64,000 bases of DNA from Pseudonocardia benzenivorans CB1190 (GTDB lineage Bacteria > Actinomycetota > Actinomycetes > Mycobacteriales > Pseudonocardiaceae): positions 124,001-188,000 of the forward strand of contig NC_015312.1 of the NCBI RefSeq assembly GCF_000196675.2. Reading direction: 5' to 3'. The notes beneath the pieces are model-generated. The model did not search any database. It was not told where the DNA came from and saw only the letters and a program-made list of their open reading frames with translations. Positions 1 through 64,000 of the stretch are shown here, one piece after another. Position numbers and translations under genes: made by a program. Each line of letters opens with the position of its first letter. The stretch's first letter is position 1.

Positions 1-421
1 GCTCCGGGGGCAGCGTCTCGGGCCGGATCGCCAGCGAGTGGTACCGCGTCGCGACGAAGGGGTCGGGCAGGTCGCGCAGCACACCGACGCCGTCGTGGTG
101 CACCATCGACGTCTTGCCGTGCAGCAGCTCGGGCGCCCGCTCGACGACGCCACCCCACGCCGCGCCGATGGCCTGGTGGCCCAGACACACCCCGAGTAGC
201 GGGATGTTGCGCGCCGCGGACGCGGTGATGATCTCGATGCTCCGGCCGGCCTCCTCGGGAACGCCGGGGCCGGGGCTGATCAGCACGCCGTCGACGTCGT
301 CGAGCTCGTCGAGCTCGACCTCGTCGTTGCGCCGGACCGTGTTCTGCGCCCCGAGCTGGGCCAGGTACTGGACCAGGTTGTAGACGAAGCTGTCGTAGTT
401 GTCGACGACGAGCACGCGCAT
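1..421 (-). CDS. trpG: Glutamine amidotransferase, anthranilate/aminodeoxychorismate synthase component II (partial)
   Basis: The visible N-terminal 140 residues begin MRVLVVDNYDSFVYNLVQYL, the hallmark opening of TrpG/PabA glutaminase subunits. An SPGPG loop follows, then the nucleophile motif GVCLGHQAIG. These subunits release ammonia from glutamine for anthranilate or aminodeoxychorismate synthesis (tryptophan or folate). The C-terminal part, with the catalytic His-Glu pair, lies outside the window, so the gene is truncated by the window edge and is not known to be broken. The ATG follows the pknB stop with only one base between them, so the gene is the distal member of the kinase operon, as Rv0013 is in mycobacteria. 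TrpG versus PabA cannot be decided from sequence alone. Confidence 0.93.
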   Translation of the reverse strand, partial: MRVLVVDNYDSFVYNLVQYLAQLGAQNTVRRNDEVELDELDDVDGVLISPGPGVPEEAGRSIEIITASAARNIPLLGVCLGHQAIGAAWGGVVERAPELLHGKTSMVHHDGVGVLRDLPDPFVATRYHSLAIRPETLPPE

Positions 422-422
422 G

Positions 423-2354
423 TCAGTTACCCCCGCCCCCGCTGGGGATGACGCTGTACTGCCCGACGAGCACTGTCACCTGCTGGTCCTTGTCGATCTG
501 CTGCCCCGCGGGCACCGTCTGCTGCTGGATCTTGCCGTCCTGGCTGCGGTCGTTCACCGGCACGTTCTGCCTGCGGACGTTCGTCAGCCCGGCCTGCTGC
601 ACTGCGGCCTGCGCGCTCGCGACGTCCATCCCGACGAGGTTGGGCATCTGCACCTGGTTGCCCGAGTTGCTCGAGCCCATCGTGATGGTGACGGTCGTGC
701 CCTTGGCGACCTTCGTCCCGGCCGACGGGTTCATTCCCGTGACGACGGCGTCGCCGCTGGTGTCGCCCTGGACCTGGACCTGGAAGCCGGCCTTGGTGAG
801 GGCGCTGCGGGCGGAGTCGGCGTCCTGCCCGGTCACGTCCGGGACGGAGACGTTCGACGGCTGCTTGCCCACGACGACCGCGACCGGGGTGCCGGCGTCC
901 GCGTTCGTGCCGGGCGCCGGGTTCGACGAGATGATCTTGCCGACCATCGACGGGTCGGACGTCTCCTGCTCGGTCTGCTGGCCCAGCGTCAGACCGCGCT
1001 CCTGCAACTGGGCCTGCGCGTCGGACACCGACAGCCCGACGATCGGCGGCACCGCCGACTGGGCCGGGCCGCTGCCGATGAAGATCTTGACCGTCGAGTT
1101 CTCGGCGATCTGCGTGTTGCCGGCCGGGTCGGTCTTGACGACCTTGTTGACCTGGTCGGGGGTCGAGGCGGTCTGCTCGATGTCGGCGCGCAGCCCGGCG
1201 TTGATGACCGCCGTGCGGGCGGCCTCCTGCTGCTGGCCCACGACGTCGGGCACGGTCACCTGCTTCGGCGACGGCGGGCCCCCGAAGAACTGGTAAGCGA
1301 CGAACGCGATCAGTGCGAGCACCGCGACGATGCCCACGACGATGGCGATCTTGCGCCCGGTGCGCGGCGGGGGCTCCTCGTCGCGCCAGGCGGGAACGGC
1401 GTCGGGCGGCAGGGTGTGCCGGCCGGCGCCGCCGATCCGCCGGGTGGGACTCGTGGCGTTGGCGGCGAGCAGCGCCGTGCGCTCGTCGTCGCTCATCACG
1501 AGCGGCGCCTGCGGCCGCTGGCCGTTGCGCACCCGGATCAGGTCGGCGCGCATCTCGGCCGCGGACTGGTAGCGGTTCGCGGGGTTCTTGCTCAGCGCCT
1601 TGAGGACGATCGCGTCGAGCTCCGGGGGCACCGCGGGGTTGAGCGCCGACGGGTGCCGCGGGTCCTCGCGGACGTGCTGGTAGGCGACCGCGACCGGGGT
1701 GTCGCCGGTGAACGGAGGATCGCCGGTGAGCAGCTCGAAGAGCACGCACCCGGCCGCGTAGACGTCGCTGCGGGCGTCGACGGCCTCGCCGCGCGCCTGC
1801 TCCGGCGAGAGGTACTGCGCGGTGCCGATGACCGCGGCCGTCTGGGTGACGTTCTGGCCCTCGCCCAGCGCGCGTGCGATGCCGAAGTCCATGACCTTCA
1901 CCGCGCCCGCGGTGTTGATCATGATGTTGGCCGGCTTCACGTCGCGGTGGATGATGTTGTGCCGGTGGCTGAAGTCGAGGGCGGCACAGACGTCGGCCAT
2001 CACGTCGAGGACGCGGCCCTGGTCGAGCGGTCCCTGCGTCTTGACGATCTCGCGCAGGGTGTGGCCGTCGACGAACTCCATGACGATGTAGGGCAGCGGC
2101 CCGAACTCGCTGGTGGTCTCGCCCGTGTCGTACACCGCGACGATGGCCGGGTGGTTCAGCGCGGCGGCGTTCTGCGCCTCGCGCCGGAAGCGCAACTGGA
2201 ACTGCGGGTCGCGAGCGAGGTCGGCACGCAGGACCTTGACGGCGACGTCACGCCCGAGCCGGGTGTCCAGCCCGCGGTGAACCTCGGACATGCCGCCATA
2301 GCCGAGCGTGTCGCCCAGCTCGTAGCGCTCGGACAGCAGTCTGGGGGTGGTCAT
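423..2354 (-). CDS. pknB: Serine/threonine protein kinase PknB with PASTA repeats
   Basis: Essential-type membrane kinase that senses muropeptides/lipid II and phosphorylates growth and division proteins. Residues about 10-275 form the kinase domain: glycine-rich loop near LGYGGMSEVHRG, catalytic loop HRDVKPANIM, DFG in VMDFGIAR and the APE-equivalent LSPEQ. A single membrane span lies near 335-356, ending in YQFFGG. Four extracellular PASTA repeats follow, opening with VPDVVGQ, VPPIVGL, VPDVTGQ and MPNLVGM. I chose the ATG at 2354 because AGGA sits about nine bases upstream. An in-frame GTG at 2405 would add 17 residues but has no ribosome site. It lies 108 bases after pknA in the same operon. 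Confidence 0.95.
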   Translation of the reverse strand: MTTPRLLSERYELGDTLGYGGMSEVHRGLDTRLGRDVAVKVLRADLARDPQFQLRFRREAQNAAALNHPAIVAVYDTGETTSEFGPLPYIVMEFVDGHTLREIVKTQGPLDQGRVLDVMADVCAALDFSHRHNIIHRDVKPANIMINTAGAVKVMDFGIARALGEGQNVTQTAAVIGTAQYLSPEQARGEAVDARSDVYAAGCVLFELLTGDPPFTGDTPVAVAYQHVREDPRHPSALNPAVPPELDAIVLKALSKNPANRYQSAAEMRADLIRVRNGQRPQAPLVMSDDERTALLAANATSPTRRIGGAGRHTLPPDAVPAWRDEEPPPRTGRKIAIVVGIVAVLALIAFVAYQFFGGPPSPKQVTVPDVVGQQQEAARTAVINAGLRADIEQTASTPDQVNKVVKTDPAGNTQIAENSTVKIFIGSGPAQSAVPPIVGLSVSDAQAQLQERGLTLGQQTEQETSDPSMVGKIISSNPAPGTNADAGTPVAVVVGKQPSNVSVPDVTGQDADSARSALTKAGFQVQVQGDTSGDAVVTGMNPSAGTKVAKGTTVTITMGSSNSGNQVQMPNLVGMDVASAQAAVQQAGLTNVRRQNVPVNDRSQDGKIQQQTVPAGQQIDKDQQVTVLVGQYSVIPSGGGGN

Positions 2355-2462
2355 CGGCGCCGGTTCCTGAGTCGTGTCGAGAGTCGGATCATCATGCCTG
2401 GCCACACCGCCCGTCGGAGGAGTCGCGTGCCGTGCGGTCGGCGGACAGCCTGCTGCCGGGGC

Positions 2463-5105
2463 TCACCGGACATCCTCCGTGCCTTGCTCCCCGGTCCTTC
2501 CGGCCCGATGCACCGTCCAGCCCGCCGCACCGTCCTCCTGGCGGGACACGCTACCCGGGTCGAACCCGGACGGTGCGGACATCGCGCGCGACGTACCCGT
2601 CAGTTTCGGGACCAGCAGCAGCAGCGTGACGACGAGCGCGACCACGGCGAGCACCACGAACAGGACCACCAGCAGCGTGCCGCGCGACCGCGCCGACGGC
2701 GCGAGCGCGACCGGCTCGCGGGCCGGGTCCTCGTCGGGCTCGTGGCGGGCCCGGTGGGCGCCCCCGGACGAGAGGTCCCGGTCCGCGGCGGGCTGCTCCC
2801 GGAGCTCGCGGCGGACCGTCGTCTCGACGGTCGTCTCGACGTCGGCCACCCGATCGGGTCCGTCGGTCCGCTGGGCGGTCGTGCCACGGCGCGGCGGGGA
2901 CGATCCGGCCCCGGAGGAGGTGGGCGCGGAGGAGGTGGGCGCAGAGGAGGTGGGCGCGGAGGAGCCGGGCGCGGAGGAGCCGGGCGCCGAGCCGGGGGGC
3001 GGGGTCGTCGGCGGCAGGGTGCCCGGGTTCGCCGCGCCGGGCGGGGTCCCCGGCGGCGGGGTTCCGGCGTGGCGCGGCAGGGAACCGGTCGTCGGCGGCA
3101 CGGGGTGCGAGCCGGTCGCGTGCGGGGCCCCGGGCGTGGGCGTGCGGGGGTGCGTCGTCCCGGCCCCGGTCTGCGTCGCGTGCGCCGCCCCGGCCGGTGC
3201 TGCGGACGGTGCTGCCGCCGCGTGCGCCGGGCCGGAGCCACGGGCGGGCGAGCGCGGCACGTCCTGCGGCTGCGAGCCGCGCCCGGGCGTGTCGTGCCCG
3301 GGAGCACCGTGCCCCGGTGAGCCGGGCGCGGCGCCCGTGCCGGGACGCGTCGTGTGCGAACCGGGCGGCGGCGACTCGACGTACGAGGACGCCTCGACCG
3401 AGGCCGACGTCCCGGGGTACGGCGGCGACTCGACGTACGACGACGAGTTGGAGGCCGACTCCGCGTACGGGGACGGGTCGAGGTAGGGCGACGGCTCGAC
3501 GTAGGGCGACCCCGACATCGGCGACTCGGGCGGCGGCCCGACGAACGACCGGGGCAACGAGTCCGACAACGACCCCGACACCGACCCCGACACCGGGGCG
3601 GCCAAGGGGCCGGACCGCGGCTCCGGGTACGGAGTGCCGGCGAGGGGATCGGACACCGGCGGCCGGACGGACGTCTCCGGCGGGGCCTGTGCGGCCGCGG
3701 CGTGCGCGGGGGCCGTGTGCCGGCCCGGCGCCTCGCCCGCCCCGTCAGCGGCTCGGTGTCGGACGTCGTCTCCCTGGCCGGCTGCACTGTCGCGGCCGGT
3801 GGCTGCCCGGCTCGCGTCGGTTCCGTCGCCGGTGTCGGTTCGGGCGTCCGCGAGGTAGGGGCCCGGGGCGGCGGGTGCGTCGTCGGACGATCCGTCGGCG
3901 CGGTGCGCGGACCTGGTCCGCGCCCGCGCCCAGCGACCCGCCGCGGCGGCGACGCGTCCCTCGGCGGCGGTGAGTGCCGCGCGCCTGTCCTCGTCGCTCC
4001 CGCGCTCCTCGGCCATGCGGCGCGCCCGCCGGGACCGGCGGCGCTGCGGCTCGGCGGCGCCCTCGGACTCCGGCCCGCCCACTTCCGGTCCGGGCCCGGC
4101 CGATGCCGCGCCGGAACCCGGCCCGGCCGATGCCGCGCCGGAACCCGGCCCGCCGGACCCCGCGGTGCCCGCGACGGTGCTCGGACGCCGACCGGCCTGC
4201 CGAGGCCCGGCCGCGGGCGAGCCGTCGGGGTCGAGGTCGTCGGCCACCCCGGACGGACGTGGCACCGGCTCCCCGCGGCGCACGGCGGCGACCGCGCGCG
4301 CCAGCTCGGCACCGTCGCGGTAGCGCTGCGCCGGGTCCTTGACCAGCACGGTCTCGATGAGCCGGCGGACCTCGTCGGGCACGTCGTCGGGGAGCGGCGG
4401 AGGCTCGTCGCGCACCTGCATCATCGCGACGACGACGGGGTTCTCGGCGCGGAACGGTCGCTTCCCGGCCAGGCACTCGTAGCCGACGATCCCCAGCGAG
4501 TAGACGTCGCCCGCCGGCCCCGCCTCGCCGCCGCTGGCCTGCTCGGGCGCGATGTAGTGGGCCGTGCCCATGACCATCCCGGACCGCGTGACCGGCACGG
4601 CGTTGGCGGCCTTGGCGATGCCGAAGTCGGTGAGCTTCACGACGCCGTCGTCGCGCAGCAGGATGTTGCCGGGCTTGACGTCGCGGTGCACGAAGCCCCG
4701 CTGGTGGGCCGCGTCGAGGGCCCAGGCGGCGTGCTCGAGGATGCGCAGCGTCTCGTCGCTGTCCATGCGGCCGCGGCTGATCCGGTTGGACAGCGGCTCG
4801 CCCCGGACGAGCTCCATGACCAGGTACGCGGTCCGGCGCTCGCCGAGCGCGGCGTCGTCCTCCCCGTAGTCGTGGACCAGCGCGATCCCGGAGTGGTCGA
4901 GCGAGGCGACGGTGCGCGCCTCGATCCGGAAGCGGTGCAGGAACTCCTCGTCGCCCGACAGCTCGGGGCGCAGCACCTTCACGGCGACGGCCCGGTCGAG
5001 CCGGGTGTCCGAGGCCTCCCACACCTCGCCCATGCCGCCGACGGCGATCCGCCGGTCGAGGCGGTAGCGATCGGCGATGTGCAGGCCGGCGGCGAGCGTG
5101 GTCAC
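2463..5105 (-). CDS. pknA: Serine/threonine protein kinase PknA with very long Pro/Ser-rich linker
   Basis: Kinase controlling cell shape and division, partner of PknB. Residues 1-278 are a complete kinase domain: GGMGEVWEA glycine loop, [10 protein letters not shown] catalytic loop, [12 protein letters not shown] roughly 530-residue low-complexity Pro/Ser/Thr/Gly region follows. A membrane span lies near 808-833 ([20 protein letters not shown]) and a short outer tail near 47 residues completes the protein. Mycobacterial PknA is about 430 residues, so this protein is about twice as long because of the linker. The GTG start overlaps the pbpA stop by four bases (GTGA), implying coupled translation. 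The linker includes 15-base repeats encoding TSSAP units. Confidence 0.92.
2914..2993 (-). repeat. 15-bp tandem repeat inside pknA linker
   Basis: About five to six copies of a 15-base unit, on the plus strand GCGGAGGAGGTGGGC with drift to GCGGAGGAGCCGGGC. They encode repeated [10 protein letters not shown] units in the linker just before the membrane span. Such in-frame repeats can change copy number without shifting the frame. Confidence 0.7.
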
Positions 5106-6571
5106 TGGCCCGCCCGCAGTGCCTCGGCGATGACGGCGCGTCCGATGGGGGCGGCGATCGATCCGCCCGTGGCCTCCAGCGCGCGGTCGCCACCGTCCTC
5201 GACGATCACCGCGACGGCCACGACGGGGTTCTGCGCGGGCGCGAACGCGACGTACCACCCGTGCGGTGGGGTGTTCTTCGGGTCGTTGCCGTGTTCGGCC
5301 GTGCCCGTCTTCGAGGCGATCTGGACGCCCGCGATCTTGCCGCCGCCCTGGGTCCGGTTCTCCGAGCCGATCATCAGATCGGTCAACGTCGCAGCCACGC
5401 CCGCGGGTACGGCCTGGCCGATCCTGTCGGCCTTCGTCGTGTCGATCGTCTCGAGCTCGGGGCCCTGGATCTCCTTGACCAGGTGCGGCGCCATCAGCGT
5501 GCCGCCGTTGGCGATCGCGGCGACGACCATCGCGTTCTGCAGCGGGGTGAGCCGCACGTCGCGCTGGCCGATGCCGGACTGCTCGAGCGCCGCGGTGTCG
5601 GGGAGGTCGCCGATCGACGACGGGACGACGGGCATCGGGATCGTCATCCCGGACGTGCCGATGCCGAACGCCTCGGCCTGCTTGCGCAGGACGTCCGGGC
5701 CGAGCGCACCGGCCAGCGTGGCGAACGCCGTGTTGCAGGAGCGGGCCAGCGCGTCGCGCAGGGTCGCGGTCGCGCCGGTGCCGCACGGCGTGCCGTCGAA
5801 GTTCTCCAGCGTGGTGTTCGTGCCGGTCAGCGTGATCCGCGGCGCGGCGGTCAGCGGACTGTCGGGGGTGTACCCGTTCTGCAGCGCCGCGGCCGTGTCG
5901 ATCAGCTTGAACGTCGAGCCCGGCGGATAGGTCTCGGAGATCGCCCGGTTGGGCAGGACGGGCGGGTCGGCCGCGTTGTCGGCCTTCCACGCGTCCTGCT
6001 GGGTCTTCGTGTTGTGGCTCGCCAGCGGGTTCGGGTCGAACGAGGGCGTCGAGGCCATCGCGAGGATCTCGCCGGTCTGCGGCCGCAGCGCGACGACGGC
6101 GCCGGCGAAGTGCTTCGCCGTCATCTGGTCGTAGGCGACCTGCTGCACGGTCGGCTGGATCGTCAGTGCGACGTTGCCGCCGCTCGGGTCGCGCCCCGTG
6201 ATCAGATCGGAGAGCCTGCGGCCGAACAGCCGGTCGTCGGTGCCGTTGAGGACGGAGTCCGAGGCCCGCTCGATGCCGGTCGAGCTGTAGAGCACGGAGT
6301 AGTAGCCGGTCAGCGGCGCGAACGCGGGCCCGTTGGGGTACTGGCGCTGGAAGCGCAGCCGGTCGTCGGTCGCGACGCTCTGTGCGAGCACCTTGCCGTC
6401 GGCGGTGATCTGGCCGCGCTGGCGCGAGTACTCGGCGAGCAGGACGCGCTGGTTGCGCGGGTCGTTGCGGTAGTCGCCGGCCTTGACGACCTGGACGTAG
6501 GTCAGGTTCGCGAGCAGCAGCAGGATCATCACCATCACGGAGATGGCGACCCTGCGCACGGGGGTGTTCAC
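5102..6571 (-). CDS. pbpA: Penicillin-binding protein 2 family transpeptidase PbpA
   Basis: Class B D,D-transpeptidase that cross-links peptidoglycan for elongation and division, about 489 residues. One N-terminal membrane anchor (residues 9-25, [16 protein letters not shown]) precedes the PBP dimer domain. The transpeptidase domain has STFK (near residue 220), SCN (near 277) and KTGTAEH (near 418), so all three catalytic motifs are intact. The GTG start overlaps the rodA stop by four bases. Acting with the neighbouring SEDS protein RodA as a glycan polymerase/transpeptidase pair is established for this family. Confidence 0.95.
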
Positions 6572-8031
6572 GCCTGGGCCCCCCGCGCCTCGTCGGCCGC
6601 GGCGGGCCGCTGGACCAGCTCGGTCGCGGCCTGCGCGAGCGGCGCCTGGGGTACCGACGGCCGCTGCGGCAGCGGGGCGCGGGCCGCGTTGGAGATCCGC
6701 AGCAGCAGTGCGACCAGCGCGTAGTTCGCGACGAGCGACGACCCGCCGTAGGACAGGAACGGGAGCGTGAGACCGGTCAGCGGGATGAGCTTGGTGACGC
6801 CGCCGATGACGACGAAGATCTGCAGCGCGACGGCGTAGGACAGACCCGTCGCGAGCAGCTTGCCGAAGCTGTCGCGGACCGCCAGCGCGCTGCGCAGGCC
6901 GCGGGTGATCAGCACCAGGTAGATCACAAGGATCGAGGCCAGCCCGATCAGGCCGAGCTCCTCGCCGAGCGAGGACCACATGAAGTCGCTCTCGGCGAAC
7001 GGGACGAGATCGGGGCGGCCCGCGCCCAGACCGGTGCCGCCGACCCCGCCCGTGCCGAGCCCGAACAGCGCCTGGCCGATCTGGTAGCCGTTGCCGTTGA
7101 AGTCGCTGAAGGGGTCGAGCCAGACCTGCACCCGCACGCGGACGTGGCCGAACAGGTTGTAGGCGAGCACGGCGCCGCCGACGAAGAACACCAGCCCGAT
7201 GACCATCCACGAGATGCGCTCGGTCGCCACGTAGAGCAGCACGAGCAGGATCCCGAAGAACAGCAGCGAGGTCCCCAGGTCGCTCTCGAACACCAGGACG
7301 CCGACCGACAGTCCCCAGGCGACGATCAGCGGCGCGAGGTCGCGGGCGCGCGGGAACTCCATGCCCAGGAAGCGGCGGCCCGCCGTGGTGAACAGCTCGC
7401 GTTTCTGGACGAGGAACGTCGCGAAGAACACGATCAGCAGCAGCTTGGCGAACTCACCGGGCTGGATGCCGATGCCACCGATGCGGATCCACAGCTTCGC
7501 GCCGTTGACCTGCGAGATCGACGCGGGCAACAGGCCGGGGAGCGCCAGCAGGATGATGCCGGCGAAACCGGCGGTGTAGCCGAAGCGGGCCAGTGTCCGG
7601 TGGTCGCGGACGCGCCACAGCACCAGCATGAACAGGGCGAGGCCGATCGCCGTCCAGGCGACCTGACGAAGCACCAGGCTCGACGGCGGGGCGTTGCCCA
7701 GGAGGCTCGCGCGATCGGCGTTCGCCAGGTCGAGCCGGTGGATCATGACCAGGCCCAGGCCGTTGAGCAGCGCCACCGAGGGCAGGATCAGCGGGTCGGC
7801 GTAGGGGGCCCAGCGGCGGACGGCCAGGTGCGCCACGGCGAACAGCCCGAGGTAGGCCAGCCCGAGCCAGAGCAGGGTCGTCGTGACCTCCTGCTCCTGG
7901 TTGGCCTCGACGATCACGAGCGCGCCGGTGACGATCACCGCGGCGAACGCCAGGAGCAACAGCTCGATCCCGCGCCCCGTCGGGAGCGGCGGTGCGGGGG
8001 CCCTGCCCGGTGCCTGTGGAGGCGCCGCCAT
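6568..8031 (-). CDS. rodA: SEDS peptidoglycan polymerase RodA/FtsW family
   Basis: Polytopic membrane protein, about 487 residues, with at least ten hydrophobic segments. SEDS signatures are visible: a [12 protein letters not shown]-type stretch, [24 protein letters not shown] and the C-terminal PFLSYGGSS. The family polymerises lipid II into glycan strands. The start ATG shares its A with the pstP stop (TGATG), so translation is probably coupled. RodA fits the operon better than FtsW because it lies beside pbpA and the Ser/Thr kinases, as in mycobacterial Rv0017c. Confidence 0.93.
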
Positions 8032-9428
8032 CAGCTCGCCGGCCGGCAGGTCTGCCCCGGCACGGGCGTCTCGGACTGCAACGGGGTGTCGGGGGCCACC
8101 GGCTGCTCGGGAACGACGGCCGCTCCCGACGGCGGTGCCGCGGGCGGGGTCGTCGTCGGGGCTGCCGGCGGCTGTGCCGCGGTCCCGTTGGGATCGGCCG
8201 GGGGAACGACGGGCGTCGTGGGCGCCGGACACACGGGCAGCCGCTTGTCGCGCAGCACCTGCAGGGTGCTCTGGGCGCTGGGCATCCCGTCGGACGCGAC
8301 GATCCCGTCCTGCACCCGGCTGCGGTAGTCCTCGGGGAGGTCCGACAGCGCGATGTCGGAGGTCTCGGAGACCCGCTGCAGCGGGATGCCGAGCACGCTG
8401 CCGCGCACGCCCTGGTAGATCGCGACGTGGTCGGCCGACGCGCCGACGTAGTACTGCTGCATCACCCAGGTGCGGGCCAGCAGGACGGCCGCCACGACGA
8501 CGACGACCGCCACGACGGCGGTGATCACGATGCGCCGGGTGGGCCTGCGGCGGCGCTCCTCGGCGGCGGGCTGCTCGGCCGTGCGGCGCGGGGCGACCCG
8601 GGGGAGCGTCGTCGCCGACGCCCGGCCGGCCGCGGTGTCGGGGCCGGGGCGGTGGTCGTCGCTGCCGTCGCCGGCCGCGCCGCCGACGATCGGGGCCACG
8701 TCGCCGTAGTCGACGTCGACGACGTCGGCCACGATGCAGGTGATGTTGTCGGGGCCGCCGCCGCGCAGGGCCAGCTCGATGAGCCGGTCGGCGCACTCGC
8801 GCGGGTCGGAGTACTCGGCCAGCGTGTGCGCGAGGGTCTCGTCGCTCACCGGGCCGGACAGCCCGTCGGAACACAGCAGGTACCGGTCGCCCGCGCGGGC
8901 CTCGCGCATCGTCAGCGAGGGCTCGACCTCCTGGCCGGTGATGGCGCGCAGCAGCAGCGAACGCTGCGGGTGCGTGTGCGCCTCCTCCTCGGTGATGCGG
9001 CCCTCGTCGATCAGCGACTGGACGAAGGTGTCGTCCTTTGTGATCTGCGTGAACTCGCCGTTGCGGAGCTGGTAGCACCGCGAGTCGCCGACGTGCACGA
9101 GCCCGAGCCGGGAGCCGGCGAACAGGATCGCGGTCAGCGTCGTGCCCATGCCCTCGAGGTCGGGCGCCTCGGCGACGTGCCGGGTGATGGCGGCGTTGCC
9201 CTGGAACGTGGCGTCGCGCAGATGACCGAGGAGGTCGTCGCCGGGGTCGTCCTCGTCGAGCGGGGCGAGCGCGGAGATCACCAGCGAGGAGGCGACCTCG
9301 CCCGCGGCGTGGCCGCCCATCCCGTCGGCGAGCGCGAGCAGGCGCGGGCCCGCGTACACCGCGTCCTGGTTGTTCTGCCTGACCAGCCCGCGGTCGCTGC
9401 GGGCCGAGTAGCGCAGGACCAGGGTCAT
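8031..9428 (-). CDS. pstP: PP2C-family Ser/Thr phosphatase PstP
   Basis: Dephosphorylates PknA/PknB and their substrates. The first 240 residues carry PP2C metal-binding motifs: SDRGLVRQNNQDA, ADGMGGHAAGE, GTTLTAI, HVGDSRCY, LCSDGLSG and GPDNITCIV. A membrane span near residue 310 (VITAVVAVVVVVAAVLLA) is followed by an extracellular domain and a Pro-rich end. Total is about 465 residues. I set the start at ATG 9428, where the conserved core MTLVLRYSARSDRG begins, with GGAG upstream. A start at 9464 would add only unsupported residues. It lies 115 bases downstream of fhaB. Confidence 0.94.
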   Translation of the reverse strand: MTLVLRYSARSDRGLVRQNNQDAVYAGPRLLALADGMGGHAAGEVASSLVISALAPLDEDDPGDDLLGHLRDATFQGNAAITRHVAEAPDLEGMGTTLTAILFAGSRLGLVHVGDSRCYQLRNGEFTQITKDDTFVQSLIDEGRITEEEAHTHPQRSLLLRAITGQEVEPSLTMREARAGDRYLLCSDGLSGPVSDETLAHTLAEYSDPRECADRLIELALRGGGPDNITCIVADVVDVDYGDVAPIVGGAAGDGSDDHRPGPDTAAGRASATTLPRVAPRRTAEQPAAEERRRRPTRRIVITAVVAVVVVVAAVLLARTWVMQQYYVGASADHVAIYQGVRGSVLGIPLQRVSETSDIALSDLPEDYRSRVQDGIVASDGMPSAQSTLQVLRDKRLPVCPAPTTPVVPPADPNGTAAQPPAAPTTTPPAAPPSGAAVVPEQPVAPDTPLQSETPVPGQTCRPAS

Positions 9429-9543
9429 ATTGCGACTCCGTCGGCACCATCGGCTCGACCCCACGTGCGCGGACGTTCTCGGTCCTGCACGCAGGTCTCG
9501 CGGGAACGGCCCGGGCCGCTCAGCTCGCTGATCTCGTGCGGTC

Positions 9544-10002
9544 TCATGAGCGCAGCTCGATCACGGTCTTGCCGATGCGGACCGGCACCCCCAGGGGAAC
9601 CCGGGTGGGTCCGGTGACCTTAGCCCGGTCCAGGTAGGTGCCGTTCGTCGACCCGAGGTCCTCCACGTACCAGTCCTCGCCCTGCGGGGCGATGCGGGCG
9701 TGCCGCGTCGAGGCGTAGTCGTCGTCGAGCTTGAGCGTCGAGTCGTCGGCGCGTCCGATGAGGATCGGCCGCGAGTCGAGCGTGATCCTGCTGCCGGCGA
9801 GCGGCCCTTGCGTGACCAGCAGCTGGCGTGCCGTGCGACCCCGACCGGACCGTTTCGCGGCGCGGCTGCCGCCGGGCAGGATCGCCCGCAGCCCCGACGC
9901 CGCATACAGGTCCGATCGCACGACACGCAGCGCGAACAGCACGAACAGCCAGAGCAGGGCCAGAAAACCCGCCCTGGTCAGCTGCAGCACCAACTCGGGC
10001 AC
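9544..10002 (-). CDS. fhaB: FHA-domain protein FhaB (FipA)
   Basis: A 152-residue protein: an N-terminal hydrophobic helix (residues 8-27, LTRAGFLALLWLFVLFALRV), a basic linker, and a C-terminal forkhead-associated domain with GRADDST, the STRHARI core and DLGSTNGTYL. FHA domains bind phosphothreonine, and FhaB proteins are PknA/PknB partners linking signalling to division (known for mycobacteria). The GTG start has GGAG about 11 bases upstream. It lies between fhaA (55 bases) and pstP in one operon. Confidence 0.93.
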   Translation of the reverse strand: MPELVLQLTRAGFLALLWLFVLFALRVVRSDLYAASGLRAILPGGSRAAKRSGRGRTARQLLVTQGPLAGSRITLDSRPILIGRADDSTLKLDDDYASTRHARIAPQGEDWYVEDLGSTNGTYLDRAKVTGPTRVPLGVPVRIGKTVIELRS

Positions 10003-10057
10003 GTGCCGTGCTCTCCGCTCTGTTCTCCTCGTTCCCGCCGCGACGGGCGACGAGACG

Positions 10058-11296
10058 TCAGCCGTGCGCCCGGAAGACGAGGCTCGAGTGGCCGACGCGG
10101 ATCACGTCGCCGTCGGTCAGCTGGCAGCTCTGCACCGGGCTGCCGTTGACCGTGGTGCCGTTGGTCGACCCGAGGTCGGACAGGGTGGCGTTGTGGCCGT
10201 CCCAGCTGATCTCCAGGTGCCGGCGCGAGACACCGGTGTCGGGCAGCCGGAAGTGCGACTCCTGGCCCCGGCCGACGACGTGGGTGCCCTCGGTCAGCTG
10301 GTAGTTGCGACCCGAGCCGTCCTCGAGGCTGAGCGAGGCCTGCAGCTGCTGGTAGCCGCCGTAGCCCTGCTGGCCGTAGCCCTGGTCGTAGCCACCCTGC
10401 TGCTGGTAGCCCTGGTCGTACCCGCCCTGCTGCTGGTAGCCCTGGTCGTACCCGCCCTGCTGGTAGCCGCCCTGCTGGTAGCCCTGGTCGTAGCCACCCT
10501 GCTGGTAGCCGCCGCCCTGGGGCTGACCGTAGCCCTGGTCGTAGCCACCCTGCTGCTGGCCGTAGCCCGGGTCGTACCCGCCCTGCTGGTACCCGCCGCC
10601 CTGGGGCTGGCCGTAGCCCTGGTCGTAGCCACCCTGCTGGTAGCCGCCCTGCTGCTGGCCGTAGCCCTGGTCGTAGCCGCCGCCACCACCCTGGGGGTAG
10701 CCGCCGCCCTGCTGGTCGTACTGGCCGTAGTTCTCACGACCACCGCCTTGCTGGTCGTAACCCTGCGGCGGGGCGTAGGTCTGCTGACCGTAGCCGGGGG
10801 CACCACGGTCGTAGCCGTACTGCCCGTTCTCCTCGGGGTGGCCCGGTTGCTGGCTCATGGGTGCTTCTCCTGCGTTGCGTGCCCGCGTGGGCCGACGGGA
10901 AGCGTCGGGGTCCACTGACGAGCGGGTGCGGAACTGTCCCGTGTGCAGCGCCTCGGAGCGCTCCAGCAAGACTACGACGTCGCCGTAGGTGTCCCATCCC
11001 TGGTCGGCGAGTTGTGCGGTGACGTAGCCGGACAGCGATTCCTCGATGTGGCCTTCGTCGCCGGCCATGCGTTCGATATCGGACGGTCCGAGCTGCACGA
11101 CGTACCGGTTGGGCGCGAGGCGACGCCCTCCCGCGAGCTGCTCGATGTTGTCCTCGGCTTCCCTCAGCAGTGCTTGTGCGACCTCTTGGGGAACGACACT
11201 GCCTCCGAAGACCCGCGCGAACGCGTCGCCCACCATCCCTTGCAGACGGCGCTCGAATCGCTCGACGCGGCCCAACCGATCTTCCTCCGATCGCAT
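10058..11296 (-). CDS. fhaA: FHA-domain protein FhaA with DUF3662 and Gln/Gly/Tyr-rich middle
   Basis: About 412 residues. Residues 1-125 match the DUF3662 N-terminal domain of FhaA (RVERFERRLQGMVGDAFARV and following). Residues about 150-310 are a Q/G/Y-rich low-complexity segment, mainly variants of QQGGYDQGY. The last 90 residues are an FHA domain with GRGQESHFRL, SRRHLEI and DLGSTNGTTV. FhaA binds phosphorylated MviN/pseudokinase and regulates peptidoglycan synthesis in mycobacteria. It is the first gene of the operon. An internal ATG at 10,858 (MSQQPGHPEE) could be mistaken for the start, but the upstream domain is clearly coding. Confidence 0.92.
   Translation of the reverse strand: MRSEEDRLGRVERFERRLQGMVGDAFARVFGGSVVPQEVAQALLREAEDNIEQLAGGRRLAPNRYVVQLGPSDIERMAGDEGHIEESLSGYVTAQLADQGWDTYGDVVVLLERSEALHTGQFRTRSSVDPDASRRPTRARNAGEAPMSQQPGHPEENGQYGYDRGAPGYGQQTYAPPQGYDQQGGGRENYGQYDQQGGGYPQGGGGGYDQGYGQQQGGYQQGGYDQGYGQPQGGGYQQGGYDPGYGQQQGGYDQGYGQPQGGGYQQGGYDQGYQQGGYQQGGYDQGYQQQGGYDQGYQQQGGYDQGYGQQGYGGYQQLQASLSLEDGSGRNYQLTEGTHVVGRGQESHFRLPDTGVSRRHLEISWDGHNATLSDLGSTNGTTVNGSPVQSCQLTDGDVIRVGHSSLVFRAHG
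10340..10745 (-). repeat. Q/G/Y-coding tandem repeat region in fhaA
   Basis: Imperfect tandem units, on the plus strand built from TGGTAGCCACCCTGCTG and CCCTGGTCGTAGCC, encode QQGGYDQGY-type repeats. Units of roughly 24-45 bases alternate, giving a prion-like low-complexity segment. Copy number is likely to vary between strains. Confidence 0.75.
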
Positions 11297-11318
11297 CGGC
11301 GTGTTCTCTGTGTGCCCG

Positions 11319-11324
11319 ATCGTA
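11319..11324 (-). promoter_or_regulatory. Possible -10 element of the fhaA-to-trpG operon
   Basis: On the minus strand TACGAT lies 23 bases before the fhaA ATG, preceded by GTTAGCACAGT. No clear -35 element is visible. It is assigned mainly because fhaA heads the operon and the 160 bases up to the divergent tRNA must hold its promoter. Confidence 0.3.
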
Positions 11325-11458
11325 ACTGTGCTAACCCGACGCCGCGGCGCGGCCTCGTGACCCCATCGTGACCGACCGCGAGTGTGCCCGGTGATCGACG
11401 TCCGGGGGGCCCGGCGGGAGGGCCTTCGGGGGGTCGTGCTAACTTCTGCGAGTCGCTC

Positions 11459-11541
11459 GGGCGAGTGGCGGAATGGCAGACGCGCACGGTTCAGGTCCGT
11501 GTGTCCGAAAGGACGTGAGGGTTCAACTCCCTCCTCGCCCA
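11459..11541 (+). tRNA. leuT: tRNA-Leu (anticodon CAG)
   Basis: An 83-nt class II tRNA reading CUG. The 7-bp acceptor stem GGGCGAG pairs with CTCGCCC, followed by discriminator A. The anticodon loop TTCAGGT is closed by ACGG/CCGT, a long variable arm follows (GTGTCCGAAAGGACGTG), and the T arm contains GGTTCAACTCC. CCA is not encoded. TAACTT about 18 bases upstream is a plausible -10 hexamer. A leucine tRNA next to fhaA is also found in mycobacteria. Confidence 0.97.
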
Positions 11542-11591
11542 CAACGCACCTTCGCCCCCATCCGATGTCTTCCGGCCACGGTCGTGGTCCG

Positions 11592-12215
11592 TCAGGACCG
11601 GATGGCGGGCCGCTCCGGATGATCCGAGAGCACCAGTAGGTCCGCCTCCTTCCCGGGGGACCTCTCCGTCTCGTAACGCTCGTGTGCCGGCAGGGTCCAC
11701 CCGAGGTCGGCGGGCAGCCTGCGGCCCAGCGCCGCGGTCGACATCCGCAGGTGCACCCGCAGGTCGAACGGCAGGCCCCGGCCCAGCAGCAGCTCACCCG
11801 CGAGCACGACGACCGCGTCCGCCGCGAGCGTCGTGTAGTCGTCGCGGAAGGCGCGGTCGCGCCCCGCGTCGTGGAAGCGGCGCAGCACCCGGCCCGAGCC
11901 GTCCGCGCCCGCGGGGCCGAGCAGCTCGCGGCGCAGCGCGCCCTCGTCGAGCCAGCCGTCGAGGAACATGTCGACGTCGGTGCGCCCGTACTCGAGCCGG
12001 ACCGACGCCGGCCGCAGCCAGTCGCGCGCGTCGGCGACGAGCGGCGGTCGGCCCGCGGCGCGCAGGAGCTCGGCGACCGCCTCGGCGAGCTCGACCGGCG
12101 CGGTGGGGGGCGGGCCGTCGACCGCGACGCGGACCCGTCCGGGCACGGCCAGGGCGAGGTCGGCGATGCGCCGGGCGAGCGCCTCGCGCGTCGTCGGGGT
12201 GATCGCGGCGGTCAC
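11592..12215 (-). CDS. Uridine-kinase-like P-loop protein with degenerate Walker A
   Basis: A 207-residue protein resembling actinobacterial uridine kinase-like proteins: beta strand VRVAVDG at the P-loop position, the YGRTDVDMFLDGWLDEGALR region, LLGPAGADGSGRVLRRFHD, and the C-terminal ADLLVLSDHPERPAI. The expected GxxxxGK(S/T) nucleotide loop reads GPPPTAPVEL, with no Gly-Lys-Ser/Thr. Phosphoryl transfer is therefore doubtful and a pseudo-enzyme is likely. The GTG start at 12,215 is the furthest plausible one, and no strong ribosome site is seen. Family assignment is by pattern recognition and moderately sure. Confidence 0.72.
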   Translation of the reverse strand: MTAAITPTTREALARRIADLALAVPGRVRVAVDGPPPTAPVELAEAVAELLRAAGRPPLVADARDWLRPASVRLEYGRTDVDMFLDGWLDEGALRRELLGPAGADGSGRVLRRFHDAGRDRAFRDDYTTLAADAVVVLAGELLLGRGLPFDLRVHLRMSTAALGRRLPADLGWTLPAHERYETERSPGKEADLLVLSDHPERPAIRS

Positions 12216-12224
12216 GGTGCAGGT

Positions 12225-12280
12225 CGGCTCGGTGTGTGCGGCTCGGTGTGTGACCGGCTCGGTGTGTGGCCGGCTCGGTG
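12225..12280. repeat. Short tandem repeat between two minus-strand genes
   Basis: Four copies of CGGCTCGGTGTGTG, starting at 12,225, 12,239, 12,255 and 12,271 (the last diverges after CGGCTCGGTG), with 14- or 16-base periods. It fills most of the 75-base gap upstream of the kinase-like gene. No hairpin potential is obvious. Confidence 0.85.
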
Positions 12281-12290
12281 CCGGGACGGG

Positions 12291-12548
12291 CTACTGACGG
12301 TATCCCTCGACGACGGACGCCGACCGCTCCTCCGCCGCGTCGACGTCGAGACCCGCACGGCGCCGCGCGTCGCGCTGACGCAACAGGTCCCACAGCCGGT
12401 CGAGCTCGACGGCCAGCGCGTCGAGCCGCGCCTTCTCGTCGCCGTCGAGCGCCTTGCCGATGTGCGCGCGCTCGAGCCGGTGCTCCTCCTCGACGAGCTC
12501 GTTGATGCGGTGGCGCAGCGTGGCGTCCGGATCCTGGTTCGCGGTCAC
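12291..12548 (-). CDS. DUF2630 family small helical protein
   Basis: An 85-residue, highly charged, predicted all-helical protein with the DUF2630 pattern: RINELVEEEHRLERA near the N-terminus, then EKARLDALAVELDRLWDLLRQRDARRRAG. Function is unknown. The GTG at 12,548 was chosen because the conserved region begins right after it. An ATG at 12,626 would add 26 non-conserved residues. It lies upstream of the kinase-like gene across the tandem repeat. Confidence 0.78.
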   Translation of the reverse strand: MTANQDPDATLRHRINELVEEEHRLERAHIGKALDGDEKARLDALAVELDRLWDLLRQRDARRRAGLDVDAAEERSASVVEGYRQ

Positions 12549-12647
12549 GGCGCCCACGATAGGCCGTCCGGGCTCTCGGAAGGGGGCGTCGCAGCGTGCC
12601 GTCGTGAGCGATGCTGGGCGCCACACCCCGCGAGCGAAGGAGACACC

Positions 12648-13220
12648 TTGTCGCGACTCACCGGCCTGCGCCCCGCCGACATGGACGACGAGCAGAAACG
12701 GCTGTACGAGGAGATCGTCAGCTCACGCCGGGGACCGGGCTCCACGGCGGCCGCGCCGATCACGGACGAGTCCGGCGCGCTGCGCGGCCCGTTCGAAGCC
12801 ATGCTGCGGGCGCCCGGGATCGGCGACGCGCTGCAGCGCCTCGGCGCCGGCATCCGCTATCGCGGGTCCCTCAGCGGCAGGGAGCGCGAGATGGCGATCC
12901 TGGTCGTCGCCGCGCACTGGGAGTCGGCGTTCGAGCAGCACGCGCACGAGGCGGCCGGCCGTACCGCCGGGCTCGCCGACGCCGAGCTCGCCGCGCTGCG
13001 CGCCAAGGGCCCGGCGTTCGACGGTCCCGTGCTCGACGACCCCCGCGAGGCCTGCGTGCTGGCCACGGCCCGGGCGCTCGTCAGCACCGGGGACCTCGAC
13101 GACGAGCAGTACACGGCGGCGGTCTCGACGTTGGGTGAGGCCGATCTGTTCGAGCTGACGACACTCGTCGGCTACTACGCGACGCTCGCCCTGCAGATGC
13201 GGGTGTTCCGGGTCACGTGA
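12648..13220 (+). CDS. Carboxymuconolactone decarboxylase family protein
   Basis: A 190-residue all-helical protein of the AhpD/CMD fold. The typical opening SRLTGLRPADMDDEQKRLYE is followed by GPFEAMLRAPGIGDALQRLG, REREMAILVVAAHWESAFEQHAHE and the C-terminal LVGYYATLALQMRVFRV. The CxxC of AhpD peroxidases is absent, so the CMD/hydratase-like branch is more likely. The substrate is unknown. The start is TTG at 12,648, chosen because AAGGAG lies seven bases upstream. The next gene is an IclR regulator, a common pairing in aromatic or steroid breakdown clusters. Confidence 0.85.
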   Translation: MSRLTGLRPADMDDEQKRLYEEIVSSRRGPGSTAAAPITDESGALRGPFEAMLRAPGIGDALQRLGAGIRYRGSLSGREREMAILVVAAHWESAFEQHAHEAAGRTAGLADAELAALRAKGPAFDGPVLDDPREACVLATARALVSTGDLDDEQYTAAVSTLGEADLFELTTLVGYYATLALQMRVFRVT

Positions 13221-13271
13221 CCCCCGATCGGCGCAATGCGCGGGCCGTCCGGGTATCCGAGACTGTCAGTC

Positions 13272-14060
13272 GTGGCACGTGAGGAGGCGAGCGCCGGCAG
13301 CTCCGTGCTGCGCGCGTTGCGCGTGGTCGACGCCGTGGCCGCGGCGGGCGACGGGGTCACCGCCAAGGCGATCGCGCGCAGGCTCGGCAGCCCGCTCCCG
13401 ACGATCTACCGGGTGCTCGCCACGCTGGTCGAGGAGGGCTACCTCGTCCGGATGCAGGACGTGCGCGGCTACGGGCTCGGCTACCGCGTCGCGGAGCTGC
13501 ACGCCGTACTGACGGCGCAGGTCGTGCCCCACCCGGCGGTCGTCGCGATCCTGCAGGAGCTGCACGCCGACGCCCGCGCCGCGTCGTACCTCGCGACGTT
13601 CCGCGACGTCGACGTCGTGATCGCGCACGTCGAGCAGTGCGGTGCCCATCCCGGGCCGGGGCTGCGCGCGGGCGAACCCGTCCCCGCGCACGCCACGGCG
13701 GGCGGGAAGGTGCTCCTCGCCGGCCTGGACGGCCCGCGGCTGGCCGCCGTCGTCGCGCACGGGGGCCTGGCCCGCAGCACCCGCCGCACACTGCCCGACC
13801 GGCGTGCGCTCGACCGCGAGCTGATGCGCATCCGCTCGGCGGGGGCGGCCGTCGAGGTCGAGGAGTACGAGCGCGGCGTCGCCGGGGTCGCGGTGCCGGT
13901 GCGCGGGCCGGGCGGCGACACGTCGGCCGCGATCGGCGTCGTGGTGGCGCGCTCGGACTTCGGCGCCCGCCGCTGGGACCTCGAGGACGCGGTCCGGGTC
14001 GCGGCGGTGCGGGCGTCACGCGCGCTGGTGGTGGGGTCGGGCGCCGCGCACGCCCCCTGA
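13272..14060 (+). CDS. IclR family transcriptional regulator
   Basis: About 262 residues. The N-terminal winged helix-turn-helix (VLRALRVVDAVAAAGDGVTAKAIARRLGSPLPTIYRVLATL) is followed by a GAF-like effector domain with the family pattern HATAGGKVLLAGL and VEEYERGVAGVAVPVRG. IclR proteins sense small aromatic or carboxylic acids. The GTG at 13,272 is favoured because it precedes the usual short leader. An in-frame ATG at 13,236 would add 12 residues. It may control the adjacent CMD gene or the facing oxidoreductase, but no operator was identified. Confidence 0.9.
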   Translation: MAREEASAGSSVLRALRVVDAVAAAGDGVTAKAIARRLGSPLPTIYRVLATLVEEGYLVRMQDVRGYGLGYRVAELHAVLTAQVVPHPAVVAILQELHADARAASYLATFRDVDVVIAHVEQCGAHPGPGLRAGEPVPAHATAGGKVLLAGLDGPRLAAVVAHGGLARSTRRTLPDRRALDRELMRIRSAGAAVEVEEYERGVAGVAVPVRGPGGDTSAAIGVVVARSDFGARRWDLEDAVRVAAVRASRALVVGSGAAHAP

Positions 14061-14086
14061 GCCGGCCGCCCACACCCCTGCCCGAG

Positions 14087-14932
14087 TCAGCCGCCCAGTG
14101 CGGCGAGCTCGTCCAGCTCGGCCAGCGCCGCGTCGCGCGCGCCGGGGCCGCTGTGGTCGGCGAGCTCGAAGAGCACGCGGTCGACGCCGTTGTCGGCGTA
14201 GCCGCGCAGCGCGTCGGCCCGCTTCGCGCCGCCGTACATCGTCACCGGGATGTGGCCGCGGCCCGCGTCGGCCGCGCGGCGCTGCAGCTCCTTGACCCGT
14301 TCGCCGAACTCGACGAGGCCGTCGACCGGTACCCGCAGCGGGATCCAGCCGTCGCCGTGGTCGAGGACGCGGTCGAGCACCGAGGGGCCGCCGCCGCCGA
14401 TCAGGATCGGGGGCACCCGCGTCGGCTTGGGCCAGGACCAGATCGGGTCGAAGTCGACGAACTTGCCGTGGTACTCGGCCTCGTCCATGGTCCAGACGGC
14501 CTTCAGCGCCTCGAGCATCTCCAGCATCCGCGCGGTGCGGCTGCGCGGGTCGACGCCGTGGTTGGCCATCTCCTCGCGGTTCCAGCCCGGCCCGACGCCG
14601 AACTCGAAGCGGCCCTTCGCGATCCGGTCGACGCTCGCGACCTGCTTGGCGAGGTTGAGGGGGTGGTGCTGGTTGATGAGCGAGACGGCCGTGCCGAGCA
14701 CGATCCGTTCCGTCACCGTGGCCATCGCACCGATGGCGACGAACGGGTCGTAGGTGTGGGAGTAGCGCTCCGGCAGGTCACCCCCGCCGGGCCACGGCGA
14801 CTCTCGCGAGGTGGGGATGTGGGTGTGCTCGGTGAGGAAGAGGGACTCGAAGCCACGCTCCTCGACCGCGCGGGCGAGGTCCACCGGCTCGACGCCGTAG
14901 TCGGTCAGGAAGGTCACGATGCCGATCTGCAC
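14087..14932 (-). CDS. LLM class F420-dependent oxidoreductase
   Basis: A 281-residue luciferase-like TIM barrel. Family segments include FESLFLTEHTHIPTSRES, DPFVAIGAMATVTERIVLG, HPLNLAKQVASVDRIAKGRF, FGVGPGWNREEMANHGVDP and PPILIGGGGPSVLDRV. This matches the TIGR03619-type actinobacterial group, which is predicted to use coenzyme F420 or FMN. The substrate is unknown. GTG at 14,932 is chosen because GGAAGG lies nine bases upstream. A longer frame from 15,004 would overlap the divergent methyltransferase gene. Confidence 0.88.
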   Translation of the reverse strand: MQIGIVTFLTDYGVEPVDLARAVEERGFESLFLTEHTHIPTSRESPWPGGGDLPERYSHTYDPFVAIGAMATVTERIVLGTAVSLINQHHPLNLAKQVASVDRIAKGRFEFGVGPGWNREEMANHGVDPRSRTARMLEMLEALKAVWTMDEAEYHGKFVDFDPIWSWPKPTRVPPILIGGGGPSVLDRVLDHGDGWIPLRVPVDGLVEFGERVKELQRRAADAGRGHIPVTMYGGAKRADALRGYADNGVDRVLFELADHSGPGARDAALAELDELAALGG

Positions 14933-15002
14933 GCGGACGAGCCTTCCATCCAACGAAAACGGCTGCAGCGCGACCTCACGCACCGGCGCTAGCGTGCCGG
15001 TC

Positions 15003-16103
15003 ATGACACCGTTGGCCGAGCCTCCCTTCCGGGCCGATCACGTCGGCAGCCTGCTTCGCCCACGCGCCCTGCTCGAGGCCCGTGACGACCACGCCGCCGG
15101 CCGGCTCGACGACGCGGGCCTGCGCGCGGTGGAGGACGCCGCGATCCGCGACGTCGTCGCGATGCAGGAGGACGTCGGGCTGCAGACGGCGACCGACGGC
15201 GAGTTCCGCCGCACGTCCTGGCACATGGACTTCATCTACCGGCTCGGCGGCATCTCCAAGACCGACGAGCGGATCCGGGTCCGCATGGTCAACGCCGAGG
15301 GCGAGGGCGCGTTCACCTCGGCCGGGCTGGCGATCGACGGGAAGGTCCGCCTCGACGAGCCCATCTTCGCCGACGACTTCCGCTTCCTCGCCGGCCTCAC
15401 GACGACCACCACCGCGAAGCTGACGATCCCGTCGCCGAGCATGGTCCACTACCGCGGCGGGACGGCCGCGATCGACCGCTCGGTGTACCCCGACATCGAG
15501 GAGTTCTGGGCCGACCTCTCCGCGGCGTACGCCGCCGAGATCGCGGCGGTCGGGGAGCTGGGCTGCCGCTACCTGCAGCTCGACGACACGAGCCTCGCCT
15601 ACCTCAACGACCCCGCCGAACGCGCCGCCCACGGGGACGCCGACCACCTGCGCTACATCCGTCAGATCAACGCCGCCGTCGCCGGCCGGCCCGAGGGCAT
15701 GCGGATCACCACCCACATGTGCCGCGGCAACTACCGCTCCAGCTGGGCGGCCGAGGGCGGGTACGACTACGTCGCCGAGGCGTTGTTCGGCGAGCTGGAC
15801 GTCGACGGCTTCTTCTGCGAGTTCGACGACGAGCGTTCGGGCGGGTTCGAGCCGCTGCGCTTCGTCCCGCCGGGCAAGCGGGTGGTGCTGGGGCTCGTCA
15901 CGAGCAAGCGCGGCGCGCTGGAGAACCCCGACGACCTCAAGCGGCGCATCGACGAGGCGGCCAAGTACGTCCCGCTGGACCAGCTGTGCCTCTCGCCGCA
16001 GTGCGGGTTCTCCTCGACGGTCGAGGGCAACGTCCTCACCTACGACGAGCAGGTTGCGAAGCTGCGGCTGATCGTCGACGTGGCGCGCGACGTCTGGGGC
16101 TAG
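15003..16103 (+). CDS. MetE-like zinc methyltransferase (cobalamin-independent methionine synthase family)
   Basis: A 366-residue single-barrel relative of the MetE C-terminal domain. The opening FRADHVGSLLRP and TDGEFRRTSW are typical of the YxjG-type family. Likely zinc ligands are the His and Cys of THMCRGN, a Glu in FFCEFDDE, and the Cys in SPQCGFSSTVEG. These enzymes transfer methyl or related groups to thiols such as homocysteine. Epoxyalkane:coenzyme M transferases belong to the same fold family, so the thiol substrate is open. It is transcribed away from the oxidoreductase gene across 70 bases and runs with the methyltransferase 10 bases downstream. Confidence 0.85.
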   Translation: MTPLAEPPFRADHVGSLLRPRALLEARDDHAAGRLDDAGLRAVEDAAIRDVVAMQEDVGLQTATDGEFRRTSWHMDFIYRLGGISKTDERIRVRMVNAEGEGAFTSAGLAIDGKVRLDEPIFADDFRFLAGLTTTTTAKLTIPSPSMVHYRGGTAAIDRSVYPDIEEFWADLSAAYAAEIAAVGELGCRYLQLDDTSLAYLNDPAERAAHGDADHLRYIRQINAAVAGRPEGMRITTHMCRGNYRSSWAAEGGYDYVAEALFGELDVDGFFCEFDDERSGGFEPLRFVPPGKRVVLGLVTSKRGALENPDDLKRRIDEAAKYVPLDQLCLSPQCGFSSTVEGNVLTYDEQVAKLRLIVDVARDVWG

Positions 16104-16113
16104 GTTCGGCGGT

Positions 16114-16848
16114 ATGTCGGACGGGCCGCAGGGCTGGGGAACGCCGTTGTACGCGCGGGTGCTCGACGCCCTGCCCGCGGGTGCGACGGTGCTCGACGTC
16201 GGTTGCGGCGCAGGGGAGTTCGCCCGCGCGGCGGTCGACCGCGGGCACGCCGTCACGGGGCTCGACGTCGATACCGGCGCGGTCGCGGCGGCCGCCCGGC
16301 GGGTGCCGGAGGGCTCCTTCGCCGTCGGCGACGCACACGATCTCGCGGTCCCGGCCTCGTCGGTCGACGCGGTCGTGCTCGTGCAGGTGCTGACCCACGT
16401 CGCCAACCCGCTGGCGGCCCTGCGGGAGGCGGCGCGGGTCGTGCGGCCGTCCGGGACGGTCGTCGTGACGGTGTGGGGCCGGGAAGAGGAGTGCGACGTG
16501 CGTGCGTTCGGCGACGCGCTCGCCGGGCTGCTGCCGCCGCGCCCGCCCCGGCCGGGCGGACCGCCGCCGCTGACCGAGCCCGACCGGCTGGCCAAGCTCG
16601 TCGACATGGCGGGTCTGCGGGTGGACGCGGTCGAGGAGGTCGTGTGCCCGTTCGACTACGCCGACGACGACGAGCTGGCCGGCCCCGTGATCGACTCCGC
16701 GATGGGCCGCACGGCCGCGCGCCGCGCGGGCCCCGGCGGCGTGCGCACCGCGGTCCTGGAGGGCATGGCGCGGTTCCGGCAGGACGACGGTGGCTACCGC
16801 CTGGAGAACCTGTTCCGCGTCCTGACGGCGCGTCGTGAGCGGCGATAG
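16114..16848 (+). CDS. Class I SAM-dependent methyltransferase
   Basis: A 244-residue methyltransferase of the Methyltransf_11 type. Motif I is VLDVGCGAGEFARAA, the acidic SAM ribose site is GLDVDTGAV, and VGDAHDLAVPASSVDAVVLV and LREAARVVRPSGTVVVTVWG are motifs II-III. The substrate is not evident. TAGGTT lies seven bases before the ATG, suggesting a leaderless transcript although the previous gene ends only 10 bases earlier. Its stop codon is inside a terminator-like palindrome shared with the converging gene. Confidence 0.9.
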   Translation: MSDGPQGWGTPLYARVLDALPAGATVLDVGCGAGEFARAAVDRGHAVTGLDVDTGAVAAAARRVPEGSFAVGDAHDLAVPASSVDAVVLVQVLTHVANPLAALREAARVVRPSGTVVVTVWGREEECDVRAFGDALAGLLPPRPPRPGGPPPLTEPDRLAKLVDMAGLRVDAVEEVVCPFDYADDDELAGPVIDSAMGRTAARRAGPGGVRTAVLEGMARFRQDDGGYRLENLFRVLTARRERR

Positions 16849-16874
16849 TCGCCCGGGCGACGATCGGCGCTCAC
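16835..16874. terminator. Palindrome embracing both stop codons of a convergent pair
   Basis: A 40-base near-palindrome with arms GTGAGCGGCGATAGTCGCCC and GGGCGACGATCGGCGCTCAC, 18 of 20 positions complementary, centred on CCCGGG. The TAG of the methyltransferase and the TGA of the HAD gene both lie in the stem. There is no T-tract. A bidirectional hairpin terminator is the likely role. Confidence 0.7.
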
Positions 16875-17554
16875 AAGAGGTCGGCCAGCTCCGTGAACGA
16901 CGACACCGTGAGGGCGGCGTCCGGGTCGGTCGCGGGCGGGACGACGCGGCCGCCGAACTCGTCGGGCCGGTGGACGTAGAACGTCGTGAGGCCGCGGGCG
17001 CGGGCGGCGACCAGGTCGTCGACGTGCGCCGCGACCATGCCCACCTGCTCCGGACGCAGGGCCAGCAGCGCGGGCGCGGAGTCGTAGGCGCCGGGATCGG
17101 GCTTGTAGTGCCGGGCCACCTCGGCGCCGAGGACGACGTCCCACGGCAGCCCGGCCCGCTTGGCCATGTCGACCAACAGCGCGACGTTGCCGTTGGACAT
17201 CGGGCCGATCGTGAAGCGGGCCTTGAGCCGGGTCAGTCCCTCGACGGCGTCGGGCCAGGGGTCGAGGCGGTGCCAGGCCAGCACCAGCTCCGCGCGGACG
17301 GTGTCGGGCGGGTCGAGTCCGCGCTCGGCGAGCAGCGCGTCGAGGGACTCGCGATGCAGGACGTCGAGGATCGTCCAGGGGCGGCGCCCGCTGCGGACCT
17401 CCTCCATCGAGGGCTGGTAGCGGCCGCGCCAGTCGTCGGCCAGTTCGTGCGGGTCGTCGACGTCGGGCAGTAGCCGCGCCACCTCCCGCGCGACGCCGGA
17501 GCGCCAGTCGACGACCGTCCCGAACACGTCGAACACCAGCGCGCGGACGTCCAC
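16871..17554 (-). CDS. HAD-superfamily hydrolase, haloacid dehalogenase type II
   Basis: A 227-residue HAD protein. The nucleophile Asp is in VFDVFGTVVDW, motif II is the Ser-Asn of MSNGN, the motif III Lys is in HYKPDPGAY, and the motif IV acid is in MVAAHVDDLVAARARGL. This pattern fits the type II L-2-haloacid dehalogenase group, which cleaves C-Cl bonds or acts as a general phosphatase. The true substrate is unknown. The GTG start at 17,554 has GGAGG placed very close (one base), so the initiation site is uncertain. Confidence 0.87.
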   Translation of the reverse strand: MDVRALVFDVFGTVVDWRSGVAREVARLLPDVDDPHELADDWRGRYQPSMEEVRSGRRPWTILDVLHRESLDALLAERGLDPPDTVRAELVLAWHRLDPWPDAVEGLTRLKARFTIGPMSNGNVALLVDMAKRAGLPWDVVLGAEVARHYKPDPGAYDSAPALLALRPEQVGMVAAHVDDLVAARARGLTTFYVHRPDEFGGRVVPPATDPDAALTVSSFTELADLL

Positions 17555-17634
17555 GCCTCCGACCCTAGCCGCCGGGTGCGGCGGCCCGCGGGCGCCGCGC
17601 GCACAGGAGGAGCCGGGTGACCGGGCAATACGGA

Positions 17635-17666
17635 AACGGCCCCGGTCAGGCTTGACCGGGGCCGTT
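17635..17666 (-). terminator. Perfect 14-bp hairpin after the DUF59 gene
   Basis: Arms AACGGCCCCGGTCA and TGACCGGGGCCGTT enclose the loop GGCT. It sits 11 bases beyond the stop of the minus-strand DUF59-amidohydrolase-Adh operon and before the next minus-strand gene. On the minus strand the stem ends in TT followed by TCCG, so the U-tract is minimal. Confidence 0.85.
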
Positions 17667-17677
17667 CCTCGTCACCC

Positions 17678-18391
17678 TCAGGGCGCGGTGGCCGCCCCGG
17701 GTGCGTACCGGAGAGCCAGGAGGCTCTTGCAGTACTCGCCGTTCGTCTCGATCCCGACGCGCTGCAGCCGGGCCCGGCGCAGGTGCAGCGGCACCTGTTC
17801 CGAGGTCACCCTGCTGCCGTCGGGATGCACGAGCAGCGGTGCGTCGTCGTCGTAGGGCAGCCCGATCGCCGCGCGTCGCCGGCGCAGCCGGGTCAGCTCG
17901 TCGGACTCGGGAAGTTCACCCAGCGTCGCCGACGCCAGCTCGTCGGGTCCCGCCCCCGCGTCGACCAACGGTCGCGCGAGCCGGTCCTGACCCGCGACCG
18001 AGGCCTTCGTGAGGAACGTGCGGCGCAGCTCGTCGAGCTCCGCCGTCGCCTCCCCGGTGAAGGTCCCGACGAAGCCCGCGTGTGCCGCGACCCCGCCGTT
18101 GATCTCCTCGGACGCGTGGTGGTCGGCCAGCGTCACCTCTGCGCGCGCCACTCCCGGGACCGCCGACACCGCGTCGTACGCGTCGGCGACCATCAGGAAC
18201 GAGAAGTTCGGCGCACAGAAGAACGTGGGCAACCGAAGCCCCACGGAGACGACGTCCCCGTCGGGCCCGTGGGACACGGTGCACGACTCGACGAAGTCGA
18301 GTCCGGTGATGGGCTCGTCGAGTTCCGGGTCGAGCACCGTGTCCAACGCGGCCCAGATCTCGGGCGAGACCCCCTCAGGGGCAGTAATCAT
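17678..18391 (-). CDS. DUF59/MIP18-type iron-sulfur assembly factor of alkane-oxidation operons
   Basis: A 237-residue protein whose first 110 residues form a DUF59 (MIP18/SufT-like) domain: ALDTVLDPELDEPITGLDFV, VGLRLPTFFCAPNFSFLM and DHHASEEINGGVAAHAGF. The extended C-terminal half is unlike simple SufT. Close relatives, as I remember them, lie downstream of propane/MimABCD-type binuclear iron monooxygenase genes and may assist metallocentre assembly. The Cys in FFCAPN is the candidate metal ligand. GGAGG lies five bases before the ATG. It is the last gene of an operon with the amidohydrolase (34-base gap). Confidence 0.82.
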   Translation of the reverse strand: MITAPEGVSPEIWAALDTVLDPELDEPITGLDFVESCTVSHGPDGDVVSVGLRLPTFFCAPNFSFLMVADAYDAVSAVPGVARAEVTLADHHASEEINGGVAAHAGFVGTFTGEATAELDELRRTFLTKASVAGQDRLARPLVDAGAGPDELASATLGELPESDELTRLRRRRAAIGLPYDDDAPLLVHPDGSRVTSEQVPLHLRRARLQRVGIETNGEYCKSLLALRYAPGAATAP

Positions 18392-18425
18392 TGCGCCTCC
18401 GCGGGGACGAGCACGTCAGCGCGGA

Positions 18426-19490
18426 TCATGCCTGCGCACCCGCCGTGCCCTCGACGAGCTCCTCGCCCGGCTGCATGCTCTCGCCGGCCTCGGTCGGCAG
18501 CTGGAGCTCGGCCGGGACGGGGATGTCGTACAGCTTGGCGGCGTTGAGGCCGAGGATCTTCTTCTTCGACGCGGTGGTGAGGCGCGGGTAGTCGGCGAAC
18601 TGGTCGTCGTCGGGCATCTGCCAGTCGACCAGGCCCTCGACCTGCCACTTCGGCGTCCAGATGTTGTAGTCGCCACCGAAGAGCATCTTGTCCTCGCCGA
18701 CCCAGAACAGCAGCTCGCCCATGACCTTGGCGAAGAACTTGGGACGGGCGTGCATCAGGCCGCCGACGACGACCGACAGGCCGGCGTAGACGTTGGGCTC
18801 CTGCACCGCCATGAAGCAGAAGTCCTCGATGCGCGGGAGGCCGACGTGCTCGACGATGAAGTTGAGGCCCTGGAAGTCGGTCGCGGCGTGGTCGACGTCG
18901 GCGACGTCGAACGCGTCCTTGTCGAGCGGCCAGATCGTCGGGCCCTTGTGGACGTGGACGTTCTTGACGCCCAGGTCCTGCGCGGCCTGCAGGAAGCGGT
19001 AGGCCTCCGGGTCGGTCAGCTTGTAGCCGCGGGAGTCGCCGTTCCACTCCGCGGTGTAGAGCTTGACGCCCTTGTGCTTGTACTTCGCGACGTCCGCCTC
19101 GAGCTGCCGGAGCCCGGCGTCGCCCTCACGCGGGTCGAAGCGACCGTTGACGATCAGCTTGTCGCCCCAGCGCTCGAGGAGCGCGGCGTTCTGGTCGGCG
19201 GTGTTGAAGCCGTCCTTGTACCACTCCTTGAGGTACGTCGACTGGAAGATCGCGTAGTCGACGTGGCCCTCGATGAACATGTCGCGCTCGAAGTCCTCGG
19301 GCGTGACCTTGAGGTACTTCTCCCAGTCCCAGTGGGTCTCGGGCGGGCCGAGCTGGTGGTAGCCGTAGAAGCAGTCGATCCAACCCTTGGCGTACTGCTC
19401 CTTGCCCTCGACCCAGTTCTCCTTGGACGCGTCCCAGAAGTGACTGTGTGAGTCGACGACGAAGTACTTCTCGCCATCCTTCTCGTACAT
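18426..19490 (-). CDS. Amidohydrolase family protein (PF04909 type)
   Basis: A 354-residue metal-dependent hydrolase or decarboxylase-like TIM barrel. It has the HxH metal motif in VDSHSHFWDA, a predicted later His in FIVEHVGLPRI and the terminal Asp region LFGGDYNIWTP. Tryptophan- and tyrosine-rich stretches (YGYHQLGPPETHWDWEKYL) mark the subgroup found beside propane monooxygenase genes. The precise reaction is unknown. ATG 19,490 is preceded by AAAGGA at a good distance. Frames upstream of it are non-conserved. It lies between the dehydrogenase and DUF59 genes. Confidence 0.86.
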   Translation of the reverse strand: MYEKDGEKYFVVDSHSHFWDASKENWVEGKEQYAKGWIDCFYGYHQLGPPETHWDWEKYLKVTPEDFERDMFIEGHVDYAIFQSTYLKEWYKDGFNTADQNAALLERWGDKLIVNGRFDPREGDAGLRQLEADVAKYKHKGVKLYTAEWNGDSRGYKLTDPEAYRFLQAAQDLGVKNVHVHKGPTIWPLDKDAFDVADVDHAATDFQGLNFIVEHVGLPRIEDFCFMAVQEPNVYAGLSVVVGGLMHARPKFFAKVMGELLFWVGEDKMLFGGDYNIWTPKWQVEGLVDWQMPDDDQFADYPRLTTASKKKILGLNAAKLYDIPVPAELQLPTEAGESMQPGEELVEGTAGAQA

Positions 19491-19545
19491 GTGTGGTGGT
19501 CCTTTCCTCTCAGCGTCAGCGCTGGGTTTGCCGCTGGTCAGGAGT

Positions 19546-20574
19546 TCACGGAACGAGGATCGCCCGGCCGCGGACACGACCGGCGTCGAGGTCGTGCAGC
19601 GCGTCGAGCGCCGCATCGAGCGGGTACTTCTTGGTGTGCAGCGTGACCTTGCCCGCCTGGGCCAGGACCATCAGCTCGGTCAGGTCGGCGTAGGTCCCGA
19701 CGATGTTGCCGATGACGTTCTTCTCGCCGCCGACGAAGTCGAGCGTCGGCGCGGTGAACGTGCCGCCGTAGCCCAGGATGTACTGCGAACCGGCGGGCGC
19801 GGTCATCTGCCAGGCGTCGAGCTCGGCGCCCTGCTCGGCGACGAAGTCGAACACCACGTCGCCGCCGCGCCCGTTGGTGATGTCCTTGACGGCATCGACC
19901 TGGTTGCCGTCGGCGAGGACGGTCTCGTCGGCACCGATCTGCTTCGCGAGGGCGAGCGCGTCGGGGTTCCTGTCGACGACGACGATCCGGGTGCCGGTGA
20001 TGGCCGCGAGCGCCTGGATGGCGATGTGGCCGAGGCCGCCCGCACCCTGCACGACGGCTGTGGTGCCGGGGTAGAGGTCCGGCACCGCCTTGCGGACCGC
20101 GTGGTAGGCGGTGATGCCGGCGTCGGCCAGTGCGGCGACGTCGGCCGGGTTGGTGCTCGGGTCGAGCTTGATGCAGGCCCGCGCGGTGGTGCGCAGGTAC
20201 TCCGCCATGCCGCCGTCGTTGTTCGACAGGCCGGGGAAGAACGCGTTCTCGCACTGCATGTCGCGACCGCGCCGGCAGGGCAGGCACAGCCCGCACGACG
20301 GCTGCGGATGCAGGATGACGGTGTCGCCCACGGCGACGTTGGTGACACCCTCGCCGACGGCCTCTACCCAGCCGGCGTTCTCGTGGCCGATCACGTACGG
20401 CAGCTCGGGGCCCATGGCCTCGGCCCAGTCGCCGTTGATGATGTGCAGGTCGGTCCGGCAGACCCCTGCGCCACCGATCTTGACGATGACGTCGAGGGGT
20501 CCCTGCAGCGTGGGCTCGGGGATGTCGTCGATCTTCGGGTCGGAGTGGTACTCGTGCACCCGGACGGCCTTCAC
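19546..20574 (-). CDS. Zinc-dependent NAD(P) alcohol dehydrogenase, propane-oxidation Adh1 type
   Basis: A 342-residue MDR family enzyme. The catalytic zinc site is Cys in GVCRTDLH with HE in GHENAGWVEAVGEGV. The structural zinc site has four Cys in SCGLCLPCRRGRDMQC. The Rossmann loop is GAGGLGHIAIQ, with Asp in VVVDRNP favouring NAD. It probably oxidises short secondary or primary alcohols formed by alkane hydroxylation, as Adh does in prm/mim operons. GTG 20,574 has GGGAGG eight bases upstream. It is the first gene of the three-gene unit, and the 242 bases upstream probably contain its promoter. Confidence 0.9.
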   Translation of the reverse strand: MKAVRVHEYHSDPKIDDIPEPTLQGPLDVIVKIGGAGVCRTDLHIINGDWAEAMGPELPYVIGHENAGWVEAVGEGVTNVAVGDTVILHPQPSCGLCLPCRRGRDMQCENAFFPGLSNNDGGMAEYLRTTARACIKLDPSTNPADVAALADAGITAYHAVRKAVPDLYPGTTAVVQGAGGLGHIAIQALAAITGTRIVVVDRNPDALALAKQIGADETVLADGNQVDAVKDITNGRGGDVVFDFVAEQGAELDAWQMTAPAGSQYILGYGGTFTAPTLDFVGGEKNVIGNIVGTYADLTELMVLAQAGKVTLHTKKYPLDAALDALHDLDAGRVRGRAILVP

Positions 20575-20753
20575 GCCCGTACCTCCCTTGGTCTCGGGGA
20601 CTGGCCCCGATTCCATTGCGGCGTGCAGCACGTCACAAGGGGTCGGATTCCACGGAGCGAGAAAACGGACTGATCGGGCATGAGACACCTGCCCGCCGTC
20701 ACGGGGCCGCAAAATGGTGTTGGCCCAGTTCACCGGGGGTGTGGAGACGCAAA

Positions 20754-20783
20754 GGGCCCGGCGCGACGAGGTCGGCCGGGCCC
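20754..20783 (-). terminator. Terminator after the SnoaL-like gene
   Basis: GGGCCCGGC and GCCGGGCCC are separated by 12 bases. On the minus strand the stem is followed by TTTGCG, giving a short U-tract. It lies 33 bases past the SnoaL-like stop, separating it from the downstream Adh operon. Confidence 0.75.
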
Positions 20784-20816
20784 GGGTGCACCCCTGAAGA
20801 TCCAGGGGGCGGGTGA

Positions 20817-21242
20817 TCAGGAGGTGGAACGTGCGAACCGTTGCGGCTCCCTGCCCGCCATCACGTCGCGGCCGCGTGCGGTGTCGGCGTAGAGCCGGCA
20901 GAAGACGATCTGCCCGTCGTGCACCGTGAACAGGAACATGTGCTCGTTCTGCATGCGGATGCCGTCGGGCGAGAGCGCGTCGGTCCGCACCGGGACGGCG
21001 ATGGTGTCGCCCGCCTCGGCGATCTCGTGCGCCTCGTAGCGGAAGTACTGCCACTTCGCGTTGACGTGGGCCCACCAGCCCTCGAACTCCGCGCGCCCGG
21101 TGAACACCCCGCCGTAGGGCAGCGAGTCCGACATCTCGAACCGGAAGTCGTCGGCGAGCAGGCCGATCATCGGGCCGAAGTCGTTCTTCTCGTATCCGGT
21201 GAACGCCGCCCGCAGGGCGGCCACGACCTTCTCGTCGCTCAT
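20817..21242 (-). CDS. SnoaL-like / nuclear transport factor 2 fold protein
   Basis: A 141-residue protein with the NTF2-like pattern: an N-terminal helix VVAALRAAFTGYEKNDFGPMIGLLADDFRFEM, then GGVFTGRAEFEGWWAHV, and strand pairs ending MFLFTVHDGQIVFCRLYAD. Such proteins are isomerases, hydrolases or binding proteins, and no catalytic residues can be assigned here. ATG start with GGAG upstream. A strong palindromic operator candidate lies 44 bases before the start, so the gene is probably repressor-controlled. A terminator follows. Confidence 0.8.
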   Translation of the reverse strand: MSDEKVVAALRAAFTGYEKNDFGPMIGLLADDFRFEMSDSLPYGGVFTGRAEFEGWWAHVNAKWQYFRYEAHEIAEAGDTIAVPVRTDALSPDGIRMQNEHMFLFTVHDGQIVFCRLYADTARGRDVMAGREPQRFARSTS

Positions 21243-21285
21243 TCGTGCACTCTCCTCGTCGCGATCAGCCGGGCTGCTCGAAAGA

Positions 21286-21307
21286 AATACGAGCTTATGC
21301 TCCTATT
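21286..21307 (-). promoter_or_regulatory. 22-bp palindromic operator candidate upstream of the SnoaL-like gene
   Basis: AATACGAGC and GCTCCTATT flank TTAT, with 8 of 9 arm positions complementary. This is an AT-rich patch in a GC-rich genome, placed where a promoter should be, and it is typical of TetR/MarR-type dimer sites. No such regulator is adjacent. Confidence 0.5.
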
Positions 21308-21357
21308 GAGGACGCGATCAACCGGCGCAGATCGAGGACACGCAGGTCGGCCGGGCG

Positions 21358-23172
21358 TCAGCTCTCGTAGAGGGCGTCCAGCGCGTCGCGGTGGAGCCGC
21401 TCGACGTCCTTGCGCCGGATTTTCATGCTCGGCGTCAGCTCGCCGTCGTCGACGGTGAGCTCGCGGTCGAGGATCGTGAACTTCTTGATCGTCTCCCAGC
21501 GGTTGAGCTTCGCGTTGAGCTCGTCGACGTAGCCCTGCACGAGTGCGTGCACCTCGGGCGACGCTACCAGCTCCGCGTGCTCGCGGCCGGCCAGCCCGTT
21601 GTTCGCGGCCCAGCCGCGCAGCGCGTCGGCGTCGAGGGTGAGCAGGGCCGTGCAGTAGTTGCGTCCGTCGCCGTGCACGACGGCCTGGCTGACGTACGGG
21701 CACACCGCCAGCAGCCGGCCCTCGATCGGCTGTGGCGCGACGTATTTGCCGCCGGAGGTCTTGAACAGGTCCTTCTTGCGGTCGGTGATCTTCAGGTAGC
21801 CGTCGGCGTCGAGCTCGCCGATGTCGCCGGTGTGCAGGAAGCCGTCGGCGTCGAGCGCCTCGGCGGTCTGGTCGGGCAGGTTGTGGTAGCCGGTCATGAC
21901 GCTGGGGCTGCGCAGCAGGACCTCGCCGTCGTCGGCGATCGTGATCTCCGTGCCGGGCAACGGGTGTCCGACCGTGCCGATCCGGTACCGGCTCAGCTCG
22001 TTGACCGCCCCGCCCGCCGCGTTCTCGGTCATCCCGTAGCCCTCGAGGATGAGGACGCCGGCTGCGTGGAACCAGTGCGCGAGGTCCGGGGCCAGTGCCG
22101 CGGAACCGGAGATGAAGAAGCGGACCCGGCCGCCGAAGCGGGCGCGGATCTTCGACAGGACCAGCGCGTCGGCCAGCCGGTGCTGCGCGGCGAGCAGCGG
22201 CGGCACGCGCCTGCCGGCCAGCTTCAGGTCGCTCACCTTGCGGCCCACCGACATCGCCCAGGTGAACAGCGTGGCCTTCGGCCCGCCCTCGGCGGCGATC
22301 GTGGTGACGATGCGGGCGTGCGCCTTCTCGAAGATGCGGGGTGCGGCGGCCATCATCGTCGGCCGCACGACCGCCATGTTCTCGACGATCCGGTCGACGC
22401 GCCCGTCGACCGCCGTGGTGAAGCCGATCGCGAGCTGTGCCGCGAGCAGGACCTTGCCGAACGAGTGGGCGAGCGGGAGCCACAGGTACTGCAGGTCGTC
22501 GGGACGGCACAGGTCGAGCTTGGTGAGCGCGTCGCCCTGATAGGTCCAGGCCTTCTGCGGCAGCCGCACTCCCTTCGGGCGGCCGGTTGTGCCGGAGGTG
22601 TAGATCAGCGTGGCCAGGTCGTCGGGGGAGATGCCGTCGATGCGGTCGGCCACGGCGTCGGGCGAGGTCTCGGTGAGCGCCCGGCCGCGGGCGGCGAGGT
22701 CGGTGACCGTGATCACCCAGTCGTCGTCGTCCTCGGGGGTGCCGTCGAGGAGCACGACGACGCCGACGTCGGGCAGCTCGTCGCGGTGCGCACGCAGCTT
22801 CGCGACCTGGGTCTCGTCCTCGGCGAACACGACGCGGCTGCCGGAGTCGGCCAGGATGAACGCGACGTCGGGCGCGCCCGTCGTCGGGTAGACGGTCGTG
22901 GTCGCCGCGCCCGCGCACATGATGGCGAGGTCGGCGACGATCCACTCGTAGCGGGTGCCGGCCATGATCGCGACGCGGTCGCCCGCCTCGACACCGAGCG
23001 CGATGAGCCCCGCCGCGAGCCGGCCGACGCGTTCGCCCGTCTCGCCCCAGGTGATCGCGCGCCAGGTGCCGTCGGACTCGGGGACGCGGAAGGCCTCGCG
23101 GTCGGCCGAGGCGTGGACCCGGTCGTGGAACATCCGGGCGACGCTCGGAGCGGCGGACGCCGTAGCGGTCAT
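21358..23172 (-). CDS. Long-chain fatty-acid--CoA ligase (AMP-forming), FadD15-like
   Basis: A 604-residue ANL-superfamily adenylate-forming enzyme. The A3 motif LIYTSGTTGRPKG, the A5 motif EGYGMTENAAGG, the A7-A8 segment LHTGDIGELDADGYLKITDRKKDLFKTS, and the C-terminal catalytic Lys region PSMKIRRKD are all intact. Large size and the LWLPLAHSFGK segment match long-chain acyl-CoA synthetases that form acyl-AMP and then acyl-CoA. GGGGAG precedes ATG 23,172. It is divergent from the thioesterase-like gene and upstream of the SnoaL-like gene, so a lipid or acid catabolic role fits. Confidence 0.92.
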   Translation of the reverse strand: MTATASAAPSVARMFHDRVHASADREAFRVPESDGTWRAITWGETGERVGRLAAGLIALGVEAGDRVAIMAGTRYEWIVADLAIMCAGAATTTVYPTTGAPDVAFILADSGSRVVFAEDETQVAKLRAHRDELPDVGVVVLLDGTPEDDDDWVITVTDLAARGRALTETSPDAVADRIDGISPDDLATLIYTSGTTGRPKGVRLPQKAWTYQGDALTKLDLCRPDDLQYLWLPLAHSFGKVLLAAQLAIGFTTAVDGRVDRIVENMAVVRPTMMAAAPRIFEKAHARIVTTIAAEGGPKATLFTWAMSVGRKVSDLKLAGRRVPPLLAAQHRLADALVLSKIRARFGGRVRFFISGSAALAPDLAHWFHAAGVLILEGYGMTENAAGGAVNELSRYRIGTVGHPLPGTEITIADDGEVLLRSPSVMTGYHNLPDQTAEALDADGFLHTGDIGELDADGYLKITDRKKDLFKTSGGKYVAPQPIEGRLLAVCPYVSQAVVHGDGRNYCTALLTLDADALRGWAANNGLAGREHAELVASPEVHALVQGYVDELNAKLNRWETIKKFTILDRELTVDDGELTPSMKIRRKDVERLHRDALDALYES

Positions 23173-23211
23173 CTCCCGGCTCCCCTTATGTCCGTTTCGG
23201 TGGAGGGAACC

Positions 23212-23236
23212 TACCAGCCTTACCAGCCAGTAATAT
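23212..23236 (+). promoter_or_regulatory. Promoter with two TACCAGCC direct repeats in the divergent fadD/hotdog gap
   Basis: TACCAGCC occurs at 23,212 and 23,221, nine bases apart. It is followed by TAATAT (23,231-23,236), an excellent -10 hexamer eight bases before the GTG of the hotdog gene. The repeats would overlap RNA polymerase contacts, so a regulator could act on both divergent genes. Confidence 0.5.
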
Positions 23237-23244
23237 GCCGCCGT

Positions 23245-23721
23245 GTGAGCGACTTCGACTGGGTGGCCGACGCGCTGGACAGCGGCGTCCCGTGGGTGCA
23301 CAGCAGCGGCGTCGTGGTCGACGAGGTCGAGGCGACGCGCGCGGTCTGCCGGCTGCCCGACCGGCCCGAACTGCACAACCACGTCGGCGGCCCGCACGCG
23401 GCGATGATCTTCGGGCTGGCCGAGACGGCGTCGGGCGCGGTCGGGCTCGCCGCCTTCGGCGCGACGGCCGAGCGGGCGGTGCCGCTCGTCGTCACCTCGA
23501 CGATCCACTACCGCGCGCTGGCGAGGGGCCCGCTGACGGCCGAGGCGGTACTCGCGCGCCCGGCCGCCGAGGTGCTGGCCGAGCTGGACGCGGGCACGCG
23601 CCCGGAGTTCACCGTCGACGTCACGGTCCGTGACGGCCAGGGGAAGGACTGCGCGACCGTCACGGTGGTGTGGACGCTCAAGCCGGTGCGCGACCGCGCG
23701 TCCGCGCCGCAGGGGGACTAG
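23245..23721 (+). CDS. Hotdog-fold thioesterase-like protein (DUF4442/PaaI type)
   Basis: A 158-residue protein with hotdog features: a conserved acidic/His stretch ELHNHVGGPHAAMIFGLAETASG on the central helix, then TSTIHYRALARGPLTAEAVL and DVTVRDGQGKDCATVTVVWTLK. Asn-His-Gly-Gly at the helix N-terminus fits PaaI/DUF4442 acyl-CoA thioesterases. The GTG start lies eight bases from TAATAT, indicating a leaderless mRNA. Its place beside an acyl-CoA ligase supports acyl-CoA turnover, but the substrate is unknown. Confidence 0.8.
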   Translation: MSDFDWVADALDSGVPWVHSSGVVVDEVEATRAVCRLPDRPELHNHVGGPHAAMIFGLAETASGAVGLAAFGATAERAVPLVVTSTIHYRALARGPLTAEAVLARPAAEVLAELDAGTRPEFTVDVTVRDGQGKDCATVTVVWTLKPVRDRASAPQGD

Positions 23722-23732
23722 CGTCGCGCGCC

Positions 23733-24389
23733 GTGCGCATCGTGATCGCCGGAGGGCATGGACAGATCGCGTTGCGGCTGGCGACGTTGCTGGCCGCGCG
23801 TGGTGACGAGGTCGTGGGCGTGGTGCGCAACCCCGCCCACGTCGACGACGTGGCGGCCGCCGGTGCCTCGGCCGTCGTGCTCGATCTCGAACGGGCGGAC
23901 GCCGACGAGCTCGCCGGGCACCTGACCGGCGCCGACGCGGTCGTCTTCGCCGCGGGCGCCGGCCCGGGCAGCGGCGCCGCGCGCAAGGACACCGTCGACC
24001 GGGCCGCGGCCACGCTGCTGGCCGACGCCGCCTCCCGCGCCGGGGTGCGGCGCTACCTGCTCGTCTCGGCGATGGGCCTCGACGCCGAGCCCGATCCAGG
24101 GCGCGGTGAGGTGTGGGTCGCGTACCTGCGTGCCAAGAAGGCCGCCGAGGACGCCCTGCGGGCCACCGACCTGGAGTGGACGATCCTGCGGCCCGGCCGG
24201 CTGACCGACGACGCCGGCACCGGCAAGGTCACGCTCGGACCGAGCGTGGGGTACGGCGAGGTGACACGCGACGACACCGCCGCGGTGCTGGCCGCACTGC
24301 TCGACACCGCCGCGAGCGCCGGGTCGGTGCTGGAGGTCGTCGGCGGCGACGTCCCGATCGCCGACGCCGTCGCGGCGGCCGTCCGATGA
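23733..24389 (+). CDS. NAD(P)-binding SDR-like protein (atypical short-chain reductase)
   Basis: A 218-residue Rossmann protein. The nucleotide loop GGHGQIALRLATLL at the N-terminus, AVVFAAGAGPGSG, and VSAMGLDAEP and LEWTILRPGRLTDD are typical of the NmrA/YwnB-like atypical SDR group, which often lacks the Tyr-Lys pair. Reaction unknown. GTG 23,733 was chosen for the immediate beta strand RIVIAG. TAGCGT eight bases upstream suggests a leaderless start. The stop overlaps the next gene (ATGA), so the two are translationally coupled. Confidence 0.86.
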   Translation: MRIVIAGGHGQIALRLATLLAARGDEVVGVVRNPAHVDDVAAAGASAVVLDLERADADELAGHLTGADAVVFAAGAGPGSGAARKDTVDRAAATLLADAASRAGVRRYLLVSAMGLDAEPDPGRGEVWVAYLRAKKAAEDALRATDLEWTILRPGRLTDDAGTGKVTLGPSVGYGEVTRDDTAAVLAALLDTAASAGSVLEVVGGDVPIADAVAAAVR

Positions 24390-25798
24390 CCGCCGGGGCC
24401 GACGAGTTCGACGTCGTCGTCATCGGGGCCGGTCCGACGGGCGAGAACGCCGCCGACTACGCCGTCCGTAACGGGCTGACTGCCGCCCTGGTCGAGGCCG
24501 AGCGCGTCGGCGGCGAGTGCTCGTACTGGGCGTGCATCCCGTCCAAGGCGCTGCTGCGTACCGGACAGGCCGTCGCCGCGGCCCGGCGGCTGCCCGGGGT
24601 GCGGGCCGACCTGGACCCGGCCGCGGTGCTCGCCCGCCGCGACGAGTTCGTCCACGACCTCGACGACGCGAGCCAGGTCGAGTGGGCCGAGGGCGCGGGC
24701 ATCACCGTCGTCCGCGGCACCGGACGGCTCGACGGCGAGCGGGCCGTCCGGGTCGGTGACCGGGTGCTGCGGGCCCGGCACGCCGTCGTCGTCGCGACGG
24801 GCAGCGTCCCGGTCCGGCCGCCCGTCGAGGGGCTGGACTCCGTGCGCACCTGGGGTTCCCGGGAGGCCACGAACGCGTCGGAGGTGCCCGCACGGTTCGG
24901 GGTGCTGGGCGGCGGGGTCGTCGGCTGCGAGCTGGCGCAGGCGTTCTGCCGGCTCGGGTCGCGGGTCACGCTCGTCGACGTCGGGTCGCGGTTGTTGCCC
25001 GCCGCCGAGCCCGCCGCCGGCGAGCGGGTCGCGGCCGCGATGCGGGAGGAGGGCATCGACGTCCGGCTCGGCCAGGGTCTCGACGCCGTCTCGCCCGGCC
25101 CCGGCGGCGCCGTCGTCCTGCACCTCGGGGGCGAGCGCGTCGAGGTCGACGCGCTGCTCGTCGCCACCGGCAGGCGGCCCAACACCGGCGACCTCGGCGT
25201 CGACACGGTCGGCCTCGAACCCGGCAAGCCGCTGGCCGTGGACGACTCCGGGCTGGTCGACGGGGTCGAGGGCGGCTGGCTCTACGCCGCGGGCGACGTC
25301 ACCGGCCGGGCTCCCTTGACGCACATGGGGAAGTACGCGGCGCGGATCGTCGGCGCCGCGATCGCCGCCCGCGCGCAGGGCGCGCCGCTCGACACCGGGC
25401 CGTGGGGCGAGCACTCCGCGACGGCCGACCACGCCGCCGTCCCGCAGGTCGTGTTCACCGACCCGGAGGTCGCGTCGGTCGGGCTGACCGCCGCGCGCGC
25501 CCGCGACGCGGGCCTCCCGGTGCGCGTCGTCGAGATCGACATCGCCGTCGCCGGGTCGTCGCTGCATGCCGACGGCTACTCCGGCAGCGCGACGATGGTC
25601 GTCGACACCGAGCGGGAGGTGCTCGTCGGCGCCACGTTCGTCGGGCAGGACGTCGCGGAGCTGGTGCACGCCGCCACGGTCGCCGTGGTCGGGGAGGTGC
25701 CGCTGGCGCGGCTGTGGCACGCGGTCCCATCGTTCCCGACGATCAGCGAGGTCTGGCTGCGGCTGCTGGAGACCTACCGCTCGAACGCGGCGGGCTGA
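24386..25798 (+). CDS. FAD-dependent pyridine nucleotide-disulfide oxidoreductase
   Basis: A 470-residue class I flavoprotein disulfide reductase. FAD site VVIGAGPTGENAA, redox-active CX4C in GGECSYWACIPSK, NAD(P) site GVLGGGVVGCELAQAF, second FAD motif LYAAGDVTG, and a dimerisation domain with WHAVPSFPTISEVW. It resembles MerA/lipoamide-dehydrogenase-like enzymes, but the usual HAHPT motif reads HAVPSFPT, so the disulfide partner is uncertain. It is coupled to the preceding NAD(P)-binding gene by a four-base overlap. It converges with copD. Confidence 0.9.
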   Translation: MTAGADEFDVVVIGAGPTGENAADYAVRNGLTAALVEAERVGGECSYWACIPSKALLRTGQAVAAARRLPGVRADLDPAAVLARRDEFVHDLDDASQVEWAEGAGITVVRGTGRLDGERAVRVGDRVLRARHAVVVATGSVPVRPPVEGLDSVRTWGSREATNASEVPARFGVLGGGVVGCELAQAFCRLGSRVTLVDVGSRLLPAAEPAAGERVAAAMREEGIDVRLGQGLDAVSPGPGGAVVLHLGGERVEVDALLVATGRRPNTGDLGVDTVGLEPGKPLAVDDSGLVDGVEGGWLYAAGDVTGRAPLTHMGKYAARIVGAAIAARAQGAPLDTGPWGEHSATADHAAVPQVVFTDPEVASVGLTAARARDAGLPVRVVEIDIAVAGSSLHADGYSGSATMVVDTEREVLVGATFVGQDVAELVHAATVAVVGEVPLARLWHAVPSFPTISEVWLRLLETYRSNAAG

Positions 25799-25818
25799 TC
25801 GCCACTCACCGCAGGTGT

Positions 25819-26799
25819 TCACGCCGTCTGGGTCAGTGCCGCGGCGACGCCGATGGCCATGGCCATCACCGTCACCTCCACCGCGGCCCACCTCAGCACC
25901 GGGAGCCGTCCGGTGGCGAGCCGGACCCGGGCGGCGTTGCCGAGCACCGCGAGCACCGCGAGCAGCACGACCTTGGCGACGACCAGCCAGCCGTAGCCCG
26001 TCGTGAACAGGGCGCCGAGCCCGGGCAGGCGCAGCAGCGCGTTCAGCACCCCGGTGACGCCGACGCCGACGATGCAGAACGTCGCGAGCCGGGAGAACCG
26101 CGGCAGCACCGGATCGAGCAGCGCGCGCCGCCCGCCGAGGAACACCAGCACGGCGCCGAGCCCGCCGACCCACGCCGACGCGGCCGCGACGTGCAGCGCC
26201 GACATGATGACCGCCAGCTCGTGGTCGGACGCGGTGCCCGCGTGGCCCGTCACCGCCGGGGTGAGCAGGCCGAGCAGTGCCGCGACGAGCGCCGCGCGCG
26301 GCGGGACGGCGTCGGCGCGCAGCAGCCGGGCGGTCGCGCAGCCGACGACGACCAGCACGCATGCCGCCGTCAGGACGAGCCCGCGGCCCGACGCCAGCGA
26401 CGTCGCCCAGTGCACGAGCTCGCCGCCACCGAGAGCGCCGACCGGCACGTCGTAGGCGTCGGCGGCCCGGAAGGCGATGTCGCACAACACGACCACCACC
26501 CACACGCCGCCGACGACGACGATCGAACGGTCGAGCCGTCGGTCGAGGGTCTCGTGGTCGCGCTCCGCGACCCCCGTGGTGCGCAGCAGCGCCGAGAGCA
26601 GGCCCATCCCGACGCAGGCGATCCCGGCCACGTCCATGGCGGACCGGGTCACCTCCGTGGCGACCCGCAGTGGGAACGTCGAGCTGCTCAGGGCGTCGGC
26701 CAGCACGCCCGCGACCACGGCGACGGCGACCGCGAGGCCGGCCCACAACACCGGCAGCAACCGGGACGTGGAGCCGGACCTCGCGGCCGCCCTGTTCAT
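25819..26799 (-). CDS. copD: CopD family copper resistance membrane protein
   Basis: A 326-residue polytopic protein with about eight to nine membrane spans. The CopD-domain core includes VTGHAGTASDHELAVIMSALHVAAASAWVGGL, whose His residues are the expected copper/haem-like ligands, and FSRLATFCIVGVGVTGVLNA. CopD proteins move copper across the membrane with CopC. ATG 26,799 has GGAG nine bases upstream and lies 13 bases after copC. It is the last gene of the YcnI-CopC-CopD operon. Confidence 0.88.
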   Translation of the reverse strand: MNRAAARSGSTSRLLPVLWAGLAVAVAVVAGVLADALSSSTFPLRVATEVTRSAMDVAGIACVGMGLLSALLRTTGVAERDHETLDRRLDRSIVVVGGVWVVVVLCDIAFRAADAYDVPVGALGGGELVHWATSLASGRGLVLTAACVLVVVGCATARLLRADAVPPRAALVAALLGLLTPAVTGHAGTASDHELAVIMSALHVAAASAWVGGLGAVLVFLGGRRALLDPVLPRFSRLATFCIVGVGVTGVLNALLRLPGLGALFTTGYGWLVVAKVVLLAVLAVLGNAARVRLATGRLPVLRWAAVEVTVMAMAIGVAAALTQTA

Positions 26800-26812
26800 C
26801 GGCTGCCGCTCC

Positions 26813-27361
26813 TCAGCTGCGGCCCAGCCGCAGCGCGAGCGCGACGCCGCCGGCGACCAGCACGACGGCGCCGACGATCCACGGCCACACCGGCGCCCCA
26901 CCTGACCCGCTGTCGCCGCCCGGCGCGGCGTCGGCGGCCTGCGGCGCGTTCGCGATCGGCACACCCTTGCCCGGACCGGGCCGGGTGAGCGTGAACGACA
27001 CGCTGCCCTGGACGGGGTGCCCGTCGTCGGACACCACGCGGTAGCCGATCTCGTACCGGCCGGCCGGCCCGAGCGGCATGACGCCGGTCGTCACCGAGTC
27101 GTTGGCCGCGGTGACCTGCCCCTGCTGGTAGGCGAGGTGGTCGGGGCCGATGACGGTCACGGTGTTGAAGCCGGCCTGCATGCTGTCGCTGAAGTGGATC
27201 GTGACGCTGCTCGGCCCGGTGGCGAGGCTCGCCCCGTCGGGCGGGTCGCTGCCCTCGAGCTGGGCGTGCGCCGACGCCGGGCCGGCCCCGAGGAACAGCG
27301 CCAGCCCGGCCGCGACCAGCACGGCGACCGCGCGGCTCGCCAGCCGTGCCGCGCGGCTCAC
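26813..27361 (-). CDS. copC: CopC domain periplasmic/extracytoplasmic copper-binding protein, membrane-anchored
   Basis: A 182-residue CopC/YobA-type protein. The signal peptide ends in GPASA, so the mature chain would start HAQLEGSDPPDGASL with the N-terminal copper-binding His. It then has the CopC beta-sandwich markers VTIHFSD, YRVVSDDGHPVQGSVSF and a C-terminal membrane anchor (VWPWIVGAVVLVAGGVALAL). The His of IHFSD and the DDGHP His are likely further ligands. The GTG start overlaps the upstream YcnI-like stop (GTGA). Confidence 0.9.
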   Translation of the reverse strand: MSRAARLASRAVAVLVAAGLALFLGAGPASAHAQLEGSDPPDGASLATGPSSVTIHFSDSMQAGFNTVTVIGPDHLAYQQGQVTAANDSVTTGVMPLGPAGRYEIGYRVVSDDGHPVQGSVSFTLTRPGPGKGVPIANAPQAADAAPGGDSGSGGAPVWPWIVGAVVLVAGGVALALRLGRS

Positions 27362-28134
27362 TGAGTCGTCACCTTCTCCTCCTTCGCCGCGGCCGAGCCG
27401 CCGGTGCGCGACTTCGGACGGCGGCTGCGCAGGACCGCGCCGCCGCCGAGTCCGAGCCCCAGGGCTCCGAGCAGCAGGCCGATGCCGCCGAGCCAGCGGG
27501 CCGTCGTGTCGGTCGTCCCCGCGGAGGAGCCGTCGGTGCCACCGGCGGCCGCCGCGTCGTGGCCGCCGTGCCCGCCGCCCGTCGCGGGGGTCAGCGTGAT
27601 GCTGGGCGCCGGGTGGTCGGGCTCCGCCGCCCCGGGCCGCTGGATCTCGTTCCAGTTGACGACGGAGCCGTCGTCGTAGGTCTGCGTCGCCGGGAACACG
27701 AGGCCGGTCGTGTCGTCGGGCAGCGGGCCGACCGAGAGCGGGAAGTCCATGTACTGACCGGGCCCGATGCGGGTGCCGGGCTGTGCGGTCCAGGTCACCG
27801 TCGTCACGGCCTGGGTGATCGTGGCGCCGTCGCGCTGGATCGGCTGCGGCAGGGTGCCCTTGGTGACGGTGGCGGTCCAGCCGGGCTGTGGCGTCGTGCG
27901 CGCCGAGGTGAGCGGGTGGTCGGTCGGGAAGCTCACCTCGAGCTTGACGGTGCCCGCGGTGTCGGACTCGGTGGGCACCCGGAAGTTGATCACGGTGTAG
28001 CCGCCCTGCTGGGCCGTGCTCGGCTGGGCGGTGACGTGCGCGAGTGCCGGGGAGGCCGCGGCGAGCGCCACTCCGGCGGCGACCGCGGCGACGACGCCGC
28101 CGCGAAGGGCGGTACGGCGCAGTGAACTGAACAT
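27358..28134 (-). CDS. ycnI: YcnI-like DUF1775 copper-binding protein
   Basis: A 258-residue secreted, anchored protein. Signal peptide (residues 1-31, ending SPALA) then mature HVTAQPSTAQQGGYTVINFRV. The exposed N-terminal His is the copper ligand of the DUF1775 family. Later features are YMDFPLSVGPLPDD and NWNEIQRPG, a His/Gly-rich segment GGGHGGHD, and a C-terminal membrane helix. ATG 28,134 is selected because the signal peptide starts there. The longer frame from 28,224 lacks support. It heads the copper operon. Confidence 0.88.
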   Translation of the reverse strand: MFSSLRRTALRGGVVAAVAAGVALAAASPALAHVTAQPSTAQQGGYTVINFRVPTESDTAGTVKLEVSFPTDHPLTSARTTPQPGWTATVTKGTLPQPIQRDGATITQAVTTVTWTAQPGTRIGPGQYMDFPLSVGPLPDDTTGLVFPATQTYDDGSVVNWNEIQRPGAAEPDHPAPSITLTPATGGGHGGHDAAAAGGTDGSSAGTTDTTARWLGGIGLLLGALGLGLGGGAVLRSRRPKSRTGGSAAAKEEKVTTQ

Positions 28135-28201
28135 GGGTAGGGGTCTCCGATGAGGAAGCCACCGCGACAGGAGGCGGTGGTGAGGTGTGGTGAAGGTCGG
28201 C

Positions 28202-28702
28202 TCACACCCGGATCGGTGGACCACGACGGGCCAGCGGGCCCAGCAGCGCCCGGGCCGCGTCGCCGAGGACGGCGGGCGACGGGACCGCGAGGGTCGGCAG
28301 CGGCCGGTCGGCCGCGGGGGGAGTCAGGCGCCGGGGCAGGACGCGCCCGAGCCAGCCGAGCAGGACCGCGAGCACCTGGTCGGCGTCGCGGATGAGCAGG
28401 CCGGTCGCGATCGTGGCGACGACGTGCATCCCGAGCATCGAGGGCCGGCCGCCGGTGGCGGCCTGGTGGTGCCCGAGGACGTCCATGGTCTGGTGCATCG
28501 CCAACTGGCCCGCGGCGAGCACCGCGAGCATCCCGACGATGCCGCGGCAGGCGTCGGCCAGCGCGATGATCAGGGCCGCGATCAGGGGGAACAGCGCGAC
28601 GAGCAGGCCCAGGTCGGGAACCGTGCCGCCGCCCGCGACGTGCCCGAGACCGGTGATCAGCGCACTCGCGGAGGCGACGGCGACACCGCGCGCGCTCCGC
28701 AT
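28202..28702 (-). CDS. Hypothetical membrane protein upstream of the copper operon
   Basis: About 166 residues with three to four hydrophobic segments (LITGLGHVAGGG, LVALFPLIAALIIALADA, IVGMLAVLAAGQLAM, MLGMHVVATIATGLLI) and several His residues (GHVAGG, MHQTMDVLGHHQ, GMHVV) that could bind metal. A cytosolic Pro/Arg-rich tail follows. I do not recognise a family. The context suggests a role in copper handling. The start is uncertain: ATG 28,702 is used, but a GTG at 28,804 with TACCGT eight bases upstream would add a basic 34-residue extension. Confidence 0.6.
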   Translation of the reverse strand: MRSARGVAVASASALITGLGHVAGGGTVPDLGLLVALFPLIAALIIALADACRGIVGMLAVLAAGQLAMHQTMDVLGHHQAATGGRPSMLGMHVVATIATGLLIRDADQVLAVLLGWLGRVLPRRLTPPAADRPLPTLAVPSPAVLGDAARALLGPLARRGPPIRV

Positions 28703-28884
28703 CCCGGGGCCGTGTCCCGCGTGGTCACGGCGCACGCCGCGGGAACCGCGGTGCGACCGCGGCGTACGCGGGACCGCGGCACGGGTCCCGTGGCCGCGCC
28801 TCACGGGTCCACACGGTAGCCGCCGGCCTCGACGGGGCGGCACCCACGGCCCGGGGGGCGTCGGGGGTGAGGCGACGGCCGCCG

Positions 28885-29592
28885 TCAGACGCGCACGCCG
28901 AGTTGCGTGAGCAGCTCGTCCTCGATGCGGTCCAGCTCGCAGGCGACTGCCCGGAACGCCGTCCTGCGCCGTGCCGTCGGCATCTGCTCCGCGGCGCGCA
29001 CGGCGACCGACAGGTCCGCGAGCCGCGGCTCGGTGTCGGCGGCGAACCGCCGGCCGGGCCCGGTGGTCTGCGCGTCGCCGTCGGACTTCAGCTCCGGCAA
29101 CGCCTCGGCGATCCGCGAGATCCGGGCGTGCAGGGCGCCGCCGCGGCCCGTGTAGGCACCCAGCCGGTCGGCCGGCACGCCGAGCTTGCGGGCGCGGTAC
29201 TCGTCCCACTGCGCACGGGCCGCACCCGCCGCGGCGAGCGCGTACGGCGCGAGCAGCGGTGCCACCACCTTGCCGACCGCGATCGCGCGCCCGACCTTCG
29301 CCGGGGCCGTCGAGGTGGCGGTGGCGATGGCGTTGACCGCGGTGTCCTGTGCCGACCCGACGCGGCGCCCGGTCTTCTTCGCCGCCTTCTCGGTCTTCTT
29401 CTCGGCGGCGGCGAGCGCCTTGGCCGTCTTCACCTCGGCGTCGGTGGTCTTCTTCAACGCCTTCACCCGGGCCTTCTCGAGCATCGCGGCCTGCTCGGCG
29501 GCCTGCTCGGCCGCCTTCGCCTCGGCCTTCGCGGCCTTCCGGAGGGCCTTCGCCTCCGCGCGGGTGCTGCCGGCCCTGCGGCGCAGTGCCAT
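28885..29592 (-). CDS. Coiled-coil Ala/Lys-rich protein (DUF6474-like)
   Basis: A 235-residue protein. Residues 10-80 are an Ala/Lys/Glu-rich coiled coil (AEAKALRKAAKAEAKAAEQA and similar). A weakly hydrophobic stretch follows (VAPLLAPYALAAAGAA), then a soluble helical C-terminal half ending ELDRIEDELLTQLGVRV. It resembles a conserved actinobacterial family annotated as DUF6474, recalled rather than searched. Function unknown. AGGAGG lies six bases before the ATG. Confidence 0.72.
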   Translation of the reverse strand: MALRRRAGSTRAEAKALRKAAKAEAKAAEQAAEQAAMLEKARVKALKKTTDAEVKTAKALAAAEKKTEKAAKKTGRRVGSAQDTAVNAIATATSTAPAKVGRAIAVGKVVAPLLAPYALAAAGAARAQWDEYRARKLGVPADRLGAYTGRGGALHARISRIAEALPELKSDGDAQTTGPGRRFAADTEPRLADLSVAVRAAEQMPTARRRTAFRAVACELDRIEDELLTQLGVRV

Positions 29593-29718
29593 TCGTCCTC
29601 CTCGTGCCCGGGTGCCCCCGCCGGCCCGGGTCGCGGCCCGGATCGAGGTCACCTTAGAGGCCGGACGCGCCGGTGGCAGGCGCAGAGGCTGTCGGTGGTG
29701 GTCTCTACCCTCGGGTGT

Positions 29719-31452
29719 GTGACGGTGAACGAGACCTCGCCTGCCTCGATGCGGGAGCGCACGCCCGCCATCGGAACCGGCGGCGCGGCCGTCACGGGCG
29801 TCTCTCTCGACGCCGCGGTCACCACCCGGTGCCGCCGTCGGGTGCACCTCGACCACGACCCGACGGTGGCCGACGCGCCCCGCGCCCTGCCCGATCCCTC
29901 GCTGGAGCAGCGCCGGGCCGACGCGCAGGCGCACCGGGACCGGATCGGGGCGCTGCTCGCGGCCGAGCACCCGTCGCTGTGGGCCGTCGTGCCCGCCGAC
30001 GGCGCCGCCAGGGAACGGGCCGAGGCCACCGCCGTCGCGGTCGCCGCCGACGCCGGGCTGATCTGGAACGCCCAGCTCCCGCGCGACGTCGCGGGCGGGC
30101 GACGCGGCGGGGCCGAGCTGCTGGTCAGGGTGCCGGGCGGCGGCTACGTGCCGGTCCTCGTCGTGCGGCACCGCGTCACCGACCCGGGCCAGGGTGCGCT
30201 CACCACGCCCGTCCTCGCGCCGTTCCCCGGTGCGGCGCGCGCCGACGCCACCCGCAAGGTCCGCTCCCAGCCGCGCGACCTGCTGCGGCTGGCCCACCTC
30301 ACGCGGATGCTGCGTGCCGCCGGATGGGCGCCGTCCGCCGAGAATGCGGCCGCGGCGCTCGGTGGCGTCGTCGGGCTCGACGGCGACGTCGTGGTCTGGC
30401 ACGACCTCGCGGCCGAGCACTGGCCCGGCGGGCGCAGCACCATGGTGGAGTACGACGCGCGGTTCGCCGACCGGATCAGCGTCGCCACCGCTGCGGTCAC
30501 CGGCGGGCCGGCGCTCGCGCTGCCGTCCCGGGTCACCGAGTGCCGGCGTTGTCCCTGGTGGCCGACGTGCGAGGCCGCCCTGGCCGACGGGCAGGACGTG
30601 AGCCTCGTCGTGCGCGGCGAGTCGGCGGTCGCGCTGCGCACGGTCGGCGTGTTCACCGTGGCCCAGCTGGCCGCGCTCGATCCGGCGCAGGAGCCGCCGG
30701 TCCCGTTGCCGGGCCTCGCCTTCCCCGACACGATCGCGCTCGCCAGGGCGTGGCTGCGTGGCATGTCCGTGGTCCGGCGCGTCCCGGCCGTGCCGGTCCC
30801 GCGGGCCGACGTCGAGGTCGACGTCGACATGGAGAGCTTCGGCGAGGCGGGCGCCTACATGTGGGGCGTGCTGCTCACCCACCCCGGCGGCCTGCGTGAG
30901 GGCGACGAGCCCGACGGCTATCGCGCCTTCGCCACGTGGGACCCGGTCCCGACGATCGACGAGGCGCGCTCCTTCGCGGAGTTCTGGTCCTGGATCACCG
31001 GGGTCCGCGACGCGGCCCTCGCGAGTGGTCGCACGTTCGCGGCGTACTGCTACAACGAGCAGGCCGAGAACCGGTGGCTGCTCGGCTCGGCCGAGCGGTT
31101 CGCGGGCATGCCGGGCATCCCGGCCGTCGAGCAGGTGCAGGAGTTCATCGACGCGGACTCGTGGGTCGACCTGTTCGCCGTCGTCAACGACTGGTTCCTC
31201 TGCGCGCACGGCAAGGGGCTCAAACGGATCGCCCCGGCCGCGGGGTTCGCGTGGCGCGACGCGGAGGCGGGCGGCGAGAACTCGATGCGCTGGTACCGCG
31301 ACGCCGTCGGGCTCGACGGCAACCCGCCCGACCCGGCACAGCGCGCCCGGCTGCTCGAGTACAACGAGGACGACGTCGCCGCCACCCGTGCGCTGCGGGA
31401 GTGGATGACGTCCCCGGCGATCGACGACGTCCCGCTGGCGGCCGACCTCTAG
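29719..31452 (+). CDS. TM0106-type RecB-like nuclease fused to RNase H-fold exonuclease domain
   Basis: A 577-residue protein. The N-terminal half is a RecB/PD-(D/E)XK-like domain. One Cys early (TTRCRRRVHLDHD) and three later (TECRRCPWWPTCEA) match the four-Cys iron-sulfur pattern of AddB/Cas4-like nucleases. The C-terminal half is an RNase H-like 3'-5' exonuclease domain with DVDMESFGEAG (Asp-x-Glu) and the final acidic motif YNEDDVAATRALREW. A DNA or RNA processing role is inferred. GTG 29,719 is placed seven bases after TACCCT, so it looks leaderless. Confidence 0.83.
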   Translation: MTVNETSPASMRERTPAIGTGGAAVTGVSLDAAVTTRCRRRVHLDHDPTVADAPRALPDPSLEQRRADAQAHRDRIGALLAAEHPSLWAVVPADGAARERAEATAVAVAADAGLIWNAQLPRDVAGGRRGGAELLVRVPGGGYVPVLVVRHRVTDPGQGALTTPVLAPFPGAARADATRKVRSQPRDLLRLAHLTRMLRAAGWAPSAENAAAALGGVVGLDGDVVVWHDLAAEHWPGGRSTMVEYDARFADRISVATAAVTGGPALALPSRVTECRRCPWWPTCEAALADGQDVSLVVRGESAVALRTVGVFTVAQLAALDPAQEPPVPLPGLAFPDTIALARAWLRGMSVVRRVPAVPVPRADVEVDVDMESFGEAGAYMWGVLLTHPGGLREGDEPDGYRAFATWDPVPTIDEARSFAEFWSWITGVRDAALASGRTFAAYCYNEQAENRWLLGSAERFAGMPGIPAVEQVQEFIDADSWVDLFAVVNDWFLCAHGKGLKRIAPAAGFAWRDAEAGGENSMRWYRDAVGLDGNPPDPAQRARLLEYNEDDVAATRALREWMTSPAIDDVPLAADL

Positions 31453-31584
31453 CAACGCCGTCGGCGGCGGTGGCCGCCGGGGGTTCACGCACGCGCCGCG
31501 CGGGCGCCCGCCCGGCGTTCACCCGGCTGCCTCCGACGGCGGCGACGATCGGCTCGTCCGGTCCGTCGTCGCGAGGAGCTCCCC

Positions 31585-32886
31585 GTGTTCGCTCGCCGCA
31601 TCGCCGTCGTCGGAGCCGGGTACGTCGGCCTCACCACCGCCGCGTGCCTGGCCTCCCTGGGACACCACGTCGTCTGCGCCGACATCGACGCCGCCAAGGT
31701 CGACCGGCTGCGTGCGGGCGAGGTCGGCATCCTCGAGCCCGGCCTGCACGACCTCGTCGCCGAGGGGACGGCCGCGGGCCGGCTGCAGTTCTGCGTCGGC
31801 GCCGGTGCGGCCGTCGCGCGGCCCGATCTCCCGCCCGTCGAGGTGCTGTTCCTCTGCGTGCCGACGCCGATGGGTGCCGGCGGGGGTGCCGACCTCGCCG
31901 CGGTCGAGGCCGTGGCCGCCGAGGTGCGGCACCTGCTGCCGGCGGGCTGCGTCGTCGTCACGAAGTCGACCGTGCCCGTCGGGACCGCCGAGGCGACGCG
32001 GAAGCTGTTGCGGCGCAGGGATGTCGCCGTCGTGAGCAATCCCGAGTTCCTGCGCGAGGGCAGCGCGGTGCACGACTTCCTCAACCCGGACCGGATCGTC
32101 GTCGGGTCCGACCAGCAGGACGCGGCCGAACGGGTCGCCGCGCTGTACGCCCGGCTCGGGGCCCCGACCGTGCTCACCGACGCCGCGAGCGCCGAGATGG
32201 TCAAGTACGCCGCCAACGCCTTCCTCGCGATCAAGCTCTCCTACGTCAACGCGCTCGCCGAGCTGTGCGACGTGCTCGGCGCCGACGTCGCCGACGTGAC
32301 CGAGGGGATGGGTCACGACCGGCGCATCGGTTCCGCGTTCCTCTCGCCGGGGCCCGGTTGGGGCGGGTCGTGCCTGCCGAAGGACACCCGCGCGCTGGTC
32401 CAGGTCGCCGCCGCGGTGGGGGTGGACGTGCCGCTGGTCAGCGCGGGGATCGCGGCCAACGAACGGCAGCGCGACCTGATGGTCGCCAAGATCGGCGAGG
32501 CGGTCGGCACGCTCGACGGTGCCCGGATCGGGTTGCTCGGGTTGACGTTCAAGGCGGGCACCGACGACCTGCGCGACTCACCGGCACTCGCGGTGGCGCG
32601 GCTGCTGTCCGACGCCGGCGCCGAGCTCACCGGCTACGACCCCGGCTGCCCCGCCGCCGTTCCGGGCAGCACCGACGACGTCCACGTCGTCGACGACCCG
32701 ATGCGGGCGGCCAAGGACGCCGACGCGCTCGTCGTCCTGACCGAGTGGCCCGAGTTCCGGCAGCTCGACTGGACGGCGCTGGGTGGGGTCGTCGGCCGGC
32801 GGATCGTCGTCGACACGCGCAACCTGCTCGACCCGGACGTGGTGCGCCGCGCGGGTTTCTCCTGGATCGGCGTGGGTCGGCGCTGA
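31585..32886 (+). CDS. ugd: UDP-glucose 6-dehydrogenase
   Basis: A 433-residue NAD-dependent enzyme that oxidises UDP-glucose to UDP-glucuronate for cell-surface polysaccharides. NAD loop VVGAGYVGLTTAACLASLG, the mid-domain SNPEFLREGSAVHDF, substrate Lys in VKYAANAFLAIKLSYVNA, catalytic Cys in GWGGSCLPKD, and the C-terminal FKAGTDDLRDSPAL are all present. GTG start with GAGGAG seven bases upstream. It is a single gene followed by an msrA relic and a hairpin. Confidence 0.96.
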   Translation: MFARRIAVVGAGYVGLTTAACLASLGHHVVCADIDAAKVDRLRAGEVGILEPGLHDLVAEGTAAGRLQFCVGAGAAVARPDLPPVEVLFLCVPTPMGAGGGADLAAVEAVAAEVRHLLPAGCVVVTKSTVPVGTAEATRKLLRRRDVAVVSNPEFLREGSAVHDFLNPDRIVVGSDQQDAAERVAALYARLGAPTVLTDAASAEMVKYAANAFLAIKLSYVNALAELCDVLGADVADVTEGMGHDRRIGSAFLSPGPGWGGSCLPKDTRALVQVAAAVGVDVPLVSAGIAANERQRDLMVAKIGEAVGTLDGARIGLLGLTFKAGTDDLRDSPALAVARLLSDAGAELTGYDPGCPAAVPGSTDDVHVVDDPMRAAKDADALVVLTEWPEFRQLDWTALGGVVGRRIVVDTRNLLDPDVVRRAGFSWIGVGRR

Positions 32887-32923
32887 ACCGCACACCCCGG
32901 GGCAGGGCGCCGGACAGGGCGCC

Positions 32924-33040
32924 GAGGCCGCACCGCTCCCGGCGCTCTACCCGGCCGAGGAGTACCAGCAGCGGTATCTGGCCGAGGTGCCCAACGGCGA
33001 CTGCGGCACGGTCGGCACCGGCGTGCCGTGCCGGCCGGGC
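32924..33040 (+). pseudogene. msrA: C-terminal remnant of peptide methionine sulfoxide reductase MsrA
   Basis: Translation in the frame through 32,945 gives LYPAEEYQQRYLAEVPNGDC followed by GTVGTGVPC. This aligns well with the MsrA C-terminus (the FYxAEDYHQQYL region and the resolving-cysteine tail). The rest of MsrA, including the catalytic GCFWC N-terminal part, is missing: immediately upstream is the intact 3' end of ugd in another frame. The open frame runs on to a stop at 33,109 without family resemblance. The simplest reading is a deletion relic. Matching is by eye. Confidence 0.6.
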
Positions 33041-33130
33041 GCGGGCGTCGCGGCGAGCGGGAGGGGAGTGACCGGGCCGGACTGTCGGTCGCCGCGGGTA
33101 GCCTCGTGACACCCGGCTCGTGGCCCTCGG

Positions 33131-33157
33131 GGCCCGGGCGGAGCCGCCGCCCGGGCC
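33131..33157 (+). terminator. GC-rich hairpin downstream of ugd
   Basis: GGCCCGGGCGG and CCGCCCGGGCC (11 bp, perfect) enclose the loop AGCCG. No T-tract follows. It lies 245 bases past the ugd stop and before ogt, so it probably insulates the two. Confidence 0.6.
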
Positions 33158-33252
33158 GCCGTCGCTGGGGAACGACATATGGATCAACGACGCTGCGCCG
33201 AACGGGTCACCGCGTTCGTCACACTCTTCCCCCGAGGGGGTGAACGGCTGCC

Positions 33253-33804
33253 GTGTCGCTCGCGTGGACGACCATCCCGGCTCCCCGGCCGATCCGGGCG
33301 CTGACCTGCGCGGTCGCCGACGACGGCGCGCTGGCCCACGTCGGCTGGGGTCCGCACCCGGACCTGCTGGTCGCGCTGGCCCGGACGCTGGGCGAGGACG
33401 TCGTCGTCGACGAGGGGCGCACCCGGGACGCGGCCACCCAGCTCGCCGAGTACCTCGACGGCCGGCGACGCGTCTTCGACCTGCAGGTCGACTGGCGGAG
33501 CATGCACGGCTCCCGGCTGATCGTGCTGCGCACCCTGCACGAGCGGGTGCCCTACGGGCACGTCGTCGGCTACGGGGAGCTGGCCGAGATGTCCGGGGCG
33601 TTCGACGCGAGCTGGACCGCCGCCCGGGGCGTCGGTTCGATCATGGGCTCCAACCCGGTGCCGCTCGTCGTGCCGTGCCACCGCGTGCTGGCCTCGGCCG
33701 GGGGCAGGAAGCTGTCGCTCGGCGGGTTCGGCGGGGGCCTGCCCGCCAAGGAGTGGCTGCTCGCGCTGGAAGGCGTCCTCACCCCGGCGTTCGACCTGGG
33801 CTGA
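33253..33804 (+). CDS. ogt: Methylated-DNA--protein-cysteine methyltransferase (Ogt type)
   Basis: A 183-residue suicide alkyltransferase that repairs O6-alkylguanine. The C-terminal domain has the acceptor Cys in LVVPCHRVLASAGG, the helix-turn-helix region VPYGHVVGYGELAEMSG and GSNPVPL. The N-terminal Ada-like domain is short and divergent. After PCHRV the GGFGGGLPAKEWLLALEG segment matches the family. GTG start with GAGGGGG upstream. The gene ends before a strong hairpin shared with the converging YceI gene. Confidence 0.92.
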   Translation: MSLAWTTIPAPRPIRALTCAVADDGALAHVGWGPHPDLLVALARTLGEDVVVDEGRTRDAATQLAEYLDGRRRVFDLQVDWRSMHGSRLIVLRTLHERVPYGHVVGYGELAEMSGAFDASWTAARGVGSIMGSNPVPLVVPCHRVLASAGGRKLSLGGFGGGLPAKEWLLALEGVLTPAFDLG

Positions 33805-33820
33805 GGGCTCCACACACGAA

Positions 33821-33865
33821 CGAGCGGCGGGGTCGCGCAACTCGGCTGCGCGACCCCGCCGCTCG
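33821..33865. terminator. Perfect 19-bp hairpin between ogt and the YceI operon
   Basis: CGAGCGGCGGGGTCGCGCA and its exact complement TGCGCGACCCCGCCGCTCG enclose the loop ACTCGGC. A further ACACGAA (33,814) and TTCGTGT (33,875) pair outside with a nine-base bulge. It lies between two converging genes and should terminate both. No T-tract. Confidence 0.9.
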
Positions 33866-33892
33866 TCGGGGTCGTTCGTGTCGGGCGGAGCG

Positions 33893-34696
33893 TCAGGTCC
33901 GGAACGCCTGGATGTCGATGTCGATGCGCAGGGTGCGGCCGATGGCGAGCACCCCGGCGAGCACCGACTGGTTCCAGCTGATCGCGAAGTCGTCGCGGGA
34001 GATTTCGGTCGTCGCCGAGAAGCCCGCGCGCGTCCCGCCCCAGAGGTCGGGGCCGCTGCCGTGGTAGGTCACCTCGAGCGGCACGGCGGCGCTGACGCCC
34101 TTGAGCGTCAGCACCCCGTCGACCCGCCAGTGGGTGGCGTCGTGGCGGGTCAGCCCGTCGCTCTTGAAGTGGATCTCCGGGTGGTTCTCGACGTCGAGGA
34201 AGTCGGGGCTGCGCAGGTGCGTGTCCCGCGTGTCGTCGTCGGAGTCCACCCCGTTCGCGTCGATGACGACCTCGACGGAGCTGTTCTCCAGCGGATCGGC
34301 GACCTGGATGCGCCCCTCGAAGCGGCGCAGCCTGCCGTGCACGTTGGTCATGCCCAGGTGCATGGCCGTCGCTCGGATGCTGGAGTGCACGGGATCGATC
34401 TGCCAGGTGCCGGGGGCGGGCAGGACCCGCCCCCCGACCCGCGGCAGCTCGACGATGCCCAGCGCGGTCGGCGCGGCACCGCTCACGGTGACCGTCCGCG
34501 CCGCGGGCTCGTGGCCCGGCGCCGCGATGATCACCGTGTAGGTGCCCAGGTCGAGCCCGTCGAGGACGAAGCCGCCGTCCTCGCGGGCCGCGGCCCGGCC
34601 GCGCTGGATCCCGGCCCCGTCGACGACGGTGAGCATCCCGCCGCCGACGGGCCAGCCGTCAGGAGTGGTGAGGGTCCCGGTGATCGCGGTCGTCAC
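33893..34696 (-). CDS. YceI family protein with N-terminal carboxypeptidase-regulatory-like domain
   Basis: A 267-residue protein. Residues 3-85 form a CarboxypepD_reg-like beta domain (ITGTLTTPDGWPVGGGMLTV, LDGLDLGTYTVIIAAPGHEP). Residues 95-267 are a YceI lipocalin-like domain: WQIDPVHSSIRATAMHLGM, GRLRRFEGRIQV, RDTHLRSPDFLDVENHPEI and GFSATTEISRDDFAISWN. YceI proteins bind isoprenoid or similar lipids. No signal peptide is visible, so a cytoplasmic location is possible. The GTG start overlaps the exporter stop (GTGA), making it the last gene of a MarR-MFS-YceI operon. Confidence 0.9.
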   Translation of the reverse strand: MTTAITGTLTTPDGWPVGGGMLTVVDGAGIQRGRAAAREDGGFVLDGLDLGTYTVIIAAPGHEPAARTVTVSGAAPTALGIVELPRVGGRVLPAPGTWQIDPVHSSIRATAMHLGMTNVHGRLRRFEGRIQVADPLENSSVEVVIDANGVDSDDDTRDTHLRSPDFLDVENHPEIHFKSDGLTRHDATHWRVDGVLTLKGVSAAVPLEVTYHGSGPDLWGGTRAGFSATTEISRDDFAISWNQSVLAGVLAIGRTLRIDIDIQAFRT

Positions 34697-37581
34697 CGCA
34701 GCTGCCCGGCCGTCGGCGAGCCCGGCTCCTCCGGCACCGACGGCAGGTCGGCCGGCGTGGTGCCGTTCGAGGCGGAGCGCTGGACCTGCGGTGCCGGGGG
34801 CGTCGCCGGGGCGGAGCCCGCGACGACCGGCGGCGGGAACGCGATCTCGGTGGTGCTCGCACCGCCCGCCGTCACCTGCACGACCGCCGCGGTGGGCGCG
34901 TAGCCGCTCGCGGTGATCGTGTAGGTGCCCTCGGCGAGGTCGTCGAACGCGAACGCGCCGTCGGCGTCGGTCACGGTGGACCCGACGACGTTGCCGCTCG
35001 GGTCGATCAGCGTGGCGAGCGCCTCGGGGACGCCGCGGCCGGTCGAACCGGCGACGACCGTGCCGAGCAGGCGCGCCCGCCGCGGCAGCTCGACGTCCTG
35101 CACGACCTCCGAGCCCCCCGGCAGCACGACGCTCGTCGCCACGGGCTGGTAGCCCGCCCCGGCGGCGGTCAGCGTGTACTGGCCGTCGGGGACGCCGGCG
35201 AGCACGTACCGGCCGAGCTCGTCGGACACGGTGGCGGCGGAGACGTTGCCCTGCACGTCGATCAGGGTCACCGCGACGCCAGAGGCCGGACGGACCTGGC
35301 CCTGCGCGTCGGTCACCCGGACCGTGCCGCGCAGCCCGCCGGCACCCGCGAGGGTGACGTCGTGGCGGACCGCCCGGTCGGCGACCGCGACCATCGCGGC
35401 GTGCGGCTGGAACGCGCCGGACGCGGCGACGACCAGGTAGGTGCCTCCGGTCGGGACCCCGATGCGGTACTCGCCCTGCTGGTCGGACGTGGTGCGCGCG
35501 GCCTGCCTGCCGGTCGGCTCGGTCACCGTGACGACGGCGCCGGGCAGTCCCGCACCGTCGGCACGCCGGACGACGCCCTCGATGGCGGGGCCGTCGGACG
35601 GCGGGGTCGGCGCCTGGTCCGCGACGACCGGGATCGGCGCGGTGTCGGCGCGCTGCCCGTCCGCCGGGACCGTCACCTGGCCGTCGGCGGCCCGCAGGGC
35701 GTGCCTGCTGCCCTGGCCGTTGCTGCCCTTCGCCGCGGCTGCGGCGACGGCGGCCGCCACCGTGCCCGCGGCGACCCCGTTCCCGTTGCCGTGCCCGTTC
35801 CCGTTCCCGTTCGCGCTGGGGACGGGAGCGGCCTCGGCATCGGCCTCCAGCGCAGTCGGGGTGACGGCGCCGACCGACGCGCCCTCGCCTGCGGCCTCCT
35901 CCATGGCCCGCGCCTGGGCGCCGGACATGGTCCGCAGCGGGAGCTCCTTGATGAACAGGACCAGCACGAACGCGATCACGAGGACGCACGCGACGACGAG
36001 GAAGGTCAGCGTCATCGAGTTGGAGAAGCCCTCGAGGAACGGCCGGGCCAGCCGCGGGTCGATCTTCTGCAGGAACGAGGAGTCGTTCAGCACGCCGGAC
36101 GTGTCGGCGCCCCCGTTGAGCGCGGCGAAGAACGGCGCGTTGACGGGGTCGGCCCGGACGGCCGGGTCGCCGACCGCGGCGACGAACGTCGGGTCGGTCT
36201 GCGCGGTCCGGAAGGCGTCGCTGATCTTGTCGGTCACCGTCGAGAACAGGATCGACAGGAACACCGCGACGCCGAGCGTGCCACCGAGCTGGCGGAAGAA
36301 CGTCGACGACGCGGTGGCGACGCCCATGTCCCGGGCCGGGACGGCGTTCTGCACCGCGAGCACGAGGGTCTGCATGCAGCCGCCGAGCCCGAGACCCAGC
36401 ATCGCCATGTAGAGGTCGAGCTCCCACAGCGGGATGTCGACGGTGACCCGGAAGTGCAGCAGCAGCATCGCGCCGACCATGAGCGCGGTGCCGATGATCG
36501 GGAAGATCTTGTAGTGCCCGGTCCGGGAGGTGATCTGGCCGGACAGGATCGACCCGACCATGATCCCGCCGACGAGCGGCAACATGAGGAAGCCGGACTC
36601 GGTCGGGCTGGCGCCGTGCACGATCTGCAGGAACTGCGGCAGCAGGACGATGCCGCCGAACATCCCCATGCCGATCACGAAGCCGGCGACGCCCGTCAGG
36701 GAGAAGACGCCGTTGCGGAACAGCCGCAGCGGCAGCAGCGCGTCGTCGCCGTAGAAGCGCTCGGCGAGCATGAAGAGCACGAAGCCGACCGCGCCGACGA
36801 TGTAGCAGACGATCGCGCTGGTGGAGCCCCAGCCCCACTCGCGGCCCTGCTCGGCGATGATCAGCAGCGGCACGAGGAAGATCGCGAGCGTGACCGCGCC
36901 GGGCCAGTCGATGCGCCTGCTGCGCTTGGTGTGCGGCAGGTTGAGCACCTTGGCGACGACGACCAGCGCCACGGCGCCGATCGGCACGTTGACCAGGAAG
37001 ATCCAGCGCCAGCCGTCGATGCCGGCGATGGTCGCCTGGCCCGACAGAACGCCGCCGATGACCGGGCCGATGACGCTCGAGGTCCCGAACACCGCGAGGA
37101 TGTAGCCCTGGTAGCGGGCACGCTCGCGGGGCGGCACGATGTCGCCGAGGATCGTCAGCGCGAGGGTGAACAGACCACCTGCGCCGAGCCCCTGGACGGC
37201 GCGGAAGGCCGCGAGCTCGTACATCGACGTCGAGAAGGTGCACAGCACCGAGCCGACGAGGAAGATCGAGATCGCCGTCAGGAACAGCGGCTTGCGACCG
37301 AACTGGTCGGAGAGCTTGCCGTAGAGCGGCGTGGTGATGGTGCCGGTGATCAGGAACGCCGTGGTCGCCCACGCCTGCTGGCTGAGACCGCCGAGGTCGT
37401 CGGCGATCGTGCGGATTGCCGTGGACACGACGGTCTGGTCGAGCGCGGCGAGGAACATGCCCAGCGCCAGACCGACCAAGATCGTGAGGATCTGTCTGTG
37501 GCTGAGCTCGCCGGAGCTTCGCTCCGACGGGGCGGGCGCGCCGGCAGCGCTCTGCTGCGGTGCGACGGCCTCGGTGGACAT
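34693..37581 (-). CDS. DHA2-type MFS drug exporter with C-terminal carboxypeptidase-regulatory-like repeats
   Basis: A 962-residue fusion. Residues 1-560 are a 14-helix EmrB/QacA-like drug:proton antiporter with motif C-like GTSSVIGPVIGGVLSG, motif A KLSDQFGRKP and LDQTVVSTAIRTIADDLGG. A linker rich in Asn-Gly repeats (NGNGNGHGNGNG) follows. At least three CarboxypepD_reg beta domains then appear, each with a DxxGxYxxxxxPxGxY-like core (QQGEYRIGVPTGGTYLVV, ELGRYVLAGVPDGQYTLT, DGAFAFDDLAEGTYTIT). The ATG shares a base with the marR stop (TGATG). Substrate unknown; regulation by the upstream MarR is likely. Confidence 0.92.
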   Translation of the reverse strand: MSTEAVAPQQSAAGAPAPSERSSGELSHRQILTILVGLALGMFLAALDQTVVSTAIRTIADDLGGLSQQAWATTAFLITGTITTPLYGKLSDQFGRKPLFLTAISIFLVGSVLCTFSTSMYELAAFRAVQGLGAGGLFTLALTILGDIVPPRERARYQGYILAVFGTSSVIGPVIGGVLSGQATIAGIDGWRWIFLVNVPIGAVALVVVAKVLNLPHTKRSRRIDWPGAVTLAIFLVPLLIIAEQGREWGWGSTSAIVCYIVGAVGFVLFMLAERFYGDDALLPLRLFRNGVFSLTGVAGFVIGMGMFGGIVLLPQFLQIVHGASPTESGFLMLPLVGGIMVGSILSGQITSRTGHYKIFPIIGTALMVGAMLLLHFRVTVDIPLWELDLYMAMLGLGLGGCMQTLVLAVQNAVPARDMGVATASSTFFRQLGGTLGVAVFLSILFSTVTDKISDAFRTAQTDPTFVAAVGDPAVRADPVNAPFFAALNGGADTSGVLNDSSFLQKIDPRLARPFLEGFSNSMTLTFLVVACVLVIAFVLVLFIKELPLRTMSGAQARAMEEAAGEGASVGAVTPTALEADAEAAPVPSANGNGNGHGNGNGVAAGTVAAAVAAAAAKGSNGQGSRHALRAADGQVTVPADGQRADTAPIPVVADQAPTPPSDGPAIEGVVRRADGAGLPGAVVTVTEPTGRQAARTTSDQQGEYRIGVPTGGTYLVVAASGAFQPHAAMVAVADRAVRHDVTLAGAGGLRGTVRVTDAQGQVRPASGVAVTLIDVQGNVSAATVSDELGRYVLAGVPDGQYTLTAAGAGYQPVATSVVLPGGSEVVQDVELPRRARLLGTVVAGSTGRGVPEALATLIDPSGNVVGSTVTDADGAFAFDDLAEGTYTITASGYAPTAAVVQVTAGGASTTEIAFPPPVVAGSAPATPPAPQVQRSASNGTTPADLPSVPEEPGSPTAGQLR

Positions 37582-38117
37582 CAGTTTCCCCCTCCGTGCC
37601 GGCGGACGGGGCCCGTCGACAGTTCGTGCTGCTGGTAGTCGGTGGAGAAGTCGGCGAGGAGCGCGACGAGCGCGCGCCGCTTCTCGATGGGCCAGCCCGC
37701 GAGCGCGCCGGCGACGAGCCGGGCCTTGTGCAGCCGGCTCTGTTCCAGTGCGGCGTGGCCGGCGTCGGTGACGGCCAGCAGGCTTGCGCGACCGTCGTCC
37801 GGGTCGGCGCGCCGCTCGATGAGACCCTGCTTGACCAGCGCCGCGACCCGACGGCTGACGGTCGACGGATCGGTGCACAGGGCCTCGGCGATGTCGCCGG
37901 AGCGCTGCGGTCCGACGCCCGTGGCGAGCTGGACGAGCACGTGGAACGTGGCGCGGTCGAGGTCGGCGGGGCCGCTGTAGCGCGACGTCCGCTGGACGAG
38001 CCGGAGCAGCCTGCTCACCTCGTGGGCGAGCGCGTCGGCCACGGCGAGGTCGTCGGCGTCCGGCCCTGCGGGTGCGTTCGACGACGGCTCCGCGGATGAG
38101 ATCGCTGCGCTCGTCAT
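37581..38117 (-). CDS. MarR family transcriptional regulator
   Basis: A 178-residue winged-helix repressor. The DNA-binding domain covers GVGPQRSGDIAEALCTDPSTVSRRVAALVKQGLIERRADPDDGRASLLAVTDAG, in which the recognition helix DPSTVSRRV and the wing are clear. The flanking helices form the dimer. It probably senses a drug or phenolic compound and controls the fused exporter, as the gene overlaps it. ATG 38,117 has GGGAG six bases upstream. The region just before the start contains an inverted repeat that may be its own operator. Confidence 0.92.
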   Translation of the reverse strand: MTSAAISSAEPSSNAPAGPDADDLAVADALAHEVSRLLRLVQRTSRYSGPADLDRATFHVLVQLATGVGPQRSGDIAEALCTDPSTVSRRVAALVKQGLIERRADPDDGRASLLAVTDAGHAALEQSRLHKARLVAGALAGWPIEKRRALVALLADFSTDYQQHELSTGPVRRHGGGN

Positions 38118-38141
38118 GGCCGCTCCCGTCTTTACCATTAC

Positions 38142-38160
38142 TTTGCTTGTATCACGCAAG
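38142..38160 (-). promoter_or_regulatory. Inverted repeat upstream of marR, operator candidate
   Basis: TTGC (38,143) and GCAA (38,156) flank nine bases within TTTGCTTGTATCACGCAAG. The patch is AT-rich and lies 25 bases before the marR start, where the promoter should be. MarR proteins typically bind such dyads and repress themselves. Confidence 0.45.
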
Positions 38161-38318
38161 AAGTTGCTGGGCTCAACCATGCGCCTCTTACCTGCCGGTC
38201 GGCAAGTCGGTTTCACCCGGGACGGTGGCCCCTGCGGTGAGAGATCCACCACGTCCGGGAACTGCCCTGGTCGACCGGTGTGCGGGCCCCTGTTCCCGGT
38301 CCGGGTGCGGCCGGGCAC

Positions 38319-38324
38319 TACTCT
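38319..38324 (+). promoter_or_regulatory. -10 element of the cupin lipoprotein gene
   Basis: TACTCT lies 43 bases before the GTG start. With the GGGAGG ribosome site near 38,360 it gives a conventional leader of about 35 bases. Confidence 0.4.
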
Positions 38325-38367
38325 GCGTCGCACGGTGATCCGCGCGCGTGACCGGCCCGGGAGGTAC

Positions 38368-38913
38368 GTGTTGACGAGCTTCGGCCGCACGGCGAGAACG
38401 GTCGCCACCCTCGTCGTCCTGGCCGGAGTCGTCCTGACCGCGGCGGGCTGTGCCCAGCCGGGACAGCTCGGGCACGACGCCCCGGCCGACCCGCCGCCCG
38501 CGGCCGCGCCCGTCGTCGCGACACAGACCGCGCCACCCCCGGCCGCCGCGGCCGCGACCGGCGACGTCGGCCGCGGCACCCTCCCGACACGCATCCAGCT
38601 CTCGACGCTCGGGCCGGCCGAGGTGTCCGTGCGCACCGTCGAGCTCGCGCCGGGCGAGACCACCGGCTGGCACCGCCACCCCGGCACCGAGACGACGATC
38701 GTCGACACCGGCGAGGTCACCGTCCAGACCGCCGACGACTGCACCGCGACGCGCTACCGCCAGGGCCAGGCCCTGTTCGTCCCGGACGCCGAGCCGCACC
38801 TGCTGCGCAACGACGGAACCGGGCCGGCGCGGCTGGTCGTCACGCAGATCCTGGCGCCCGGCGCGCCCGACCGCTCGTCGGTCGCGTCGCCCTGCGCGGG
38901 CGCGGCCCGCTGA
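38368..38913 (+). CDS. Cupin-domain lipoprotein
   Basis: A 181-residue exported lipoprotein. Signal peptide with lipobox LTAAGC near residue 29, a Pro/Ala-rich linker, then one cupin barrel: ELAPGETTGWHRHPGTETTIVDTGEV (His-x-His-x4-Glu metal motif) and the second motif FVPDAEPHLLRND. It would bind a metal outside the membrane. Function unknown. The GTG is chosen, but a TTG directly after it at 38,371 has better spacing from GGGAGG. Confidence 0.82.
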   Translation: MLTSFGRTARTVATLVVLAGVVLTAAGCAQPGQLGHDAPADPPPAAAPVVATQTAPPPAAAAATGDVGRGTLPTRIQLSTLGPAEVSVRTVELAPGETTGWHRHPGTETTIVDTGEVTVQTADDCTATRYRQGQALFVPDAEPHLLRNDGTGPARLVVTQILAPGAPDRSSVASPCAGAAR

Positions 38914-39001
38914 GCCGTCACGGCCGGTGCCGATGATCACCCCGGAGTGCCGTCGCGTGGGATAGTGGACGCCGGGTACGACTTCGGGAGCGGCGGGGAC
39001 G

Positions 39002-39448
39002 ATGGCAGCGAAGACGGTCGCCGGAGCCGACGGGCGCAGCTGGTCGGTGCGGTGCAACATCGAGTGGTCGACGCCCGCGGTCGGCGACGAGTTCGAGCAC
39101 GACGTCGACGGCGGCCGTGGCGCCGCCATCATGATCCTCTCGGCGCTGGTCCTGTTCTGGGTCATCCTCGTCGTCTGGAAGCCCTCGCTGGTCGTCGTGC
39201 CCTTCTACCTCTGGTTCGTCGCGGCGCTGGCCATCCTGTTCTTCCCGTTCCGCTGGTACCTGCGCCGGCCGTGGACGATCGTCGCCGAGACCGAGGGCAG
39301 CTACGAGGCCGGACTGCCCGCCGAGCACTGGTCCGGGATGGTCCGCGGACGGTCGCGGGCGAAGGAGGAGATGCGCGTCGTCGCCCGCAGCCTGCGTACC
39401 CGGGCGACGCCCGGTCACGCCGACAGCCCGTTGCAGCCGGTGAACTAG
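39002..39448 (+). CDS. Hypothetical two-span membrane protein
   Basis: A 148-residue protein. An N-terminal soluble part (WSVRCNIEWSTPAVGDEFEHDV) precedes two membrane helices near residues 42-60 and 65-85 (IMILSALVLFWVILVVW and VVVPFYLWFVAALAILFF). A soluble tail contains TIVAETEGSYEAGLPAEHWSGMVRG. I do not know the family, though such proteins are common in actinomycetes beside DNA glycosylase genes. The stop overlaps the next start (TAGTG), implying coupling. Confidence 0.75.
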   Translation: MAAKTVAGADGRSWSVRCNIEWSTPAVGDEFEHDVDGGRGAAIMILSALVLFWVILVVWKPSLVVVPFYLWFVAALAILFFPFRWYLRRPWTIVAETEGSYEAGLPAEHWSGMVRGRSRAKEEMRVVARSLRTRATPGHADSPLQPVN

Positions 39449-40323
39449 TGCCCGAGCTCCCCGAGGTCGAGGCCCTCGCCCAGCACCTGCGCGACCACGC
39501 GGTCTACCGCCCGGTCGCGCGGGTGGACGTCGCCAGCATGAGCGTCCTCAAGACGTTCGAGCCGCCCGCGTCGGCGCTGGTCGGGCGCGTCGTGACGGGG
39601 GCGAGCCGGTACGGGAAGTTCCTCTCCGTCGAGTTCCACGACCGGCCCGGCGACGAGCTCGCGCTGATCACCCACCTGTCCCGGGCGGGCTGGCTGCGCT
39701 GGCACGCGACGGCGTCGGCCACCCCGCCGAAGCCCGGCCGCGGCCCGCTCGCGCTGCGGGTCCACCTCGACACCGTCGGCGGACCGGGGTTCGACCTCAC
39801 CGAGGCCGGGACGCAGAAGCGGCTGGCCGTCTACCTCGTGCACGACCCGCAGGAGGTCCCGGGCATCGCCAAGCTGGGGCCCGACGCGCTGGCGCTGAGC
39901 CGCGACGAGCTGGCCGAGCTGCTCGCGGGACACACCGAGCGGATCAAGACGCTGATCGTCGACCAGAAGACGATCGCGGGCATCGGCAACGCCTACAGCG
40001 ACGAGATTCTGCACACCGCCCGGCTCTCGCCCTACGCCGTGTCGGGACGGCTCAGGCCCGAGCAGCTCGACGCGCTGTACGAGGCGATGCGGACCGTGCT
40101 CACCGACGCCGTCGAGCGGTCCGTCGGCCAGGGCGCGGCGGAGCTCAAGGGGGAGAAGCGGTCCGGGCTGCGGGTGCACGCCCGCACCGGGCTGCCGTGC
40201 CCGGTGTGCGGGGACACCGTCAGGGAGGTGTCCTTCGCCGAGAGATCGTTCCAGTACTGTCCCGGCTGCCAGACCGGTGGCAAACCACTCGCCGACCGGC
40301 GCCTGTCCAGGCTGGTGAGGTGA
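39448..40323 (+). CDS. nei: Fpg/Nei family DNA glycosylase/AP lyase
   Basis: A 291-residue base-excision repair enzyme. The N-terminus VPELPEVEAL supplies the catalytic Pro2 and Glu3. The helix-two-turn-helix is in IAGIGNAYSDEILHTARLSP, and the zinc finger has CPVCGDTVREVSF and YCPGCQTGGKPL. It removes oxidised bases. The Nei-like branch is preferred over MutM because of the LKTFEPPASALVGRVV segment, but this is not certain. The GTG start overlaps the preceding stop by one base. Confidence 0.92.
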   Translation: MPELPEVEALAQHLRDHAVYRPVARVDVASMSVLKTFEPPASALVGRVVTGASRYGKFLSVEFHDRPGDELALITHLSRAGWLRWHATASATPPKPGRGPLALRVHLDTVGGPGFDLTEAGTQKRLAVYLVHDPQEVPGIAKLGPDALALSRDELAELLAGHTERIKTLIVDQKTIAGIGNAYSDEILHTARLSPYAVSGRLRPEQLDALYEAMRTVLTDAVERSVGQGAAELKGEKRSGLRVHARTGLPCPVCGDTVREVSFAERSFQYCPGCQTGGKPLADRRLSRLVR

Positions 40324-40333
40324 GGGGGCCGTC

Positions 40334-41542
40334 GTGGGAGAGCTGCTGAGCTCGCCGACAGCGCTGCTCGTCCTCGTCGGTGCCGTCGTGCTCGTGGTGC
40401 TGGTGGTGCTGTTCCTGCAGCTGCGCCGGGCCCGCCGCAACACCTTCGCCACCCCGCTGGAGCGCGCGACGTTCGCGACGCTGCACACGGTCGCGCTGGC
40501 GGCGCCCGCCCTGCGCGAGGGGCTCTCGGCGAACTCCGCGAACTTCGCGCTGCCCTACCTGCGCACCCTGCTCGACACCTGTGCGCTCACGATGACCGAC
40601 GCCAAGGGCGACACGCTGGCCTGGGACGGCGACGCCGACCAGCACGAGCCCGACGTCGTCGAGCTGGCCGACCAGGTCATCTCCACCGGACGGCAGCAGG
40701 TCGCCTCGCACACCTCCATCTCCTGCGACCACCCGAGCTGCGAGGTGCGGGGGATCGTCGTCGTCCCGCTGGAGACCGACGGCGCGATCGTCGGCACCCT
40801 CGCGGCGCTGACGACGTCGACGGCCGGCCCGGTCCTGCTGCGGGCCACCGCCGAGGTCGCGCGCTACGTGTCGAGCCAGCTCGAGCTCGCCGAGCTCGAC
40901 GAGTCGCGCCAACGCCTGGCCCGTGCCGAGGTCCGCGCCCTGCGCGCCCAGATCTCGCCGCACTTCGTCTACAACGCGCTCACGACGATCGCCTCGTTCA
41001 TCCGGACCGACCCCGTCCGCGCCCGCGAGCTGCTGATCGAGTTCGCCGACTTCACCCGCTACTCGTTCCGGACGGCGGGCGAGTACACGACTCTCTCCGA
41101 CGAGCTGACCAACATCGAGCGCTACATCGCGCTGGAGAAGGCGCGCTTCGGCAACCGGCTCAACATCAAGCTGCAGATCGCGCCCGAGGTGCTCAACGTC
41201 GTCCTGCCGTTCCTGGCGCTGCAGCCGTTGGTGGAGAACGCCGTCCGGCACGGGCTCTCGGGCAAGCCGCAGGGCGGCACGATCACCATCACCGCCGAGA
41301 ACGCCGGCGCGGAGTGCGTCATCATCGTCGAGGACGACGGCGTGGGCATGGACCCGTCGCGGCTCACCGAGGATCTCGACGACGCCCACCTGTCCGGCGC
41401 GCACGTCGGGCTCGGCAACGTCGACGACCGGATGCGGTCGGCCTTCGGCGACGACTTCGGTCTCGTGGTCGACACCAACATCGGGGCGGGCATGAAGATC
41501 ACTCTGAGGGTGCCGAAGTTCCGGGTGGGTATCCGCGCGTAG
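40334..41542 (+). CDS. LytS-type sensor histidine kinase
   Basis: A 402-residue kinase. One N-terminal membrane helix (LLVLVGAVVLVVLVVLFLQL), a GAF-like sensor domain (residues 60-185, with Cys in ISCDHPSCEV), then the LytS/YpdA-type His_kinase region with phospho-acceptor His in AQISPHFVYNALTTIASF and an ATPase domain (ALQPLVENAVRHGLSG, VEDDGVGMD, GLGNVDDRM). It pairs with the LytTR regulator 1.1 kb downstream. E. coli homologues sense pyruvate and control carboxylate transporters, which fits the symporters nearby. GTG start with GAGGGG upstream. Confidence 0.92.
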   Translation: MGELLSSPTALLVLVGAVVLVVLVVLFLQLRRARRNTFATPLERATFATLHTVALAAPALREGLSANSANFALPYLRTLLDTCALTMTDAKGDTLAWDGDADQHEPDVVELADQVISTGRQQVASHTSISCDHPSCEVRGIVVVPLETDGAIVGTLAALTTSTAGPVLLRATAEVARYVSSQLELAELDESRQRLARAEVRALRAQISPHFVYNALTTIASFIRTDPVRARELLIEFADFTRYSFRTAGEYTTLSDELTNIERYIALEKARFGNRLNIKLQIAPEVLNVVLPFLALQPLVENAVRHGLSGKPQGGTITITAENAGAECVIIVEDDGVGMDPSRLTEDLDDAHLSGAHVGLGNVDDRMRSAFGDDFGLVVDTNIGAGMKITLRVPKFRVGIRA

Positions 41543-41617
41543 CGGCTCCCGGGCCCGTTCGGGCGGGCTCGGACTCGTCCCACTTGGTGGACGTCCCGAT
41601 CCGCGTACCGTGGCCGC

Positions 41618-42499
41618 ATGGACACGTTGCGCATCCCCGACAAGCTTGCGTCGCGGCTTCCGGGACGCCTGGGGGACCGGTCGGATAAGGGCGTCGTCTC
41701 CCTCGTTCGGTTGCACGGAGTCATCACCCCGTCGTCCGGGCCGGTGCCGCGCGCGGTGCTCAACGCGGCCTCCGTGGAGAAGGTCCTGGAGCGCGCGTTC
41801 TCCGCCGACGGCCTCGTCGCCGTCGCGCTCCAGATCAACTCCCCGGGCGGTGCGCCGACCCAGTCGGCGCTCATCGCCGACCGGATCCGCGGCCTCGCCG
41901 AGGAGAAGGAGGTCCCGGTGCTGGCGTTCTGCGAGGACGTCGCCGCGTCCGGCGGATACTGGCTGGCCTGCGCCGGAGACGAGATCTACGCCCACGCGAC
42001 GTCGATCGTGGGGTCCATCGGGGTGATCAGCGCGGGCTTCGGTCTGCAGGGACTGATCGAGCGGTTCGGCGTCGAGCGCCGGCTCTACACGGCCGGCCGG
42101 GCCAAGTCGCGGCTCGACCCGTTCCTGCCCGAGAAGCCCGAGGACGTCGAGTGGCTGCGCGGGCTCCAGGACCAGCTGCACGAGATGTTCACGATGTGGG
42201 TGACGGAGCGCCGCGGTGACCGTTTGAACACGGAGCGTGACCTGTTCACCGGCGAGGTGTGGACGGGCGCACGTGCCGTCGAGACCGGTCTGATCGACGG
42301 GCTGGGCACCCCCCGCTCGGTCCTCGCGGACCGCTTCCCGGATGCCGAGATCGTGCCCGTGGAGTCCCGCAGGCCGCTGCTCGCGCGGCTCGGGATCGGC
42401 GCCCCGGCAGCCGCGGCGACGTTCTCACCTGTGAACTCTTTGCTGGGGATCGCCGAGGCGGCGGAGGTACGCGCACTCTGGGCGCGGTACGGTTTATGA
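41618..42499 (+). CDS. S49 family serine peptidase (SppA/SohB-like), cytosolic form
   Basis: A 293-residue protein without a signal peptide or membrane helix. The catalytic Ser is in EDVAASGGYWLAC and the Lys in AGRAKSRLDPFLP; LQINSPGGAPTQSAL and SIVGSIGVIS are family signatures. Members degrade signal peptides or small proteins at the membrane. TACCGT lies six bases before the ATG, with TTGGTG 16 bases further up, indicating its own leaderless promoter. It interrupts the LytS-LytTR pair, so it may be a late insertion or a functional partner. Confidence 0.88.
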   Translation: MDTLRIPDKLASRLPGRLGDRSDKGVVSLVRLHGVITPSSGPVPRAVLNAASVEKVLERAFSADGLVAVALQINSPGGAPTQSALIADRIRGLAEEKEVPVLAFCEDVAASGGYWLACAGDEIYAHATSIVGSIGVISAGFGLQGLIERFGVERRLYTAGRAKSRLDPFLPEKPEDVEWLRGLQDQLHEMFTMWVTERRGDRLNTERDLFTGEVWTGARAVETGLIDGLGTPRSVLADRFPDAEIVPVESRRPLLARLGIGAPAAAATFSPVNSLLGIAEAAEVRALWARYGL

Positions 42500-42518
42500 C
42501 TCGGTGTGGTCGATCGGA

Positions 42519-42552
42519 TCCGATCGGTATCCAGAGACAGGGATACCGATCG
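42519..42552. promoter_or_regulatory. 13-bp perfect inverted repeat upstream of the LytTR gene
   Basis: CCGATCGGTATCC and GGATACCGATCGG flank the spacer AGAGACAG. Arm centres are 21 bases apart (two helical turns). It sits 20 bases after the sppA-like stop and 116 bases before the LytTR start. It could be a terminator hairpin for the peptidase gene or an operator for the regulator; the long, non-GC-rich arms make the operator reading attractive. Confidence 0.6.
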
Positions 42553-42667
42553 GGAGGGCCCCCTGGCACTCCGGTCGATTCGCCGTCACCATAGTCGGCG
42601 GGGGTGGCCGCGTGATCGTGCGGGCGTCACCCTGCCGGGAGCGCCGGACACGCAGGATGAGGAGATC

Positions 42668-43534
42668 GTGGACAGCAACGACAGTTCCGGAGGTCTGGTC
42701 GTTCTCGCTGTGGACGACGAGGAACCCGCTCTCGAAGAACTGGCATTCCTGCTCAACGAGGACAGTCGCGTCGGAACGGTGCTCAAGGCGTCGGACGCCA
42801 CAGAGGCTCTTCGCATCCTGAACAACCGGCAGGGCGCCCGCGAGGTCGCCCCCGTCCCGGGCCGGGGCGTCACACACCCGGCCACCGGCACCCGCGTGGC
42901 CGAGCGCACCGACGTCGAGGTCGTCTTCCTCGACATCCGGATGCCCGGCCTCGACGGCCTCGAGCTGGCCCGGGTGTTCTCGTCGATGGCCACCCCGCCC
43001 TCGGTCGTGTTCGTGACGGCGCACGACGACCGCGCGGTCGACGCCTACGAGGTCGGCGCCGTCGACTACCTGCTCAAGCCGCTGCGCTCGGAGCGCCTCT
43101 CCGCCTCGCTCGACCGCATCCTGGCCAGCCGCGCCGCGGGCCCCGTCGAACCGGTCCAGCAGGACAGCGGGGAGGACGAGGTCATCCCCGTCGAGCTGGC
43201 CGGCACCACGAAGCTGGTGCCGCGGTCGGCGGTGCGCTACGTCGAGGCCCAGGGCGACTACGCGCGGCTGCACACCAACGAGGGCAGCCACCTCGTCCGC
43301 ATCCCGCTCTCGGTGCTCGAGGACCGCTGGCGCGACGCCGGGTTCGTCCGCATCCACCGCTCGTTCCTCGTCGCGCTGCCGCTGGTCACGGAGCTGCGGT
43401 TGTCGGGATCGGGCTACGTCGTGCGCGTCGGGTCGGGCCCGGACACCGCGGAGCTGCCCGTCAGCCGCCGGCACACCCGCGAGCTGAAGGACCGCCTGGT
43501 CCGCGCCACGAAGCAGGCGTGGAGCCAGCGTTGA
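42668..43534 (+). CDS. LytTR family response regulator
   Basis: A 288-residue regulator. The N-terminal receiver has acidic pocket VLAVDDEEPALEEL, phospho-acceptor Asp in VVFLDIRMPGLDG, Thr in VFVTAHDD and Lys in YLLKPLRSERL. An unusual 25-residue insert (GAREVAPVPGRGVTHPATGTR) lies inside the receiver before the phospho-Asp strand. The C-terminal LytTR DNA-binding domain carries YVEAQGDYARLHTNEG and FVRIHRSFLVAL. GTG 42,668 is supported by GAGGAG five bases upstream; a longer frame from 42,506 would run through the inverted repeat and is less likely. Confidence 0.91.
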   Translation: MDSNDSSGGLVVLAVDDEEPALEELAFLLNEDSRVGTVLKASDATEALRILNNRQGAREVAPVPGRGVTHPATGTRVAERTDVEVVFLDIRMPGLDGLELARVFSSMATPPSVVFVTAHDDRAVDAYEVGAVDYLLKPLRSERLSASLDRILASRAAGPVEPVQQDSGEDEVIPVELAGTTKLVPRSAVRYVEAQGDYARLHTNEGSHLVRIPLSVLEDRWRDAGFVRIHRSFLVALPLVTELRLSGSGYVVRVGSGPDTAELPVSRRHTRELKDRLVRATKQAWSQR

Positions 43535-43559
43535 TCCCGAGCACCAGCGGGGCCGTGCG

Positions 43560-45197
43560 GTGACCACCTACGCCGACGGTGCTCCGCCGTCGGCGTCGTC
43601 GGGCTCCGCGCAGCCCGGGGACGACGCGGAGGGCGGTCCCGTGGCGATGCCGCGGCAGCCCCCCGGCGTCGAGGACTCCGGTCCGGCCTGGGTCCAGGCC
43701 GAGATCCAGCGGCGGATGCGGGCCAGTCCGGCGTCGTCGGGCGGGCGGCACGCCCGCCGCGAGCGTGGGGTCGACGCCGACGACGCCGTCGAGGACGTCG
43801 AGTCGCCGGCGCGCGGACTCCTCCGGCCCGATGCCGACCGGCCCGACGCCGACCGGCACATCGCCCGCCCGGTCGGCCCGGGTCAGGGCGCCGAGGCGGT
43901 CGGCCCCCCGGCGCACGGACGTCCGCCCCACGGACATCCGGCGCAGGAACCCCCCGCGCCCGACGGCCCGGCCCACGAGCTCCCAGCGCACGACGTCACC
44001 GAACCCGGGCGTGACGGCAGGCGTGCGCCGGCCCGCCCGGCGCCGCGCGACCGGACGCAGGTCTGGCAGCCCGACCCCTACGCCGCGGGCGGGTTGCGCC
44101 CGCCGCCCGCACCGATCGTCCCCGAGCCCACGCCCTGGCCGCCGCCCGCTCCCGCGTCACGGCACGCCGGGGCGCCGCCGCGCCCGGTGCCACCGGCGGG
44201 CGACGAGCTGTCGTCGCTGCTCCCGCCCGGCGCCGAGCCGGTCCGCGGGCTCGTCCGCCGGGCGCCCGCGCGGGTGCGTCCCGACGAGCAGACGGCCGAA
44301 CACCCCCGCGTGGGCGCACCCCCCGTCGCCCCGGGTGGCCCGGCCCGGTCCGGGCCCGCCGGCCCGTCCGCTCCCGCGGTTCCGCCCGGTCCCCCTGCTC
44401 CGGCGGGTCCTGCTGTGCCGGCTGGTCCTGCTGCTGCGGCAGGTCCCGCTGCCCCGGCTGTCGAGGCACCGCTCGCGCCACCGGCACCTGACGACGTCGT
44501 CACCGAGGAGCGCGACGACCTCCGGGCGGCGACCTCGCACCAGCCCCGGCCCGCCGCCGACCCGCACTCCGCTGCCGACCCGCACTCCGCTGCCGACCCG
44601 CACTCCGCTGCCGACCCGCACCAGGACTACGACGACTACGACGACGAGGACGACCTCGACGACGGCGTGGGCTCGCGCGTCCTGTGGTCGGCGGATGCGC
44701 CGCCCGCGGACGACGACGTCGACCGCGACGAGCAGACGCCCGGGACCGGGTCCTCCGCCGCGCTCCCGCCGGTGCTGCCCGACGGCACCTCGGCCGTCGA
44801 GATCACGGCGCCCTACCCGACCACCGGCCAGGTCGACGCCGCGTCCGGGCGGGTCCGGGTGGTGCTCTCCGAGCGCAGGCAGAACCCGCGCTCGGTGCGG
44901 ACCGTCGTCGACGTCCAGGATCTGACGTCGGTCGGCGACCTGTTGCGCTCCAACCTCATCGGCACCCAGCTCGGGCTGGCGCTGCGGGTCGCCGCGGTCG
45001 CGGTGCTGACGCTCGGGTCGCTGCCCGCGCTCTTCGCGCTGTTCCCCGAGATCGGTCGGATCGACGTACTCGGGCTGCGGCTGCCGTGGTTGCTGCTCGG
45101 CGTGCTGGTGTACCCGTTCCTGCTGCTGCTCGGGTGGTGGCACACGAGATCCGCGGAGAAGGTCGAGCAGGAGTTCGCCGACCACGTGCAGGACTGA
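43560..45197 (+). CDS. Pro-rich protein with C-terminal two-helix DUF485-like domain, symporter partner
   Basis: A 545-residue protein. The first 400 residues are Pro/Ala/Asp-rich and low in complexity, including three tandem PHSAAD units. Residues about 440-540 contain a conserved part (VVDVQDLTSVGDLLRSNLIG) and two membrane helices (VAAVAVLTLGSLPALFALF, LPWLLLGVLVYPFLLLLGWW). The tail ends SAEKVEQEFADHVQD. Small two-span proteins of the DUF485/YjcH type precede acetate symporter genes, and the position and topology match, but the long N-terminal extension is unusual. GTG start, six bases before the symporter gene. Confidence 0.8.
   Translation: MTTYADGAPPSASSGSAQPGDDAEGGPVAMPRQPPGVEDSGPAWVQAEIQRRMRASPASSGGRHARRERGVDADDAVEDVESPARGLLRPDADRPDADRHIARPVGPGQGAEAVGPPAHGRPPHGHPAQEPPAPDGPAHELPAHDVTEPGRDGRRAPARPAPRDRTQVWQPDPYAAGGLRPPPAPIVPEPTPWPPPAPASRHAGAPPRPVPPAGDELSSLLPPGAEPVRGLVRRAPARVRPDEQTAEHPRVGAPPVAPGGPARSGPAGPSAPAVPPGPPAPAGPAVPAGPAAAAGPAAPAVEAPLAPPAPDDVVTEERDDLRAATSHQPRPAADPHSAADPHSAADPHSAADPHQDYDDYDDEDDLDDGVGSRVLWSADAPPADDDVDRDEQTPGTGSSAALPPVLPDGTSAVEITAPYPTTGQVDAASGRVRVVLSERRQNPRSVRTVVDVQDLTSVGDLLRSNLIGTQLGLALRVAAVAVLTLGSLPALFALFPEIGRIDVLGLRLPWLLLGVLVYPFLLLLGWWHTRSAEKVEQEFADHVQD
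44556..44621 (+). repeat. 18-bp tandem repeat in the symporter-partner gene
   Basis: Three full copies of GCCGACCCGCACTCCGCT (44,556, 44,574, 44,592) plus a 12-base partial copy. They encode ADPHSA units. The copies are identical, so they arose recently or are slippage-prone. Confidence 0.9.
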
Positions 45198-45203
45198 CCG
45201 CGG

Positions 45204-46943
45204 GTGAGCACGTCGTCGGTCGTCGCGCTGGCGGCCATCGCGCTCGTCGCGGTGGCCTCTGCCGTCATCGGGAGCCTCGGTGTGCGGGTGGCCCGCTCGA
45301 CGTCGGACTTCCTCGTCGCGTCGCGGACCGTCGGGCCGATCGTCAACGCCGGCGCGATCTCCGGGGAGTACCTGTCGGCGGCGTCGTTCCTCGGGATCGC
45401 GGGGCTCATCCTGCGCGAGGGCGTGGACGCGCTCTGGTACCCGATCGGCTTCGCCGCGGGCTACCTGGCGCTGCTGATCTTCGTCGCGGCCCCGATGCGC
45501 CGCTCGGGCGCGTACACGGTGCCCGACTTCGCCGAGGCGCGGCTGGGGTCGGCGGCGGTGCGCCGGGTCTGCTCGGCGTTCGTGCTGCTCATCGGCGCGC
45601 TGTACCTGCTGCCGCAGCTGCAGGGCGCCGGGCTGTCGCTGACGATCCTCACCGGGCTGCCGCCGTGGAGCGGGATCGTCGGGGCGGCGGTCGTCGTCGT
45701 GCTGTCGGTCGTCGGCGGCGGGATGCGCTCCATCACCTTCGTCCAGGCGTTCCAGTACTGGCTCAAGCTGACGGCGCTGGCCGTGCCGGCCCTGATCATC
45801 GTCGCGATCTTCGCCTCCGACGGGCGCGGCTTCGACCGGTCGACCCCGCCGCGCTTCACCGCCGCCACGACGGTCGACGTGCACGCCGACGTCGTCCTCG
45901 ACGTGACCGAGCCGGTGACCCTCACGGCGTCCGGCGACGTCGACGGCACGCGGGTCGACGGCCCGGTCCGGTGGGAGCCGGGCGCGCACACGGTGCTCGG
46001 CGGCGCCCGGTTGACCTTCGACGCCGGCGCCCCCGTCCCGACGCCCGAGGGCAGTCCTCGCGCCGACCGCGACTGGCTCGCCCCGCTGTCGGGGGCGGGG
46101 CCCGGGCGGCTGCTGGAGATCTACTCGGTGCTGCTGGCCTGCGCCCTCGGGACGATGGGCATGCCGCACGTCCTCGTCCGCTTCTACACCAACCCCGACG
46201 GCCGGGCGGCCCGCCGCACGACGGTCGTCGTGCTCGCCATGATCGGCGCGTTCTACATGCTCGTGGCGCTGCTCGGCGCGATGTCGCGGTTCTACACGCC
46301 GCAGCTGCTCGTCTCCGGCGACACGGATGCGGCCGTGCTGTTGCTGCCCCCGGCCGCGCTCGGCGACGGCTGGTTGGGCTGGCTCGTCGGTGGCCTGGTC
46401 GCGGCCGGCGCGGCGGCGGCGTTCCTGGCGACGTCGTCGGGGCTGCTCGTGAGCCTCGCCGGCGTACTGTTCACCGACGTGCTGCGCGGCCGCCTCCGCG
46501 ACTTCCGCTTCGCCGCGCTCGCCGCGGCGTTGGTCCCCGTCGCGCTCGCGCTGACCGTCCCGCGCCTCGATCTCGCGCTCACCGTGCCGCTCGTGTTCGC
46601 GATCGCCGCGTCGACGTTCTGCCCGCTGCTGCTGCTCGGCATCTGGTGGCGTGGCCTCACCCCCGTGGGCGCGATCGCGGGGGTCCTGGCCGGCGGTGTG
46701 ACGGCGACCGCCGCCACGGCGCTGACCCTGCTGCGCATCACCCCGCCCGGCCTCCCCGGCCTGCTGCTCCAGCGGCCGGCGGCGGTGACCGTCCCGATCG
46801 CGTTCCTCACGATGATCGTGGTCAGCAGGCGCTCCCGGCTGTCGCGGCCCGCCGACGCCGACCGCACCCTGCTGCGGCTGCACGCCCCGGAGCGGCTCGG
46901 GTTCGGCCCCCACCGCGACGGGGGCCCGGTGGAGGGCCGGTGA
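45204..46943 (+). CDS. Sodium:solute symporter (cation/acetate symporter type), first copy
   Basis: A 579-residue SSS-family transporter with about 13 membrane spans. Signatures are FLVASRTVGPIVNAGAISGE, EYLSAASFLGIAGLI, LYLLPQLQGAGLSLT, TMGMPHVLVRFYTNPDGRAA and AFLATSSGLLVSLAGVL. An extracytoplasmic beta-rich insert of about 75 residues (FTAATTVDVHADVVLDVTE and following) lies between spans 6 and 7, which short ActP lacks. It probably takes up acetate, pyruvate or another short carboxylate. The GTG is six bases after the partner gene, and the stop overlaps the second copy (GTGA). Confidence 0.92.
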   Translation: MSTSSVVALAAIALVAVASAVIGSLGVRVARSTSDFLVASRTVGPIVNAGAISGEYLSAASFLGIAGLILREGVDALWYPIGFAAGYLALLIFVAAPMRRSGAYTVPDFAEARLGSAAVRRVCSAFVLLIGALYLLPQLQGAGLSLTILTGLPPWSGIVGAAVVVVLSVVGGGMRSITFVQAFQYWLKLTALAVPALIIVAIFASDGRGFDRSTPPRFTAATTVDVHADVVLDVTEPVTLTASGDVDGTRVDGPVRWEPGAHTVLGGARLTFDAGAPVPTPEGSPRADRDWLAPLSGAGPGRLLEIYSVLLACALGTMGMPHVLVRFYTNPDGRAARRTTVVVLAMIGAFYMLVALLGAMSRFYTPQLLVSGDTDAAVLLLPPAALGDGWLGWLVGGLVAAGAAAAFLATSSGLLVSLAGVLFTDVLRGRLRDFRFAALAAALVPVALALTVPRLDLALTVPLVFAIAASTFCPLLLLGIWWRGLTPVGAIAGVLAGGVTATAATALTLLRITPPGLPGLLLQRPAAVTVPIAFLTMIVVSRRSRLSRPADADRTLLRLHAPERLGFGPHRDGGPVEGR

Positions 46944-48682
46944 ACACCGCGGCCCTGGCGGCGATGGGCGCGATCGTGCTGGTGGCGGTCGTGTCGGCAC
47001 TCGTGGGCGCGTACGGGGTGCGACGGCGCGCCACGTCGGACTTCCTCGTCGCGTCGCGGACCAGCGGCACCGCCGCGCACGCCGGCGCGATCTCGGGCGA
47101 GTACCTGTCGGCGGCGTCGTTCCTCGGCATCGCGGGGCTCGTGCTCAAGGAGGGCGTCGACGCGCTCTGGTATCCCGTCGGGTTCACCGCGGGCTACCTC
47201 GCCCTGCTGCTGTTCATCGCCGCGCCGCTGCGCCGGTCGGGGGCCTACACGCCGTCGGACTTCGCGGAGGCGCGGCTGGGTTCGGCGTACCTGCGCCGGG
47301 TCTGCACGGTTTTCGTGCTGGTCCTGGGCTGGTTGTACGTGCTGCCGCAGCTGCAGGGCGCCGGGTTGACGATCGCGACCGTGACCGGGCTGCCGCAGTG
47401 GGTCGGGGTCGTCGCGGCGGGTGTCGTGATCGCGGTGACCGTCGCTTTCGGCGGGCTGCGCTCGATCACGCTCGTGCAGGCGTTCCAGTACTGGCTGAAG
47501 CTGACCGCGCTCGCGCTGCCCGCGGTGATCGCGCTGATGTTCTTCCTCGGCGCCGACCGCACGTTCGACCGGCCCGCGCCGCCCCAGTTCAGTGCGCCGA
47601 CCACGGTCGACGTGGCCACCGACGTCGTGCTGCAGACCGCGGCACCTGTCCAGGTGAGCGCCGTCGGGACCGTCGACGGCGTGCCGGTCGACGGGCCGCT
47701 GACCTGGCAGGCGGGCGCGCACACCGTCCAGCGCGGCACGACGCTCGAGTTCGACGCCGGCGCGCCCGTCCCGGTCGTCGCGGGGTCGCCGGTCCAGGAC
47801 GCCGGGTGGCTGACGCCCTTCGCGAGCGGCGGCGGCCACGGGCTGCTCGCCGTGTACTCGCTGATCCTCGCCACGTTCCTCGGGACGATGGGCCTGCCGC
47901 ACGTCCTCGGCCGCTTCTACACCAACCCCGACGGCCGCGCGGCCCGTCGCAGCGCGGTCGTCGCGCTCGGCATGCTGGGCGCGTTCTACCTGCTCGTGAC
48001 GCTGCTCGGGGCGCTGTCGCGGCTCTACACCCCGCAGCTGCTGGTCTCCGGCGAGACCGACGCCGCGGTCCTGCTGCTGCCCACCGGCGTGCTCGGGCAC
48101 GGGTGGGCGGGCACGATCCTGGGCGGCATCGTCGCCGCCGGTGCGTGGTCGGCGTTCCTCTCGACGTCGTCGGGCCTGCTCACCAGCGTCGCGGGCGTCC
48201 TGTCCACCGACGTGCTGCGTGGCCGGGCGCGCGACATCCGGATCGCGACGCTGCTCGCGGGCTCGGTGCCGATCCTGCTCGCGCTGGTCGTCACGCGGCT
48301 GGACTTCTCCGAGTCGGTCGCGCTGGTGTTCGCCGTCGCGGCCTCGACGTTCTGCCCGCTGCTCGTGCTGGGCGTGTGGTGGCGCGGCCTCACCGCCCGC
48401 GGCGCGAGCTGGGGGATCATCGTCGGGGGGACGGTGGCCGTCGGTGCGGTGACCGCGAGCCTCGCGGGAGCCGGGGACGGCGGCCTGCTCGGGGTGCTGC
48501 TGCACCGGCCGGCCGTCGTCAGCGTGCCGCTCGCGTTCCTGACGATGATCGTCGTGAGCCGGGCGACCGCCCGCGAACGGCCCGCCGACACCGACCAGGT
48601 GCTCCTGCGGCTGCACGCGCCCGAACGGCTCGGGCTGAGCAAGGACACCCCGGAGCAGCGACCGGCCCGCACCGTCGACTGA
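46940..48682 (+). CDS. Sodium:solute symporter (cation/acetate symporter type), second copy
   Basis: A 580-residue paralogue of the preceding gene. The same motifs are present (GAISGEYLSAASFLGIAGLV, YVLPQLQGAGLTIAT, TMGLPHVLGRFYTNPDGRAA, AFLSTSSGLLTSVAGVLSTDV), and it has the same type of extracytoplasmic insert (FSAPTTVDVATDVVLQTAAP). The two copies clearly derive from a tandem duplication but have diverged throughout, so they probably differ in substrate or affinity. The C-terminus RLHAPERLGLSKDT parallels RLHAPERLGFGPHR in copy one. Translationally coupled by a four-base overlap. Confidence 0.92.
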   Translation: MNTAALAAMGAIVLVAVVSALVGAYGVRRRATSDFLVASRTSGTAAHAGAISGEYLSAASFLGIAGLVLKEGVDALWYPVGFTAGYLALLLFIAAPLRRSGAYTPSDFAEARLGSAYLRRVCTVFVLVLGWLYVLPQLQGAGLTIATVTGLPQWVGVVAAGVVIAVTVAFGGLRSITLVQAFQYWLKLTALALPAVIALMFFLGADRTFDRPAPPQFSAPTTVDVATDVVLQTAAPVQVSAVGTVDGVPVDGPLTWQAGAHTVQRGTTLEFDAGAPVPVVAGSPVQDAGWLTPFASGGGHGLLAVYSLILATFLGTMGLPHVLGRFYTNPDGRAARRSAVVALGMLGAFYLLVTLLGALSRLYTPQLLVSGETDAAVLLLPTGVLGHGWAGTILGGIVAAGAWSAFLSTSSGLLTSVAGVLSTDVLRGRARDIRIATLLAGSVPILLALVVTRLDFSESVALVFAVAASTFCPLLVLGVWWRGLTARGASWGIIVGGTVAVGAVTASLAGAGDGGLLGVLLHRPAVVSVPLAFLTMIVVSRATARERPADTDQVLLRLHAPERLGLSKDTPEQRPARTVD

Positions 48683-48733
48683 GCCACGGGGTCACTCACG
48701 GTCGGCTGACGTGGGGCGTGTCAGTATCGAGGC

Positions 48734-49063
48734 ATGACCGGTCCCATTCCCTCCGTCCGGGTCGCCGACGTGCCCGCCGACGCTCCGCTGCTCGACGTCC
48801 GCGAGGCCGACGAGTGGGACGCCGGGCACGCGCCGACCGCGGGCCACCTGCCGATGTCCCAGCTCACCGCGCGCATCGGCGAGATCCCCGGCCACGAGCC
48901 GCTCTACGTGATCTGCCGGTCCGGCGGCCGCTCCGCCCGGGTCACCCAGTACCTCGTCGCGCAGGGCTACCCGGCCGTCAACGTCGACGGCGGCATGCAG
49001 GACTGGGCCGCGCAGGGCCGCTCCGTCGTCGCCGACGGGGGCCGCACGCCCGAGGTCATCTGA
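48734..49063 (+). CDS. Single-domain rhodanese-like sulfurtransferase
   Basis: A 109-residue rhodanese domain. LLDVREADEWDAGHAPTAGHLPM is the conserved early motif and the catalytic Cys lies in the loop YVICRSGGRSARVT, followed by VNVDGGMQDW. It probably transfers sulfane sulfur to cyanide or thiols; the partner is unknown. CAGTAT lies six bases before the ATG, so the transcript appears leaderless. Confidence 0.93.
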   Translation: MTGPIPSVRVADVPADAPLLDVREADEWDAGHAPTAGHLPMSQLTARIGEIPGHEPLYVICRSGGRSARVTQYLVAQGYPAVNVDGGMQDWAAQGRSVVADGGRTPEVI

Positions 49064-49068
49064 TCCCG

Positions 49069-50355
49069 GTGCCCGACGGTCCGGCGCGGGAATCCGGGAC
49101 CCAGGAGGGTCCCGGCGACGACCCGCGGCCGGTGCCGGGCACCCCCACCGAACCTGCGCAGCAGGCGGGGCCGGCGGGTCCCGGCGGGTCGACCGGCCCG
49201 CGGCCGGGTCCGCAGCCCGTCCCGGCGCCGCCCTTCGCGCCGCCGCCCACGTGGAGCGGGCCGCACGCGCCACCGCCGGGCGGGCCGGGCGCGGTGCCGC
49301 CGGGATGGTCACGGGCGTGGCCCGTCCCGCCCGCGTCGGCGCCGCCGTACCCGCCGCCCGCCGGCTGGGCGCCCCGTCCCGCCGCGCCGCCCGTGTCGCC
49401 GCCCGTGTCGCCGTTCGGGTCGCCGCCCGTGCCGCAGCGGTCGTTGCCCGCCGGGCCCGTCGCCTGCCCCGGCTGCGGACGGCCCGTCGCCCCGGGCTGG
49501 GGTCCGTGTCCGCACTGCGCCCGCGAGCGGGCGTCGTTGCGCTGGGTGGCCACGCCGCCGCCGTCGGCCACGTCGGCGTCCGTCGCCGAGCCGCGCGGGC
49601 CCTACAGCGGCCCGCCGGCGTACCGCGGGATCCCGCGGTGGGGGTTCGCAGCCCTGCCGTTCCGGCGCGACGCGGAGGCCGAGCCCGTCCCGGAGTGGCA
49701 GCGGGCCCGCACGCTCGCCCAGACCCTGGTGCCGGCGCTGCGGATGACCGCCGTCGTCGCCGTGCTGGCCGCGGGCGCGGAGATCTGGCGCTACGTGCTG
49801 CTGTTGCAGAGCCGAACGGCCGCGCTGTCGGCGGGCGCGGTGTCGGCGTCGGACGTCCTCGTCGTCGGTACCGGCTGGTTCGCGACGATCCTCGGGCTGC
49901 TCGCCGGGCTGTTCGTCGTCAGCTGGTCGGTCGTCGCGTCCCGGGCGGCCGCGGCCCGGTCCGGATCGATCCCCGCCCGGCGCGCGCGCGACGTCGTCGC
50001 CGGCTGGGTCGTGCCCGGGCTGAACCTCTCGGTGCCCGGCTCGGTGCTCGCCGAGATCGAGCACGGCGCCCTCGACCGTCCCGCCGACGAACGCCCCCGG
50101 CCCTCGCGCGCGCTGCTGGTCTGGTGGGCGGTGTGGGCGCTGGGCGTCGTGCTGTCGCTGACGGTGTTCGGGCTGTCGTTCCGCTCGGGGGTGCAGGCGC
50201 GCGCCGACGGGGTCGTCCTGCACGCCCTCGTCGACCTCGTCGCCGCGGCGGTCGCGGTGCTGACGGCGCGTCTCGTCGCGACCCTGACGACGTTGCTCGC
50301 GCCCGTCCGCACCCCCGCGCGCGAGACCCTCGTGGCGGTCCGGGCGGGCGCCTGA
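49069..50355 (+). CDS. DUF4328 membrane protein with Pro-rich N-terminus and zinc ribbon
   Basis: A 428-residue protein. Residues 1-125 are Pro/Gly-rich. A zinc-ribbon-like CPGCGRPVAPGWGPCPHC follows near residue 130. About five membrane helices then form the DUF4328 domain, with RARDVVAGWVVPGLNLSVPGSVLAEIEHGA and LLVWWAVWALGVVLSLTVFGL. Function unknown. GTG 49,069 begins five bases after the rhodanese stop. The Pro-rich segment means the true start could be slightly downstream. Confidence 0.82.
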   Translation: MPDGPARESGTQEGPGDDPRPVPGTPTEPAQQAGPAGPGGSTGPRPGPQPVPAPPFAPPPTWSGPHAPPPGGPGAVPPGWSRAWPVPPASAPPYPPPAGWAPRPAAPPVSPPVSPFGSPPVPQRSLPAGPVACPGCGRPVAPGWGPCPHCARERASLRWVATPPPSATSASVAEPRGPYSGPPAYRGIPRWGFAALPFRRDAEAEPVPEWQRARTLAQTLVPALRMTAVVAVLAAGAEIWRYVLLLQSRTAALSAGAVSASDVLVVGTGWFATILGLLAGLFVVSWSVVASRAAAARSGSIPARRARDVVAGWVVPGLNLSVPGSVLAEIEHGALDRPADERPRPSRALLVWWAVWALGVVLSLTVFGLSFRSGVQARADGVVLHALVDLVAAAVAVLTARLVATLTTLLAPVRTPARETLVAVRAGA

Positions 50356-50392
50356 CCTGCGCGGGCCCGCACCCGCTACGGTCTGAGCCCTG

Positions 50393-51340
50393 ATGGCCAA
50401 GAAGACACGCAACCGGGCCGCCGCCGCGAGCGCCCCCGGCGAGAACCCCCGCCGCCCCTGCCCGTGCGGATCGGGCAAGCGCTACAAGGTCTGCCACGGC
50501 GCGGGCGACGACGTGATCGTCATCCGTCCGTTCGAGGGCCTCGCCGCCGAGCCGGACCTGGTGGCCATGCGCGAGTTCCTGCCCTCGGCCACGGCGCCGC
50601 TCCCGCTCGCCGACGCGGGCGACCGGACCGTCACCGTCACGTCCGTGCTGCCGGGTGCCTCGGCCGCGCTGGTCAGGTCCGACGGTGCGGTCATGATCGG
50701 CATGCAGGTCCAGACGCGCTCGGGGGACCTCTCGGCCGACGTCGCGAAGGCCGTCCGGTGGGCGCTGCAGGCCGAGCCGGGTGAGTCGCTGGCCGTCGTC
50801 GGGCCGGGTCTGGGCGGCGACGCCGTGCGGCTGCAGGACCTGCTCGACCCGGCCGCTCCGCTCGAGGTCACCATGCACCAGGACTTCGGCTGGTGGATGC
50901 CGGACGGCGACGGCGACCTCGCCCCCGAGCTCGCCGCGATGCTCGAGCGCGCCAACGCCGTCATCATGCCGACCGAGCCCGTCACGGCCGACGGCGTGCG
51001 CGCCGCCTACTGGGTCGACACCGGGTCGAAGGCGCACATCCGCTGGGTGCGGCCCGAGCCGGAGGACAGGCTGCTGGCCGCGTTCGCCCGGCTGCAGGCC
51101 CGCGACGAGCTCGCCCTGTCCGCCGACGCACGCTACCTGGGCTCGTTCCGGGCCCACGGGCTGCTCGTCCCGGTGTGGGACCTCGACCGCGACATGCACC
51201 CCAAGGAGTGGACGGCCCCCGTCGCCGCCTTCGCCGCGCGGCTCGACGAGACGCTCGCCGGCCTCGACGACACGCCGCCGACCGACGCGGAACGCCGTGC
51301 CCGCGACGCCCTCGCCGGCAAGCAGGTCACCCTGCGCTGA
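50393..51340 (+). CDS. DUF5926 family protein with SEC-C zinc motif
   Basis: A 315-residue protein. The N-terminus has a SEC-C type zinc motif (RPCPCGSGKRYKVCHG, residues 22-37). The remainder matches a conserved actinobacterial family (DUF5926, recalled) with GMQVQTRSGDLSADVAKAVRWAL, HQDFGWWMPDGDGDLAPEL and RYLGSFRAHGLLVPVWDLD. SEC-C motifs bind ribosomes, SecB-type partners or nucleic acid; the role is unknown. TACGGT is 10 bases before the ATG, giving a near-leaderless transcript. Confidence 0.86.
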   Translation: MAKKTRNRAAAASAPGENPRRPCPCGSGKRYKVCHGAGDDVIVIRPFEGLAAEPDLVAMREFLPSATAPLPLADAGDRTVTVTSVLPGASAALVRSDGAVMIGMQVQTRSGDLSADVAKAVRWALQAEPGESLAVVGPGLGGDAVRLQDLLDPAAPLEVTMHQDFGWWMPDGDGDLAPELAAMLERANAVIMPTEPVTADGVRAAYWVDTGSKAHIRWVRPEPEDRLLAAFARLQARDELALSADARYLGSFRAHGLLVPVWDLDRDMHPKEWTAPVAAFAARLDETLAGLDDTPPTDAERRARDALAGKQVTLR

Positions 51341-51440
51341 GCAGCGACTCCGCGGGCGTCGGGGGCCCCGCTGCCCGGGGCGGAGGCGTGTGAGGAGCCG
51401 CACCCGGGCGGCGCCGACGGTGACGCTTAGTATCCCGAGC

Positions 51441-52355
51441 ATGGGACTTCTCGATGCCAAGGTCGTCATCGTCACCGGCGCGGGCCGGGGGATCGGCCGG
51501 GGTGAGGCGCTGGAGTGCGCCGCGCAGGGCGCTGCCGTCGTCGTGGCCGAGTTCGACCCGGAGGCGGGCGAGGAGGTCGCCAAGGAGATCGTCGCGGCGG
51601 GCGGGCGTGCCGTCGCGGTGGGCGGGGACGTCGCCGACGCCGAGGTCGCCGACTCGTTGGTGCGCACCGCCGTCGAGGAGTTCGGGCAGCTGGACGCGGT
51701 CGTGAACAACGCGGGGATCCTGCGCGACCGGACCGTCGCCAAGCTCTCCGACGACGACTGGGACGCCGTCATCCGCGTCCACCTGCGCGGCCACTTCCTG
51801 CCGACGCGTGCCGCGGTCCGGTACTGGCGCGAGGCCAAGCGCGGCGGGCACCTCGTGCACACCGCCTCGACCTCGGGTCTCCTCGGCAACTTCGGGCAGA
51901 GCAACTACGGCGCCGCGAAGGCCGGCATCGCCGCGTTCTCCACGATCGTCGCGCAGGAGGGTGCCCGCGGCGGCATCACGTCCAACGCCATCGCCCCCAC
52001 CGCGCTGACCCGGATGACGCTCGACCTCATGCCGCAGGAGTTCCGCGACCAGCGCGACGCGGCGCTGGCCCGCGGCGAGTTCGACTTCTTCGCCCCCGAG
52101 AACGTGGCCCCGCTGGTGGCGTTCCTGTGCTCGGACGCGTCGAGCCACATCAGCGGCAAGGTGTTCGGCGTGCAGGGGGACAGCGTCGAGATCTTCCAGC
52201 CGTTCACCTCGGTCGCCGAGATCAAGAACGACGGGAAGCGCTGGGACCCCGAGGACCTGCCGGGCCGGATCGACGAGCTCTTCAGCGCCTCGGGCATCCA
52301 GGCGGGTGCCGAGAACATGATGGCGCGCATGCGCTACCAGATCCTGGACATCTGA
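51441..52355 (+). CDS. Short-chain dehydrogenase/reductase (MFE-2/FabG-like)
   Basis: A 304-residue SDR. Cofactor loop VTGAGRGIGRGEAL, NNAGILRDRTVAKLS, catalytic Ser in HTASTSGLLGN, and Tyr-Lys in SNYGAAKAG. The NNAGILRDRT and HLRGHFLPTRAAVRYWR pattern resembles the dehydrogenase part of multifunctional beta-oxidation enzymes, suggesting a 3-hydroxyacyl-CoA or steroid substrate. TAGTAT is seven bases before the ATG (leaderless). A strong hairpin follows the stop by two bases. Confidence 0.9.
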   Translation: MGLLDAKVVIVTGAGRGIGRGEALECAAQGAAVVVAEFDPEAGEEVAKEIVAAGGRAVAVGGDVADAEVADSLVRTAVEEFGQLDAVVNNAGILRDRTVAKLSDDDWDAVIRVHLRGHFLPTRAAVRYWREAKRGGHLVHTASTSGLLGNFGQSNYGAAKAGIAAFSTIVAQEGARGGITSNAIAPTALTRMTLDLMPQEFRDQRDAALARGEFDFFAPENVAPLVAFLCSDASSHISGKVFGVQGDSVEIFQPFTSVAEIKNDGKRWDPEDLPGRIDELFSASGIQAGAENMMARMRYQILDI

Positions 52356-52357
52356 CC

Positions 52358-52397
52358 GTGCGCGGCAATGGTCGCTGCCGCGACCATTGCCGCGCAC
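52358..52397. terminator. Perfect 18-bp hairpin after the SDR gene
   Basis: GTGCGCGGCAATGGTCGC and GCGACCATTGCCGCGCAC enclose TGCC. It starts two bases past the SDR stop and faces the converging CPBP gene 90 bases away. No T-tract is present, so an RNA-structure-only bidirectional terminator is inferred. Confidence 0.9.
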
Positions 52398-52488
52398 GAC
52401 CCCGGGGCAGGGCCGCAGCCGCCCCGAGCGGTCGCGGCAGCGTCACCGCCCGGTCGGGCGCCGGTCGGGCGAGCGGGCGGCACAGCGG

Positions 52489-53307
52489 TCAGGGCAGCCA
52501 GGAGACGTGCCCCTTGAGCGCCGCGTAGCCGACGAAGGCGACGACGTCGATCAGGGTGTGCGCCGCGACGAGGGGCCACAGCCGTCCGGTGCGCTGCCAG
52601 TAGCGGCCGAAGACCAGCCCCATGACCAGGTTCCCGACGAACCCGCCGAACCCCTGGTAGAGGTGGTAGCTGCCGCGCAGCACCGCCGCCGCCAGCAGCG
52701 ACCTGTTCGCCGACCAGCCCAGCTGCCGCAGCCGCGTCAGCAGGTAGCCGATCATGACGATCTCCTCGGCCCACGCGTTCGCCGCGGCCGACGCGAGCAG
52801 TACCGGGATGCGCCACCACGTGTCGGTGAGGGTCGTGGGCGCGATCGTCAGGCTCACCCCGACGGCGTGCGCGACGAGGTAGAGGCCGAGCCCGGGGATG
52901 CCGATGACGGCGGCGAGCCCGACGGTGGCGGCGGCGTCGCGGCCCGGGCGGCGGGCGTCGAGACCGATGTCGCGCATGGCGAAGCCCGCCCGCAGCAGCA
53001 GGTACGCCCCGACCGCGCCCCAGCCGACCAGCTGCAGGAGGCGCGTGAGCTGCAGCGCCAGGTCGACGAGCGTCGCGGCCGCGGCGGGGGCGTTGAGCGC
53101 GACCTGCTGCTCGGACAGCGGCGTCGTCGCGAGCAGCGAGTCGATCAGCGACAGGGCCGACCGCAGCGCCGAGAGCCCGAGCGTCACCGCGAGCACGACG
53201 AGGATCTCGGTGACGACCAGCCGGCGTCGGGCCGGGTCGTCGATCACCTCGGCCGCGCGGCCGGTGGGCGGGGGTGGAGCGAGCCAGCTGCGGAGGCCGT
53301 CGGGCAC
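52489..53307 (-). CDS. CPBP family intramembrane metalloprotease
   Basis: A 272-residue polytopic protein with about seven membrane spans. The CPBP/Abi motifs are AWAEEIVMIGYLLTRLR (paired Glu), RGSYHLYQGFGGF and AHTLIDVVAFVG (the metal-binding His residues). Family members are prenyl-endopeptidase-like or bacteriocin self-immunity proteases; the substrate is unknown. GTG 53,307 is eight bases from TAGCGT on the minus strand (leaderless). It is divergent from the next gene, whose promoter lies 32 bases away. Confidence 0.88.
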   Translation of the reverse strand: MPDGLRSWLAPPPPTGRAAEVIDDPARRRLVVTEILVVLAVTLGLSALRSALSLIDSLLATTPLSEQQVALNAPAAAATLVDLALQLTRLLQLVGWGAVGAYLLLRAGFAMRDIGLDARRPGRDAAATVGLAAVIGIPGLGLYLVAHAVGVSLTIAPTTLTDTWWRIPVLLASAAANAWAEEIVMIGYLLTRLRQLGWSANRSLLAAAVLRGSYHLYQGFGGFVGNLVMGLVFGRYWQRTGRLWPLVAAHTLIDVVAFVGYAALKGHVSWLP

Positions 53308-53365
53308 GGACGTCGACGCTACCGGGCGCCCTCGCGCGGGAGCGCCGACACGTATCCTGACCCTC

Positions 53366-53809
53366 GTGCTCCGTCTCGCGCTGACCCCTCGCTGGATGGC
53401 CTGGCACGTCCTGACCCTGGGCGCGATGGTCGCGTGCGGCTTCCTCTCGGCGTGGCAGTGGCACCGCGCGGGAGAGGCGATGGGATCGGCGCTCAACATC
53501 GGCTACGGCGTCCAGTGGCCGGTCTTCGCGGTCTTCTTCGGCGTCATGTGGTGGCGGTTCCTGCGGCTGGAGGCGCGCCGGCTCGCCGGGACCGACGTCG
53601 ACGAGCACGCCCCGGTGCCGACCGAGTCGGGTCCGGTGCAGCAGGAGCGCACCCCCGCGCCCGCGGTGCCGGTCGTGAAGGACGAGGGACCGTCGCCCTT
53701 CGGTGTGCGGCGGACCGCGGTCCCCGAGCCCGACGACGAGGAGAACCCGCAGCTCGCGGCGTACAACCGGATGCTCGCGGAGCTCGCCGAGCGTGACGAC
53801 GGTCGCTGA
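53366..53809 (+). CDS. Hypothetical two-span membrane protein with acidic tail
   Basis: A 147-residue protein. Two membrane segments (MAWHVLTLGAMVACGFLSAW and VQWPVFAVFFGVMWWRFLRL) are separated by the loop WHRAGEAMGSALNIGYG. A soluble Pro/Glu-rich tail ends NPQLAAYNRMLAELAERD. This architecture is conserved in actinomycetes next to DUF3817 genes, but I cannot name a function. GTG start is seven bases after TATCCT (leaderless). Confidence 0.8.
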   Translation: MLRLALTPRWMAWHVLTLGAMVACGFLSAWQWHRAGEAMGSALNIGYGVQWPVFAVFFGVMWWRFLRLEARRLAGTDVDEHAPVPTESGPVQQERTPAPAVPVVKDEGPSPFGVRRTAVPEPDDEENPQLAAYNRMLAELAERDDGR

Positions 53810-53854
53810 GCGGCCCTGGGCGTCGGCCCGGGCGCCGTCCGTACACTCGGCGGG

Positions 53855-54211
53855 GTGAGCGTGCCCGCCGAGACCAGCAAGCAGACGCCGATGAAGCCGG
53901 TGGGTCCGCGGCTGGTGATCTACCGGATCGCCGCATGGGTCACGGGTGTCGGTCTGCTCGCGCTGACGTTCGTCGCGTTGCCGCTCAAGTACATCTGGGA
54001 CGTCCCGGGCCCGACCACGGTCATCGGCATCATCCACGGGTACCTGTACATGATCTACATCGTGTGCACGCTCGTGCTGGCCGAGCGGGTTCGCTGGCGC
54101 CCCGTCACGGCACTGCTGATCCTGCTGGCCGGGACGATCCCCGTCGCGTCCTTCGTCGCCGAGCGCAAGGTGACCAGGGAGGTCCGCGAGCGGGAGGCCG
54201 CCGCCGGCTGA
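53855..54211 (+). CDS. DUF3817 integral membrane protein
   Basis: A 118-residue protein with three membrane helices: IYRIAAWVTGVGLLALTFVA, VIGIIHGYLYMIYIVCTLVL and PVTALLILLAGTIPVASFVA. The conserved HG-YLYM loop and the charged end AERKVTREVREREA mark DUF3817. Function unknown. TACACT lies seven bases before the GTG (leaderless). Its stop codon is inside a palindrome shared with the converging DUF2470 gene. Confidence 0.88.
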   Translation: MSVPAETSKQTPMKPVGPRLVIYRIAAWVTGVGLLALTFVALPLKYIWDVPGPTTVIGIIHGYLYMIYIVCTLVLAERVRWRPVTALLILLAGTIPVASFVAERKVTREVREREAAAG

Positions 54212-54238
54212 CCGTCCCGCGGGCGGGAGCCGTCAGCC
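54206..54238. terminator. Palindrome containing both stop codons of DUF3817 and DUF2470 genes
   Basis: GGCTGAC then TCCCGC on the left pair with GCGGGA then GTCAGCC on the right, with a small internal bulge. The TGA of the plus gene and the TCA (minus stop) lie in the outer stem. A probable bidirectional terminator in a 21-base gap. Confidence 0.6.
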
Positions 54239-55060
54239 CTGCTCGTCCCCGTGGGTCTGTACCGGGTCGAGCTCGTCGTGGCGCGCGTGCCGGCCGCCGT
54301 ACCCGCACCCGACGAGCGCGGTGAGCCGGCTGCGCAGCTCGTGCACGGTCGTCGCCTCCGCGGGCCACGCGATCCGGACGTCGTGGTCACCGCCCGGCGT
54401 CTCGACCCGCAGCCGGATGCCGCAGCGGTCGACGCCGAGCGGGCGCACCCTGGCGCCCGAGGTGGCGCGCAGCGGCGCCGGCAGGTGCCGGGCCAGCGCG
54501 ACGAACACCTCGGGGTGGGTGCTTTCCAGGTGGCCCAGCCAGCGGTCCTCGAGGATGCAGAACGGGTCGGGCCGGGCCGCCGCGAGGTCGACCGGCGACA
54601 GCGACGCCGTGCCCTCCGCGTCGGCGAGCACGACGGAGCCGGGCTCGAGCCGGACGAGCGTTGCCCCGTGGCCGAGGTCGAGCAGCCGGTGGTCGGGGCG
54701 GGCCTGCGCGGCGTGCACCGCGGCGCGGCGGGCCTCGGCGTCGTCGGGGACGCGCAGCCAGCCGGTGATCCACAGCAGGGCGCGCACCGGTTCCCGGAGG
54801 TCGACCGCCGCGTGGTCGGCGAGCTCCAGCATCACCGCGACCTCGCCGCGCGGGTCGAGCCGGGCCTGTTCGACGAGCGCGCAGTGGTCGTCGAGGAGCA
54901 GCACGGCCGATCCGTCGGCGAGCACGTGGTGGAACGCCGGGACGATCGGCTCGGGCCCACCGGTTCCGACGATCGCGGCGCGGCCGCCGCGCGTGGTGAT
55001 GCTGCGTGCCCGCTCGGCGTCGGTGGGCGTCGGGGGGCGCCGCAACCGTGTCGTACCCAC
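54233..55060 (-). CDS. DUF2470 domain protein, iron-regulated, HugZ/pyridoxamine-oxidase-like
   Basis: A 275-residue protein with an N-terminal split-barrel half (LADGSAVLLLDDHCALVEQA, VMLELADHAAVDLREPVRALLWITGWL) and a C-terminal DUF2470-type domain (FVALARHLPA, RPLGVDRCGIRLRVETPGGDHDVRIAWPAEATTVHELRSRLTAL). Such proteins resemble haem-degrading or haem-binding HugZ relatives. The GTG has GGGAG eight bases upstream, and an IdeR/DmdR-like iron box starts 17 bases before the start. Iron-starvation induction is therefore inferred. Confidence 0.85.
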   Translation of the reverse strand: MGTTRLRRPPTPTDAERARSITTRGGRAAIVGTGGPEPIVPAFHHVLADGSAVLLLDDHCALVEQARLDPRGEVAVMLELADHAAVDLREPVRALLWITGWLRVPDDAEARRAAVHAAQARPDHRLLDLGHGATLVRLEPGSVVLADAEGTASLSPVDLAAARPDPFCILEDRWLGHLESTHPEVFVALARHLPAPLRATSGARVRPLGVDRCGIRLRVETPGGDHDVRIAWPAEATTVHELRSRLTALVGCGYGGRHARHDELDPVQTHGDEQG

Positions 55061-55076
55061 GTGACTCTCCCTTGTG

Positions 55077-55095
55077 TTAGGTGAGGCTAAGTTAT
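55077..55095 (-). promoter_or_regulatory. IdeR/DmdR-type iron box upstream of the DUF2470 gene
   Basis: TTAGGTGAGGCTAAGTTAT matches 15 of 19 positions of the actinobacterial consensus TTAGGTTAGGCTAACCTAA. It overlaps the only AT-rich patch before the minus-strand start, including a possible -10 (TAACTT on the minus strand), so bound repressor would block transcription when iron is abundant. Confidence 0.8.
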
Positions 55096-55181
55096 CTATC
55101 GCATACCCTCATGTCCAGGCCCGGAGGGCGCGCCTCACCCGATGCGAGGAGATCGACACGCGGGGGTTAGCGTGTTCGTCC

Positions 55182-56066
55182 GTGACGACCGTGCCATCGG
55201 GTAGCTCCTCCGCACCCGGGTCGGTTCCCCCGCTGTTCGCAGCGTTCGTCGACGACACGAGCCTGTTGCTCGCGAACGGCGGAGCCGGGGTCGACGCCGT
55301 GGTGGAGGGCTACCTCGACGCCCGCGACGGTGACCACGGCGACCTGCTGGGCCGGCTCGCCTGCCCGGTGTCGCGACTGTCGCCGCTGGTCACCGAGCTC
55401 GCCCGGTCCGCCCCCGCGGAGCCGGTCGACCTGGCCCTCGTCGTCGACAGCGGCCTGGGCGCCGTGCCCAAGGCGCTGTCGACGGTGTTCTCCCGCGCGA
55501 CCCTGCTGACCCCGCGGTCGGTCGAGACGTCCGCGCCGCTCGACCTCGACCCGGTGTGGCTCGAGCGCGTCGCCGAGTTCGTCCCGGACGACGTGGTCGC
55601 CGTCGTCGAGCCGCGCCGGCCCATCACGGGCGACCCCGAGGACGTGGCCGCCTGGCTCGACGCGGTGCGCCGCGTCGCCGAGCACGGCTGCGAGCCCAAG
55701 CTGCGCTGCGGCGGACCCCGGCCGTCCGACGTCCCGAGCGTCGACGAGCTGCGCCGCTTCCTCGCGATCGCCGCGGAGACCGGACGGGCCGCCGCGCTGG
55801 TCGGGCTCGGCCGGCTCGTGCGCTCGGCCGACGAGGCGGGCGTGGTCCAGCACGGCATCCTCAACGTGCTCGTCGCCGCGGCCCGCACCGCCGACGGTGC
55901 CGAGGGCGACGCCGTGGTGGCGGCGCTCGAGTCGACCGACGCGGCGGCGCTCGTCGCCGCGACCCGCGAGCTCGACGGTGCCCGGATGGCGGCCGTCCGC
56001 AAGGTGCTCTCGCGCTGCGGTGCCGGCCAGGACGAGGTGACCGCGCTGGGCGCGCTCGCGGCCTGA
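55182..56066 (+). CDS. Conserved hypothetical actinobacterial protein
   Basis: A 294-residue soluble protein. It opens PPLFAAFVDDTSLLLANGGAGV and contains DLALVVDSGLGAVPKALSTVF, VWLERVAEFVPDDVVAVVEPRRPI and RFLAIAAETGRAAALVGLGRLVRSADEAGVVQHGILNVLVAAARTA. The pattern of strands and helices suggests a TIM-barrel-like fold, but I cannot assign a family. The GTG lies eight bases after TAGCGT. It sits divergent to the iron-regulated gene and upstream of pheA. Confidence 0.75.
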   Translation: MTTVPSGSSSAPGSVPPLFAAFVDDTSLLLANGGAGVDAVVEGYLDARDGDHGDLLGRLACPVSRLSPLVTELARSAPAEPVDLALVVDSGLGAVPKALSTVFSRATLLTPRSVETSAPLDLDPVWLERVAEFVPDDVVAVVEPRRPITGDPEDVAAWLDAVRRVAEHGCEPKLRCGGPRPSDVPSVDELRRFLAIAAETGRAAALVGLGRLVRSADEAGVVQHGILNVLVAAARTADGAEGDAVVAALESTDAAALVAATRELDGARMAAVRKVLSRCGAGQDEVTALGALAA

Positions 56067-56287
56067 CGCATTCCGCGGCCCCGACGGTGAGGCGGCCCCG
56101 CCCGACGGACCCCCTTCCTCCGTCGCGACGACGCCGCCTCGTGCTGTCCTACGAGCGTCCGGGTCGTCCGGTTCGCAAGTTGCGTCGAACGGCGGAGCGG
56201 CGCCCGCCGAACGGTCCGGCCGGTGCCCGGCGGACGCGAGGGACCGCCCCGCCGGGCGGGCGCCGGGCCCGCGGATAAGGTCGGGTC
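56067..56287. other. 221-bp gap before pheA
   Basis: The gap is GC-rich and carries no convincing gene. The only signal seen is TAAGGT at 56,276-56,281, six bases before the pheA GTG. No attenuator-like leader peptide or tandem aromatic codons were found. Confidence 0.5.
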
Positions 56288-57235
56288 GTGCCCCGACTCG
56301 CGTTCCTGGGTCCGTTCGGGACCTTCACCGAGCAGGCGCTGCGCTCGCTCCCCGAGGCCGACGGTGCCGAGCTGCTGCCCTGCCCGGGCAACCCGGCGGT
56401 GCTGGCCGCCGTCCGCGACGGCCGGGCCGACATGGCGTGCGTCCCGATCGAGAACTCCGTCGAGGGTGCCGTCCCGCCGGTGCTCGACGGCCTCGTCGGC
56501 GACCCGCCGCTGGTCATCGTGCGCGAGGCCGTACTGGCGGTCCGGTTCGTGCTGCTGGTCAGGCCGGGGACGACCGTCGACGCCATCCGGACCGTCGCCT
56601 CGCACTCGCACGGAATCGCCCAGACGCGCGGCTGGATCGCCGAGCACCTGCCGTCCGCCGAGGTCCTGATCTCGACGTCGACGTCCGAGGCCGCGGCGCA
56701 GGTCGCCCGCGGTGAGATGGACGCTGCCGTCTCCGCGCCCGTCGCCGCCGCCCAGCACGGTCTCGAGGTGCTGGCCGACGACATCGCCGACAACGAGAAC
56801 GCCGTCACCCGGTTCGTGCTGGTGGCGCCGCCGTCGGCGCCGCCCCCGCCGACGGGCAACGACCGCACCACCCTGGCCGCCACCACCGAGAACCGGCCGG
56901 GCTCGCTGTTGGGCCTGCTCACCGAGCTCGCCGTCCGTGGCATCGACCTCACACGCATCGAGTCCCGCCCGATCAAGCACCGGCACTCCGAGTACTGGTT
57001 CCACCTCGACTGCACGGGTCACATCGCCGAGCCCGCGATGGGCGAGGCGCTCGCGGCGCTGCACCGCCGGTGCGACGAGGTGCGCTATCTCGGCTCCTAC
57101 CCGCGGGCGACGCCGCTCAACGGGGCGGGGTCGGGCGCCGGGGCGCCTGCCGTCCCGCTGAGCACGGCCGGGCATGCGGAGTTCGCCGCGGCGCAGCAGT
57201 GGCTCGCGGCGCTGCGCGCAGGAGGTCGACCGTGA
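56288..57235 (+). CDS. pheA: Prephenate dehydratase
   Basis: A 315-residue monofunctional enzyme converting prephenate to phenylpyruvate. The PDT domain covers LAFLGPFGTFTEQAL to residue 185, with VPIENSVEGAVPPVLDGL and the catalytic Thr region NENAVTRFVLV. The ACT regulatory domain has ENRPGSLLGLLTELAVRGIDLTRIESRP, including the ESRP phenylalanine-binding motif. GTG start, leaderless by spacing from TAAGGT. Its stop overlaps the phosphatase start (GTGA). Confidence 0.95.
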   Translation: MPRLAFLGPFGTFTEQALRSLPEADGAELLPCPGNPAVLAAVRDGRADMACVPIENSVEGAVPPVLDGLVGDPPLVIVREAVLAVRFVLLVRPGTTVDAIRTVASHSHGIAQTRGWIAEHLPSAEVLISTSTSEAAAQVARGEMDAAVSAPVAAAQHGLEVLADDIADNENAVTRFVLVAPPSAPPPPTGNDRTTLAATTENRPGSLLGLLTELAVRGIDLTRIESRPIKHRHSEYWFHLDCTGHIAEPAMGEALAALHRRCDEVRYLGSYPRATPLNGAGSGAGAPAVPLSTAGHAEFAAAQQWLAALRAGGRP

Positions 57236-58026
57236 CGTCCGACGGCCGGCGGCTCCTCGACCACAGCCGCAGCGCCCCCGATCCCAGCGCCCCCGATCCC
57301 AGCGACCCCGATCCCAGCGACCCCGACCACCTCGTCGCCGACGAGGCCGACCTGGAGCCCCCGGAGGTACCCGTGGACGGGCTGCGCCTCGTGCTCGTGC
57401 GGCACGGCCAGACCGACGCCAACGCCGGCAAGGTGCTCGACACCGCCCTGCCGGGCAGCCCGCTCAACGCGCTCGGGCACGAGCAGGCCCGCACGGTGGC
57501 CGACCTGCTCGCCGACTGGCCGGTCCGCGCCGTCTTCGCCTCCCGCGCCACCCGTGCGCAGGAGACGGCCGCGCCGATCGCCGACGCCCACGGGCTCTCG
57601 GTGACGGTGCTGGAGGGCGTGCACGAGATCTCCGTCGGCCACCTCGAGGGTGCCTCGGACGCACACTCGCGGCGCATCTTCGAGGACATCTACGACGGTT
57701 GGTGGGGCGGCGACCTGGCACGTCCGATGCCGGGCGGCGAGTCCGCGGCCGACGTCCGGGAGCGGGCGTTGCCCGTCGTCGACGAGATCGTGCGCGCCGC
57801 GGAGGAGCTGCCACCGGGCTCCGCAGTCGTGCTCGTGAGCCACGGGGCGACGATCCGCATCACCGCCGCGGCGCTGCTGGGCGACACCGTCGAGACGGCG
57901 TACGTGCCGAACACCGGGCGGGTCGTGCTCGCGCGCGACCCCGGCTCGGCGAGCGGCTGGACGCTGCAGCTGTGGGACAGCGGACCCGCGCTCGCGGGCG
58001 ACGTGACCGCGGGCGCGACCGGCTGA
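57232..58026 (+). CDS. Histidine phosphatase (phosphoglycerate-mutase-like) protein
   Basis: A 264-residue member of the RHG phosphatase branch. The active-site RHG is in LVLVRHGQTDANAGK, with SRATRAQETAAPIA, an EISVGHLEG Glu, and the second His in VLVSHGATIRIT. The N-terminal 45 residues are a low-complexity stretch built from DPSxPDPS repeats, so the real start may be downstream near VDGLRLVLV. GGAGG is seven bases from the GTG, which favours the long form. It is translationally coupled to pheA. Confidence 0.9.
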   Translation: MTSDGRRLLDHSRSAPDPSAPDPSDPDPSDPDHLVADEADLEPPEVPVDGLRLVLVRHGQTDANAGKVLDTALPGSPLNALGHEQARTVADLLADWPVRAVFASRATRAQETAAPIADAHGLSVTVLEGVHEISVGHLEGASDAHSRRIFEDIYDGWWGGDLARPMPGGESAADVRERALPVVDEIVRAAEELPPGSAVVLVSHGATIRITAAALLGDTVETAYVPNTGRVVLARDPGSASGWTLQLWDSGPALAGDVTAGATG

Positions 58027-58056
58027 GCCCGGCGCCCGCGGGTGCCGGGGTCAGCC
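58021..58056. terminator. Palindrome embracing both stop codons of the phosphatase and metallopeptidase genes
   Basis: Arms GGCTGAGCCCGGCGCCCG and CGGGTGCCGGGGTCAGCC (the central bases overlap) are complementary in about 16 of 18 positions. The plus-strand TGA and minus-strand TGA lie in the stem. A probable bidirectional terminator between converging genes. Confidence 0.65.
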
Positions 58057-58401
58057 CCAGCCCAGGCGGTGCAGGGTCTCCTCGTCGATGCCGAAGTGGT
58101 GCGCGATCTCGTGCACCACGGTGACCGTCACCTCGTGGACGACGTCGTCCTCGTCGTCGCAGATGTCGAGGATCGCGTCCTGGAACAGCGTGATCCGGTC
58201 GGGCAGGACGCCCGCGTACTCGGTGGTCCGCTCGGTCAGCGCGACGCCCTCGTAGAGCCCGAGCAGCGCCGGGTCCTCCTCGTGCCGGTCGGCGACCAGG
58301 ACGACGACGTTGTCCATGGCCGCCGCGAGACCCGGCGGGACCTGGTCGAGGGCGTCGCCGACGAGCTCCTCGAAACGCCGGCGGCTCATCGGGACGGGCA
58401 C
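58051..58401 (-). CDS. Small zincin-like metallopeptidase (HExxH)
   Basis: A 116-residue protein of the DUF1025-type metallopeptidase family. SRRRFEELVGDALDQVPPGLAAAMDNVVVLV and LGLYEGVALTERTTEYAG are family signatures; VTVVHEIAHHFGIDEETLHRLGW contains the zinc motif HEIAH and a downstream acid. Its substrate is unknown. The GTG 58,401 is favoured because homologues, as remembered, begin MPVxMSRxRFEEL. An ATG at 58,389 is the alternative. It lies 13 bases after the septum-formation-type gene. Confidence 0.88.
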   Translation of the reverse strand: MPVPMSRRRFEELVGDALDQVPPGLAAAMDNVVVLVADRHEEDPALLGLYEGVALTERTTEYAGVLPDRITLFQDAILDICDDEDDVVHEVTVTVVHEIAHHFGIDEETLHRLGWG

Positions 58402-58414
58402 GGCCGGCCGCCCG

Positions 58415-59638
58415 TCAGGTCTGGCCCCCGCCACCGCTCCCGCCGGCCGCGGGCAGCACCTGCGTCGGGATCGGGACGGGCGGTTCGCCGGAGGTCGGCG
58501 GGGGTGTGTCCTGGCCGTCGCCGGAGGAGCCGCTCGGCGGGGCCGACGTCGGCTCGCCGGGAGCGCCGGACGTGGTGGGCGGGGCCGGCGTCTCACCGAC
58601 GCTGACCGAGCCCTTCACCGACCCGGTGACCGGGGCGAAGCCGCTGCGGTCGGCCAGCAGCGCGGCCAGGTTGCAGTTGACCTTGCGCGAGCCGACGTCC
58701 CACGACTCCTGGGAGATGTTGTCCCAGTAGACGGTCAGCTTCTTCTGGGCCACGGCGTCGGGACTGCCGGCGTAGGCCGCCGCGTCCTCGGTGCACTTGG
58801 TCTGCAGGTACTTGTCCTGGTCGTCGACGGAAGGGAACTTCCCGTCCGTGAACTGCTGGGACAGGTCGACGACGGACACCGTCTCGACCGCGTGCGGACC
58901 GGTGCACGGCACGGGGTCGCCGACGGTCTTGCCGTCGACGGCCAGGCAGGTCCCGGCGTCCTCGACCCGGGACTGGTCCTGGTCGGCGACCTTGCCCTTG
59001 ATCGGCATGAAGCTGCCGGACTTCGTATTGCTCTGCAGGCCGCAGCGCATCTCGCGGTCGCCCTCGGCCCACTTCGCCTGCGACGGCTTGAGCCCGCCGA
59101 CGCGGAACCTGCCGTTGGGGTCGAACCTGTTGTCGAGGTACTGCTGGACGATCGGGGTGCAGCGTTCGCTCACCAGCTGACGCCACGTCTGGTCGCTGGG
59201 GAGCGTGCCCTGGTCGGTGAGCTGCACCGAGCCGGCCTGCTCGAAGCGATGCGTCTGGTCGCACGGCACCGCGACGGTGTCGGCCGCGTCGGGCCGCGAC
59301 CAGTTCAGGCACGTGCCCGCGGCGGCGGGGGGCGGCGGCAGGTCGGCCAGCCTGCGGGCCTCGGCGGCGGCCGGGTCGGGCAGCGTCGCGAGCGTGCTCA
59401 GCACCGGCACCGACGTGTCGGCGAAGCGGTCGAGCACCGAGACCGCGAGCATCGTCACCGCACCGATGAGCACGCCGATCACGATGCGGCGCACCGGGTG
59501 GACGGCACGCTTCGGCGCCCGACCGGCATCCCGCGGGCGGGAGGCCGGGGGCCGGGAGTCACCGGGGGAGCGACGGCGGGGGGCGGCGGGGGGCCGCCGG
59601 TCCGGCGCGGCGAGGTTGGCCATGTCGGCCGTCATCAT
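58415..59638 (-). CDS. Septum formation family protein, membrane-anchored
   Basis: A 407-residue protein. A basic Pro-rich cytoplasmic start precedes one membrane helix near residues 52-69 (RIVIGVLIGAVTMLAVSVL). Extracellular domain with paired repeats of the septum-formation type: GTCLNWSRPDAADTVAVPCDQTHRFEQAG and GTCLAVDGKTVGDPVPCTGPHAVETV, whose Cys residues probably form disulfides, then a Ser/Pro-rich tail. Function is inferred from the family name only. ATG 59,638 has AGGT upstream. Confidence 0.87.
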   Translation of the reverse strand: MMTADMANLAAPDRRPPAAPRRRSPGDSRPPASRPRDAGRAPKRAVHPVRRIVIGVLIGAVTMLAVSVLDRFADTSVPVLSTLATLPDPAAAEARRLADLPPPPAAAGTCLNWSRPDAADTVAVPCDQTHRFEQAGSVQLTDQGTLPSDQTWRQLVSERCTPIVQQYLDNRFDPNGRFRVGGLKPSQAKWAEGDREMRCGLQSNTKSGSFMPIKGKVADQDQSRVEDAGTCLAVDGKTVGDPVPCTGPHAVETVSVVDLSQQFTDGKFPSVDDQDKYLQTKCTEDAAAYAGSPDAVAQKKLTVYWDNISQESWDVGSRKVNCNLAALLADRSGFAPVTGSVKGSVSVGETPAPPTTSGAPGEPTSAPPSGSSGDGQDTPPPTSGEPPVPIPTQVLPAAGGSGGGGQT

Positions 59639-59764
59639 GCCGTTACCTGGATCGGGTGACGGCAGGGGTGCCCGGATCGGGCGGTCATCGGTCGTCCGGA
59701 TGCGGCGGACGTGCGCCTTTCCGCTGTGATCGGGAGGGCTGTACGGTGCGCGCGGGGGTGAGCG

Positions 59765-60451
59765 ATGACGGAGGGAACGCCCGGCGACGAGCGGCCGGAC
59801 GCGAGTGGCGAGCAGCCGGCGCAGCAGCCGCCGGAGTCGGAGGGACGCCTGGGTCCAGGGCCGGGCCCGGGTCCGGACGGGCCGACGCGCCGCGGCCGGA
59901 TGAGCTTCCAGGACGAGTCCACCACGCCCCGTGAACCCACGCTCGCCGAGGCGCGCGCCCGTCAGCAGGCCGAACGCCGCCGTCGCGAGGAAGCGTCGGC
60001 CAAGTACGCCGCCGAGCAGGCGAAGAACAAGAAGCGCAAGCGGATCCTCATCGGCACCGGGGTCACGGTCGGGGTCGTCGCGGTGATCGCCATCGGCTAC
60101 GCGATCTCGAACAGCAACGACGAGGTCGAGGCGCGCTGCGTCGACGCGAACAACGTCGTCGTCGACGACAGCAACTGCGTCACCCCCGCGTCGAACAACA
60201 CCGGCTACCACGGCGGCGGCTTCTTCCCGATCTTCATCGGGGCCGGCGGCGGCCAGTACCACTACAACTACGGCGGCACCGGCAACGTCGGCCAGGTCGC
60301 GTCGGGCGGGACGACCGTCGTCCCCAAGGACTCGACGACGGTGAAGAGCGGCACCTCCGGCAAGACCATCTCGCGCGGCGGGTTGGGCGTCTCCAGCGGC
60401 AGCGGCAAGGGCTCGAGCGGCGGTTCGTCCGGCGGGAGCAGCGGGTCGTAG
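59765..60451 (+). CDS. DUF1190/YgiB-like single-span protein of the ATP-grasp module
   Basis: A 228-residue protein. Residues 1-85 are charged and Gln/Arg-rich; a membrane helix lies at 95-115 (ILIGTGVTVGVVAVIAIGYAI). The outer part begins DEVEARCVDANNVVVDDSNC, matching the DUF1190 (YgiB/YjfM) pattern of paired Cys and DANN-DD residues. A Gly/Tyr-rich part and a C-terminus SRGGLGVSSGSG typical of the family follow. Function unknown. It is followed without a gap by the ATP-grasp gene, and TACGGT lies 17 bases before the ATG. Confidence 0.75.
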   Translation: MTEGTPGDERPDASGEQPAQQPPESEGRLGPGPGPGPDGPTRRGRMSFQDESTTPREPTLAEARARQQAERRRREEASAKYAAEQAKNKKRKRILIGTGVTVGVVAVIAIGYAISNSNDEVEARCVDANNVVVDDSNCVTPASNNTGYHGGGFFPIFIGAGGGQYHYNYGGTGNVGQVASGGTTVVPKDSTTVKSGTSGKTISRGGLGVSSGSGKGSSGGSSGGSSGS

Positions 60452-61618
60452 ATGCGCAGGGAACGATCGACGCCGCGCCCGGGCTGGCAGCAGACCGTCG
60501 AGAGCCAGGGCATGGTCTACGGCACCCCGGGCCGTGGCGAGGGCGGCACCGCCCGCCCGTACTGGGACGAGTCGGTGCACTACGTCTTCGAGATGGACGA
60601 GATCCTCTCGCTCGAGGCCGACGTCGAGCTGCTCCACTCGATGTGCCTCGACGCGGTCGACCACGTCGTCACCACGGAGCGGTTCCGCGACTTCGCGCTG
60701 CCCGAGTGGTCGTGGCAGGCCGTCGCCGACTCGTGGAAGCGGCACGACCCGCACGTCTACGGCCGGTTCGACCTGCGCTACGACGGGTCCGGCCCCGCGA
60801 AGCTGCTGGAGTACAACGCCGACACCCCGACGACGCTGCTCGAGGCGTCGATCCTGCAGTGGTACTGGCTCAAGGACACCCACCCCGACGACGACCAGTG
60901 GAACTCCCTGCACGAGAAGCTCGTCGAGCGCTGGGGTGAGATCCGGTCGAGCCTGCCCACCTCGGAGGTGCACTTCACCTGGTCGGGCTCGGACACCACG
61001 GGCGAGGACCACGTCACCGTCGGGTACCTGCAGGAGACCGCGGCCGAGGCCGGCATCGACACCGTCGGGCTGGCGATCGAGGACATCGGCTGGGACGTGA
61101 CGCTCGACAGGTTCGTCGACCTCGCCGAGGCGCCGATGAACGCCGTCTTCAAGCTCTATCCCTGGGAGTGGGCCCTCACCGACGAGTTCGGCAAGCACGT
61201 CGCCCGCAGCCTGCCGGACACGCTGTGGATCGAGCCGCTGTGGAAGTCGTTGCTGTCCAACAAGGCGCTGCTCGCGATCCTGTGGGAGATGTACCCCGGG
61301 CACCCGAACCTGCTGCCCGCCTACCTGCAGAACCCCGGCCTGCTCACCGAGTACGTCAAGAAGCCGCTGCTGGGCCGGGAAGGGGCGAACGTCTCGATCG
61401 TGTCACCCGGCAGCGAGGTGTCCACCGGTGGCGTGTACGGCGAGGAAGGATACGTCTACCAGCTTTTCGACCCGTTGCCGCAGTTCGACGGGTTCCGTCC
61501 CGCACTGGGCGCGTGGGTGGTCGGTGACACCTCGGCCGGGCTCGGGATTCGCGAGACCGTCGGGCTGGTGACCGACGACGGCGCGGCGTTCGTCCCGCAC
61601 CGCATCCCCGAGTCCTGA
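60452..61618 (+). CDS. Glutathionylspermidine-synthase-like ATP-grasp ligase
   Basis: A 388-residue protein matching the GSP synthetase domain of YgiC/YjfC. YGRFDLRYDG, LLEYNADTPTTLLEASILQWYW, IEPLWKSLLSNKALLAILWE and KPLLGREGANVSIV carry the ATP and magnesium-binding residues. The closing AWVVGDTSAGLGIRE is family-typical. The family forms amide bonds between peptide-like acids and amines, but these stand-alone versions have no confirmed substrate. The ATG starts right at the previous stop; DUF350 follows 23 bases later. A membrane stress role is inferred from Psp-linked relatives. Confidence 0.92.
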   Translation: MRRERSTPRPGWQQTVESQGMVYGTPGRGEGGTARPYWDESVHYVFEMDEILSLEADVELLHSMCLDAVDHVVTTERFRDFALPEWSWQAVADSWKRHDPHVYGRFDLRYDGSGPAKLLEYNADTPTTLLEASILQWYWLKDTHPDDDQWNSLHEKLVERWGEIRSSLPTSEVHFTWSGSDTTGEDHVTVGYLQETAAEAGIDTVGLAIEDIGWDVTLDRFVDLAEAPMNAVFKLYPWEWALTDEFGKHVARSLPDTLWIEPLWKSLLSNKALLAILWEMYPGHPNLLPAYLQNPGLLTEYVKKPLLGREGANVSIVSPGSEVSTGGVYGEEGYVYQLFDPLPQFDGFRPALGAWVVGDTSAGLGIRETVGLVTDDGAAFVPHRIPES

Positions 61619-61641
61619 TCCCGCTCCCCGGAAGGAACACA

Positions 61642-62094
61642 ATGACCGCCCTGTTGGCCCTCGAGCCGGGGTTCTTCTCGACCGTCGGCCGCGGCATCGG
61701 CGCGATCCTGCTGTACGCGCTCATCGGTCTGCTGCTGATGCTGCTCGGTTTCTGGGCGATCGACCTCACGACGCCCGGCAAGCTCAACCGGATGGTCCGC
61801 GACGGCCTGCCGAACGCGGTGATCGTCACCGCGGCGGGCATGGTGAGCATGGCGCTGATCGTCGTCACGGCGATCTGGAGCGTCTCCGGTGCGCTCGCCG
61901 AGGGCCTGCTGGCCTCGTTGATCTTCGGCCTCGTCGGGATCATCGCGCAGGTGCTCGCGGTCCGGCTGCTGGAGTGGGTGACGGGCATCGACATCGGCGC
62001 GGTCCTCGCGGCGCCCGACGTCCGGCCGCAGGCGTGGGTCGTCGCCGCCGCGCACATCGGGCTGGGTCTGGTCGTCGCGGTCGCGATCCTGTAG
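61642..62094 (+). CDS. DUF350 membrane protein (YjfL-like)
   Basis: A 150-residue four-span protein with two repeated two-helix DUF350 units (IGAILLYALIGLLLMLLGFW, AVIVTAAGMVSMALIVVTAI; GLLASLIFGLVGIIAQVLAV, AWVVAAAHIGLGLVVAVAIL). The short loop DLTTPGKLNRMVRDGL is family-conserved. E. coli YjfL is encoded beside YjfM (DUF1190) and YjfC (ATP-grasp), the same trio as here. Function unknown. GGAAGGA lies six bases before the ATG, so it is in the same operon. Confidence 0.88.
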   Translation: MTALLALEPGFFSTVGRGIGAILLYALIGLLLMLLGFWAIDLTTPGKLNRMVRDGLPNAVIVTAAGMVSMALIVVTAIWSVSGALAEGLLASLIFGLVGIIAQVLAVRLLEWVTGIDIGAVLAAPDVRPQAWVVAAAHIGLGLVVAVAIL

Positions 62095-62132
62095 CCCGTC
62101 CCGGCGGCCCGGACCCCACGTACGCTGTCGGG

Positions 62133-62981
62133 GTGCAGGCACCCCGGCTCGTCGCGACCGACGTCGACGGGACCCTGCTCGACCCCGAGCTGCGGGTCAC
62201 CCCGCGCACCGCGGTCGCGGTCCGCGACTACGTCGCGGGTGGCGGCGAGTTCGTGCTGGTCACGGGGCGGCCGCCGCGGTGGATCCCGCCCGTCGCCGCG
62301 CAGCTGACGGCGGTGCGCCTCGCGGTGTGTGCCAACGGCGCCGTGCTGTACGACGTGGTCGCCGACCGGGTGCTCGACGCCCACGAGATCGACCCGGCGA
62401 CGCTCGGCTTCCTCGCCGAGGCCGTCGCGGAGACGTTGCCCGGCGCCGGAATCGCGGTCGAGCGCGTCGGCGTGGGCGGGCACGGCGACCAGGCCGGGGC
62501 CTTCCTCGCCGAGGCCGACTACCGGCACGCCTGGAAGGGCGACGACAGCGACCGCATCCCACGCGCCGAGCTGCTCTCCCGGCCGGCCGTGAAGCTGCTG
62601 GTCAGGGCGCACGGCATGACGAGCGAACAGATGGTCGCCGCGCTGACGCCCGTCGTGGGGGACGCCGTCGACCTGACGTTCTCGCACTCAGGTGGGCTGG
62701 TCGAGGCGTCGTCGCCGGGGATCACGAAGGCCACCGGGCTGGCGGAGGTCGCGGGGTCGGCGGGGATCGAGGCCGCGGGCATCGTCGCGTTCGGGGACAT
62801 GCCCAACGACATCGAGATGCTGCGGTGGGCCGGGCACGGCGTCGCGATGGCCAACGCGCACCCGGACCTGCTGGCCGTCGCCGACGAGGTCACCGCCGCG
62901 AACACCGACGACGGCGTCGCCCAGGTGCTCGAACGCTGGGCGCCGTCGGGCGACACGGACCTCCCCGACAAGGCCGGGTAA
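62133..62981 (+). CDS. HAD-IIB (Cof-like) hydrolase
   Basis: A 282-residue phosphatase. Motif I VATDVDGTLLDPE, Thr in LVTGRPPRW, Lys in ALLSRPAVKLLV, and motif IV VAFGDMPNDIEMLRWAG with the IIB-type cap between motifs II and III. Sugar or cofactor phosphates are the usual substrates; here unknown. GTG 62,133 is six bases after TACGCT (leaderless). It precedes the arabinan precursor genes. Confidence 0.92.
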   Translation: MQAPRLVATDVDGTLLDPELRVTPRTAVAVRDYVAGGGEFVLVTGRPPRWIPPVAAQLTAVRLAVCANGAVLYDVVADRVLDAHEIDPATLGFLAEAVAETLPGAGIAVERVGVGGHGDQAGAFLAEADYRHAWKGDDSDRIPRAELLSRPAVKLLVRAHGMTSEQMVAALTPVVGDAVDLTFSHSGGLVEASSPGITKATGLAEVAGSAGIEAAGIVAFGDMPNDIEMLRWAGHGVAMANAHPDLLAVADEVTAANTDDGVAQVLERWAPSGDTDLPDKAG

Positions 62982-62993
62982 AGGCGTCGCGCG

Positions 62994-62999
62994 TAGCAT
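62994..62999 (+). promoter_or_regulatory. -10 element upstream of the PAP2 phosphatase gene
   Basis: TAGCAT lies 68 bases before the GTG and is followed by a leader with the AGGAGG ribosome site near 63,053. It separates the PAP2-UbiA pair from the HAD gene. Confidence 0.4.
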
Positions 63000-63067
63000 C
63001 GGCCGCCGGAACACACCCGCCGAGCAGCGCCGCCGACCCAGCCGTGGCGCACAGGAGGCCCCGAACC

Positions 63068-63715
63068 GTGGCCGAGCCCGTCGTCCGTCCGGGCGTCACC
63101 GAGCCCGCCCAGCCCGTCCCGTCGCAGCCCGTCCCGTCCCAGCCCGTCTCGTCGCAGCCCGCGCCGTCGCCGCGCGCCCTCGCCGTCGTCCCCGACCCGT
63201 CGACGCGGTCCGCCGAGGTCCGCATCCTCAACGCGGTGCAGTCCGCGATCGCGACGCCGGCGGTGGTGGGCGTCGCCCGCGGCATGTCGCTGTTCGGCGA
63301 GCACGCCGCCGGCTGGCTGGCGCTCGGTCTCGTCGGCGCGGCGGTCGACCGCGACCGCCGTCGCGACTGGCTCGGGGCCGCCGCGGGCGTCGCCGCCGCG
63401 CACGGGGCGTCGATCGCGGTGAAGCGCGTCGTCCGCCGCCGCCGCCCGGACGACCCCTCGGTCCGCGTGCTCGTCGGCACGCCCAGCCGGCTGAGCTTCC
63501 CGTCGGCGCACGCGACGTCGACCACCGCTGCCGCGGTGCTCTACGGCGGCCTGCTGGCCCGGCCGCTCGTGCCCGTCCTGGTCCCGCCGATGGCGCTGTC
63601 GCGGCTGGTCCTGGGCGTGCACTTCCCGTCCGACGTGCTCGTCGGCTCCGCGCTGGGCGCGGGCGTCGCGAGCGGGGTGCGGGCGTGGCTGCGGCGACGG
63701 GCGGGGGCGCGATGA
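63068..63715 (+). CDS. PAP2-type phosphatase, decaprenylphosphoryl-5-phosphoribose phosphatase-like
   Basis: A 215-residue PAP2 enzyme. A Pro-rich start (VPSQPVPSQPVSSQPAPS) precedes the PAP2 motifs KRVVRRRRPDD (Lys-x6-Arg-Pro), SRLSFPSAHATST (Ser-x-His) and LGVHFPSDVLVGSALGAG (His-x3-Asp). The arrangement with a UbiA-type enzyme directly downstream matches mycobacterial Rv3807c-Rv3806c, which make decaprenylphosphoryl-ribose for arabinan synthesis. AGGAGG is nine bases before the GTG. Confidence 0.88.
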   Translation: MAEPVVRPGVTEPAQPVPSQPVPSQPVSSQPAPSPRALAVVPDPSTRSAEVRILNAVQSAIATPAVVGVARGMSLFGEHAAGWLALGLVGAAVDRDRRRDWLGAAAGVAAAHGASIAVKRVVRRRRPDDPSVRVLVGTPSRLSFPSAHATSTTAAAVLYGGLLARPLVPVLVPPMALSRLVLGVHFPSDVLVGSALGAGVASGVRAWLRRRAGAR

Positions 63716-63740
63716 CCGGCACCGAGCGGGTGGGCAGGCG

Positions 63741-64000
63741 ATGACCAGCACCGACACGCCGCCCACCGCCGCACCGGCGGTCCGGAGCCCCGCGAACGTC
63801 GGCCTCGGCCTGCTGCGGACGATGCGGCCGAAGCAGTGGGTCAAGAACGTCCTGGTGCTGGCGGCGCCCTTCGCGGCCGGCGACCTCTTCGACGGCCGCT
63901 CGGCCTACCACCTCGCCGTCGCGTTCGTGACGTTCTCGCTGGCCGCGTCGGCGGTCTACCTGGTCAACGACGCCAACGACGTCGAGGCCGACCGGGCCCA
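63741..64000 (+). CDS. ubiA: UbiA family decaprenyl-phosphate phosphoribosyltransferase (partial)
   Basis: The first 86 residues of a UbiA prenyltransferase: LLRTMRPKQWVKNVLVLAAPFAAG is the characteristic opening, and NDANDVEADRA is the first Asp-rich NDxxDxxxDR motif. This matches Rv3806c-type decaprenyl-phosphate 5-phosphoribosyltransferase, which starts arabinan donor synthesis. It runs off the window edge. ATG 63,741 follows the PAP2 stop by 25 bases. Confidence 0.9.
   Translation, partial: MTSTDTPPTAAPAVRSPANVGLGLLRTMRPKQWVKNVLVLAAPFAAGDLFDGRSAYHLAVAFVTFSLAASAVYLVNDANDVEADRA

Follow-up and report, generated by a model that had tools for sequence, protein, structure and literature searches.

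In Escherichia coli, the ATP-grasp ligases YgiC and YjfC have been reported to be peptide-spermidine ligases (Pederick 2023, Biochemistry, as cited in the available text of PMC12568646), and RefSeq lists both of them under that name. Their genes stand in small sets, YgiB-YgiC and YjfL-YjfM-YjfC. Furthermore, PspA-less operons of the yjfLMC-like type, combining ATP-grasp, DUF350 and DUF1190 genes, have already been published, as far as the available text of a survey of PSP systems goes (PMC11237479, mSystems 2024). Two points of the initial annotation of the locus considered here are consequently outdated: the unestablished product of the ligase, since the activity of YgiC and YjfC had already been reported, and the lack of PspA as a feature of note, since operons of this kind are published.

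The locus and its three products

The window, i.e., the whole stretch of 64,000 nucleotides of Pseudonocardia benzenivorans CB1190 that was analysed, carries three consecutive genes on the + strand (59765-62094), contiguous and with the coordinates originally read. P0001 (59765..60451) encodes a protein of 228 aa that we call the partner; the start codon of P0002 (60452..61618, 388 aa) lies directly 3′ of its stop, and 23 nt separate P0002 from P0003 (61642..62094, 150 aa). Upstream of the trio, on the opposite strand, are found a Septum_form gene (Pfam) and a zincin-like gene, and downstream genes for a HAD hydrolase, PAP2, UbiA and a nucleotidyl transferase, so that the setting beside a septum-formation gene was correctly recognized. 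The same is true of the lack of PspA: there is no PspA gene near the trio (183-186 kb), and the two PspA-family genes of this genome are far off (G000:C1:4953895 and 6559069).

P0002 is the only GSP_synth gene of the genome and matches PF03738 over its full length (positions 1-371 of 371, E 1.6e-152, Pfam), with no amidase domain. The closest solved structures are those of E. coli YgiC (7uk8, E 2e-92) and YjfC (7uk6, E 8e-82), and Foldseek concurs; identity with YjfC is 41%, and the nearest named relative, from Pseudonocardia sp. N23, is 92% identical. Alignment to the glutathionylspermidine synthetase Gss reveals R105, D107, E120, N122, K271, K304 and R367, which we take, from structural work on Gss, to be the catalytic Arg, the Mg ligands, the ATP-binding Lys residues and the loop Arg; the aligned Gss positions (R316, D318, E330, N332, K498, K533 and R598) are invariant across the actinobacterial ligase set. 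In turn, residues of the glutathione site of Gss are altered in the ligase (S337 to T, E392 to D, T441 to L). Hydropathy finds no membrane span in P0002, and an export signal is also absent. P0002 belongs with the ATP-grasp amide ligases of YgiC/YjfC type and is intact, as first described; its homology with the E. coli enzymes predicts a peptide-polyamine ligase activity. As for P0003, both the Pfam match to DUF350 (PF03994, E 1.8e-21) and its four hydrophobic spans agree with the earlier reading of the third gene.

The partner P0001 comprises a cytoplasmic N-terminal arm, one hydrophobic span (aa 94-112; 60044..60100), an extracytoplasmic Cys pair and a Gly/Ser-rich tail. A Lys/Arg-rich stretch comes before the span and acidic residues come after it, a charge pattern from which the C-terminus is predicted to be outside. 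In the alignment of the Cys pair C125...C139 (60137..60181), C125 is invariant and the C139 column is conserved in at least 90%, which supports the original description of a single-span protein with extracytoplasmic paired Cys; there is no lipobox. Towards the end of the molecule lie an RGGLG motif (aa 204-208; 60374..60388) and the C-terminal tail (60389..60451), ending in S-S-G-S before the stop.

The relation of P0001 to DUF1190 is less direct than initially proposed. No Pfam family matches P0001, and DUF1190 (PF06693) is unmatched even at E <= 1, so its assignment as a family call was dropped; E. coli YgiB and YjfM do match this family. Neither the partner of a Mycobacteriales MAG (L188) nor that of Arthrobacter gives a DUF1190 match, and none of 150 genomes of the order contains one over the cut-off. 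In four partners of family f13, encoded by the gene adjoining the ligase, sub-threshold matches appear (E 0.02-0.11). Profile-profile comparison by HHalign between actinobacterial partners and the DUF1190 group yields a probability of about 95% directly, over just 22-135 columns, and 98% and 98.9% in the two steps that lead to DUF1190 via an intermediate phage group; column-shuffled controls score lower, the highest being one within-block shuffle at 86%. A link is thus suggested only remotely, through intermediate relatives, and P0001 is probably a distant relative of DUF1190 and not a member of the family.

Synteny and distribution

Besides this genome, 18 members of the family were sampled. 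Partner, ligase and DUF350 genes stand in a row in 16 of them, and the other two, from genus g5, have neither ligase nor partner; the trio is, in other words, syntenic in 16 of the 16 sampled members bearing the ligase. The module claim had been made to depend on a DUF1190 profile match of the first gene and on synteny in related genomes: the former fails, the latter holds.

At the level of the order, the ligase is present in 56 of 150 genomes and P0001 homologues in 33, of which 32 bear the ligase; the single P0001-like match in a ligase-free genome is weak and limited to the span region. Families f13, f8, f2 and part of f16 keep the trio in unrelated neighbourhoods. Family f15 and others keep just the partner and the ligase together, so the core is the partner-ligase pair. 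Two arrangements deserve mention in their own right: a second ligase copy (L082; G111:C1:8204745-8205866), located away from the usual locus, is accompanied by a short partner of its own with a GGS end, and in Actinomadura-type loci (L172-L189) a second conserved gene (286-289 aa), possibly another ATP-grasp protein judging from its sequence, precedes the partner.

DUF350 genes occupy 95 places in the 150 genomes. The ligase is the neighbour in 36 of them and an aminopropyltransferase in 39, with no place beside both; of the 20 that adjoin neither, 18 belong to genomes whose ligase has no adjacent DUF350. A DUF350 gene that is not linked to speE exists in 54 of the 56 ligase genomes versus 2 of the 94 others (Fisher p about 1e-35, relatedness ignored). 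In family f15 genomes (L297:2564-4422), the unlinked DUF350 gene comes after a glutamine-synthetase-family gene; this neighbour was set aside as a proof of polyamine chemistry, its best-fitting model being ordinary GlnA.

These neighbourhoods bear on a reading close to that of the initial annotation, according to which the ligase would aminate another envelope acceptor, such as a peptidoglycan peptide or a lipid-linked molecule, the partner and DUF350 just localising the enzyme. Membrane partners, together with the septum, PAP2 and UbiA genes that adjoin the trio in this genome, are what one would expect in such a case; nevertheless, the neighbouring genes change completely across families while partner and ligase persist, and phages carry the pair as well, so that we hold this option to be quite improbable. 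A functional tie of the trio to the septum and arabinan genes was rejected, being a local feature that differs in other families.

The C-terminal end of the partner

Ligase neighbours were surveyed in 80 named genome loci, 40 regional loci and 80 viral contigs, with YgiB and YjfM added from E. coli. In phages as in Actinobacteria, Proteobacteria and Firmicutes, the gene next to the ligase encodes either a lipoprotein or a one-span protein, with a highly variable body and a conserved end: [R/K/S]GG[F/L/Y/I/W]G, usually 7-14 residues, and then S-x-G-[G/S/A/E]. Such a partner is near-universal: motif search found it adjoining the ligase in 186 of 201 loci, 6 further loci with variant motifs, or missed or misassigned by the search, were added after inspection, and most of the remaining partner-less loci correspond to contig ends or unparsed ORFs. 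The signature is present in about 190 partners.

The conservation is strictly positioned. Gly occupies position -2 in 92, 88 and 83% of partners at three levels of redundancy (163, 112 and 71 proteins, respectively), within-tail shuffles giving about 35-38% (z 14.8, 12.0 and 9.3), and position -1 is G, S, A or E in 99-100%; Ser is enriched at -4, whereas Gly at -3 shows no enrichment over the same shuffles. Gly/Ser-rich tails do favour small end residues, a bias for which the within-tail shuffles control, and composition alone is therefore ruled out. This ending is found in 90.6% of partners versus 5.8% of 622 other genes near the loci. A ribosome-binding site of the ligase read as protein is also discarded, since the signature is kept in 23 non-redundant partners encoded downstream of the ligase or at a distance of over 90 nt from it (Gly at -2 in 78%, a small residue or Glu at -1 in 100%). 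The C-terminal signature common to ligase partners is a new observation, in addition to the PspA-less operons and the YgiC/YjfC activity already known: neither the signature nor the partner as a substrate is reported in the literature searched, most subscription papers falling outside it, and the available text of the PSP survey (PMC11237479) makes no mention of the former.

Phage and plasmid records were held out, picked after the hypothesis was formulated from one search list, for diversity and not randomly. A partner is encoded in phages 44RR2.8t, ZZ1, Phosso and MD-2021a; DSS3_VP1 shows no partner, but its ligase gene lies at the end of the record. Among plasmids, 11 of 12 records present the partner, among them two with ligases of just 24-26% identity (Virgibacillus and Pseudomonas FeN3W), and in Rhodobacter and Sulfitobacter it is located downstream of the ligase. 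Looser versions of the motif are found in the tails of Virgibacillus, Pseudomonas FeN3W, Azospirillum oryzae, Rhizobium and Tistrella. The exception is Azospirillum argentinense (L291:3016-4167), with no partner and a degenerate-looking ligase in which the NADTPT and KP-GREG motifs are altered. In these records it was also observed that a band-7 protein is encoded just upstream of the pair in Aeromonas phage 44RR2.8t (L278:190-1113), similarly to the band-7 variant of the PSP survey, and that the Arthrobacter partner lipoprotein (L283:2376-2879) is annotated as a tRNA-dihydrouridine synthase, a name that is probably wrong.

Proteases and degradation systems commonly recognise C-termini, and the tail could accordingly be a signal for proteolysis, degradation or folding, its adjacency to the ligase reflecting mere co-regulation. 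Two observations make this explanation clearly unlikely: hosts and phages of very different kinds have the same tail beside the ligase, and no partner accompanies the sole held-out ligase whose active site looks degenerate.

The simplest reading is that the tail itself is amidated, because enzymes of this family make amides on peptide carboxylates, only the end of the partner is constant and the genes travel together. P0002 would use ATP to activate the C-terminal carboxylate of its neighbour P0001, the predicted acceptor, and would attach an amine to it, spermidine or another polyamine being the likeliest choice. The RGG[F/L]G motif situated about 10 residues from the end may direct docking, with the terminal S-x-G-[G/S] residues entering a pocket equivalent to the site of the glutathione Gly in glutathionylspermidine synthetase. 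The tagged P0001 would then reside in the membrane exposing a positively charged tail to the outside, and the DUF350 protein could be an accessory membrane component that perhaps carries the amine or offers a platform for docking. To the central step, the amidation of the P0001 tail by P0002, probably with a polyamine and before export, we assign an even chance on the basis of these sequence comparisons. Its extension to a widespread bacterial and phage system, in which the ligase would modify its operon partner, a dedicated protein of lipoprotein or one-span type, before export by capping it covalently at the C-terminus with a polyamine, is put forward tentatively, at somewhat short of an even chance. 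The envelope-linked amide-forming system proposed in the initial annotation would in this way be right in kind and turned round in direction: the addition of an amine to the C-terminus of the neighbour is better supported than that of a peptide to a membrane acceptor.

The topology counts against tail amidation and constitutes its unsolved problem. Partners are exported and the ligase has neither signal nor span, so that the reaction must take place before export or the amidation model is wrong. In an AlphaFold2 prediction of a read-through fusion of the partner tail with the ligase, the tail is disordered, just as when the partner is predicted by itself; the C-terminus of this fusion is not free, and the outcome weighs neither for nor against the amidation model. 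A cytosolic ligase with an exported partner is also compatible with the synthesis of small soluble peptide-polyamine conjugates, the partner being an extracytoplasmic sensor or binder of the polyamine or conjugate and its conserved C-terminus a binding element. Homologues are known to act on peptides in vitro (as cited in the available text of PMC12568646), and the published operons include channel and sensor proteins, according to the available text of PMC11237479. Such a scheme, which we regard as rather doubtful, leaves unexplained why the chain end is so fixed, with Gly at -2, a small residue at -1 and 7-14 residues past the motif, when the rest is hardly conserved.

Regarding the amine that tail amidation would employ, the genome of P. 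benzenivorans encodes AdoMetDC and SpeE domains fused in one 399-aa protein (L313:1817-3016; G000:C1 near 3573316-3574515), and the fusion gene adjoins an ODC-like decarboxylase gene, so spermidine synthesis is probably possible. In the Mycobacteriales MAG (L188:2344-8903), the trio is flanked by an ODC-like decarboxylase on one side and by arginine deiminase and ornithine carbamoyltransferase on the other, and in phage Motura a homospermidine synthase gene (hss) adjoins the ligase (PMC9992855). Spermidine as a universal amine is unsupported: trio-bearing genomes of family f13 (G012, G026, G036 and G045) have neither AdoMetDC nor SpeE matches and may use another amine or import it, so that spermidine cannot be assumed.

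Comparison with known systems

YgiC and YjfC are known enzymes without an agreed natural substrate, for which the conserved C-terminus encoded next door constitutes a concrete candidate. If capping occurs, it would represent their natural function and add a new type to the C-terminal modifications of proteins; moreover, it would connect envelope proteins with polyamines in many bacteria and explain the presence of the pair in T4-like and jumbo phages.

The E. coli sets YgiB-YgiC and YjfL-YjfM-YjfC resemble the Pseudonocardia trio in the family of their ligases, the yjf operon also in its DUF350 gene, and YgiB and YjfM have partner tails of the same type, ending in GG. Unlike them, the trio has a one-span partner with no lipobox and no DUF1190 match, and no PspA, YjfI or YjfK alongside. 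The PspA-less operons of the PSP survey, in its available text (PMC11237479), contain an ATP-grasp ligase, DUF350 and an exported protein, as here, and some of them polyamine genes; the replacements described there, DUF4247/DUF2617 or band-7, are absent from the trio.

With Gss and trypanothione synthetase, P0002 has the fold and catalytic residues in common, and it differs from them in lacking the amidase domain and in its glutathione-site residues; furthermore, no lipoprotein gene adjoins gss in E. coli. In turn, Pup/PafA, ubiquitin-like modifiers and graspetide ATP-grasp ligases involve ribosomal polypeptide substrates with a short conserved C-terminal or motif signal (GG, GGE). The system predicted for P0002 would depart from all of these, since a small amine would be added onto the partner, and not the partner onto proteins, with no ring being formed.
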